The position numbers and the translations under genes are program-made. A DNA stretch of 36,701 nt from Myxacorys californica WJT36-NPBG1. Its GTDB lineage: Bacteria > Cyanobacteriota > Cyanobacteriia > Leptolyngbyales > Leptolyngbyaceae. A model generated the notes under the pieces. It searched no databases. It was not told the origin of the DNA and worked only from the letters and a program-made list of their open reading frames with translations. The first letter of the stretch is position 1. Every line of letters begins with the position of its first letter. Positions 1 to 36,701 of this stretch are shown here, in pieces. The DNA is taken from assembly GCA_019359315.1 (NCBI GenBank), contig JAHHHO010000051.1, positions 1 to 36,701 of the forward strand, in the 5' to 3' direction.

Positions 1-58
1 TGTGAATGCGCCCATTCTTGACACTTCGAGCAGACGTACAATTGGGACAACTTGGCAT
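1..58 (-). CDS. IS1-family transposase InsA-like N-terminus (partial)
   Basis: The first 19 residues read MPSCPNCTSARSVKNGRIH. A CPxC zinc-ribbon half followed by VKNG is the usual beginning of IS1 InsA-type proteins, whose second Cys pair normally lies about 15 residues later, outside this window. The ATG is at 56-58 on the minus strand and no strong ribosome-binding site precedes it. In the family, the full transposase usually arises by frameshifting between insA and insB. Whether this copy is intact cannot be judged. Confidence 0.7.
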   Translation of the reverse strand, partial: MPSCPNCTSARSVKNGRIH

Positions 59-124
59 GAGAGAGGACTGAACGAGATGAACTGTTCCTACTCTAGCAGT
101 TATCATTACTTCCGGGGCACTACC
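1..124 (-). mobile_element. One terminus of an IS1-family insertion sequence (runs off the window)
   Basis: Read on the minus strand from base 124, the sequence begins GGTAGTGCCCCGGAAGTAAT and continues GATAACTGC. This resembles the IS1 terminal inverted repeat, with GGT, TGC and TTA/TGAT in matching places. Sixty-six bases further in, a reading frame opens with a typical IS1 InsA zinc-ribbon start. The element therefore lies to the left of the window and only its promoter-proximal end is visible. Its outer edge is 14 bases past the recG stop codon. The other end and the target duplication cannot be seen, so the subfamily and completeness are unknown. Confidence 0.72.
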
Positions 125-138
125 AATGCGTCTAATCG

Positions 139-2634
139 CTAGGTCAAAATCGCGCCACCCATGAGACGCTGGTAGCGGTACTCCAATTCGGCTTTCATTG
201 CGGCCCAACGATCGAGGGTTGGATCTTTCTCCATCGCTTTTTCTGCTGCCCCTCGCGCCAGTTCCAACACGTCTTGATCTTCAACTAAACTAGCTAACGC
301 AAAATCAGGCAAGCCTGATTGGCGAGTGCCTAACACTTCACCAGGGCCTCGAAAGCGCATATCCATTTCTGAAATAAAGAAGCCGTCTTGCGATTGTTCT
401 AATACCTTCAATCGTTGGCGCGAGGTTTCGCTTTTAGAACTGCTCATTAGCAAACAGAACGACTGTGACCCGCCTCGACCGACTCGACCCCGAAGCTGAT
501 GGAGCTGAGATAAACCAAACCGCTCGGCATGTTCAATCATCATCACCGTTGCGTTTGGAACGTCTACGCCGACTTCGACAACAGTAGTTGAGACTAGAAT
601 TTGCGTTTTGCCATCTCGAAATGCGGTGATCGCTTCGTCTTTTTCGGCAGAACTGAGACGACCATGCAGCAAGCCAATTGTAAAGTCAGGAAAGACTTCT
701 TGGAGGTTTTGATGTTCGTCGATCGCAGACTTGAGATCTAATTTCTCAGACTCTTCAACCAACGGCAACACGATGTAAACCTGCCGTCCTTGGGCAATTT
801 CACGGCGCATTAGGTCGTATGCCCGCTGGCGATCGCGCCCTGTTAAAGCCGTCGTTTGAATCGGTTTTCGTCCGGGCGGCAATTCATCAATTTGGCTCAC
901 ATCTAAATCGCCGTGCAACGTTAACGCCAACGTTCGAGGAATCGGAGTTGCTGTCATGGTGAGAACATGAGGATGTTCACCTTTTTGCTGGAGTCTAGCA
1001 CGCTGCTGAACACCAAATCGATGTTGTTCATCAATCACAACTAAGCCCAACCGCTCGAAGTTCACAGTGTCTTGGATCAGCGCATGAGTGCCCACAAGCA
1101 GCGGCAATTCTCCCGTTTCGAGTTGAGCATGAATCTCTCGACGTTTGGCAGCTTTTGTCGATCCGGTTAATAACTCAACAGGCAAATGCAATTGATTAAA
1201 CCAAGTCACCAGCTTTCGATAATGCTGTTCTGCTAACACTTCAGTCGGAGCCATAAAGGCTGCCTGAAAGCCTGATTGAATTGCTGCCAAAATGGAGATT
1301 ACAGCAACGACTGTTTTACCTGAACCGACATCGCCTTGCACCAATCGATTCATTGGCACGGTTTTTTGAATGTCATTGAGGATATCGTTCGTCACCCTAA
1401 CTTGAGCATTCGTGAGTTTGAAAGGTAGGACATTGTAGAATTCGTCAACCAAACGCCCGGTCGGAGCAAGCGCAGCGCTCGCTTGGGTCTGCTGTTGAGT
1501 TTGACGCCGCTTCAGCATCCCCAACTGGAGATAGAAAAACTCATCGAAAACCAAGCGGCGACGAGCGGCATCGAGGGCATCGCTGTTTTGCGGAAAATGA
1601 ATGCTCGCGATCGCATCTTGTACCCCAATCATGCCGTATTCTTTCAGCAATCCTTTCGGCAAGGCTTCCTGCAAATGCACGACCGCAGGCAGGGAGGCTA
1701 GCACGGCTCGTCGGACTAGATCAGCGGTAACACCTTCGGTTAGGGGATAGATTGGTACAACGCGACCCACCGTTAATGACTCAATCGCATCCGCCGAATC
1801 ACCCAACACCTCAATGTCAGGATTGTCGAGCGTGATCCCAAATTTGCTTTCTTTAACCAATCCAGACGCTGCGATCGCGGCTCCGGTGGGGTAGAGCCGC
1901 TTTTGTTGCTCTTGCCAACCACGACTGGCGAATCGGCTTCCCATGTAGAATCGGCTCAGTTTCATCTGAGCGCTAGAATCACGAATCGTCAATTCCAAAA
2001 TCGTCAGTTTTGTGTTGCGCGGACTGGTGAAACAATTGCAGCTTTTAATCGTGCCAACGATCGTCACGGTTTCGCCTGCTTCTAGATCGCAAATCTTCAC
2101 TTGGCGAGCGTAATCGATATAATCTCGCGGATAGTAATACAGCACATCCCGAACACAAAATAAGCCCAATTTTGCCAATTTTTCGGCGCTCTTCGGGCCA
2201 ATTCCCGGTAAATAGGTAATTGCCTGATCGAGAGCGACCGGGGCAGCAGAGGCGGAGACGATTGGGGTGGTACTTGGTGTTTTTGAGGCAACCGCACTGA
2301 TCGGTGATGCAGATGAAGTGTCATCAACGCTATATTTCGCGGAAGGCGCGTCCGACCGAGTGGATTCAGATTCTATCGTTTTCTTGATTTGGTGTAAGAA
2401 CCGCCGCGTTTCTGCTACTAAATGCTGTCGCTGGGAAAACGTCAGGTCAGGATAGCTGGCAAATTGGTCGGCAATTTCCTGACATTTGGTGCGATCGCGC
2501 CCCTTTACTATTTCCGAAGGCTGTCCTAACGTTAGACACAAAAACTCACTGAAGCGGTACTGATTCCCCTCCAGATCATTAAACCCACGTTCTGCCTCAA
2601 CTGAGAGCGCTTTCTGCAACCGCACCAAATCCAT
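139..2634 (-). CDS. recG: ATP-dependent DNA helicase RecG
   Basis: RecG is a monomeric superfamily 2 helicase that remodels stalled replication forks and branched DNA. The 831-residue protein has an N-terminal extension of about 135 residues, longer than in E. coli RecG and rich in Ser/Thr/Pro near residues 95-135. The wedge/OB module follows (LPGIGPKSAEKL near 143, then the YYYPRDYIDY stretch). The helicase core has Walker A GDVGSGKT (about 433-441), a DEQH box (IDEQHRFG, about 535), the TATPIPRTL motif and the motif VI region QLRGRVGRG. The RecG C-terminal signature FRGPGEVLGTRQSG is present. It starts 18 bases after the NUDIX gene and is probably co-transcribed with it. An IS1 end sits just past its stop codon, leaving the frame intact. 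Confidence 0.97.
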   Translation of the reverse strand: MDLVRLQKALSVEAERGFNDLEGNQYRFSEFLCLTLGQPSEIVKGRDRTKCQEIADQFASYPDLTFSQRQHLVAETRRFLHQIKKTIESESTRSDAPSAKYSVDDTSSASPISAVASKTPSTTPIVSASAAPVALDQAITYLPGIGPKSAEKLAKLGLFCVRDVLYYYPRDYIDYARQVKICDLEAGETVTIVGTIKSCNCFTSPRNTKLTILELTIRDSSAQMKLSRFYMGSRFASRGWQEQQKRLYPTGAAIAASGLVKESKFGITLDNPDIEVLGDSADAIESLTVGRVVPIYPLTEGVTADLVRRAVLASLPAVVHLQEALPKGLLKEYGMIGVQDAIASIHFPQNSDALDAARRRLVFDEFFYLQLGMLKRRQTQQQTQASAALAPTGRLVDEFYNVLPFKLTNAQVRVTNDILNDIQKTVPMNRLVQGDVGSGKTVVAVISILAAIQSGFQAAFMAPTEVLAEQHYRKLVTWFNQLHLPVELLTGSTKAAKRREIHAQLETGELPLLVGTHALIQDTVNFERLGLVVIDEQHRFGVQQRARLQQKGEHPHVLTMTATPIPRTLALTLHGDLDVSQIDELPPGRKPIQTTALTGRDRQRAYDLMRREIAQGRQVYIVLPLVEESEKLDLKSAIDEHQNLQEVFPDFTIGLLHGRLSSAEKDEAITAFRDGKTQILVSTTVVEVGVDVPNATVMMIEHAERFGLSQLHQLRGRVGRGGSQSFCLLMSSSKSETSRQRLKVLEQSQDGFFISEMDMRFRGPGEVLGTRQSGLPDFALASLVEDQDVLELARGAAEKAMEKDPTLDRWAAMKAELEYRYQRLMGGAILT

Positions 2635-2652
2635 ACGTTAACCGGATAGGCA

Positions 2653-3117
2653 CTACTTAATTTTAGTGTGACTTGACTCGATGAAGTTTAGCAAAATTTG
2701 TTGGTGCGTCGCGCCAAGCGGCCGAGTCTGATCGGCATTCTTAGAATAGCGATCGCCTCTGACAATATCATCAACGCTGAGCAATCCGAGATCCCATCCT
2801 TCCATCAGCACCAATTCGCTCACCTCGACGGTGAGCGGGGCTTGAAACACATGACGCACTACTTTCTCGTCTTGGTACACGCCAAATTTTGTAATGCTAG
2901 GAATTTGGTAGCCAATTTCTTCGAGCAATTCTCGCTCAACCGCTACTTCCGGCGTTTCCCCCGGTTCAATGTGCCCGCCAAATAAACCCCAAAATCCGGG
3001 ATAAACAATTGTGGGAATATTGTCCCGCAACTGCATCAGGAACTGATTGTTTTGGTAGAGAATCGCGATCGCAACCTCAATTCGATTCATAACAGCATCA
3101 CTATCTTTAGCGCTCAT
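2653..3117 (-). CDS. NUDIX hydrolase
   Basis: NUDIX enzymes hydrolyse nucleoside diphosphates linked to another moiety. The substrate here is not predictable. The Nudix box is complete: G-x5-E-x7-REL-x-EEIG within GHIEPGETPEVAVERELLEE. A typical sequence precedes it (FLMQLRDNIP, then FWGLFGG). The frame stays open upstream to 3234, but I chose the ATG at 3117 (MSAKDSD) because GGAG lies 7 bases before it, whereas the upstream part is unlike a NUDIX N-terminus. That gives 154 residues, normal for the family. A second ATG at 3090 has no ribosome-binding site. The gene lies 18 bases before recG on the same strand and 209 bases after the SbcC-like gene. Confidence 0.9.
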   Translation of the reverse strand: MSAKDSDAVMNRIEVAIAILYQNNQFLMQLRDNIPTIVYPGFWGLFGGHIEPGETPEVAVERELLEEIGYQIPSITKFGVYQDEKVVRHVFQAPLTVEVSELVLMEGWDLGLLSVDDIVRGDRYSKNADQTRPLGATHQQILLNFIESSHTKIK

Positions 3118-3124
3118 TCTACAA

Positions 3125-3128
3125 CTCC
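3125..3128 (-). promoter_or_regulatory. Ribosome-binding site deciding the NUDIX start
   Basis: GGAG on the minus strand, 7 bases before the ATG at 3117. It favours this start over the longer open frame reaching 3234 and over the internal ATG at 3090. Confidence 0.55.
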
Positions 3129-3326
3129 GCTGTAGAAAATGTTCTTGCGGCAGCTTGTGACTGTGGGGTTTCACTGGATCATTACAGTGTAATTCTCTAC
3201 AGTGCAAAAGCAAAATTTCTGTGTAAAAGTCCAAAGTTCAACCAAAATCAGGCACTGTTGCTGATTAGCACTAATCAATTGCGGTTGCGAGAGCGATCGC
3301 TCCACTGCAAGATCAGGCGACCTCAA

Positions 3327-6086
3327 CTATGCTTCTCGTTCGACCAGAATGACATTCTCTGTCACCTTCTCAAACGTGTCATCGTGGCTAATGACAAACA
3401 GTTGACGAAAGGTTTTGATGTTAGCGATCGCTTCTGCCAAACTTTCGCGACGGGGCTTGTCCATATTAGTGGTCGGTTCATCAAAAAAGGCGATGTTAAT
3501 ATCGGCTAACACTTTCAGCAACGCCAGTCGAACCGCTAACGCAGCACACATTTGCTCTCCGCCCGAAAGGTTAATGAATCGGCGCGGATGAGCGCCTTCT
3601 TGAATCACAATTTCATAATCGCGCGTCCAGTCTAAGGCGACATTGGGACGATTCATTAATTCCCGAAATAGTTTATCAGCTTCCCGCGAAATGCTCTGAA
3701 CGTAGCGTTCTGTGATTCTAGGTCCAGCTTCTTTATAAGCTTTACGAGCAAACTTAATGAATCGCTCTGTTTTTTGTTTGCGCTTTTGCTCAGCTTGCGC
3801 CTGAGTCCATTTTTCTTTAATAAGCTGAAGTTTAGAGAGCCGGACTTCGTATTCTTCTAAGCGTTTTCGCTTTTCAGGTAGCATTGCCCCTAGTGTAATC
3901 TGTTGTGTTTTTGCCTCTTGATAAATTCGCTGTACTTCTGCTACTTTTTCGGGGTCATAAGTTTCTGCTAGCGTTGCCTTTTGATTCGTTAACTCGACCA
4001 GTTGCTGATGCAAAATTTGTAACTGATCGGCTGCCTCTTCAAGCTGTTTTTTGCGCCCTTTGTAGCTATTTGCAGATTGCTGGTGTTCCAAATAAACTTG
4101 ATAATCTTCGCGATGCTGTTCGCGTAATTCCTGCTGATAATGAATTTGATTAGTGAGGTCGGCAAAGCCTTCTAATTGACCATTGAGATCTGCGATCGCA
4201 CGCTCCACTCCTGCAACGGCTTGCTCAAGGCGTTGTTGCTCGGATTCTAAAGTTGCCTGCTGCTTCAGTTCTCGGTGCAGAATCTGGGTGCATCCACGGG
4301 GATTATCGAGCGCTTGGAGTTGTCCTGCAAGATGACCTAACTGTTGCGCTAGTTCAGGTTCTAAGGTGAGGTGCGTTTGGGCTTGAGCAAGCTGCGATCG
4401 CACCTCATCCACTTCGGCGGCAAGCTTTTCTTCATCATCAAACTTAGCGTCGAGTGTGAGGTATTGTGCCTGCTGATGTCGGGCAGTTTCTAGCTGGGTT
4501 TGGGTTTCTGCGATCGATTGTCTCAGTCGGTCAGCCAGCAGTTGTTCAGACAAATCCTCCAAAATGCCTTGCAAGTCGCGCATGAGTTGACCGTGAGATT
4601 TGGAGCCGTTGCCCAACGCCGTAAGCACGTCCTCGATTTGAGTTGACCAAAGCGGTGTGGCTTGCTGGAGTTCTTTTAACGTTGCAGTAGCGGCTTGAAT
4701 TTGATTGCTGTGGATCGTCTCTCGCGTTTGGGCTTGCGTTACGATTTGGCGTAAATCTGATTCAAATTGAGTAGCTGCCTCAATGCGGCTAAGCTGTTGC
4801 CTGTAGCGTTGAAGCTGCTGTTCGAGATGAGGAATTTGATGGACGATCGCGCCCAGCGCTTCTAGCCGCTCGATTTCGTTGCTTAACTGTTTCTGACGTT
4901 TTTCAAGCTGAACAAGCCGCTTCTGATCTCGCGTTATGGTTTGCCGCCAGCTTTGGCAATTCTGTAACTGCTGGTTCACGGCTTGTTGTTGCGTCTCAAG
5001 GTCGGTTTGTTGTTGAATCAGTGGCTCCAATCGCTTGAGTTCAGCTTCAACCTGCGATCGTCGCTCAATCTGTTGCTGTAATGTAGCAAGTTGGGTTCTG
5101 TACCCACCGAGGGTTTCGGTCAGGTCTTGCCGTTTTTGCAGGAGGTCTTGTTGAGTAGAGCGATGCTGCTCTAGTTCTTTTAGCGTTGCTTCCGCTTGCA
5201 AAACAGTTTGATAATGCTCTCGACGAGTCGTACAAATTTCAACGGCTTTTTCTGCGGTTACCAAATCAGCTTGAAGCCGTTCAGAGTTGAGGCGCTCGGC
5301 CTGAATGCGAGTGCTGAGGTTTTCGAGTTGCGAGGTTAGCATCTGGACTTGAGCGGCAACTTTGCTGTAATCGTCTTGCTCTTTTTGAAGTTCTTCTAAG
5401 CGTTGTTGCCAGTGGGTGAGATCGATTTCAATTTGTGTAATTTCACCACTGACTTCTGTGCGCTGCCGAGTGAGCGGTTCCCATTCTTGCAACAATTCAT
5501 CGTACTGTGTAATCTCTCGGTCTAATCGTTCTGTCTCAGCTTTTGCATATTTCTCTAGAGATAGCATCTGCTGATTGACTTGGCGATATTCTTCAACTTT
5601 TAGAATTGCATCGAAAATGGGTTTACGCTTTTCGGCGGTTTGCAGAAAATCGGCGGTAAATGTACCCTGCGGAACGCCGACTGTATTTGAGAACAGTTTT
5701 GCTAAATCCGTTCCGGCCGGAACGCCCAAATTCTCTCTCAGCCACGGCAACACCTCTTCTTTGATGCGACTGTAGCCGAGTTTTTCGCCCAATTGCGGAT
5801 CAAATAACGTATAGCCCGATCGCGTGCAGCGCTGCACCTCATAGGTTCGCTGATCTCGGCTCGACACAAAGCTGACACGTGCTTGGGCACTATTGGCCCC
5901 ATTGCGGATCAGATCTTCAATCTTGTAATCGCCTTTGTAGTCAAATAAGACCCATGCGATCGCTTCGAGAATGCTCGTTTTGCCCGCCCCATTTTCGCCG
6001 CAAATAGCGTTGGTTCCAGGCTGAAACGGGAAGTGGCGATCGCTGTGAGACTTGAAGTTTTTGAGGCTAACCGAGAGAATTTCCAT
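3327..6086 (-). CDS. SbcC/Rad50-type SMC-family ATPase
   Basis: The 919-residue protein has the split ABC-ATPase plan of SbcC/Rad50. An N-terminal half-site with Walker A GENGAGKTS (about 31-39) is followed by some 650 residues of Gln/Glu-rich coiled coil. The C-terminal half-site has the signature LSGGEQ, Walker B with D-loop IAFFDEPTTNMD, and the switch histidine in VISHDD. Such proteins work with an SbcD/Mre11 nuclease to open hairpins and trim double-strand breaks. No nuclease gene is in this window. I find no CxxC anywhere. The best candidate for the coiled-coil apex, DNPRGCTQI, has one Cys, so the canonical Rad50 zinc hook appears to be absent. It heads a same-strand series with the NUDIX gene and recG, and a perfect hairpin lies just upstream of its start. 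Confidence 0.88.
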   Translation of the reverse strand: MEILSVSLKNFKSHSDRHFPFQPGTNAICGENGAGKTSILEAIAWVLFDYKGDYKIEDLIRNGANSAQARVSFVSSRDQRTYEVQRCTRSGYTLFDPQLGEKLGYSRIKEEVLPWLRENLGVPAGTDLAKLFSNTVGVPQGTFTADFLQTAEKRKPIFDAILKVEEYRQVNQQMLSLEKYAKAETERLDREITQYDELLQEWEPLTRQRTEVSGEITQIEIDLTHWQQRLEELQKEQDDYSKVAAQVQMLTSQLENLSTRIQAERLNSERLQADLVTAEKAVEICTTRREHYQTVLQAEATLKELEQHRSTQQDLLQKRQDLTETLGGYRTQLATLQQQIERRSQVEAELKRLEPLIQQQTDLETQQQAVNQQLQNCQSWRQTITRDQKRLVQLEKRQKQLSNEIERLEALGAIVHQIPHLEQQLQRYRQQLSRIEAATQFESDLRQIVTQAQTRETIHSNQIQAATATLKELQQATPLWSTQIEDVLTALGNGSKSHGQLMRDLQGILEDLSEQLLADRLRQSIAETQTQLETARHQQAQYLTLDAKFDDEEKLAAEVDEVRSQLAQAQTHLTLEPELAQQLGHLAGQLQALDNPRGCTQILHRELKQQATLESEQQRLEQAVAGVERAIADLNGQLEGFADLTNQIHYQQELREQHREDYQVYLEHQQSANSYKGRKKQLEEAADQLQILHQQLVELTNQKATLAETYDPEKVAEVQRIYQEAKTQQITLGAMLPEKRKRLEEYEVRLSKLQLIKEKWTQAQAEQKRKQKTERFIKFARKAYKEAGPRITERYVQSISREADKLFRELMNRPNVALDWTRDYEIVIQEGAHPRRFINLSGGEQMCAALAVRLALLKVLADINIAFFDEPTTNMDKPRRESLAEAIANIKTFRQLFVISHDDTFEKVTENVILVEREA

Positions 6087-6101
6087 GAGTTGATTCTAGA
6101 G

Positions 6102-6122
6102 GAGATCAGGCGTTCTGATCTC
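6102..6122 (-). repeat. Perfect 8-bp hairpin in the SbcC-like 5' region
   Basis: GAGATCAG and CTGATCTC pair perfectly around GCGTT. The structure begins 16 bases upstream of the SbcC-like ATG and has no T-tract. It would sit in the 5' leader or at the promoter, so an operator or an mRNA leader hairpin are both possible. Confidence 0.5.
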
Positions 6123-6167
6123 GAATCGCCAATGGATTAAATTCTAACGCTGGTTGCCCACTTCTCG

Positions 6168-6195
6168 GCTCAACAATTTATGCTCAACAATTTAT
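6168..6195. repeat. 14-bp perfect tandem duplication
   Basis: GCTCAACAATTTAT occurs twice with no spacer (6168-6181 and 6182-6195) in the spacer between the divergent SbcC-like and isomerase genes. Apart from this repeat, the next one and the hairpin at 6102-6122, I see no structure in the 6087-6441 spacer. Confidence 0.9.
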
Positions 6196-6243
6196 TCAGT
6201 GAAGCGCTACTCAGACTTTTTTTCTAAGGATCGGCTGACGCGC

Positions 6244-6265
6244 TAGAAACCCATTAGAAACCCAT
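6244..6265. repeat. 11-bp perfect tandem duplication
   Basis: TAGAAACCCAT occurs twice with no spacer (6244-6254 and 6255-6265), 48 bases after the previous duplication in the same spacer. Confidence 0.9.
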
Positions 6266-6427
6266 TGTATCCTGTGCGATTTGCAACATTAGAACACGTA
6301 AAATCCGTTAGTAGAGCAGCGATGCGCTAATCTTTATCGGCGTTTACTCCAAAAAATTCCTGATGCAAAACGAATGCGTTGTTAGATCTATCTACTCAAG
6401 CAGAGTATCCAGATCTCCAATTCTTTC

Positions 6428-6433
6428 AAGGAG
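6428..6433 (+). promoter_or_regulatory. Ribosome-binding site favouring a TTG start
   Basis: AAGGAG lies 8 bases before the in-frame TTG at 6442. It is the best Shine-Dalgarno match near the isomerase start. The upstream TTG (6379) and downstream ATG (6529) lack a comparable site. Confidence 0.5.
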
Positions 6434-6441
6434 CCGGAAAT

Positions 6442-7254
6442 TTGGAAATTCATCAGGATTACGGTCTTCCTCAGCCTACCCCACCCATTAGACAATGCAT
6501 TGTTGTCAAGCAGTTGAGACTTTTACCAATGGATGATCGCATTGCAGCTTCTCCTGCGCCTGACGAGATCGTTAAATTTTTGAGAAAAAATGTTCAGTAC
6601 AAAGAGGTTTGTCAACAGATTGTGTATCAGCGGATTGTTCAAAAGGTGGCGCGCGATCGCGGGATCTGCGTGACATCGCAAGAGATTCAGTATGAGGCAG
6701 CCCAATTTCGGCAGCGCTATCGGTTACAGCAGTCGGCAGATACCTTAGCTTGGCTTGCCGATCAGCAAATGACGCCTGATGACTGGGAGTCAGGTATCTG
6801 CGATCGCTTGCTCGTTCAAAAGTTAACCAAGACCCTGTTCAATCAAGAAGTCGAACAGTATTTTGCCAAGAATCGGTTCCAATTTGATCGCGTGGTGCTC
6901 TACCAAATGATTTTTTCCGATGAACAATTAGCACAAGACGTGTTCTACCAAATCAAAAACTCTGAAATCAGTTTTTACGAAGCTGCCTCCCGCTACGGTC
7001 GGGATGAGCAACCCCCATGCTGCGACTATGCACAGTTTTACCGTTGGATGCTGAATCCTAAAATTGCAGCCAGTGTTTTCGATCAGCAAATTGGACAGGT
7101 TTTAGAACCTGTCGAAATCGAGCAAGGCTACCATTTGATCAAGGTAGAAAGGATTTTATCCGCAGAACTAACGCCCGAATTGCGACAAGAACTTTTGAAT
7201 CAACGGTTTCAAACCTGGTTAAAAAGTGAATTAAATTGTGTGTTGCAGGATTAA
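6442..7254 (+). CDS. Parvulin/SurA-type peptidyl-prolyl isomerase
   Basis: This is probably a PPIase or chaperone that assists folding of exported or processed proteins. The N-terminal part is helical and SurA_N-like (YKEVCQQIVYQRIVQKVARDRGI, then the EIQYEAAQFRQRY helix). The C-terminal half has the rotamase layout: a hydrophobic strand with VVLYQMIF, then FYEAASRYG, then GQVLEPVEIEQGYHLIKVERI. No signal peptide is evident, so the location may be cytosolic. Start choice: the frame is open from a TTG at 6379, the TTG at 6442 has AAGGAG 8 bases before it, and an ATG at 6529 has no clear site. I give 6442. Relatives in cyanobacteria often sit beside HlyD and peptidase-ABC exporter genes (family knowledge), but none is here. 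Confidence 0.75.
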   Translation: MEIHQDYGLPQPTPPIRQCIVVKQLRLLPMDDRIAASPAPDEIVKFLRKNVQYKEVCQQIVYQRIVQKVARDRGICVTSQEIQYEAAQFRQRYRLQQSADTLAWLADQQMTPDDWESGICDRLLVQKLTKTLFNQEVEQYFAKNRFQFDRVVLYQMIFSDEQLAQDVFYQIKNSEISFYEAASRYGRDEQPPCCDYAQFYRWMLNPKIAASVFDQQIGQVLEPVEIEQGYHLIKVERILSAELTPELRQELLNQRFQTWLKSELNCVLQD

Positions 7255-7317
7255 ATCGGATCGCAGCGGCATTCATTAATGCTGGAATGATTGCTCTAGT
7301 CAACGCTATTCATTCCG

Positions 7318-8010
7318 TTACAATCCAGCAAACCACTCATAGCCTTGATCTTCCCAATATCCCTGATTCCTTAGCAACTGACTTTTCACCGTGATTCGAG
7401 TGACCCATTTGCTTTGCTTGTAACCCAATTTAATTGGTGCAGCAAGCCTTAAAGGTGCGCCGTTGTCAATCGGCAATGGCTCACCGTTTTTTTGGTACGC
7501 CATGAGGGTTTGCGGATGCAAACACGATGTCATGTCCCAACTTTCGTAGTAGCGATCGGCAGATTGAAAATAAACATATTTCGCGCCATCTTTGGGCTGC
7601 GCGAGTTGAATCAATTCTCGGAGCGGAACGCCGCCCCACTGGACGATCGCTGCCCAACCTTCAACACACACATGCCGAATCACCATCGAGCGAAACGGTA
7701 GTTTGTAGATTTCATCCAAGCTAAGCTGCAGGGGATGATTCACCTCGCCATCAATAGTGAGTCGGTATTTCGCTGGATCGATCTTGGGCGTAAATCCAAA
7801 CGTATTGATCAACAGCTGTTCTGGTTCAATTTGGCTGATTGGCAGTTCTGGAACAGGCGTCTGTGGCTTGAGCAGCAGCTCTTCAATCTTCTGATTAAAT
7901 GGCTCGGTGAGCGTTCCGGCGACATCGGCAAGGTAGCTTGCGCCGCAGCCCGACAGAAGAAGCCCTGTGCTAGAAAGTCCAGTGAGGTGGAGAAATTGAC
8001 GACGGAGCAT
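7318..8010 (-). CDS. Molybdopterin-dependent oxidoreductase, sulfite oxidase/MsrP-like lipoprotein
   Basis: The 230-residue protein begins MLRRQFLHLTG, a twin-arginine-like motif, and goes on to the lipobox LLSGC. It is probably exported by Tat and anchored as a lipoprotein. The domain is of the sulfite-oxidase/YedY fold. Residues RHVCVEGWAAIVQWGG carry the expected molybdenum-ligating Cys, and the C-terminal LGYKQSKWVTRI is typical. MsrP reduces methionine sulfoxide in periplasmic proteins, but the substrate here cannot be read from sequence. Its stop converges with the isomerase gene. It lies 77 bases downstream of a membrane cytochrome b on the same strand, a likely electron donor. Its start codon directly abuts a heptamer repeat, and there is no Shine-Dalgarno sequence. 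Confidence 0.88.
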   Translation of the reverse strand: MLRRQFLHLTGLSSTGLLLSGCGASYLADVAGTLTEPFNQKIEELLLKPQTPVPELPISQIEPEQLLINTFGFTPKIDPAKYRLTIDGEVNHPLQLSLDEIYKLPFRSMVIRHVCVEGWAAIVQWGGVPLRELIQLAQPKDGAKYVYFQSADRYYESWDMTSCLHPQTLMAYQKNGEPLPIDNGAPLRLAAPIKLGYKQSKWVTRITVKSQLLRNQGYWEDQGYEWFAGL

Positions 8011-8031
8011 GGATGAGGGATGAGGGATGAA
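8011..8031. repeat. Heptamer array abutting the MsrP-like start codon
   Basis: On the plus strand GGATGAG occurs twice and is followed by GGATGAA. On the gene strand this reads TTCATCC, CTCATCC, CTCATCC and then immediately ATG. It occupies the place where a ribosome-binding site would be. Confidence 0.85.
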
Positions 8032-8039
8032 GATTTATT

Positions 8040-8081
8040 TTGTTACTGAAACTTTGTTACTGAAACTTTGTTACCAGAACT
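8040..8081. repeat. 14-bp repeat, three tandem copies, beyond the cytochrome b stop
   Basis: TTGTTACTGAAACT occurs twice (8040-8053, 8054-8067), followed by the variant TTGTTACCAGAACT (8068-8081). The core GTTACCAGAAC recurs at 8086-8096, where it contains the stop codon of the cytochrome b gene. The array therefore looks like copies derived from the gene's own 3' end. Confidence 0.9.
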
Positions 8082-8087
8082 ATAGAG

Positions 8088-8699
8088 TTACCAGAACATC
8101 GATTCTATAAGCTGTGTGCCGCCGACTTTGAGGGCGAGGAGGGAGTGCGCGATCGCAAACCCGATGATTGCCGGAACGGTCATAAAATGCACAATTCGCA
8201 AGGCTTCCCAGCCGCCGAACGCATCGACGATCCAGTAAAACTGTGCGGGTTTATACATGCCAATTCCGGTGAAGATCGCTAGGAGAAGGATGGGTACGAT
8301 CGCGGTGTAAACAATGCGATGCCACGCGTAGGCTTTGCGTTTTTCGTTGCGTCCCACTTGCAACGCTTTTACATCATTGCCCCCCACAAACCGATGCTTC
8401 CAACGCCGAGTCACTAGGATGTAAAGTCCATACCAAAGCAGGTTTAGCGCAAAGAGCGTCATCGCGGCAAAGTGCCAATCGCGTCCGCCTGCAAGCCAAC
8501 CTCCCAAGGTGAACAACGGAAAAATGTGCATTCCCTGTCGTCCACCAAAAACAGGATTAGCGTTGTAAATTTGCAACCCACTGGTCAGCATAATAAATAC
8601 GCTAACAACATTAATCCAGTGAAAGGTTTTAGCTAAGATCGCTTGCTTGGGTAATTTTGGCAACCGAACGGGTTGGCGTTCTACAGAATCGCTGGTCAT
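8088..8699 (-). CDS. Membrane cytochrome b (cytochrome b561/hydrogenase b-type family)
   Basis: The 203-residue protein has four to five predicted membrane helices: LAKTFHWINVVSVFIMLTSG, the HFAAMTLFALNLLWYGLYI region, AWHRIVYTAIVPILLLAIFT, and IVHFMTVPAIIGFAIAHSLL. Histidines suited to bis-His b-heme ligation lie in FHW, AWHR, VHF and AHS. The family carries quinol-derived electrons across the membrane to periplasmic partners. The gene is 73 bases after glcF and 77 bases before the MsrP-like gene, all on one strand. An electron path from quinol through this protein to the molybdoprotein is inferred. It does not look like the ferric-reductase-type partner MsrQ. Confidence 0.85.
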   Translation of the reverse strand: MTSDSVERQPVRLPKLPKQAILAKTFHWINVVSVFIMLTSGLQIYNANPVFGGRQGMHIFPLFTLGGWLAGGRDWHFAAMTLFALNLLWYGLYILVTRRWKHRFVGGNDVKALQVGRNEKRKAYAWHRIVYTAIVPILLLAIFTGIGMYKPAQFYWIVDAFGGWEALRIVHFMTVPAIIGFAIAHSLLALKVGGTQLIESMFW

Positions 8700-8772
8700 A
8701 GAATTAATCTCTCACCTAGTCATATTCGTTCTCTACCTGTTGTCGTAGATTTGTGCGATCGCGAGGCTGCTC

Positions 8773-10167
8773 TTAGCCTACGCCGCTTTTTTCATGCGTT
8801 TGCCCCAGCGGTAGCTTCACGCCTCGAATTGAATAATCTAGCAACTGCATCGGATGGAGTACCGGAACAGGTTTACTTTGTAACTTCAGATGTTTTGAAA
8901 TTTGTACATAGCAGCCAATATTGGCTGACGCAATCACGTCTGCTCCAGTATTCGTAAGATTGTCAACCTTTTGCCGTCCTAACTCTTCTGCCACCTCGGG
9001 TTGAAGAATGTTGTAGACCCCAGCGCTCCCGCAACAAATCGCCGCATCGATTGGCTCTCGCAGTTTCACTCCCGGAATTTGCCGCAGCAATTGGCGCGGC
9101 TGCACACTAATTTTCTGCCCGTGTAGCATGTGGCAGGCATCTTGATACACCACGGTTAGCAGCTCATCTCGAAGTGGCGATCGCTGCGCCGTTAGTCCAA
9201 CCTCAGCGAGAAATTCCTGCACATCTTTAACCTTGCTCACAAATTCCTTCGCTCGCGTGCAGTACTCGCGATCATCCTCCAAAATATGACCATACTCTTT
9301 CAACGTGTGCCCGCAACCTGAAGCATTGATTAGAACAGCATCTACATTCAGATCGGCAAAGCTATCTATCATTTGGCGGGCAAACATCCTTGCCTGTTCC
9401 GCTTGCCCTTGGTGATGAGACAGCGCCCCACAGCAGCCTTGTGTTTGTGGCACAACCACTTCACAGCCATTTGCCGTTAGCACTCTCACGGTTGCATCAT
9501 TCACCTCTGGATTGAACAACCGTTGTACACAACCGAGAATCATACCGACACGATAGCGTTGCTCTCCCTGAGCCGGAATCAACGCCGGGATTGTATCCTT
9601 AAACGCTTGCGGTGGAATTTCCGGTAGCATTCCTTCCATTGCGGCGAGTTGAGCAGAAATCCGTTTCAGAAATCCGAGCGATCGCACTACCTTTTGCAAT
9701 CCTGTTTTTTGGTATAGTCCCAACGGACGCAGCAGCGATCTCATTCGATTCGGGTAGGGGAAAACCGAGAAAATTAGCTGTCGTAATGCTTTTTCGCTTA
9801 GCGATCGCTCATAATTGCGCTCGATCTGCGGACGGGTGGCAGCGATTAATTGGTCATATTGCACACCAGATGGGCAAGTGGTAACACACGCCAAACAGCC
9901 TAAACAGGAATCAAAATGCGGCACGGTGGCGTTAGAAAGTGAGCTTTCTCCTTCGTTGATGCTATCCATCAAATAGATTCGTCCCCGTGGCGAATCCATT
10001 TCTTTGCCAATGACGCGATAGCTCGGACAGGTTGACAGACAAAATCCACAGTGAACGCAAGAATCGATCAGCGACGGATCGGGAGGATGGTGAGCATCAA
10101 AACCTGTCCCTTCAGCTAAGAGAGCTGTCAACGGTTTAGAGGTAGTCGAATCGTTGGAGGGTTGCAT
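8773..10167 (-). CDS. glcF: Glycolate dehydrogenase iron-sulfur subunit GlcF
   Basis: GlcF carries electrons from the flavin subunits of glycolate dehydrogenase, which oxidises photorespiratory glycolate to glyoxylate. The 464-residue protein has two N-terminal 4Fe-4S motifs (CVHCGFCLSTCPS and CLGCLACVTTCPS). It also has two CCG-domain repeats, GCCGALSHHQG in the middle and ICCGSAGVYN near the C-terminus, each with its upstream Cys partner (GCVQRL and DACHMLHG). Length and layout match GlcF. It follows glcE by 8 bases, so translation is probably coupled. The catalytic FAD subunit GlcD is not in this window, in line with scattered glc genes in cyanobacteria. Confidence 0.93.
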   Translation of the reverse strand: MQPSNDSTTSKPLTALLAEGTGFDAHHPPDPSLIDSCVHCGFCLSTCPSYRVIGKEMDSPRGRIYLMDSINEGESSLSNATVPHFDSCLGCLACVTTCPSGVQYDQLIAATRPQIERNYERSLSEKALRQLIFSVFPYPNRMRSLLRPLGLYQKTGLQKVVRSLGFLKRISAQLAAMEGMLPEIPPQAFKDTIPALIPAQGEQRYRVGMILGCVQRLFNPEVNDATVRVLTANGCEVVVPQTQGCCGALSHHQGQAEQARMFARQMIDSFADLNVDAVLINASGCGHTLKEYGHILEDDREYCTRAKEFVSKVKDVQEFLAEVGLTAQRSPLRDELLTVVYQDACHMLHGQKISVQPRQLLRQIPGVKLREPIDAAICCGSAGVYNILQPEVAEELGRQKVDNLTNTGADVIASANIGCYVQISKHLKLQSKPVPVLHPMQLLDYSIRGVKLPLGQTHEKSGVG

Positions 10168-10175
10168 CTTAAATC

Positions 10176-11480
10176 TTAAATATTGCCTACAAAACGGTGA
10201 GGACTTAATCGGTGTTCTGAATCAAATTGATTTTTAACTTGCGTCATCAACTCTAGAGCATTGCCAGTGTAACCCCAGATATCGATGCTTTGTTTAAGCT
10301 GTGTTGGCGCTTGCAAAACGGACAGATACCCGCCCAACGCTTGGAGCCGCGATCGCGCCTCTTGAATTTGAACAGAGCGCACTCCTTCTACCACAAACTG
10401 GCCCAAACCACTTCCAGCATGAATCACGGCAATTGCAGTTGGCATTAAACGTTCTATCTCACAAAGCGCTTCCACAGCGTTAGAAGGCTTTACTCCAATT
10501 TTGCATAGAATTGCATGGCTCTGTGATGCGTCACTCATTAAACCTCTCGATGTCTGCCACAGATCCGCTTCTGCATCGTTAACATAACTTTCTACAGATA
10601 AGTCTAACGCAGATGCTATTTCACCTAGCCGCATCACCTGCAATTTCACACTTTCAGAGACGCTCTGAAACTGAACCACTAAACGAAGTCCTTGCTCTAA
10701 CCTCAAATCTAAGACAGATGGACTCAGAGCAGAACCAAGTAAGGCTTGCAAGGCTTGCGCAATTCCGTCTGGGCGGTGCTTTGTGCCAGTTGTGTCTCCA
10801 GTCAAAACGACCGTTTGAGAGGCAGGCGGAATCGGGTAGACCCGAAATGTTACTTGCGTAATGATGCCTAACGTTCCGTAAGAACCCGTTAGCAATTTCA
10901 TCAGGTCATAGCCTGCCACGTTTTTAACAACCCGTCCACCGGCTTTCACGATCTGCCCATCATGGCGGACAAAGGTAACGCCCAACAGCATGTCTCGCAC
11001 ACTGTGGTAGCGATGACGCAGCGATCCGGCATCCCCAGTGGCAACAATGCCGCCTAATGTAGCGCGTTCCGAAGAAACGGTGGGATCGATCGCGAGAAAC
11101 TGTCCGGCTTTACCAAGGATTTGCTGCAATTCGGCAAAGGTCAGCCCTGCCTCTGCGGTAACGGTGAGATCTCCGATCGCATGCTCGATCAGCCGATTGA
11201 GCCGCTCGGTGCTGATCACCAACGTTATGCCTGACACTAATCCGCCCCAATGCAGCTTACTGCCACTGCCCATCGGCAGCACGCGCCACTGATGCTGGTG
11301 GGCAAACTCCATTACCGAGGCTAATTCTGCTTCGGTGTTCGGAGAAACTACATAGTCTGGCGCTGCCCCCGGACGGAGCGATCGTAGAATTGCCTGCTGT
11401 CGAGACGCCTCTACGTCATTCCACGCTAGCAATGCTGCGGGACTGACCAACTGTTCTAACCGTTGAGCAACTGCTTCCAT
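10176..11480 (-). CDS. glcE: Glycolate dehydrogenase FAD-binding subunit GlcE
   Basis: This is the second flavin subunit of glycolate dehydrogenase. The FAD-binding PCMH domain is clear: VLPMGSGSKLHWGG, VTAEAGLTFAELQ, FLAIDPTVSSERATLGGIVATGDAGSLR with the phosphate-binding glycines, and GGRVVKNVAGYDLMKLLTGSYGTLG. The region after about residue 230 is the shorter FAD-oxidase C-terminal part. The frame is open upstream to 11660, but the extra 60 residues are Cys- and Ser-rich and unlike the family. I take the ATG at 11480 (MEAVAQRLEQ), giving 434 residues. No strong ribosome-binding site precedes either start. It heads a same-strand series with glcF, cytochrome b and the MsrP-like gene, and is divergent from the sensor kinase. 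Confidence 0.92.
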   Translation of the reverse strand: MEAVAQRLEQLVSPAALLAWNDVEASRQQAILRSLRPGAAPDYVVSPNTEAELASVMEFAHQHQWRVLPMGSGSKLHWGGLVSGITLVISTERLNRLIEHAIGDLTVTAEAGLTFAELQQILGKAGQFLAIDPTVSSERATLGGIVATGDAGSLRHRYHSVRDMLLGVTFVRHDGQIVKAGGRVVKNVAGYDLMKLLTGSYGTLGIITQVTFRVYPIPPASQTVVLTGDTTGTKHRPDGIAQALQALLGSALSPSVLDLRLEQGLRLVVQFQSVSESVKLQVMRLGEIASALDLSVESYVNDAEADLWQTSRGLMSDASQSHAILCKIGVKPSNAVEALCEIERLMPTAIAVIHAGSGLGQFVVEGVRSVQIQEARSRLQALGGYLSVLQAPTQLKQSIDIWGYTGNALELMTQVKNQFDSEHRLSPHRFVGNI

Positions 11481-11682
11481 TCGTAAAATTACGCAAATTA
11501 TCAAACCTTGAGCCTTACACAAAGCTAACTCTACGATAGTTTTACCTAGAGAAATTTGGGAATTTCTATGGCACGATCGCAGGGTTATTTTCATTATCGG
11601 GGAAGACCTCGACATTTCCTCAATCCCATTCAAACTGCAAGCTGCCCGCGATTCGCGCAAGGGTAATTCCTAAGGAACCGCA

Positions 11683-14600
11683 ATGCAACCAATGGACTCA
11701 TCTACCACTCAACAGGCTCGGAAGAACTCGCAAAACCAACTGCCCTCTGAGGCAATTAGCCCTCATGATCCGCCTTCTCAAACCAAGATTGATCTTGAAG
11801 CCGAGATTGACCTTGAAGCCACGATTAGCGCAGAATGCAACTCTCTGATGCTGCAGGCTCAGTTGCAGCAAGAACGGCTGGCTCAGTTGCCTGCTAATGG
11901 TGAACCCAAACCGCTTCCCTTTCTGGCTTGTGCAAGAGCAGAAGCGGCGCTGCAAGAAAGCGAAGCTCGCTACCGTCGCTTAATGGAAACGGCAACAGAA
12001 GGAATCTGGGTGCTAGATGCAATGGGAAACACCCAGTTTGCCAATGATCGATTGGCCCAAATGTTGGGTCAATCGGTTGAAGCGTTGATTGGGCAACCGT
12101 TTCTAGATTTTGTGGATGTGAGGAGCAAAGCACTCGCCCAAAAAAGTCTCGATCGCGTCCGCTATGGCATTCAAGAACAGCAGGATTTGAGGCTTCTCCA
12201 CCCGTCTAGACAAGACTTGTGGGCGATCATGTCTGCCAGCCCAATTTTGGATACCCGAGGACAGTACACGGGCATCTTGGTCATGACGACCGATATCACC
12301 GAGCGCAAACACACTCAAACCACGCTAGAGTACTCGCTTTGTCTGCTACAGACGACCCTCGAATCTACAGCAGATGGCATTCTCAGTCTCGATGTATTCA
12401 ACAATATTTTGAATCTCAATCGCCGGTTTATTCAACAATGGCAGTTGCCAGAAACGGCGCTTTCTTTTAAAAATTATCAGCAGATTCTAGACTATACGAT
12501 CGCGCAACTAAGACAGCCCGATCGGTTTCTAAAACAGCTTCAAACCGAGTCCGAACGTCCCGATTTAGAAAGCTACATTATTCTCGAATTGAAGGACGAT
12601 CGCGTCATTGAGCGTTACTCTAAACCTCTAATGCTGGGAGATAGCGTGATTGGCAGAGTGATTAGCTGCCGGGATGTGACCGAGCAAAAACGAGCAGAAG
12701 CGGCGCTGGCAGAGAGTGAAGCGCTGCTAAGAACGGTTGTCACCAATACACCCACCATTTTGTATGCGCTCAATCGAGACGGCACATTCACTTTGGTTGA
12801 GGGGAAAGGACTAGAAGCGATTGGATTACAGCCACGTCAGGCGGTTGGGCAGACTGCCTTTGAGCTTTATTGCGACTACCCAGAAGTTTTGGCTGACCTC
12901 CAACAAGTCCTAGATACCGAAGAAGCGTTTAATTCCACATTAGAAGTAAAGGGCATGTTCTTCGACAATCGCCTGACGCCTCTTTACAACGAGCAGGGCG
13001 AACTTTTGGAATTAGTAGGTGTGGCCACGGATATCACGGCTCAGCTTCAGGCAGAAGAAGCTTTACGCCGCGCTAAAGCCGAATTAGAATGCCGTGTCGA
13101 AGAACGCACTTCAGAATTGCAGGCAATCAACCAGCAACTCCAGCAGGAAATTACTCAGCGCAAGCAAATCGAGCAAAGCTTACGAGAAAGCCAAGTTTGC
13201 CTACGATTGATGAACAGCATTTCCACGGGAGCCACTGCTGGGCTCTCGGTAATGCAATTGATCGAAGCAACGGTGGAAGAAATCGCGCTCCACTTCAACG
13301 ATGTGCGGGTGCTGTATAGCGTCATTGAGCGCGATCGCGTCGAGGTGCTTCACTCGGCTCAACCTGAGACGATGCCCTCGCTCAAGGGCCAAATCGACGA
13401 ATATTTGGGGGTATCTGACTATCTCAAGCTGTTGGAACATCGGCAGTCAATTAGTATTGAAGATGTGCAAGAAGAGCCACTGTTGCAGGCGATCTGCGAT
13501 CGCATGGTCGCCCGAAAGACGCGGTCTCTGCTGACCGTTCCGCTCCAGCATTCAGGAACTCAAACCGGGCTACTCAGCTTGAGTGCGCCTCAGCCTCGGC
13601 AGTGGAGTACTCATGAAATTGCAACCTTGACTGAACTGGCAGATTATTTGTCGATCGTTTTACAAGAGGCGCAGGCACAGCAAGAGCGCCAACGGGCGGA
13701 AGATCGTTTGCGGCTGTTTGAGTCGGTCGTGGTCAACGGCAGCGATGCGGTGGTGATCACTGAGGCGGACTTGGACAATCCGATCATCACGTATGTGAAT
13801 GCCGCGTTCACCCATATCACAGGGTTTGAGTCGGAAGAAATCCTCGGTCAAACCCCACGAATTTTACAAGGACCCAAAACCAACCGCGCCCAGTTAGCGC
13901 GGATTCGGACGCTCTTATCGCAACGAAAATCAGTGCAAGTCGAACTGATTAACTATCGCAAAGATGGAACAGAGTTTTGGGTAGATTTGACGATCGTGCC
14001 GATTATCAATTCCGACGACAACGTAACTCACTTTGTCGCCTTGCAGCGCGATATTAACGATCGCAAGTGGTCAGAGCGAACGCTCATGGCCGCCCAGGCA
14101 CGCCTGAAATATCTGCTGTCATCTAATCCATCGGTGATCTACACCTGTCAGCCCACGCCCAATCGGGCTTGTACGTTTGTGAGTGAAAATGTTACTCAAC
14201 AGCTTGGATACGAGATTTGGCAATATCTCAAAGATTCACATTTCTGGGTCGATCATATTCATCCCGATGATCTGCCCCAGGTCGTCAACACGCTGCCTCG
14301 GCTCCTAGAGACGGGTGAATTAACCTGTGAATATCGCTTTCTGCATCAAGACGGCTCCTACCGCTGGTTGCGCGACGGGATGAAACTGTTTCGCGATCGC
14401 AATCACAATCCAGTGGAGATCATTGGCTCGGTCGTAGACATCAGCGATCGCAAGTGGGCAGAAGATCAAATTCGCGCCTCACTGGATGAAAAAGAAGTGA
14501 TGCTGAAGGAAATTCATCATCGCGTTAAAAACAATTTGCAGGTGATCTCAAGTCTGCTAAAACTGCAAGCGGGTTACATCAACGATGAGCAAACGCTAGA

Positions 14601-15105
14601 GGTATTTAAAGTCAGCCAAAATCGAGTGCGAGCGATGGCGCTGATTCATGAAAAATTATACCAATCTGAAGATTTAGCCAAGACCGACTTTGCCGAGTAT
14701 ATTCGTAATTTAGTCACTGACTTGCTCCGGTCTTACTCCATGAGTTCGCGAGTGGTTGAACTCGATCTTCAAATAGACGAAGTCCGTCTTAGCATTGATA
14801 CTGCTATTCCCTGCGGGCTGATCATCAATGAGTTGGTTTCCAATTCGTTGAAGTATGCTTTCTCAGAATCACAGCCTGGTAGAATCGGCATCCGCTTGCG
14901 CGCCGAGCCTGAAAATCAGTACATTTTAGTTGTTGAAGATACTGGAGTTGGCTTTCCCGACTATGTAGATTTTCGCAAAACAAAATCTCTTGGTTTGCAG
15001 TTAGTTTGCAACTTAACCAAGCAGATACAAGGTGTTATCTACCTTGATCAGAGCCAAGGAACCCGCTTTACGATCGCGTTTGCGGAGTCGAAATCTAAAG
15101 GGTGA
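11683..15105 (+). CDS. Multi-PAS/GAF sensor histidine kinase (HisKA_2 class)
   Basis: The 1140-residue protein is apparently cytosolic, as no membrane segment is seen. Domains in order: a Glu/Gln-rich start; PAS (about 85-210); PAS (about 215-340); PAS (about 345-460); coiled coil (about 465-515); GAF (about 520-675); a LOV-like PAS (about 690-800); a PAS_3-type PAS (about 810-930, with HPDD and YRWLRDG); and a HisKA_2 dimerisation domain with the phospho-acceptor in EIHHRVKNNLQVISSLL. The ATPase has N-box NELVSNSLKYAF, DTGVGFP and SLGLQLV. In the LOV-like PAS the flavin-binding Cys position is Pro (GQTPRILQ), so no blue-light adduct is expected. AAGGA 6 bases before the ATG supports the start. 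It overlaps the next gene and heads a three-gene signalling operon. Confidence 0.93.
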   Translation: MQPMDSSTTQQARKNSQNQLPSEAISPHDPPSQTKIDLEAEIDLEATISAECNSLMLQAQLQQERLAQLPANGEPKPLPFLACARAEAALQESEARYRRLMETATEGIWVLDAMGNTQFANDRLAQMLGQSVEALIGQPFLDFVDVRSKALAQKSLDRVRYGIQEQQDLRLLHPSRQDLWAIMSASPILDTRGQYTGILVMTTDITERKHTQTTLEYSLCLLQTTLESTADGILSLDVFNNILNLNRRFIQQWQLPETALSFKNYQQILDYTIAQLRQPDRFLKQLQTESERPDLESYIILELKDDRVIERYSKPLMLGDSVIGRVISCRDVTEQKRAEAALAESEALLRTVVTNTPTILYALNRDGTFTLVEGKGLEAIGLQPRQAVGQTAFELYCDYPEVLADLQQVLDTEEAFNSTLEVKGMFFDNRLTPLYNEQGELLELVGVATDITAQLQAEEALRRAKAELECRVEERTSELQAINQQLQQEITQRKQIEQSLRESQVCLRLMNSISTGATAGLSVMQLIEATVEEIALHFNDVRVLYSVIERDRVEVLHSAQPETMPSLKGQIDEYLGVSDYLKLLEHRQSISIEDVQEEPLLQAICDRMVARKTRSLLTVPLQHSGTQTGLLSLSAPQPRQWSTHEIATLTELADYLSIVLQEAQAQQERQRAEDRLRLFESVVVNGSDAVVITEADLDNPIITYVNAAFTHITGFESEEILGQTPRILQGPKTNRAQLARIRTLLSQRKSVQVELINYRKDGTEFWVDLTIVPIINSDDNVTHFVALQRDINDRKWSERTLMAAQARLKYLLSSNPSVIYTCQPTPNRACTFVSENVTQQLGYEIWQYLKDSHFWVDHIHPDDLPQVVNTLPRLLETGELTCEYRFLHQDGSYRWLRDGMKLFRDRNHNPVEIIGSVVDISDRKWAEDQIRASLDEKEVMLKEIHHRVKNNLQVISSLLKLQAGYINDEQTLEVFKVSQNRVRAMALIHEKLYQSEDLAKTDFAEYIRNLVTDLLRSYSMSSRVVELDLQIDEVRLSIDTAIPCGLIINELVSNSLKYAFSESQPGRIGIRLRAEPENQYILVVEDTGVGFPDYVDFRKTKSLGLQLVCNLTKQIQGVIYLDQSQGTRFTIAFAESKSKG

Positions 15106-15107
15106 TC

Positions 15108-16244
15108 ATGCCACTTTCAACTGTTCTCATCGTCGAAGACGAAAGTATTATTGCGCTAGATATTCAAATCAGCTTACAAACCGCAGGCTACGAAGTTGCT
15201 GCGATCGCAACATCTGCCACCGAAGCGCTAGAGGCGGTAGCAACGCTGAACCCAGACATCGTGCTGATGGATATTCGGATTCGCGGCGATCGCGATGGGG
15301 TCGAGACCGCCGAACAAATTCGCGCCGAATTTCAGGTTCCTGTCGTGTATCTCACCGCCCACGCCGACGAGAACACGCTTCGCCGCGCCAAAATATCAGA
15401 GCCATTTGGCTACATTCTCAAACCGTTTGAAGATCGAGAACTGATTACAACCATCGAAATTGCGCTATCTCGTCATCAAGCAGAAGCCGCGATTCAGGCG
15501 GCGCTGAAGCGAGAAAAAGAACTGAATGAATTGAAATCCCGGTTTGTCTCGGTCGTCTCCCATGAGTTTCGCAATCCGCTCAACGCCATTCTGTTTTCCA
15601 CCGAATTGATTCAGCGTTACAGCGCTCAACTGACGCCTGAAAAACGAGATGTTTATCTAGAGCGAATTCAACTTTCGGTCAAGCGGATGAACCAACTTCT
15701 CACCGATGTTCTAACGCTGGCAGAGACCGAAGCGGGCAAGTTGAGCTATTCCCCTCACGAACTCGATGTCCTCCAATTCTGCCAAGACATCGTAGATGAG
15801 ATTCAGCCTGCTGAACAGGTTTGCCCAATTCAATTGAGTCACCTCGATGATTTGCCATCTCAACCGCCTTTAGGCTTGCCCTGTCTAGACGAGCGTCTCT
15901 TGCGCCACATTTTGGTCAATTTGCTGTCAAATGCGATTAAATACTCGATACCAGGCGAGCCGATCGACTTTACGCTCAGCCGCGATTCTAAATCGGTCAC
16001 GTTTCGCATTCAGGATCAGGGCATTGGTATTCCTCAGGCTGACCATGCCAATCTTTTTCAGTCCTTCTACCGAGCGAGCAATGCCAAGACCATTCCAGGC
16101 ACAGGCTTGGGGCTATCAATTGTAAAACAGTGCGTTGATCTACACTTGGGCACAATTTCTGTTGAAAGCGCCGAAGGTCAGGGAACACTATTCACTGTAA
16201 CGCTACCGTTAGACACAGCGCATGAAAACAATCCTCGTCATTGA
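15108..16244 (+). CDS. Receiver-histidine kinase hybrid
   Basis: An N-terminal receiver domain (about 3-120) has the acidic pair in VEDES, the phospho-acceptor Asp in IVLMDIRI, the Thr in YLTAH and the Lys in ILKPFE. A HisKA domain follows (VVSHEFRNPLNAILFS) and then an HATPase_c domain with N-box LLSNAIKYS, DQGIGIP and GTGLGLSIV. No membrane segments are present. The arrangement suggests a kinase gated by phosphorylation of its own receiver, probably by the upstream sensor kinase. A GTG at 15102 overlaps the upstream stop, but the ATG at 15108 has AAAGGG at better spacing, so I use it (378 residues). It overlaps the next gene by 23 bases. Confidence 0.92.
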   Translation: MPLSTVLIVEDESIIALDIQISLQTAGYEVAAIATSATEALEAVATLNPDIVLMDIRIRGDRDGVETAEQIRAEFQVPVVYLTAHADENTLRRAKISEPFGYILKPFEDRELITTIEIALSRHQAEAAIQAALKREKELNELKSRFVSVVSHEFRNPLNAILFSTELIQRYSAQLTPEKRDVYLERIQLSVKRMNQLLTDVLTLAETEAGKLSYSPHELDVLQFCQDIVDEIQPAEQVCPIQLSHLDDLPSQPPLGLPCLDERLLRHILVNLLSNAIKYSIPGEPIDFTLSRDSKSVTFRIQDQGIGIPQADHANLFQSFYRASNAKTIPGTGLGLSIVKQCVDLHLGTISVESAEGQGTLFTVTLPLDTAHENNPRH

Positions 16245-16929
16245 AGATGAGCAAGCTGTCCGGGAGTCAATTCTCGATCTGCTAGAGGCAGAAGGCTTTC
16301 ATAGCATTGGAGGTGAGAACGGCACTGTTGGAGTCAACCTCGCGCATGAGTACCATCCTGATTTGATTCTGTGTGATATTCAGATGCCTGAGCTAGATGG
16401 CTATGGTGTGCTTACCAATCTTCGGCAATCGTCTGATACCGCCAGCATTCCCTTTATTTTTCTCAGTGCTAGAACCACGAAGGTTGACATTCGCCAAGGC
16501 ATGGAGTTGGGGGCAGATGACTATCTAACGAAACCTTGTACAGCCGTTGAACTGTTGGGAGCAATTTCTGGACGCCTCGCGAAGCACCAAGCTTTGCTTC
16601 AACGCTACAGCCAATTGGGTAGACCTGCTGTTGCAAACCAGCGCGATCGCTCAGAATTGAGTCAAGCACCGGAAGCGATCCAAACGTCTGGCACGCGCGA
16701 TGGGTTGCTCAACCATTTTTATCAAGAGTTACGCAATCCGCTCTCTAGCATTAACATGGCGCTGCATCTACTGAAATCGGCGGCGAATGAGAACTCTATG
16801 CTTTCAACGGTTCAGCAGGAGTATGGTCGCGAATTAGCGATTTTACAAGAGGTCTATAAGCTGCAAGACGTTCTGATTCCTGAGAGTGCCGCGTTGCTTC
16901 GGGGCTGTTGTCTGATTGACGCTGACTAG
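16222..16929 (+). CDS. Response regulator with a degenerate HisKA-like C-terminus
   Basis: Residues 1-120 form a complete receiver domain: IEDEQ, phospho-acceptor Asp in LILCDIQMPELDG, Ser in FLSAR, Lys in LTKPCT. The remaining 115 residues hold no DNA-binding domain. HFYQELRNPLSSINMALHLL aligns with a HisKA box (SHELRNPL type), but Gln replaces the phospho-accepting His, and no ATPase domain follows. The tail ends GCCLIDAD. This could be a receiver using an inactive dimerisation helix to bind a kinase, or a decayed hybrid kinase. The gene overlaps its upstream neighbour by 23 bases and so belongs to the same operon. Confidence 0.9.
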   Translation: MKTILVIEDEQAVRESILDLLEAEGFHSIGGENGTVGVNLAHEYHPDLILCDIQMPELDGYGVLTNLRQSSDTASIPFIFLSARTTKVDIRQGMELGADDYLTKPCTAVELLGAISGRLAKHQALLQRYSQLGRPAVANQRDRSELSQAPEAIQTSGTRDGLLNHFYQELRNPLSSINMALHLLKSAANENSMLSTVQQEYGRELAILQEVYKLQDVLIPESAALLRGCCLIDAD

Positions 16930-16979
16930 CGTTCACTCAAATTACTGTGTCCTATTCTTGATTGACAACGGATTCGATA

Positions 16980-17031
16980 GCGTACATAGCAGATGAACGA
17001 TTCACATTATCCCTTCATCCGCTATGTATGC
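16980..17031. repeat. Long inverted repeat between convergent genes
   Basis: The arms 16980-16996 and 17015-17031 (17 bases, around TACATAGC and GCTATGTA) pair with one wobble and one mismatch around an 18-base loop. It lies between the response regulator stop and the ABC permease stop. There is no clear T-run on either side, so a bidirectional terminator or 3'-end stabiliser is a guess. The short spacer otherwise shows nothing. Confidence 0.6.
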
Positions 17032-17053
17032 AAGAATTATATGTAAGCAGGGA

Positions 17054-18064
17054 TTAACGGAACTGAACTCGCGGATCAACCAACGCATACGAGAGATCGA
17101 CCAGCAAATTAATGAACACAAAGACGATCGCGACAAACACAACTCCGCCCTGCACAACGGGATAATCTCGCGCCAAAATTCCTTCGTAAATCCAAGACCC
17201 GATGCCTGACCAAGAAAAAATTGTTTCGGTCAGAATTGCGCCACCCAGAAGTGTTCCGAACTGGAGCCCAATCGTGGTGTTGATGGGAAGCAAAGCATTC
17301 TTGAGGGCATGACGAAACACGACTAATCGATCGGGCAAGCCTTTCGCTTTTGCGGTGCGGATGTAGTCTTGACCTAGCACATCTAGCATTGTGCTGCGGG
17401 TAATGCGAGCCACGATCGCGAGCGGGATGGTGCCTAAGGTTAAGGCAGGCAAGATCAGATGCGCGAGGACATCTGCCAAAACGGGCAGATTGAATCTGAG
17501 CAAGGCATCTAAAACATAGAATCCAGTCACTGGCTGAAAGCTTAAGCCGCTTTCAACTCCAATGCGTCCGCTCGGAGGCAACCACTGTAATGTGATCGAG
17601 AATAGATAGATAAGCAGCAGTCCCAACCAATACACGGGTAGTGACACTCCGACTAGCGAACCGCCCATCGTGAGTTGATCGAGCCATCGATTTTTGTTGA
17701 CGGCGGCTAAAACGCCTAATGGAATGCCGAACAGAACAGCAACAATCATCGCTGCGATCGCAAGCTCAAAGGTGGCTGTCCACCGCGATCGAATCTCTTC
17801 TAAAATCGGAATTCCACTGATCAAACTATTACCGAGATTCAGCCGCAGCAGATTTCCTAAAAACGCGAAATACTGAAACACCAGAGGTTGATTTAGTCCT
17901 AACTGGTTGCGTAGCGCTTCAACTTGGTCTGGCGTTGCTCGTTCTCCGGCAAGCACGATCGCGGGATCGCCAGGAATTAAGCGCAACAGTAGAAAAACGG
18001 CCAGCGTAATGCCAAATAAAACCGGAACAAGACCGAGAAGCCGTTTCAGAATGTACTGAGGCAT
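17054..18064 (-). CDS. ABC transporter permease, dipeptide/oligopeptide (DppB/OppB) type
   Basis: This is an inner-membrane permease of the peptide/nickel uptake family. The start MPQYILKRLLGLVPVLFGIT is the standard DppB opening with the first membrane helix. It is followed by IPGDPAIVLAGERATPDQVEALR, and the EAA loop reads YIRTAKAKGLPDRLVVFRHA. Membrane helices follow through to the C-terminal DPRVQFR. The frame is open to 18142, but the ATG at 18064 gives the family-standard N-terminus (336 residues). No partner permease, ATPase or substrate-binding gene is adjacent, so it must assemble with products encoded elsewhere. The substrate is unknown. Confidence 0.92.
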   Translation of the reverse strand: MPQYILKRLLGLVPVLFGITLAVFLLLRLIPGDPAIVLAGERATPDQVEALRNQLGLNQPLVFQYFAFLGNLLRLNLGNSLISGIPILEEIRSRWTATFELAIAAMIVAVLFGIPLGVLAAVNKNRWLDQLTMGGSLVGVSLPVYWLGLLLIYLFSITLQWLPPSGRIGVESGLSFQPVTGFYVLDALLRFNLPVLADVLAHLILPALTLGTIPLAIVARITRSTMLDVLGQDYIRTAKAKGLPDRLVVFRHALKNALLPINTTIGLQFGTLLGGAILTETIFSWSGIGSWIYEGILARDYPVVQGGVVFVAIVFVFINLLVDLSYALVDPRVQFR

Positions 18065-18279
18065 GGAGCAGCAGGGAAGAGAGTATCGAGATTTTAGCGC
18101 TTCGCGCGATCGCTTCGCCGTTCCCGAAAGGGTAATCGCCATTTCATCCGATCAACTCGACGCGCGATCCTTTGATTCGTCTTGCGATTCGCAAGGTGTT
18201 CGATCCAACACTAAACGAGCGATCTAATTGACTTCTCGAACCTCTTCCCAACGTGACAAAGCCAACTCACATTCCTCAC

Positions 18280-18306
18280 AAAAAAATCCCAGACTAGCTG
18301 GGATTT
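18280..18306 (-). terminator. Intrinsic terminator of psbH
   Basis: On the minus strand a 9-bp perfect stem, AAATCCCAG with CTGGGATTT, encloses a 5-base loop and runs into seven Ts. It begins 37 bases after the psbH stop codon. Confidence 0.85.
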
Positions 18307-18343
18307 CAACATGCACTAGCAAATTCAAGCAGTGATGACAACC

Positions 18344-18547
18344 TTAGCCGCCTAAGCTTCTCCAGTCAACGCTGAAGTCGTTCAAAATCAGCGAGGAGTT
18401 GTAGATTTGCAGAATGATCAGCAAAAAGACGAGGAACAATGCCATGAAAACGCCCATTAGAGGCGTAGTTCCCCAGCCCGGAACGACTTTTCCGTATTCG
18501 GAATTAAGGGGTTTTAGAACATCTCCCAACCGAGTGCGTTGTGCCAT
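18344..18547 (-). CDS. psbH: Photosystem II protein PsbH
   Basis: PsbH is a single-helix, roughly 10-kDa phosphoprotein-type subunit of the photosystem II core, needed for stable assembly and QA-to-QB electron flow. The 67-residue sequence is recognisable throughout: [31 protein letters not shown], the membrane helix [20 protein letters not shown], and the lumenal tail [15 protein letters not shown] lies just upstream of the ATG. The gene is divergent from psbN with an 88-base spacer, the usual cyanobacterial and plastid arrangement, and has its own terminator. Confidence 0.98.
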
Positions 18548-18598
18548 TGGCTCACCTTAAAACGATAGTCTCGACAGAATTTGTAAATTCTTTGTAAT

Positions 18599-18628
18599 AG
18601 TATAGAGGAATCCTTCTCATAAATTGAA
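18599..18628 (-). promoter_or_regulatory. Candidate psbH promoter
   Basis: Read on the minus strand, TTCAAT (18623-18628) and TATACT (18599-18604) are 18 bases apart, with the -10 element about 50 bases before the psbH ATG. The -35 element is weak. The 88-base spacer must also hold the psbN promoter, and a TAGTAT at 18597-18602 on the plus strand overlaps this -10. Confidence 0.35.
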
Positions 18629-18635
18629 TCGCGTT

Positions 18636-18767
18636 ATGGAACCTGCAATAGCTCTTAACATTTCGATCTGCGCGGTGGTGATTGGTATCACGGGGTATGC
18701 AGTCTATACAGCGTTTGGTCCGCCGTCTCAGGCGCTAGATGATCCGTTTGAGGATCATGAGGACTAA
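18636..18767 (+). CDS. psbN: Photosystem II assembly protein PsbN
   Basis: The 43-residue protein begins MEPAIALNISICAVVIGITG, has one membrane helix, continues YAVYTAFGPPSQ, and ends in an acidic tail DDPFEDHED. These are PsbN hallmarks. PsbN is a thylakoid assembly factor for photosystem II rather than a stable subunit. It is divergent from psbH and followed by its own hairpin terminator. Confidence 0.97.
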   Translation: MEPAIALNISICAVVIGITGYAVYTAFGPPSQALDDPFEDHED

Positions 18768-18773
18768 GAGTGT

Positions 18774-18803
18774 GGGTGTGTTTCGGCGCACCCTTAATTT
18801 TTG
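18774..18803 (+). terminator. Probable psbN terminator
   Basis: GGGTGTG (18774-18780) pairs with CGCACCC (18787-18793), one pair being G-U, around TTTCGG. TTAATTTTT follows. It lies 7 bases past the psbN stop and before the convergent mannosidase gene. Confidence 0.7.
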
Positions 18804-18825
18804 TCGGTTTTTTGTCCGTGTGGGT

Positions 18826-21800
18826 TTAGGGTGACATGTTTAGGGCGAAGGTCCGGATTTGCCAGGGCTGGATTCGGGTGGCAGCGGATTTAGTCGCGGA
18901 TGTAGCGGATGGTGGATCGGGGCGCTCGAGGAGATCGACGGAGTGAGCGATAAGTAGCTTAGCAGAGCCAATCGTAAGGCCAAGGTCGCTTTTGAGCTTG
19001 AGATCGGTAGGTTTGCCGTGACATTCGTAACAGCGGAGAATCCAAACATTAGGATTGTCTTCGGATTGCTTGAGAGCGGTCAGGATTAAGTTTTCGGATT
19101 GCAGATCGAGGAGCGAGGCAACGGGCGGAAGCGTGCCTTCAGGATTAGGATTGAGTCTTACAGCGTGTAATGGTTGACTCAGTTCGCGGCTTTTTCGCAC
19201 CGTTTGTGCCGATCGCCAGTCGCCAGCGTGAGGATAGATCGCGTAGGTGAATTCGTGATGCCCAAGGTCTGCTTCTGGATCGGGAAATTCGGAACCTCGC
19301 AGTAAGGTGAGACGGATTTGATTGGGCTTGCAGTCATAGCCATGTTTACAATCGCTTAGAATGCTAACGCCGTAGTCTTCATCGCTTAAGTCCGCCCAAC
19401 CCAAGGCAGACGCTTCCCATTGGGCTTTTTCTTGCTCGGTTTTTGGAGTTGTGGTTCGCGTAATCGCACCGCAAGCAATCTCATAAGTAGCATGGTCGGC
19501 GTTGACCGTTAGCGGAAATGCGGCTTTCACAACGACATGGCGTTCTTGCCAATTTACAGCCGTAGCGATTTCTAGAGCAGGCGAATTGTATTTAAGACGG
19601 TAGACCTGCTTAAAGATGGAGTGTCCAATTTGTCGGGTGACTCGAATTCGCGATTCAAATAGTTTTCCGTCGGGATGAATGTGACGACTCCACAGATCAT
19701 CGCGATCGATGCTGATGTCTAGAAGTTTTGCAGGAGGTAGAGGATGCTGGGCGTAGTTTGGATCGATATTCCAAGCATCCCAATATTGCCCTTCGTCGCG
19801 AAAGGCTTGGAGTTGGTTTCCAGGATGGCTGAGGACTTCGTGCTGATGTTGCTTGTCAAATATACTCGCCAGATCGCCTGTGTTTGGATCGACGGTGACG
19901 CGCAGAAACTCATTCTCTAAAACGTATTCGGGTTGCTGGACGGTGAGTTTTTTTAGCTCGGCTTCGATCGGGCAAAGCCAAAAGCAGCGATAGCCGATCG
20001 CAGGAATATGCTCGGCTAAAAAGGCGATGGAATGCCCGTCAATCTTTTGATTCGGGGGATAGGCATAATTACTCTGATCGCGAAGCTCTTGCCCATCTAG
20101 GTCGTAGACTCGCCAGTGATGTATGGTTGCGTGCTGTGGCACAGCCATTGCGACCGTTTCGGAGCGCTCCCAACTCAGCAAATTGAACACGACGATCAGT
20201 TGAGCGTCGGGATGAGGGGGTGATGGGAGGCGAATGTGAGTTGCGATCGCATCTTTAGCATCGGAACAGAGGGTTAGACACGATGCCAAAGCGCTCTCCC
20301 ACGCTGCATTGGCATCGATGAAGACTTGGGGAATCGAAGAACCGGGCAAAATGTCGTGAAATTGGTTAAACAAAACCTGCTTCCAAGCGCGTTCTAGGTC
20401 TGCTTTGGGGTAGGGCGCTCCGGTGGCGATCGTAGCCAGAGAGGAGAGCAGTTCCGCTTGATACAGCATGACTTCACAGTCGCGATTGAAGCGTTTTTGA
20501 TCGCCGTGCGTGGTGTAACAGCCGCGATGGAATTCTAAATAAAGCTCGTCGTTCCAAATTGGAATCGGGCTAGATGTTTGATCATTCGTTGTTGAACCTC
20601 TGAGGTTCGCGCTTGAATGTTTGAGGTTCACGCTTGAATGTTGATCATTCGTCGTTGAATCTCCGAGGTTCGTCGTTGAACCTAAAAGCATCGCGCTTGA
20701 ATGTTGATCATTCGTCGTTGAATGTTTGAGGTTCACGCTTGAACCTTCGAGGTTCGTCGTTGAATGTTGATCATTCATCGTTGAACCTAAAAGCATCGCG
20801 CTTGAATGTTGATCATTCATCGCCGAATGTTCGAGGTGGGTTGGTGAATGTTCGAGGTGGGTTGATGAATGTTCGAGGTGGGACACCCCACCTTTTGAGT
20901 TCAGCGATTCAGCACTTCGGCTCTCCAACGATTCCAAATACTTCAACGCGATTGTAAATTTTAACGTCGGGAAAAACGGAGACTTCTCCCATCGTTGCGA
21001 GATCGTTAGCATGTCACGAGTTGGGCCTCCTCCATGATCTCCCACGCCTGGAAGCCAAAGACAATCGGTTGAACCAGTTCGCCTAAACCATTCCCAGGCA
21101 TAGGTAGACAGTGCGATCGGGTCAATGCCCTCACCAATCGGAGAAGACATCAGACTAAACACCGTGCTTCCATCTGGAGCTTGCCACTGAAACACTTCGT
21201 GGGGGTATTTGTTCGTATCGTTCCAGCGGAATTTTTGAGTGACGAAGTAATCCATTCCTCCCTGCTTGAGGAGTTGGGGTAACTGCCAGTTAAATCCAAA
21301 TGTGTCAGGCAACCATGCTACACGGTTAATCTCGCCAAACTTTTCTTGGTAGTAGCGCTGACCATAGAGGATGTGACGCGCGATCGCTTCCCCGCTAATC
21401 AGGTTCATCTCTGGCTCAACCCACAGCCCGCCGATCACTTCCCAGCGTCCGTCTTTTACCCGCTCTTGAATCTGAGCGAACAGTTCAGGACGGTTTTGCT
21501 CAATCCACTGATAGAGAGCAGGCGTTGAATGACAGAATGTGAGGTCTGGAAATTTGGTTTGTAAATTCAAGACTGAATTAAACGTGCGTTCAGCGGCTCT
21601 CCAGGTTTCCTCTACATCCCACAGCCAAGCCATATCCAGATGTGCGTGACCCACCATAAAGACGGTGTGCTGTTTGAGGCGGGGACTGAAGGAGTGGAGG
21701 CGATCGCGCAATTTTTGCAGCGCGCCGTTCAATCTAGAGCGATCGCTCACGTCTAACCAATCAAACTGCCCGATTTGCGCTTCAACGGTTGCCAACTTCT

Positions 21801-22350
21801 CCGGCGCAAACGTTTCTAAATAACTTTGCAGCACTGCTAGTTCATCGGCAACGAAGCCCGGATCAATATCGTCATAGTCCGATTCGTATATTAGTCGCGA
21901 CTTCATCAGTCCGCCGATGTCGTGCCCCGGACTCACGAGCCGAATTCCGACGCGGACGACTTCCCCCGGAACCACCTGCTGACTCAGCACCACGCGACAG
22001 GAGTGATCAAACAAATCGCCTTCCTGAACTTTTTCGCCGTTAACGAAGACTTCGGCAAACTCTGCCCACCACGTCAGCGCTAGTCGCAGCGTTAGCCCAT
22101 CCACTGGATAGCCCTGCACATCTTCTGGCAACCGAAATTCTTGGTAAAACCAGCGCACCTTGCACCCTTTCTCCCAAACGAGATAGCCCTTCTCATTCAG
22201 TTCACCTGTCTCGAATGATTGAGCCGGTAACTCTGTAATGTCACAATCGCGACCGCAGATCTTCCAATCGGTCTGCACGTCTCGTTGAGCCAGTTGACGC
22301 AAATGATTGATGACGCCAGAAATAACAGATTGATTCGCAGAGTCCAGCAT
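18826..22350 (-). CDS. GH38 alpha-mannosidase with an internal heptapeptide-repeat tract
   Basis: GH38 enzymes hydrolyse alpha-mannosides with retention of configuration, using a zinc ion and an Asp nucleophile. The metal and catalytic motifs are present: GHAHLDMAW (about 234-242), GLWVEPEMN, and AWLPDTFGFNWQLPQ with the likely nucleophile Asp near residue 349. The C-terminal beta domains follow (YVLENEFLRVTVDPNTGDLASIFDK). At 1174 residues it is longer than typical bacterial GH38 proteins, partly because about 105 residues (about 490-594) are a tandem heptapeptide tract of the type HSSxNLx/NDQ, encoded by 21-base DNA repeats. It interrupts the region before WNDELYLEFHRGCYTT. No signal peptide is seen. 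The physiological substrate is unknown. It is divergent from a hypothetical gene 29 bases away. Confidence 0.93.
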   Translation of the reverse strand: MLDSANQSVISGVINHLRQLAQRDVQTDWKICGRDCDITELPAQSFETGELNEKGYLVWEKGCKVRWFYQEFRLPEDVQGYPVDGLTLRLALTWWAEFAEVFVNGEKVQEGDLFDHSCRVVLSQQVVPGEVVRVGIRLVSPGHDIGGLMKSRLIYESDYDDIDPGFVADELAVLQSYLETFAPEKLATVEAQIGQFDWLDVSDRSRLNGALQKLRDRLHSFSPRLKQHTVFMVGHAHLDMAWLWDVEETWRAAERTFNSVLNLQTKFPDLTFCHSTPALYQWIEQNRPELFAQIQERVKDGRWEVIGGLWVEPEMNLISGEAIARHILYGQRYYQEKFGEINRVAWLPDTFGFNWQLPQLLKQGGMDYFVTQKFRWNDTNKYPHEVFQWQAPDGSTVFSLMSSPIGEGIDPIALSTYAWEWFRRTGSTDCLWLPGVGDHGGGPTRDMLTISQRWEKSPFFPTLKFTIALKYLESLESRSAESLNSKGGVSHLEHSSTHLEHSPTHLEHSAMNDQHSSAMLLGSTMNDQHSTTNLEGSSVNLKHSTTNDQHSSAMLLGSTTNLGDSTTNDQHSSVNLKHSSANLRGSTTNDQTSSPIPIWNDELYLEFHRGCYTTHGDQKRFNRDCEVMLYQAELLSSLATIATGAPYPKADLERAWKQVLFNQFHDILPGSSIPQVFIDANAAWESALASCLTLCSDAKDAIATHIRLPSPPHPDAQLIVVFNLLSWERSETVAMAVPQHATIHHWRVYDLDGQELRDQSNYAYPPNQKIDGHSIAFLAEHIPAIGYRCFWLCPIEAELKKLTVQQPEYVLENEFLRVTVDPNTGDLASIFDKQHQHEVLSHPGNQLQAFRDEGQYWDAWNIDPNYAQHPLPPAKLLDISIDRDDLWSRHIHPDGKLFESRIRVTRQIGHSIFKQVYRLKYNSPALEIATAVNWQERHVVVKAAFPLTVNADHATYEIACGAITRTTTPKTEQEKAQWEASALGWADLSDEDYGVSILSDCKHGYDCKPNQIRLTLLRGSEFPDPEADLGHHEFTYAIYPHAGDWRSAQTVRKSRELSQPLHAVRLNPNPEGTLPPVASLLDLQSENLILTALKQSEDNPNVWILRCYECHGKPTDLKLKSDLGLTIGSAKLLIAHSVDLLERPDPPSATSATKSAATRIQPWQIRTFALNMSP
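20570..20884 (-). repeat. In-frame 21-bp tandem repeat array inside the mannosidase gene
   Basis: Fifteen consecutive 21-base units fill 20570-20884 in perfect register. Twelve units (20570-20821) are mixtures built from half-units such as TTGAACCT, TTGAATGT, GAGGTTC and GATCATTC. The last three (20822-20884) are near-identical, with GAATGTTCGAGGTGGG. Several units are internally palindromic, for example GAACCTC-T-GAGGTTC and the TGATCA core. Because 21 is a multiple of three, any gain or loss of units keeps the frame. The product is a heptapeptide repeat rich in Ser, Thr, Asn and His. Confidence 0.95.
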
Positions 22351-22366
22351 AAAGTCGAATATGATA

Positions 22367-22372
22367 GGGGAG
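22367..22372 (+). promoter_or_regulatory. Ribosome-binding site supporting a GTG start
   Basis: GGGGAG lies 7 bases before the GTG at 22380. No such site precedes the next in-frame ATG at 22407. Confidence 0.5.
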
Positions 22373-22379
22373 CGCTACA

Positions 22380-24086
22380 GTGACGACTTCACCGCCCCCT
22401 AAGTCTATGGCTTCTAACGGTCGCTATCAAAGTCATCTCCTCAGTTTTCTGTCCCGTCAACGACAGAAGATTGCGGACAAAACGAGTGTGTTGTTGAGAC
22501 AAGCAAAACTCACCACGCTCTGGAGCGCTCAGATTTTGCTCTATCCAGTGTATGCCGTTTACCAGACGACACGACTGGTCGGACGCCAACTGAAGCAGAC
22601 CGTACAACGAGCAGCTTTCAGCCTGAAGGTTGGTCAAGGCTCTCCTCATTCAGCACCGCCAGAGCGTCTTGAAAGTGACACATCGATTCAGCGAGTGTTA
22701 TTGGCAGTTGCGCAAGCCATGCAGCCTGAACTCCATAAACCGCCAGTCACGGTCGAGCAACCCCGCAGCATTCTGGACTTCCTGCTACTGCCCGTCACCG
22801 TCGTTCGCCGCTTCTTATCACCTGCTTCGGTCAACCTCTCCGATGCTCTAGCAGACGTTTCCTCCGCCCCCATCACCTCAAAGTCTTTAACGTCGGTCGC
22901 GGCTCAATCCTCCGAAACCGCGACCGTTAAGCCGCACTTGCCGATTCAAGCGATCGCATCCCTGCTCGATACGCGAAACCTTGTGCTGATCCTAAACGGC
23001 AACGTCATTCTCGACACGCTCACGCCCGACCAACAGCACCAGATCCAGCAGCGCATTATTTTCGAGCTTGCCCTCTACCGCCATTGGTGCAAGCAGCAAT
23101 CCTTGGGTGCGTCCTCACCGCTACCGCTTCCCGGCGATCGCCCGACGATCCTGGCTCCCGTCCGCATCTTCCGGCAACTCATGGCCTGGGTGCAGACTGG
23201 ACCGATTGCGATCGCGACTAACCTATTTCAAGAATCCGCCCTGGTTACAACTTACGACCCCGATGGAACCGTTATTCAGTCTTCAACTGGGCTAGATTGG
23301 TTTGTCCCTGATATCAGCGGGTCAGACATTAGCTGGAACGTGACTCCGCCAAAACTTCCAAGCGCTGGCGACTTAAAGACCGCGTTCGGTCAACTTCCGA
23401 GATGGACAGACCTAGAAGCCCTGGTTTGGGCAGCCATTCACTACTTCTTCGGCGGACAAGACCGACGCTTTGCCCCGTCCTATCCCTATCTCGGTGGCAC
23501 AACAGAAGCATCTGATCCTCAACTCACCGCAAAGTCCAATTGGTTATCGTGGTCGGATCTGTTTGGTCGTCCACCTGCTTACCCAACCTCGGCTCAAGCG
23601 GTGGCAATTTCTGGAACTTTAGCAGAGCCGCTCGCTCAAGAGGTTCTGCTACCCGGAGCTACTTCTCAGACTAAACCCCGCCTTACCCCCCGTCCCAGAA
23701 TTTCTCTCGGTGGCTCGTTTAAGCAATGGTTGCAGCGCTACTTCAACGCTCGAACCTCGGTTGTCGTCCATCAACCCGACGAGTTGAAGGTAGACGACCC
23801 GATTGAAAAGGGTAATCTCACCAGCCGCGATCGTCAGCCTAGTCACGTCGAGATCACTGCGCCCGCATCCATCAATCCGACTCAATCTGAAGTTGAGGAG
23901 CGCTTAGCTACCTACACGTCCCATTCGGCTACCCATACACCGGATTGGATCGAGACAGACGCGATCGCAGCAGGCTATGTCAAATCCCCCGTGCAGAGAG
24001 TGATGAACTGGTTAGATCATCTCATTTCTTGGGTTGAAGCAAAACTCATTGCCGTTTGGAATTGGTTAACAGCGCGAGAGTCATAG
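22380..24086 (+). CDS. Hypothetical protein, cyanobacterial type
   Basis: I do not recognise a characterised family. The 568-residue protein is basic and amphipathic at the N-terminus (about 15-90, with QILLYPVYAVYQTTRLVGRQ), which may associate with membranes. The middle has an ordered-looking block (ASLLDTRNLVLILNGNVILD, then LALYRHWCKQQS and the LEALVWAAIHYFFGGQ region). A low-complexity linker near 470-535 is followed by a Trp-rich end: WIETDAIAAGYVKSPVQRVM, then NWLDHLISWVEAKL. This end resembles a conserved tail I associate with unannotated cyanobacterial proteins (recollection, not checked). The GTG start is supported by GGGGAG. The gene diverges from the mannosidase gene and lies upstream of psbI. 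Confidence 0.8.
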   Translation: MTTSPPPKSMASNGRYQSHLLSFLSRQRQKIADKTSVLLRQAKLTTLWSAQILLYPVYAVYQTTRLVGRQLKQTVQRAAFSLKVGQGSPHSAPPERLESDTSIQRVLLAVAQAMQPELHKPPVTVEQPRSILDFLLLPVTVVRRFLSPASVNLSDALADVSSAPITSKSLTSVAAQSSETATVKPHLPIQAIASLLDTRNLVLILNGNVILDTLTPDQQHQIQQRIIFELALYRHWCKQQSLGASSPLPLPGDRPTILAPVRIFRQLMAWVQTGPIAIATNLFQESALVTTYDPDGTVIQSSTGLDWFVPDISGSDISWNVTPPKLPSAGDLKTAFGQLPRWTDLEALVWAAIHYFFGGQDRRFAPSYPYLGGTTEASDPQLTAKSNWLSWSDLFGRPPAYPTSAQAVAISGTLAEPLAQEVLLPGATSQTKPRLTPRPRISLGGSFKQWLQRYFNARTSVVVHQPDELKVDDPIEKGNLTSRDRQPSHVEITAPASINPTQSEVEERLATYTSHSATHTPDWIETDAIAAGYVKSPVQRVMNWLDHLISWVEAKLIAVWNWLTARES

Positions 24087-24090
24087 GCGC

Positions 24091-24119
24091 TTAAAAACGG
24101 TACAGCACTCCTGTAAGAT
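24091..24119 (+). promoter_or_regulatory. Candidate psbI promoter
   Basis: TTAAAA (24091-24096) and TAAGAT (24114-24119) are separated by 17 bases and lie 66 bases before the psbI ATG. Each hexamer matches the consensus at four of six positions. Confidence 0.35.
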
Positions 24120-24185
24120 AGAAACACGCTTGCCGTTCAGACGGAATTTATCAAAGCCTTTCATAACCCCTGGAGTTATTCAGTT

Positions 24186-24302
24186 ATGATCACGCTCAAG
24201 GTCATTGTTTACATCACTGTGGCATTTTTTGTGGGTCTATTTATTTTCGGCTTCCTGTCGAATGACCCCTCGCGGAATCCTAACCGCCGAGACTTAGAGT
24301 AA
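24186..24302 (+). CDS. psbI: Photosystem II reaction-centre protein PsbI
   Basis: The 38-residue protein has the PsbI layout: [20 protein letters not shown] as the single thylakoid helix, then [18 protein letters not shown]. PsbI binds the D1 side of photosystem II and helps early assembly. GGAG lies 10 bases before the ATG. It has a candidate promoter and a strong terminator, so it is probably a single-gene transcript. Confidence 0.98.
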
Positions 24303-24325
24303 TTCATCCTCGTGTGCGAGGTTTT

Positions 24326-24351
24326 GGGGGCAGTTTATCTGCCCTCTTTTT
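24326..24351 (+). terminator. Intrinsic terminator of psbI
   Basis: GGGGGCAG pairs with CTGCCCTC (one G-U pair) around TTTAT and is followed by TTTTT. A smaller hairpin (CCTCG-TGTG-CGAGG, 24308-24321) lies just before it. Beyond the terminator, the spacer to 24605 holds no recognised gene, only heptamer repeats near its right end. Confidence 0.85.
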
Positions 24352-24517
24352 ATGGAGTTAGCATTCAGAGTTTGAACGTTTAGTTTGCTTTGAAAGTTTA
24401 GTTTGCCAGTAGAGCTAAGCTTCAGTTCACACGCTTTGGTGAACGATAAATGACGGTTGGAACTTCAGTTAGCATAGGTAGTCTCTAAATTTTTAACCTC
24501 GCCGTTCCTATAGACAA

Positions 24518-24605
24518 ATTACCAATTACGGATTACAACTTATTCGGTTTCTCACTGCACCGTCATAGCTAATACATTTACGACTTACGACTTACAAATT
24601 ACTCT
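24518..24605. repeat. Heptamer repeats upstream of and abutting the LptD-like start codon
   Basis: Two clusters are visible. ATTACCA, ATTACGG and ATTACAA are contiguous at 24518-24538. TTACGAC, TTACGAC, TTACAAA and TTACTCT are contiguous at 24578-24605, and the ATG follows at 24606 with no spacer. The style matches the short tandemly repeated heptanucleotides known from cyanobacteria. Confidence 0.85.
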
Positions 24606-26984
24606 ATGCCCTACCCGGTTCCGCCTCCTGAGCCTCCTGCGATCGTCCGAACCTCTGAGCGTCCCTCTAAGCCAATTGCCTCTCTACCTCACTCATCAGA
24701 CATTGTGCAATTGGCGCAAAGTACAACTTTAGAGGAAAGGCTCGCTCAACCGACACCGCCAGAATCATCTCCCCTGTCGCTTTCCCAATGGAAAAGCGCA
24801 AAAGTACTGCGGAGAGCGGAAGCGTTGAACCCGCCAGTCACACCCCCAACACGCGCCGTTGCGCTTGAACCAGGCGAACAGAGAAGCGCTCAATCTGTGC
24901 CTACTCCGTCTCCTTCTACGCCTTTACCGCCGTCTCAAGTCCCTCAACCGACAACACCCCTACCTCCTGCTTCAACCCCGTCTACGCCTGCGCCGGCAAC
25001 CCCCAGCCCAGTCACGCCTACGCCTGCTCCTGCACCGATAACCCCAAGTCCGGTCACGCCTACGCCTGCTCCTACACCAAGTCCGTCTCCAACTACACCT
25101 GCACCCAACGTCCCAACGCAGCAACTCAACAACCAGGGATATTTGGAGCTAAGAGCCGATCGACAAGACTACGACGAACGCCGCCAAATCTTTACCGCCG
25201 AAGGAAAGGTTTCGCTCAGATTTCGAGGCGCGCTACTGACTGCCGATCGGCTGCAAGCCAATCTTGTCAACCGGCTTACCGTTGCCGAGGGAAACGTCAT
25301 CTTGACGCGCGGCGACCAAGTGCTGCGAGGTCAACGCTTCCGCTACAACTTAATTCAAGAAGAAGGCACGGTCGAGCAAGCTAGTGGTGAGATCTATTTA
25401 CCTTCGACCCAGACGGACTTTAACCCCAACCTGCCCACTGACATTACAGCAGGCTCTATTCCGCCGGGGTCAGTCGGCGATCGCTTGACGGTCAATCAAC
25501 CTCCTCAGGGAGTTAGCCGCCAAGGATCGGTCGGCATTGCGCTAGGGTCAAGAAGGCGTACCTCAGGAGGCGTCGCGGCCATTCCTGAAAGCAACGGAAC
25601 CGTCAGTCGGCTACGGTTTGAAGCCGAGCAAATTGAGTTTTACCCAGAAGGATGGCAAGCGCGAAATGTTCGCATTACTAACGATCCCTTCTCGCCGCCC
25701 GAACTTGAGCTTCGCACCGATCTGGCAACACTAACCCGGCTTTCTCCTCTGCGGGATGAACTGCGAGCCTCACGCGCCCGCCTTGTGTTCGATCAACGCT
25801 TCTCCCTACCTCTGCTGCGAAATCGAGTTATCTTAGATCGCAATCAGCGTCAAGCCACCGGAATTAACCTTGGAATAGATGGCGACGATCGCGGTGGCGT
25901 ATTTGTTGAGCGCAGTGTCGAGGTGTTTCCGCCCGGCCCAATTCAATTTACGGTTACGCCTCAGTTTTTTGTGCAACGCGCCATTCAAGGTGGCAATGGA
26001 CTTGCCGATTTGTTTGGCTTGAGAACGCGGTTGACAGCTCCGCTCTCACCACGGACGGCAATTCGAGGCGATGTGGTCTTAACCAGCTTTGACTTTGGCA
26101 AAATTGAAGATAATCTACGGGGCAGTCTGCGGGCACAGCAACTGATTGGAACCCATACGCTCAGTTTAGAAGCGAGTTATCGCAATCGCTTATTCAACAA
26201 TTCGCTCGGGTTTCAAGATGTTCAAAGCAGCGTCGGCGCGTTGTTCTACTCCCCGACGATCGCCCTTGGCAACACAGGCATTAATGCGAGTTACCAAGTC
26301 GGCTATCAGTTTGTCAATGCAGACACCGATCGACCGGAGTTGCTCTCTGCAGACCGTCGTAACAATCGAGTCAGTCTGAGCCGGTTTCAAGCTAGTGCCG
26401 CGCTCAGTCGAGGCTTTCTACTGTGGCAAGGAAAAGGTTTACCCGCTACCGCAACCGAGGGATTGCGCTACTCACCTGTACCCATTGTGCCTTACCTCGC
26501 TTTGGGAACGGGCGTTACAGGCGTGACCTCTGCATATAGCAATGGTGATGTGCAAAATAGCGTGAATGCGACTGTTAGTTTGCTCGGTCAATTTGGCCAT
26601 TTCTCTCGAAACTTTTTAGACTACACTGCATTCAACATCTCTTACACACAAGCCTTCCGCGATGGGTCATCGCCCTTCTTATTTGATCGCATTGCCGACG
26701 ATCGCATTCTTTCTGCCGGAATTACTCAACAACTCTACGGTCCGCTTCGGATTGGATTTCAGACCAGTTACAACGTTCAAACTGGGCGAGAAATTAGCAC
26801 CGACTACATCTTGGAATACAGTCGCCGCACTTACAGTGTTGCTTTGCGCTATAACCCAGTTTTGCAACTCGGTTCGGTCAATTTGCAAATCAGCGACTTT
26901 AACTGGACAGGTGGCGGCACTGAGCCGTTTCAAGGAAGCGGCGTGAGACCTGTGCAGGGAGGTGTGCAACAATTACCAGAATAA
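24606..26984 (+). CDS. LptD/OstA-like outer-membrane protein (DUF3769-type)
   Basis: This is probably a beta-barrel protein for lipopolysaccharide export or assembly in the outer membrane. A Pro/Thr-rich linker (about 75-175) carries duplicated SPVTPTPAPAP segments. An OstA/LptA-like beta domain follows (ELRADRQDYDERRQIFTAEG, AEGNVILTRGDQVLRGQRFR). The C-terminal two thirds has alternating beta-barrel patterns (FQTSYNVQTGREIS, YSVALRYNPVLQLGSVNLQI) and ends FQGSGVRPVQGGVQQLPE. I recognise this as the cyanobacterial DUF3769 arrangement. No classical signal peptide follows the ATG, and no ribosome-binding site precedes it because heptamer repeats reach the start codon. A start further upstream is not available in frame. 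Confidence 0.8.
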   Translation: MPYPVPPPEPPAIVRTSERPSKPIASLPHSSDIVQLAQSTTLEERLAQPTPPESSPLSLSQWKSAKVLRRAEALNPPVTPPTRAVALEPGEQRSAQSVPTPSPSTPLPPSQVPQPTTPLPPASTPSTPAPATPSPVTPTPAPAPITPSPVTPTPAPTPSPSPTTPAPNVPTQQLNNQGYLELRADRQDYDERRQIFTAEGKVSLRFRGALLTADRLQANLVNRLTVAEGNVILTRGDQVLRGQRFRYNLIQEEGTVEQASGEIYLPSTQTDFNPNLPTDITAGSIPPGSVGDRLTVNQPPQGVSRQGSVGIALGSRRRTSGGVAAIPESNGTVSRLRFEAEQIEFYPEGWQARNVRITNDPFSPPELELRTDLATLTRLSPLRDELRASRARLVFDQRFSLPLLRNRVILDRNQRQATGINLGIDGDDRGGVFVERSVEVFPPGPIQFTVTPQFFVQRAIQGGNGLADLFGLRTRLTAPLSPRTAIRGDVVLTSFDFGKIEDNLRGSLRAQQLIGTHTLSLEASYRNRLFNNSLGFQDVQSSVGALFYSPTIALGNTGINASYQVGYQFVNADTDRPELLSADRRNNRVSLSRFQASAALSRGFLLWQGKGLPATATEGLRYSPVPIVPYLALGTGVTGVTSAYSNGDVQNSVNATVSLLGQFGHFSRNFLDYTAFNISYTQAFRDGSSPFLFDRIADDRILSAGITQQLYGPLRIGFQTSYNVQTGREISTDYILEYSRRTYSVALRYNPVLQLGSVNLQISDFNWTGGGTEPFQGSGVRPVQGGVQQLPE

Positions 26985-27135
26985 GACCCCAATCAGACTT
27001 TAGATAGGAAATCAAGAAACGCTGCGATCGCGCGCTTCAAGATTGCTTATTCTAGGAGTACTGACTTAATTAAAATTAAGTAAAGGGAAAAAGAAGAACG
27101 CTACCGTTCTCCTTCGACCTTTTGCCTTTTCAAAA

Positions 27136-28092
27136 ATGCTTATGACAAACCCGGCAAAAGGAACATTTGAAGATAAGACTGCAACCGCCCATGCGATCGA
27201 TCTCCTCACCCACTACAGTTTTGATTTGGGCAGTCGGACAGCACCGCAACTGCTAGATCAATGGCTCAAGGACTATTCGGCAGGCTGGATTCGATGGGCG
27301 GTGATCGAAGCGTTGTACCAAGGACGCTACAAAGCCGTTTCGGTCGAGCAGATTTTGAAACTATGGCAACGGCGCAAGCAGCCTTGCTATCACTTTAGCT
27401 ATGAGTTTGAACGGCTCGTTTGTCACAAATTTCCCCGCAATTTGGCTCAGTCGCCTCGCAAGTTAGCGGTGACTCCCGTTGCCCCGTTTCCAGAAGAAGC
27501 AACGCTGCCTGCACTGCCTGCGCCTAGCCCACCTCCCGAAGTTGAGCCATTCAGACCGCCTGCCTGGTCTGCTTTGGCAGAGCAACAGCACGATGAGCCG
27601 CTTTATGACGCTCCGATAGAAGAAGTCGAATCGGAGTTACCCGCTCCTGAAGTGGAGCAAGACCGTTCGTTAGATCCGGTTGAAGCATTACCGTTACGAT
27701 CGCTCGCTCAAGTGCAAGAAGGGATGGAAGCGCTGATCAATCAAGCAACTTCTCACCTGAATGCTTCTTCAGAAGCGGGAACAAAATTGCTGATGGAAGA
27801 CGCTCGGCAGCGAGCGGTTCCGATAGAGAGAAGCGAAGCAGCGATCGCAGACCATCACGCCCCAACTGCGCCTTCTAGCTCTCAAATTAATTTCGAGCCG
27901 GATAGTGCTGAATCAGAAAATGGCGTTAGTATTCCTAGTGCCGCTTCAGAAGAACTTCTGTCTAATGACACAGAAGTTATAGATGATAGTCATTTACCAA
28001 TTCACCAGTTTACGCCAACTCCTGTTCGCTCAGACTTTCATAGCAAGCTAAGAGCAGTGGTAGACCAAGAACTGAAAGATCTGCGATCGTAG
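27136..28092 (+). CDS. Hypothetical protein with a conserved-looking N-terminal domain
   Basis: I do not recognise a functional family. Residues 10-100 form a compact, probably helical domain (AHAIDLLTHYSFDLGSRTAP, WIRWAVIEALYQGRYKAVSV, EQILKLWQRRKQPCYHFSYE), which could be winged-helix-like. From about 115 to 290 the protein is acidic, Pro- and Ser-rich and likely disordered. A short conserved-looking C-terminal patch follows (HQFTPTPVRSDFHSKLRAVV). A regulator or adaptor with a disordered tail is possible but unproven. The upstream spacer has a small hairpin, AGAACG-CTAC-CGTTCT, that may end the preceding transcript. It converges with secA. Confidence 0.75.
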   Translation: MLMTNPAKGTFEDKTATAHAIDLLTHYSFDLGSRTAPQLLDQWLKDYSAGWIRWAVIEALYQGRYKAVSVEQILKLWQRRKQPCYHFSYEFERLVCHKFPRNLAQSPRKLAVTPVAPFPEEATLPALPAPSPPPEVEPFRPPAWSALAEQQHDEPLYDAPIEEVESELPAPEVEQDRSLDPVEALPLRSLAQVQEGMEALINQATSHLNASSEAGTKLLMEDARQRAVPIERSEAAIADHHAPTAPSSSQINFEPDSAESENGVSIPSAASEELLSNDTEVIDDSHLPIHQFTPTPVRSDFHSKLRAVVDQELKDLRS

Positions 28093-28149
28093 GCAAGACC
28101 ATACCCTTTAAATCGATCGACAGGTTGTAGCGATTATTTTGCATTGACT

Positions 28150-28186
28150 TCTAAAAAACCCTTCTTCAGAGATTGAAGAAGGGTTT
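28150..28186 (-). terminator. Intrinsic terminator of secA
   Basis: A 13-bp perfect stem (AAACCCTTCTTCA with TGAAGAAGGGTTT, 28156-28168 and 28174-28186) has a 5-base loop. On the minus strand it runs into TTTTTTAG. It lies 13 bases past the secA stop and may also block transcripts from the convergent gene. Confidence 0.9.
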
Positions 28187-28199
28187 GAAACCGATGGGA

Positions 28200-31001
28200 T
28201 TAAAGCACCTCGACCTCTAATTGCGGTTGCGGTTGCGGTTGAAACTGAAACAGCGAGTAGACCACATCTCGACGAATGTTAATCATCATTTCGAGGAACA
28301 GTTCATAGCCTTCGCTCTTGTACTCGATCAGCGGATCTTTTTGTCCATATCCGCGCAAACCGACCGACTCACGCAGCCCATCCATTGATTGGAGATGTTC
28401 GCGCCAGAGCGTGTCAATGCGGTTGAGAATGAAGAAACGCTCTGCCTGACGCATCAAACCAGGTTGAAGCGCATCGACTTCAGCTTCTTTGAGGTCATAG
28501 GCAATGCGGACTTGCTCATGCAAAAAGGTTCTGATTTCGCCAACGCTCATATCGGCCATTTGATCGGGTTCCAAATCGCTTAGCAGGTAGACAAACTCTT
28601 GGACCTTGCTGACGAGCTTATCGAGTTCCCACTCTTCGGGCGGCAGTTCAGGATTGACATAGGCGGTCACGATGTCGTCCATCGTCAGTTCGCCATACTT
28701 CACCACCTGTTCTTTAAGGTCTTGGCCTTCAAGCACACGACGACGCTCAGCATAGATGGCACGACGCTGATTGTTCATCACTTCGTCATACTCAAACACC
28801 TGCTTACGGATGTCGTAGTAGTAAGTTTCGACTTTCTTTTGAGCGCCTTCAAGCGATCGCGTCAACATCCCCGACTCGATCGGCATATCTTCTTCGACGC
28901 GGAAGGCATTCATTAAGCCTGCCACGCGATCGCCGCCAAAGATTCGCAGCAAGTTATCCTGCAAACTAAGGAAGAATCGAGTCGAACCCGGATCCCCTTG
29001 CCGTCCTGCCCGTCCGCGCAACTGGTTATCAATTCGACGAGACTCATGACGCTCCGTTCCAATCACATGCAAGCCGCCTAAATTGACGACTTCTGCGTGT
29101 TCCGTATCGGTGAAGGCATCGTACTCCTTGCGAATCATCCGATACACTTCGCGCAGTCGCTGAATGGCCGGATCGCTTGTCGGCGCTTTTTCCGCCGCCG
29201 TTGCAATCTTGTCTTCGGCTTCAAGTTCCGGTAGGCTGCGCTCTCCGTACTGCTGCACCGCCAGCATTACCGCATCTTTGAGGGCTTGTTCCGTCTCTCG
29301 TGACAGCGCTGTTGGATAGATATCCGAAGTGACTTTCCAGGTTTTGACCTTTTTCGTGGTGGCAAAGCCTTGTCCGCCTGTGCGCGGATCGGCAAAGCCT
29401 TGACCTGCCGAAAATTCATCTTCATCCTCAGGCTGCACAATGCGGGGCATGAAGTATTCCCGAATCTTGAGCCGTGCCATATAGTCGGAGTTACCGCCCA
29501 AGATGATGTCTGTTCCGCGCCCTGCCATGTTGGTCGCGATCGTCACTTTACCTTTTCGTCCGGCTTGAGCGACGATTTCAGATTCTCGCTCGACGTTTTC
29601 TGGCTTCGCATTGAGCAGGTTATGCGGTACGTCTTGTGCCGCGAGTAGCCCTGACAGGAGTTCTGATTTTTCAACGCTGGTGGTTCCAACCAGAACGGGG
29701 CGACCGATTTGGTGCATCTGGGCGCACTCTAGCGCGATCGCGTTCCACTTTGCTTCTTCAGTTTTATAGACTTGGTCGGCAATGTCTTTACGCTGCGTCT
29801 TCCGGTTTGTGGGAACGATCGTCACTTCCAGCTTGTAAATCTTCTCGAATTCCGCTTCTTCAGTCTTGGCGGTTCCCGTCATCCCCGCCAGTTTGGGATA
29901 GAGCAAGAAGAAATTTTGATAGGTGATTGTGGCGAGCGTTTGGGTTTCGTTTTGAATATCGACATTTTCTTTGGCTTCGATCGCCTGGTGGAGTCCATCG
30001 CTCCAACGGCGTCCGGGCATGACTCGACCCGTGAATTCATCGACGATCACGACTTCGTCACCGCGAACGATATAGTTCACGTCTTTGATAAACAGTTCTT
30101 TCGCTTTAATCGCATTGAAAATGTAGTGCGCCCAAGGATCTTGTGGATCGAAGAGATCGGTGACGCCAAGCAGTTGCTCAGCTTGAATAAAGCCTTCGTC
30201 AGTGACAAGAATGTTTCGCTGTTTCTCATCAACTTCGTAGTGGTCTTCTTTGTTGAGGGCACGTGCGATCGCGGCAGCCTGCAAATATTTCTCCGTTGGA
30301 CGCTCCACCTGACCTGAGATGATGAGCGGTGTCCGGGCTTCATCGATGAGCACCGAGTCTACTTCGTCAATGACGCAATATTGGAACGATCGCTGCACCA
30401 CTTCCTCCATTGAGGTTGCCATGTTGTCGCGCAGATAATCAAATCCCAGTTCGCTGTTGGTGGCGTAGGTGATGTCACAGGCGTAGTTACGCTTGCGTTC
30501 GGGAGGACTCATATTTTGCTGAATCAGCCCCACGCTCAAGCCCAAAAAGCGGTGAATTTGTCCCATCCACTCGGCGTCACGACGGGCAAGATAATCGTTG
30601 ACGGTGACAACGTGAACCCCGCGTCCCAAGAGCGCATTGAGATAGGCAGGCAGCGTCGAAACCAGCGTTTTTCCTTCTCCGGTTTTCATCTCTGCAATCT
30701 GACCATCGTGCAGCACCATACCACCGATTAGCTGCACATCAAAGTGCCGCATGCCTAGCACCCGAATCCCTGCCTCTCGCACTACCGCAAAAGCTTCTGG
30801 CAAAATATCATCGAGAATTTGCTTTTCTTCGTTCTCGTTTCTTGCTTTTGCCAGCCGTTGCTTAAATTCTGCGGTTTTTGCCGCCAATTCGTCATCCGAG
30901 AGCGGTTTAATCTCTTCTTCTAAAAGATTAATCTCAGCCACTAATGGCTGATATTTCTTGACTTTACGAGCATTGGGGTCGCCCAGCAGAGTTTTAAGCA
31001 T
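28200..31001 (-). CDS. secA: Preprotein translocase ATPase SecA
   Basis: SecA drives post-translational export through SecYEG in the plasma and thylakoid membranes. The 933-residue protein has Walker [12 protein letters not shown] (about 103-113), the [13 protein letters not shown] box, the preprotein-binding region, [15 protein letters not shown], and [15 protein letters not shown]. Between GGN and [11 protein letters not shown] there is an extended insert with a duplicated GQGFA motif ([20 protein letters not shown]). The C-terminus is [14 protein letters not shown], with no CxC/CH zinc motif, consistent with the absence of SecB in cyanobacteria. A long upstream spacer and its own terminator suggest single-gene transcription. 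Confidence 0.98.
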
Positions 31002-31338
31002 GAGAGGAAGTTAGCGGGTTTGAATCAGGGTAGGGAATCGAATCTTCGGATGCAGCTATTAGTAACGTGCCACAAAGCTAATGACATCCGACCCTTAGAA
31101 CTCATCTAAGGTATACCAATCTTATCATTTTGGCTTAAGCCCATCCGATCGAAGCCGCGACGAGATGGTACGTATTACCGAAATGGAGCAGCGAGAATAC
31201 AAACTGTCGGCGCGATCGTTTGAAACTTCGTAAAGTCGATCGTAGGACGTTTCACTCCTAAATTGAAGTCATAACTGTTAACTCATTCGGCAAGATAAAA
31301 GAGATGCTGACAGACTCAGACGAAGATTTGCTCGATGC
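31002..31338. other. Spacer upstream of secA without a recognised gene
   Basis: Visible elements are the inverted repeat CCTTAG/CTAAGG (31093-31098 and 31106-31111, 7-base loop) and the 10-bp palindrome GGCTTAAGCC. They lie about 90-145 bases before the secA start and could be part of its promoter or leader. A 19-codon ATG frame at 31302 has no support. I see no tRNA or known riboswitch. Confidence 0.5.
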
Positions 31339-31370
31339 GTTCATCTCTAAAGTTCATCTCTAAAGTTCAT
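31339..31370. repeat. 13-bp tandem repeat overlapping the cytochrome c stop codon
   Basis: GTTCATCTCTAAA occurs at 31339-31351 and 31352-31364, with a six-base third start at 31365-31370. That partial copy contains the TGA stop of the diheme cytochrome gene (31367-31369). Confidence 0.88.
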
Positions 31371-31948
31371 GGTGCATTCTCCCAATTTGGAGTGAGGCTT
31401 CTAAAATTGAACTGATTTGTGCCTGGATGACAAGTGATACAGGTTGCAAGGGTTGCTTTTTGGGGTAGCTCTACTTTTGGATGCAAGACTTTGAAATATT
31501 TCGAGTCGGCAACTCGGTAAGGCACTTTTTCATCTGCCGCCACTAGCCGAGAGGCGAACTGTAAGTAATTCCAAACTAGGTAACGAGGTGGGTCAACCAA
31601 GGGCTGAAGCTCGGCTCCGTAGTGTTGAGGATCGCGCAGTAATTCTCGCCAGGTTTGGGTTGGCAACAGCCCAGGCGGAACTCCAATATGACAGGTCGCA
31701 CAGTTTTCTAGGTAAAGCTGTTGTCCAAGCTGATAGCGCTGAGGAATGATGTCTACGGTTCCAACTGAGTTGGGCGTTGCGCTAGCTGCAACAGGGTCAG
31801 CCGCAACAGACGGTGACGGAGCAATGACGGTTGCAAACCCTAGACCCAATGCCAAACTCCATGCCAAGAGCAAGCCGATCAAAATCATAGGACGTTTGCG
31901 GAGTCTCAGGCGGCGAGGCTGTAGCGAACCGTTAGCAGAGTTTGACAT
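31367..31948 (-). CDS. Membrane-anchored diheme cytochrome c
   Basis: A basic N-terminus (RRLRLRKRP) and one hydrophobic segment (MILIGLLLAWSLALGLGFAT) form a signal anchor or uncleaved signal, placing the rest in the periplasm or lumen. Two heme c motifs are present: CATCH after QLYLENC near residue 90, and CITCH in ATCITCHPGTNQF near the C-terminus. Between them lies a conserved-looking PPRYLVWNYLQFASR segment. It is not PsbV or cytochrome c6, which have one heme. The redox partner is unknown. The frame opens with GTG at 31960 and has ATGs at 31954 and 31948. AGGTG is best spaced for 31948, which I use. Confidence 0.85.
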   Translation of the reverse strand: MSNSANGSLQPRRLRLRKRPMILIGLLLAWSLALGLGFATVIAPSPSVAADPVAASATPNSVGTVDIIPQRYQLGQQLYLENCATCHIGVPPGLLPTQTWRELLRDPQHYGAELQPLVDPPRYLVWNYLQFASRLVAADEKVPYRVADSKYFKVLHPKVELPQKATLATCITCHPGTNQFNFRSLTPNWENAP

Positions 31949-32238
31949 GGGCATGGACACCTACAAAGACGGTTGAGAGCGGTTTGAGTAAAGCACCGAA
32001 AAGGTTTGACCAAGAAAATAGACAGGAAGTTTCGCAAGCAGGAGGGCGATTAGCGCAGAGCGCAACTTTTTAGAATCGGCTAAGTTTCCACTATTTGCTT
32101 CCATCAACGATATAAAGAAATTATTTAGATCTAAAGTGAGAATTTTGATACCGATTCTTCGCTTAAAGTTGGGTAAAACCAAGGGAAGGTAATCGCTTAA
32201 TTGCCTTGGTCTAGTTGTCAGAACAGGATGCGTTGAGC

Positions 32239-32751
32239 ATGGATTGTCGTCATATTCAGTTTCGCGATTCTACAAGATTGCAGAATGCCTGCATTGAGCC
32301 TAGCGCGAATCGCGGCTCAGAACTTCATCTCGATCAGCTTCAAGCATTATTTCAGGTTGCGGCGTTTTGGGCACGCGATCGCAAGCGAGAAGATTTAGCA
32401 CTCGCGATCGCAAACAGTAATCCCGTCATTTCAGCTTGGGATCATGATCATCTGATCGGCTTTGCTAGAGCTACTTCAGACGGCATTTATCGCGCCACAA
32501 TTTGGGACGTTGTGGTTCATCCAGACTATCAGGGTGCAGGACTCGGACGCAAACTGGTACAAACCGTGCTGAGCCATCCTCACGTCTGTCGGGTAGAGCG
32601 CGTCTATCTAATGACGACCAATCAGCAAGAGTTTTACAAGCGGATTGGCTTCGAGGAAAATGCAACCACAACAATGGTGTATTTCAACCAACCGATCGCT
32701 CTGCCAAACTCCGGGTTAGTGGTTGAATTGGAGTGCGATATCGGCTGCTAA
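32239..32751 (+). CDS. GNAT-family N-acetyltransferase
   Basis: This is a single-domain acetyl-CoA-dependent acetyltransferase of the Ycf52-like type found in cyanobacteria and plastids. The core motif A is clear: ATIWDVVVHPDYQGAGLGRKL, where QGAGLGR binds the pyrophosphate of acetyl-CoA. The C-terminal motif B region reads VYLMTTNQQEFYKRIGFEE. The acceptor, whether amine or protein N-terminus or lysine, cannot be told from sequence. The frame is open from a TTG at 32215. I use the ATG at 32239, though neither has a strong ribosome-binding site. It converges with the GH25 gene. Confidence 0.85.
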   Translation: MDCRHIQFRDSTRLQNACIEPSANRGSELHLDQLQALFQVAAFWARDRKREDLALAIANSNPVISAWDHDHLIGFARATSDGIYRATIWDVVVHPDYQGAGLGRKLVQTVLSHPHVCRVERVYLMTTNQQEFYKRIGFEENATTTMVYFNQPIALPNSGLVVELECDIGC

Positions 32752-32762
32752 GTTTTGCACGA

Positions 32763-32829
32763 CAACGAAAGCTAATAATTTATATCGGCAGCAGAAAGCT
32801 CATCCGCTACATCTGCTGCCTATTCGTTG
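32763..32829. repeat. Nested inverted repeat between convergent genes
   Basis: The inner arms GGCAGCAGA (32787-32795) and TCTGCTGCC (32812-32820) pair perfectly. Outer arms CAACGAA (32763-32769) and TTCGTTG (32823-32829) flank them. It lies between the GNAT and GH25 stop codons and is a likely bidirectional transcript end, although a T-run is lacking. Confidence 0.6.
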
Positions 32830-32860
32830 CTAATGTCTCTGCTCAGCCTGAATAGCCGGT

Positions 32861-33883
32861 TCACTGTCTCCACCGTCGCGTAAATTCCTCAAGGGTTGCT
32901 TTCGGAATTTGACCTTGTAACCAATTGAGGGCTTGATCTTGGCTGGGTAACGATTGATAGTACTTGCAAACATTAACTAATGTCAGCGGCGACAGCGCAG
33001 GAACTGGAGCAGGAGTCGGCGTTGGAGTCGGGGTCGGTGTTGGAGTCGGGGTCGGTGTTGGAGTCGGCGTTGCGCCCTCTAGCGCTGCCCATGTTGTTGC
33101 CCCAACAATGCCATCTGCCACTAAATTTCTAGACTTTTGAAAGGCAATTATAGCGGCTTTGGTCTTAGACCCAAAATCACCATCTGGCGTCCCGACATCA
33201 AACCCTTTGCCCTTGAGCAACTGCTGCAGCTCTTTCACGACATTTCCGACATAGGTTTGACGTAGCGGAATCCGACCCTTGAGCAAAGCTTGCAAGTTGT
33301 CTAGAGTGCCAGCAAACTGGTTCAGGTCAACGTTGCCCACAATGCCGCGGAGAACACCCGTTTCAGAATACTGGTGAAACGTCCAGGTTTTCCAGGTTCT
33401 GGGCACAAAAGGTGTCCGGGTTCCAAAATTTGCGATCCATAGAGGATATTCTGCAAAGCTAGCAGGACTGCCAAGCTTATCTTCCCAAAAGCTGGGAAAC
33501 GTGTAGAGCAAAGGTTTGCGTCCCGTTTTGTCCTCGATAATAGACAGCCATTTGAGGGCGCGATCGATGATAGTTCTCGTATCTAAACCGTCCGTAATTT
33601 CTAAGTCCAACACGGGTGGTAAGTCAAACGGCTCGATTTTGCCAACAGTTTGCATAAAGTTGGCCGCTTGCGCAGCAGGATCGCGTCCGGGGCGGAAAAA
33701 ATGGTACGCGCCTCGAACGATGCCCACAGAGCGAATGCCCTTCCAGTTTCGGACAAATAAGGGATCGTTACTCGTTGCCCCTTCGGTTGCTTTAGCAAAG
33801 GCATAATAAATTCCTTGACTGGCAACGGTTGCCCAGTCTACGTTTTCTTGGTAAGCCGAGACATCAATTCCAGTTAAAGCCAT
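32861..33883 (-). CDS. GH25 lysozyme-like protein with peptidoglycan-binding domain
   Basis: The 340-residue protein has a GH25 muramidase domain (about 1-195: LTGIDVSAYQ with the N-terminal catalytic-site Asp, AYHFFRPG, PPVLDLEITDG with the acidic DxE pair, and a WIANFG strand). A PG_binding_1 domain follows (about 205-268: VKELQQLLKGKGFDVGTPDG, IVGATTWAAL). A Thr-Pro repeat linker (about 272-293) leads to a 40-residue C-terminal module (VNVCKYYQSLPSQDQALNWL through FTRRWRQ) that I cannot name. No signal peptide is present, as in phage endolysins, so export or release is unclear. GGAGGT 8 bases before the ATG is an ideal ribosome-binding site. The SGNH hydrolase gene lies upstream on the same strand. 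Confidence 0.9.
   Translation of the reverse strand: MALTGIDVSAYQENVDWATVASQGIYYAFAKATEGATSNDPLFVRNWKGIRSVGIVRGAYHFFRPGRDPAAQAANFMQTVGKIEPFDLPPVLDLEITDGLDTRTIIDRALKWLSIIEDKTGRKPLLYTFPSFWEDKLGSPASFAEYPLWIANFGTRTPFVPRTWKTWTFHQYSETGVLRGIVGNVDLNQFAGTLDNLQALLKGRIPLRQTYVGNVVKELQQLLKGKGFDVGTPDGDFGSKTKAAIIAFQKSRNLVADGIVGATTWAALEGATPTPTPTPTPTPTPTPTPTPAPVPALSPLTLVNVCKYYQSLPSQDQALNWLQGQIPKATLEEFTRRWRQ
33021..33074 (-). repeat. 18-bp tandem repeat encoding the Thr-Pro linker
   Basis: GTTGGAGTCGGGGTCGGT occurs at 33021-33038 and 33039-33056, with a diverged third copy at 33057-33074. On the gene strand it encodes alternating Thr and Pro. Copy-number change would keep the frame and only alter linker length. 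Confidence 0.9.
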
Positions 33884-33997
33884 GCTGTTTTACCTCCGAA
33901 ACGCTAGTACATAAATAATTCACTGACGAGTTTCAGGATTCCCAATAATATAGACGCAGAGAAAAAGATAAACGATCCTTGAGATCTCGGCTAACGT

Positions 33998-34924
33998 TTA
34001 TTCTGTCAACCTTTTTTTTAGCCATTGATTAATCTGAGTACTTAAAAGCGCATTGCCACGAGCACTGAGATGGATGTGGTCTTGATAGAGATCTTTAGGG
34101 GTAGGCGCTTGGTTAAAAATCGGCAGAACGTCGATATAAGCTATGCGGTTTGCTCCAGTAAATTCTAGAAGGCGCTTACGAGCCGTTATTTCATAATCGC
34201 GGGAACCGGGTTGACCAATTTCTCTTAGCAGAGGCGTCATCAGCAGCAAAAATTGAGCATTCGCTTGAGTAGCGATCGCATGAATTTGCTCAATCGCCTC
34301 CAGGTTAGCTCCGACGCGATCGCCCCCCTCCGTCTGAAGTTTCTGCAACTCCAACGGCAGTTGTGGAGCGGGCAGAATGTACCGAGTGAAAACTTCAGTC
34401 AGGGCGAGGAGCGGCGGGCGATCGGGATAGTTGCGATCGCGCCCAACCCCTAAAGGCGATGGAGTCGTGGCAAACAGATCATCGGTGTTGATCACCAGTA
34501 CGATCGCTTGCGCCTCAAACACCCCAAATCGTCTCAGATATGCTAACTCGTTACGCGGACCCCAAGAATTTGCGGATGCATTCAGTACCTCCAGCTTGCC
34601 GTTCCAAGGTCTTGCCACCAGTTCAGATAAAATATCGGGCTGATCTGTCCACCAGCCTCCATTCACAATCGAGTCTCCAATCATCAGCACTCGCGTTCGG
34701 TTGGAGGAGCGATCGCTAAGTTCAGCACTCCGCATAGAGTATTGATTGATCGAGGTTCGGTTACCAAAGCGACGCACGGTTTGATTAGGTGCAAGCAGAT
34801 ATCCGATCTCAGCATCCGGCACGTAAAGCAGCGGATTGCCAAACCCAAAGCGCGCTCGCAGCCCCATCTCGACCAAAATCAAGACGGCAATCAGCGCCGC
34901 GCTAATCAGTAAGAACCATTTCAT
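33998..34924 (-). CDS. Membrane-anchored SGNH/GDSL-type hydrolase
   Basis: An N-terminal hydrophobic segment (WFLLISAALIAVLILVEMGL) anchors a periplasmic SGNH domain. Block I is VLMIGDSIVNGG with the nucleophile Ser. The block II-III region is LNASANSWGPRNE, and block V is YQDHIHLSARGNALL with the catalytic Asp-x-x-His arrangement. Such enzymes act as esterases or acetyltransferase-like deacylases on envelope glycans, lipids or exopolysaccharide. The substrate is not predictable here. It is 114 bases upstream of the GH25 gene on the same strand, so both may act on the envelope. Confidence 0.85.
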   Translation of the reverse strand: MKWFLLISAALIAVLILVEMGLRARFGFGNPLLYVPDAEIGYLLAPNQTVRRFGNRTSINQYSMRSAELSDRSSNRTRVLMIGDSIVNGGWWTDQPDILSELVARPWNGKLEVLNASANSWGPRNELAYLRRFGVFEAQAIVLVINTDDLFATTPSPLGVGRDRNYPDRPPLLALTEVFTRYILPAPQLPLELQKLQTEGGDRVGANLEAIEQIHAIATQANAQFLLLMTPLLREIGQPGSRDYEITARKRLLEFTGANRIAYIDVLPIFNQAPTPKDLYQDHIHLSARGNALLSTQINQWLKKRLTE

Positions 34925-35042
34925 TAAGTCAACGTTTGCACTTGTGCTTTCCTATCTTGTCTGGTGTAGAGCATTTCAGTACAAAAAGTTTTGACAAATT
35001 TTGATCAATTACTGCCCCTAATAGGAGGTAAAAGCTAAAATA

Positions 35043-35087
35043 ATGCTTCAGAATGGGTTAGTCAACTCGAATTGTTGGCTACTGTAA
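35043..35087 (+). CDS. Possible 14-residue leader ORF upstream of the small membrane protein
   Basis: ATG at 35043 opens MLQNGLVNSNCWLL and stops at 35087. A perfect AGGAGGT lies at 35023-35029, but its 13-base spacing to the ATG is long. A good -35-like TTGACA is at 34991 without an obvious -10 at standard distance. This may be a leader peptide or chance. Confidence 0.2.
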   Translation: MLQNGLVNSNCWLL

Positions 35088-35134
35088 AACCAGTCACCTA
35101 CCGTACCACTGCTTGAGAGGAGTTGCAAACCATC

Positions 35135-35275
35135 ATGTCAGACCTAAACCGTGGAATCATGAAGTTTGATGGAGCAGATAGCCCAATTGTAGTTACGGCT
35201 TCTGCCGTTATGATTTTGGGAAGTATTGCCGTGTTGATTATTTGGGCAATGCGATCGGCCTATCTGTTGGGATAA
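35135..35275 (+). CDS. Small single-helix membrane protein, 46 residues
   Basis: I do not recognise the family. The protein starts MSDLNRGIMKFDGADSPIVV and has one strong membrane helix (VVTASAVMILGSIAVLIIWA), ending MRSAYLLG. Size and shape match photosynthetic or NDH small subunits, but it does not match any PsbX/Y/Z/30, PetG/L/M/N or PsaI/J/M/X sequence I can recall. GAGGAG lies 12 bases before the ATG. A long, stable terminator follows about 50 bases after the stop. This gene-with-own-terminator arrangement matches psbH, psbN and psbI in this window and argues for a real, well-expressed gene. Confidence 0.8.
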   Translation: MSDLNRGIMKFDGADSPIVVTASAVMILGSIAVLIIWAMRSAYLLG

Positions 35276-35326
35276 TTGTTGAACAACTCAATTGTTGGAT
35301 AATCAATTGTTGAACAACGTAATTCT

Positions 35327-35373
35327 CTTGGGACTAACTCGCTCAAATTTTATTCGAGTGGGTTAGTCCCAAG
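35327..35373 (+). terminator. Long hairpin, probable terminator of the small membrane-protein gene
   Basis: Arms 35327-35344 (CTTGGGACTAACTCGCTC) and 35356-35373 (GAGTGGGTTAGTCCCAAG) pair over 18 positions with an 11-base loop. Two of the pairs are G-U only when read on the plus strand, where the minus strand would have A-C mismatches. This points to selection on the plus-strand RNA. The T-rich tail is weak (CACTTTAAAACTTCTTT). Confidence 0.7.
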
Positions 35374-35411
35374 CACTTTAAAACTTCTTTCTGAAAGATT
35401 AATAGAAAAGA

Positions 35412-36221
35412 TTAAGAGAAGATAGCGTCTTGATCGAGTTCATAGATGAAGTCGTAGTTAAATGAGAGCGCTTTGGGATGGCGGATAATTGAGAAGCCAA
35501 AGCTGGTTGTAGCAGCAGTTGTGAAGGTTGCGATCGCAAGTTCAACCAGTTTTTTGTCAGAAATATCTGGCTTTTGTACAAAATAGTCGCGCCGCGCAAA
35601 AAATAGCTTTTCGTCTCTAGGCGTGATGATCTGATTGAGGCGATGCGTATGTTGAATCGGCTTGATGTACATCTCAACGAAGTCTTCCTGATTGCGTTGA
35701 AGTCGGTATAGACGTTCGTGTTGTAGCCAACTCATTCCAAACATCATTTTGATCAGTTCAAATCCCAAAATGTAGTTAAAAATGTTGTTGCGTTCCTCGG
35801 TACTTGCCACAATTCGCAGTGCCGATTCGAGAAACAGATCGGGCTGCCGCCGCGCATCTTGAGCCGAATGAATGTAAAACTGTCGGATGTAGCCTCTGAC
35901 CAACGCTTCGGTTAATTCTGTTGAAATCCGGAACCGCTTCAGATTGTCTCTAACTTTTTGTTTGATCTCACGATTATTGACAAGTCTTGCAATTAACCCA
36001 TTCGCCGTATATTCATCTAAGAATTCGGCTTGCACGTCGGGTGCCGCTGCACACAGCAAATGACACAGCGATAACACATAGCGTCGCTCGTTCCAAGGCA
36101 AACGCTCCGCCCACTGCTTTGCTTCGGGAGGAAGCTTTTGAAGCACATTTTCGATGGTCGATTCTGTCGATGCAATTGGCGTAGACGGATCGATTGAGTC
36201 AGAGGCGGACGGCTGGTTCAT
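35412..36221 (-). CDS. Hypothetical protein, likely soluble and helical
   Basis: I do not recognise the family. After a Ser/Thr-rich start (about 1-25) the 269-residue protein is mainly helical: LPPEAKQWAERLPWNERRYV, LSLCHLLCAAAPDVQAEFLD, LTEALVRGYIRQFYIHSAQD, RNNIFNYILGFELIKMMFGM. It ends in AIATFTTAATTSFGFSIIRHP and FNYDFIYELDQDAIFS. No membrane helix or catalytic motif is evident. The frame is open to a TTG at 36257, but I use the ATG at 36221 (MNQPSASDS). No clear ribosome-binding site precedes either. Its coding quality and length make it a real gene. Confidence 0.8.
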   Translation of the reverse strand: MNQPSASDSIDPSTPIASTESTIENVLQKLPPEAKQWAERLPWNERRYVLSLCHLLCAAAPDVQAEFLDEYTANGLIARLVNNREIKQKVRDNLKRFRISTELTEALVRGYIRQFYIHSAQDARRQPDLFLESALRIVASTEERNNIFNYILGFELIKMMFGMSWLQHERLYRLQRNQEDFVEMYIKPIQHTHRLNQIITPRDEKLFFARRDYFVQKPDISDKKLVELAIATFTTAATTSFGFSIIRHPKALSFNYDFIYELDQDAIFS

Positions 36222-36269
36222 AGTCGTGATTCTCGAAGCTGCGATTGGCTCTGCCAAACTCTAGAGCGG

Positions 36270-36305
36270 TTCCTCTATGCCTCAAACTTCCTCTATGCCT
36301 CAAAC
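36270..36305. repeat. 18-bp perfect tandem duplication
   Basis: TTCCTCTATGCCTCAAAC occurs twice without spacer (36270-36287 and 36288-36305), about 50 bases upstream of the hypothetical gene on the minus strand. Confidence 0.93.
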
Positions 36306-36338
36306 AGAGTTGCAAAGTTCAAGAGCGTTTGTACAAAC

Positions 36339-36370
36339 TAAAGTTTTATCAAAATAAAGTTCCATCAAAA
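36339..36370. repeat. 16-bp near-perfect tandem duplication
   Basis: TAAAGTTTTATCAAAA (36339-36354) is followed directly by TAAAGTTCCATCAAAA (36355-36370), with two differences. Together with the preceding duplication it makes up much of the left part of the 36222-36591 spacer. Confidence 0.88.
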
Positions 36371-36569
36371 CGACCATACTTTGACTAACACTCTGAGTCA
36401 TACTGTGCCCTTTAAGTATGCCCCAGAAGCCGCGATCCGATCCGTCACCATATGGCAGACTGAAAACTGCTACAGCTTGCCCAGATGCCTACTAGAAGGC
36501 GTCTGAGTAGTACGTTCGGCAGTGAAATTTATGTCAACACTGTGTCAATATTGTTTAATACAAAGTTAG

Positions 36570-36583
36570 ACAACCTAGGTTGT
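36570..36583. repeat. 14-bp perfect palindrome, possible operator
   Basis: ACAACCTAGGTTGT is its own reverse complement. It lies 9 bases before a possible coding start at the right edge. Upstream there is a TGTCAA-CACTG-TGTCAA direct repeat near 36532-36547. An operator or promoter element is plausible but unproven. Confidence 0.5.
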
Positions 36584-36591
36584 GTTGATAA

Positions 36592-36701
36592 TTGTGTGAA
36601 GTTGGGCTGAATACGCTAAACCTAAACCGCAATGTCAACGCCAACGCTTCTAAGCGACGCCCCTGGGACAAACTGCTTGAGCTTTTACGCTATCAACCCG
36701 G
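36592..36701 (+). CDS. Possible start of a gene running off the right edge
   Basis: From a TTG at 36592 the frame is open to the window end and includes the amphipathic run SKRRPWDKLLELLRYQP, which looks protein-like. An alternative frame from an ATG at 36632 (MSTPTLLSDAPGTN) is also open. No ribosome-binding site decides between them, and no family is recognisable in so short a piece. Confidence 0.25.
   Translation, partial: MCEVGLNTLNLNRNVNANASKRRPWDKLLELLRYQP

What the first reader, a model, noticed from the sequence alone, without database searches (positions are those of the whole stretch)
20570..20884. A 21-base (3 x 7) repeat array expanded inside a GH38 mannosidase reading frame
Fifteen units in exact register insert about 105 residues of heptapeptide repeat between the catalytic barrel and the following region of an otherwise normal enzyme. 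The unit length keeps the frame, so the array can grow or shrink without breaking the gene. The product is Ser/Thr/Asn/His-rich, hydrophilic and likely a disordered loop. Possible roles are a tuneable linker, a glycan or surface interaction loop, or a tolerated selfish minisatellite.
Basis: partly seen in the sequence, partly recalled or inferred. Interest (0 to 1): 0.75.

Follow-up and report, generated by a model that had tools for sequence, protein, structure and literature searches.

The report
Intergenic repeat lodged in enzyme loop
A sugar-cutting enzyme of a filamentous cyanobacterium carries about 105 extra, probably floppy residues that are the translation of a 21-base DNA repeat also scattered outside genes in that genome, and related species have the same or other repeats in the same loop, sometimes in another reading frame.

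Summary
The array is real: about 15 units of 21 bases, in one register, lie in frame between the catalytic and middle domains of an otherwise intact GH38 alpha-mannosidase. It is not specific to the enzyme: the genome holds eight more arrays of this repeat, none inside a gene on both sides. In 90 distinct cyanobacterial GH38 sequences this linker is the most length-variable site (median 16 aa, 26 of 90 at 30 aa or more) and holds unrelated repeats in different lineages. In 7 of 9 genomes searched with their own linker, its main repeat recurs elsewhere. The 21-base family sits in this loop in two groups separated on a quick tree by short-linker relatives, and is read in one frame in the window's genus (LKHSTTN-like) and in another in the Stenomitos group (EPQTFND-like). 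Codon positions show no clear third-base excess. So what recurs is DNA, not a peptide. Best reading: an intergenic minisatellite tolerated in a disordered inter-domain loop, filtered mainly for absence of stops. The 21-base unit is no adaptation to coding; intergenic arrays have it too. How the repeat reaches the loop, and any effect on the enzyme, are not shown. New variant of a known kind; moderate interest.

The parts
18826..22350 (-). GH38 alpha-mannosidase ORF, 1174 aa
20920..21666 (-). Glyco_hydro_38N catalytic domain (residues 229-477)
   Evidence: PF01074, E 2.6e-85
20581..20895 (-). array of 15 units of 21 bases (7 codons each), the first partial; family consensus GAA[CG]CTCA[AG]ACATTCA[AC][CG][GC]NY read as x|AAC|CTC|AAA|CAT|TCA|ACG|AC
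20575..20889 (-). predicted disordered loop (residues 488-592)
   Evidence: pLDDT under 50
20778..20818 (-). one copy of an exact 41-base internal duplication; the other copy is at 20673-20713 (105-base spacing)
20257..20535 (-). Alpha-mann_mid domain (residues 606-698)
   Evidence: PF09261
19273..19920 (-). Glyco_hydro_38C domain (residues 811-1026)
   Evidence: PF07748
18847..19092 (-). Glyco_hydro38C2 beta-sandwich domain (residues 1087-1168)
   Evidence: PF17677

Best explanation
The tract is a coding-resident copy of a dispersed, mainly intergenic 21-base minisatellite (three diverged heptamers per unit). It sits in a disordered inter-domain loop of GH38 that tolerates length and sequence, so a repeat present in a lineage can enter and grow there if its length is a multiple of three and the frame stays free of stops. 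Shown: the family is elsewhere in the window's genome; the loop is the variable hot spot; the same family occurs there in two reading frames in two groups; no clear codon-position signature. Inferred: entry by ectopic recombination or copying, growth by unequal crossing-over or slippage of whole 21-base units, and near-neutrality for the enzyme.
For: Own genome: 38 matches at E<=10. I registered eight other arrays (C10, C122, C116, C95, C90, C117, C13, C53); none lies inside a gene on both sides. They have the same unit and register. GH38: linker length sd 39.8 aa against 16.5 for the next most variable site in 100 rows; 26 of 90 distinct rows have 30 aa or more, median 16. Periods differ by lineage: 21, 7, 9/18, 69, 105 bases and others. 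Searched with their own linker, 7 of 9 genomes show its main repeat elsewhere (match counts include the linker itself): the window (38 at E<=10), G032 (6), one Symploca (63), Shackletoniella (16), Moorena bouillonii (117, mostly the first 70 of 186 bases), Nostoc linckia (95, mostly the first 62 of 105 bases), Nostoc flagelliforme (40). Frames: the unit starts at codon position 3 in the window and the congener, and at codon position 1 in L047-L051, L054 and G005, the best of 42 phase/strand choices in each. Our array has 0 stops in its own frame but 4 in the other group's frame. Tree without the linker: the 21-base label needs 3 changes, and starred branches force 3; the window and M. almedinensis sit with 16 rows lacking this repeat in an 18-row starred clade. 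Codon-position 1/2/3 diversity is .424/.366/.334 in the window and .348/.332/.371 in the other group; the window's synonymous fraction .165 lies within the intergenic range .088-.258.
Against: Of the four 21-base carriers searched with their own linker, two show no further copies of the array: G001 (only 18-21 base matches; also 0 matches to the window's family at 1e-6) and G005 (50 matches, one of them the linker itself, the other 49 all on the heptamer-like ends of its linker and none on the 21-base part; 40 of 76 candidates scored). There the array is inherited, local or has lost its source. Unit positions 13-16, which include the Ser codon TCA at 14-16, vary less in the window's GH38 array (0, 0, 0.14) than in intergenic arrays (.15.16.07.40), a hint of some peptide constraint from 14 units. 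Single arrays of the other group do show somewhat more third-base change (G005 .308/.374/.424). DNA matches between short degenerate repeats at 65-80% identity are weaker homology evidence than ordinary gene matches.
Confidence: 0.76

Rival explanations
1. The loop is selected for being long, hydrophilic and disordered (an entropic spacer, solubility or anchoring segment), and repeats are merely the easiest way to supply it; sequence is free but length and composition are not.
For: Many tracts are rich in S, T, N, P, E; the region is predicted disordered in the window; several lineages have long linkers.
Against: Close relatives with intact domains have no tract (38-39 residues between GDHGGGP and WNDELYL in L062-L065 and L070, against 155 here), and 51 of 90 linkers are under 20 aa.
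Confidence: 0.12
2. The heptapeptide is a specific functional motif (glycan-, metal- or partner-binding; HS/GS repeats).
For: The Ser codon of each unit is nearly invariant in the window's array; the same frame is kept in the congener.
Against: Other genera read the same DNA family in a different frame, giving unrelated peptides; congener units read SIHPKDS; no clear third-position excess; variability along the unit follows that of the intergenic arrays (Spearman 0.59, p 0.005).
Confidence: 0.05
3. The array arose locally by slippage inside the gene, or seeded the intergenic arrays, and resembles them because all are heptamer-rich.
For: Heptamer sub-period; G001 and G005 show no further copies of their arrays.
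Against: Phase-specific match of the window array to the family consensus, 0.72 against 0.51 for the next of 42 choices; an intergenic array of this genome finds the GH38 linkers of G005 (E 8.7e-18) and G003 (E 2.6e-7) in whole-genome searches.
Confidence: 0.18

Closest known systems
Heptameric simple repeats of cyanobacteria (Calothrix, Nostoc; PMC4692102, passages read; the name STRR is recalled)
   Same: 7-base periodicity, dispersed, over-represented between genes, variable unit number, cyanobacterial
   Different: Here the stable unit is a diverged 21-mer of three unlike heptamers with a fixed register, and one array lies in frame inside an enzyme
TAACTGA heptamer repeats of Beggiatoaceae and some Cyanobacteria (PMC4679880, passages read)
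   Same: Heptamers, mostly intergenic; [quoted passage not shown]
   Different: Different sequence; sets of two to six copies; no GH38 case in the passages read
Amino-acid tandem repeats of archaeal Borg elements (PMC9879509, passages read)
   Same: In-frame tandem repeats that make disordered regions, with unit length divisible by three
   Different: Borg repeats are nearly perfect, each region has an essentially unique unit, and only 14-38% of intergenic units are divisible by three; here one diverged 21-base family is shared by intergenic and coding sites
PARCEL palindromic amphipathic repeat coding elements (PMC2996958, abstract and outline read)
   Same: Repeats with DNA dyad symmetry, dispersed and in coding sequence
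   Different: PARCELs conserve a 25-residue amphipathic peptide; here the peptide is not conserved and pairing in the 15-base quasi-palindrome hardly covaries
Rickettsia palindromic elements inside genes (recalled; papers seen only in a search listing)
   Same: A dispersed element inserted in frame in protein genes and usable in more than one frame (recalled)
   Different: Single palindromic insertions, not tandem arrays (recalled); no sequence relation tested

Membership tests
GH38 alpha-mannosidase | GH38N, middle, GH38C and C2 domains in order | tested here: met
   all above Pfam cut-offs; best fold matches are Ams1 (7vqo, 6lz1) and bacterial GH38 structures
GH38 alpha-mannosidase | catalytic and metal residues kept (GHAHLD, LPDTFGF, GDHGGGP; roles recalled) | tested here: met
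   H235, H237, D239, D349, D438 invariant and H439 nearly invariant in 37 aligned sequences, window included
GH38 alpha-mannosidase | mannosidase activity | not testable with these tools
   needs expression
Cyanobacterial heptamer repeats (STRR) | 7-base periodicity | tested here: met
   lags 7, 14, 28, 35 give 0.32-0.47 in the nine arrays against means of 0.21-0.25 at lags not divisible by 7; single other lags reach 0.31-0.38, so the signal is weak in L031 and slight in L036-L038
Cyanobacterial heptamer repeats (STRR) | near-identical heptamers head to tail | tested here: not met
   lag 21 is far above lag 7; the three heptamers of a unit differ
Intragenic minisatellite of a dispersed family | same repeat elsewhere in the genome | tested here: met
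   met for the window and G032; not met in the congener G001 or for the 21-base part in G005
Intragenic minisatellite of a dispersed family | unit number varies between close strains | tested here: inconclusive
   about 15 against 7-9 units in one congener, with different units; no strains of the same species were at hand
PARCEL | conserved amphipathic 25-residue repeat peptide | tested here: not met
   7-residue units, read in two frames in different genera
Hairpin-forming palindromic repeat (REP-like) | compensatory pairing within the palindrome | tested here: inconclusive
   pairing lies within about 2 sd of shuffled partners at six of seven pairs; the innermost is higher.59 against .48, sd .036

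The most novel reading that the evidence does not exclude
The 21-base arrays are a functional DNA element whose spacing is maintained: as registered, the eight arrays outside GH38 keep an unbroken register although 693 of 2394 bases differ from the consensus over all nine arrays, 21 bases being about two helical turns. They spread by an active mechanism, and the GH38 loop is a preferred coding landing site that has been entered in two reading frames, so the loop acts as a record of which intergenic repeat is mobile in each cyanobacterial lineage.
Probability: 0.12. Interest if true: 0.65.

Novelty: new variant of a known kind. Interest (0 to 1): 0.45.

Why it matters
It gives a clean natural experiment on how selfish or neutral DNA becomes protein: one loop in one conserved enzyme, many lineages, different repeats, and one repeat family translated in two frames. 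The loop could be used to ask how much of bacterial protein disorder is translated intergenic repeat, and gives a ready place to look for live movement of cyanobacterial minisatellites.

Tried and rejected
Peptide selection: looked for third-codon-position excess and synonymous excess in both groups and found none clear. Hairpin or RNA element: the unit contains a 15-base quasi-palindrome, but pairing hardly covaries, and Rfam gave no match up to E 0.1 to the one intergenic array tested. Hidden translation of intergenic arrays: the frame used in GH38 has 14 stops in 100 intergenic units, near the column-shuffled mean of 16. Frame +0 had fewer stops than the shuffles (18 against 23), -1 marginally fewer, and +2, -0 and -2 more; I could not interpret this. 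Assembly artefact: judged unlikely because the longest exact repeat is 41 bases (inference, no reads seen).

Other coding copies: the 74 loci returned (30, 24 and 20; many overlap the same array) were tested for at least 100 codons on both sides in one open frame. 11 passed and 16 were open on one side only. Eight of the 11 are GH38, in six genomes (the window's counted three times). The other three are L023 (a 21-base match in a large ORF, chance-like), L207 (a 267-codon ORF, largely repeat) and L205 (a coordinate error at a contig end; the array lies after an ORF I recognise from memory as argininosuccinate synthase). Four of the eight other arrays of the window's genome overlap an ORF of 90 aa or more: L032 the 5' part of a 311-aa ORF; L031, L033 and L034 ORFs of 107-117 aa.

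Rows dropped or not seen: GH38 loci are the best 80 of 467 relatives plus loci fetched from a search in which 54 of 58 genomes matched (30 loci, the window's own among them), so near relatives are over-represented. Of 109 loci analysed, 7 were dropped as one-sided or frame-shifted; with the window added and 3 duplicates removed, 100 rows remain, and collapsing identical sequences gives 90. The tree used 96 rows, several of them pairs from one genome, a quick search and a simple model, and warned of long branches. Short matches in C22, C118, C73, C53:4938, C76, C6 and C26 (at most 49 bases, E 0.019 or worse) were not counted as arrays. In several genomes only part of the first-look candidates were scored (for example 40 of 87 in G032), so 'only GH38' is not exhaustive. 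Some genomes were searched only with a relative's linker: G003, G019 and G028 with that of G032 (7, 6 and 1 matches), a second Symploca (59) and a second Moorena (123).

Papers: nine full-text searches (listings capped, one with no hits) listed no paper that I recognised from title or start of abstract as describing this 21-base family or the GH38 loop; this is no proof of absence.

Full report
What is there. The finding lies in a 1174-residue ORF on the minus strand (18826-22350) with all four GH38 domains, conserved GH38 residues and a predicted fold that matches the yeast-type enzyme Ams1 and bacterial GH38 structures. Between the end of GH38N (residue 477) and the start of the middle domain (residue 606) lies an array of 21-base units in exact codon register. 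The periodicity is far above shuffled controls. Other multiples of 7 are also raised, so each unit looks like three diverged heptamers. The translated loop is hydrophilic and predicted disordered.

It is a dispersed DNA family. A search of the window's own genome with the array gave 38 matches at E<=10. I registered eight further arrays of 10-16 units with the same unit and register. None lies inside a gene on both sides. One (L032) overlaps the 5' part of a 311-aa ORF, three overlap ORFs of 107-117 aa and four overlap no ORF of 90 aa or more. Over all nine arrays the consensus is GAA[CG]CTCA[AG]ACATTCA[AC][CG][GC]NY, with position 10 an A in 115 of 115 units. The 21-base unit therefore is not a product of the coding position.

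The loop is a hot spot. The GH38 set holds the best 80 of 467 relatives and 30 loci, the window's own among them, from a search of 58 genomes. Among 100 usable rows this linker is by far the most length-variable site: sd 39.8 aa, next 16.5. Among 90 distinct rows the median is 16 aa, 26 have 30 aa or more and 15 have 60 or more. Different lineages hold different repeats: PIPNSQF heptamers and a DKG tract in two Symploca, KVSRL in Moorena, PAS in Nostoc, a 69-base unit in Shackletoniella, a 105-base unit in a Microcoleus.

Are the linker repeats genome residents? Nine genomes were searched with their own linker. In seven the main repeat recurs: the window, G032, one Symploca, Shackletoniella, Moorena bouillonii, Nostoc linckia and Nostoc flagelliforme. 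In two it does not. In the congener G001, whose linker is identical to that of Myxacorys almedinensis, only 18-21 base matches were found. In G005 the 49 matches other than the linker itself all fall on the heptamer-like ends of the linker and none on the 21-base part.

Same family, two frames. The GH38 linkers of L047-L051, L054 and G005 carry the same 21-base family, but the unit begins at codon position 1 (EPQTFND-like), whereas in the window and the congener it begins at codon position 3 (LKHSTTN-like). The match is weaker in L051 (0.44 against 0.37 for the next choice). The other group's frame would meet 4 stops in the window's own array. On a quick tree built without the linker, the window and M. 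almedinensis form a fully supported pair, sister to seven rows with short linkers, within an 18-row starred clade where no other row has this repeat. The other seven carriers are in a nine-row starred clade with two rows (apparently one genome) that lack it. Three changes are needed, and starred branches force three. Gain and loss cannot be told apart by the count, but the frame difference favours separate entry.

Selection. If the peptide mattered, third codon positions should be freer. They are not clearly so.424/.366/.334 at positions 1/2/3 in the window array and .352/.330/.318 in intergenic arrays in the same register.348/.332/.371 in the other group against .274/.262/.290 in intergenic arrays, though single arrays such as that of G005 (.308/.374/.424) lean that way. 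The synonymous fraction is .165 in the window array against .088-.258 in intergenic arrays, and .104-.212 in the other group against 0-.38. Against this, the Ser codon of each unit is nearly invariant in the window array, more so than in intergenic arrays; with 14 units this is only a hint.

Where coding arrays are. Of 74 loci from three searches, 11 had 100 open codons on both sides: eight are GH38, in six genomes; the other three are a short chance-like match, a repeat-made ORF and a coordinate error. Candidate lists were not fully scored in all genomes, so this is suggestive, not exhaustive. In whole-genome searches with one intergenic array of the window's genome, 5 of 58 genomes (the window's own included) had matches at 1e-6; the single match of G005 and one of four in G003 fell inside their GH38 genes. 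6 of 42 genomes of the order had matches at 1e-8.

Conclusion. The tract is best seen as intergenic minisatellite DNA tolerated in, and translated with, a disordered inter-domain loop. Presence of the family elsewhere, lineage-specific content, two frames and the lack of a clear codon signature are shown by calls. Entry by recombination, growth by whole-unit exchange and neutrality for the enzyme are inferred. That the window's organism is a Myxacorys rests on the congener's linker being identical to that of M. almedinensis (inference). Known relatives in kind are cyanobacterial heptamer repeats (PMC4692102; PMC4679880), Borg in-frame repeats (PMC9879509) and PARCELs (PMC2996958); it differs from each as listed.

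Noticed in passing
L031-L038 (own genome): The eight arrays outside GH38 keep an unbroken 21-base register as registered, although units are only about 58-75% alike within an array; few or no indels is unexpected for neutral DNA, but array ends were chosen by hand.
   Followed up: partly
L129:2314-2721 (G005 GH38 linker): The 21-base array is bordered on both sides by heptamer-like stretches in opposite orientation (GTGGGGT-like and ACCCCAC-like) that recur at many places in that genome: a possible trace of how the array arrived.
   Followed up: no
L117 (linker about 797 bases) and L105: Two GH38 loci are frame-shifted across this linker; in L117 a long repeat-filled linker carries stops: a possible out-of-frame expansion or an assembly error.
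   Followed up: no
GH38 site at window residues 799-807; L061, L053, L052, L079: A second GH38 linker, before the C-terminal domain, holds heptamer-type repeats (RFPIPDS, QFPIPNS) in Moorena and Symploca.
   Followed up: no
window 24987-25078: 2.2 copies of a 42-base repeat in the N-terminal part of a DUF3769 ORF (24606-26984), before the matched domain.
   Followed up: no
window 33012-33072: 12/18-base repeat inside a GH25 plus peptidoglycan-binding ORF (32861-33883, minus strand), after the matched domains.
   Followed up: no
L180, L181 (G011): Another genome of the same family has two arrays of a related 21-base unit outside long ORFs, while its GH38 linker is short with no such array.
   Followed up: partly
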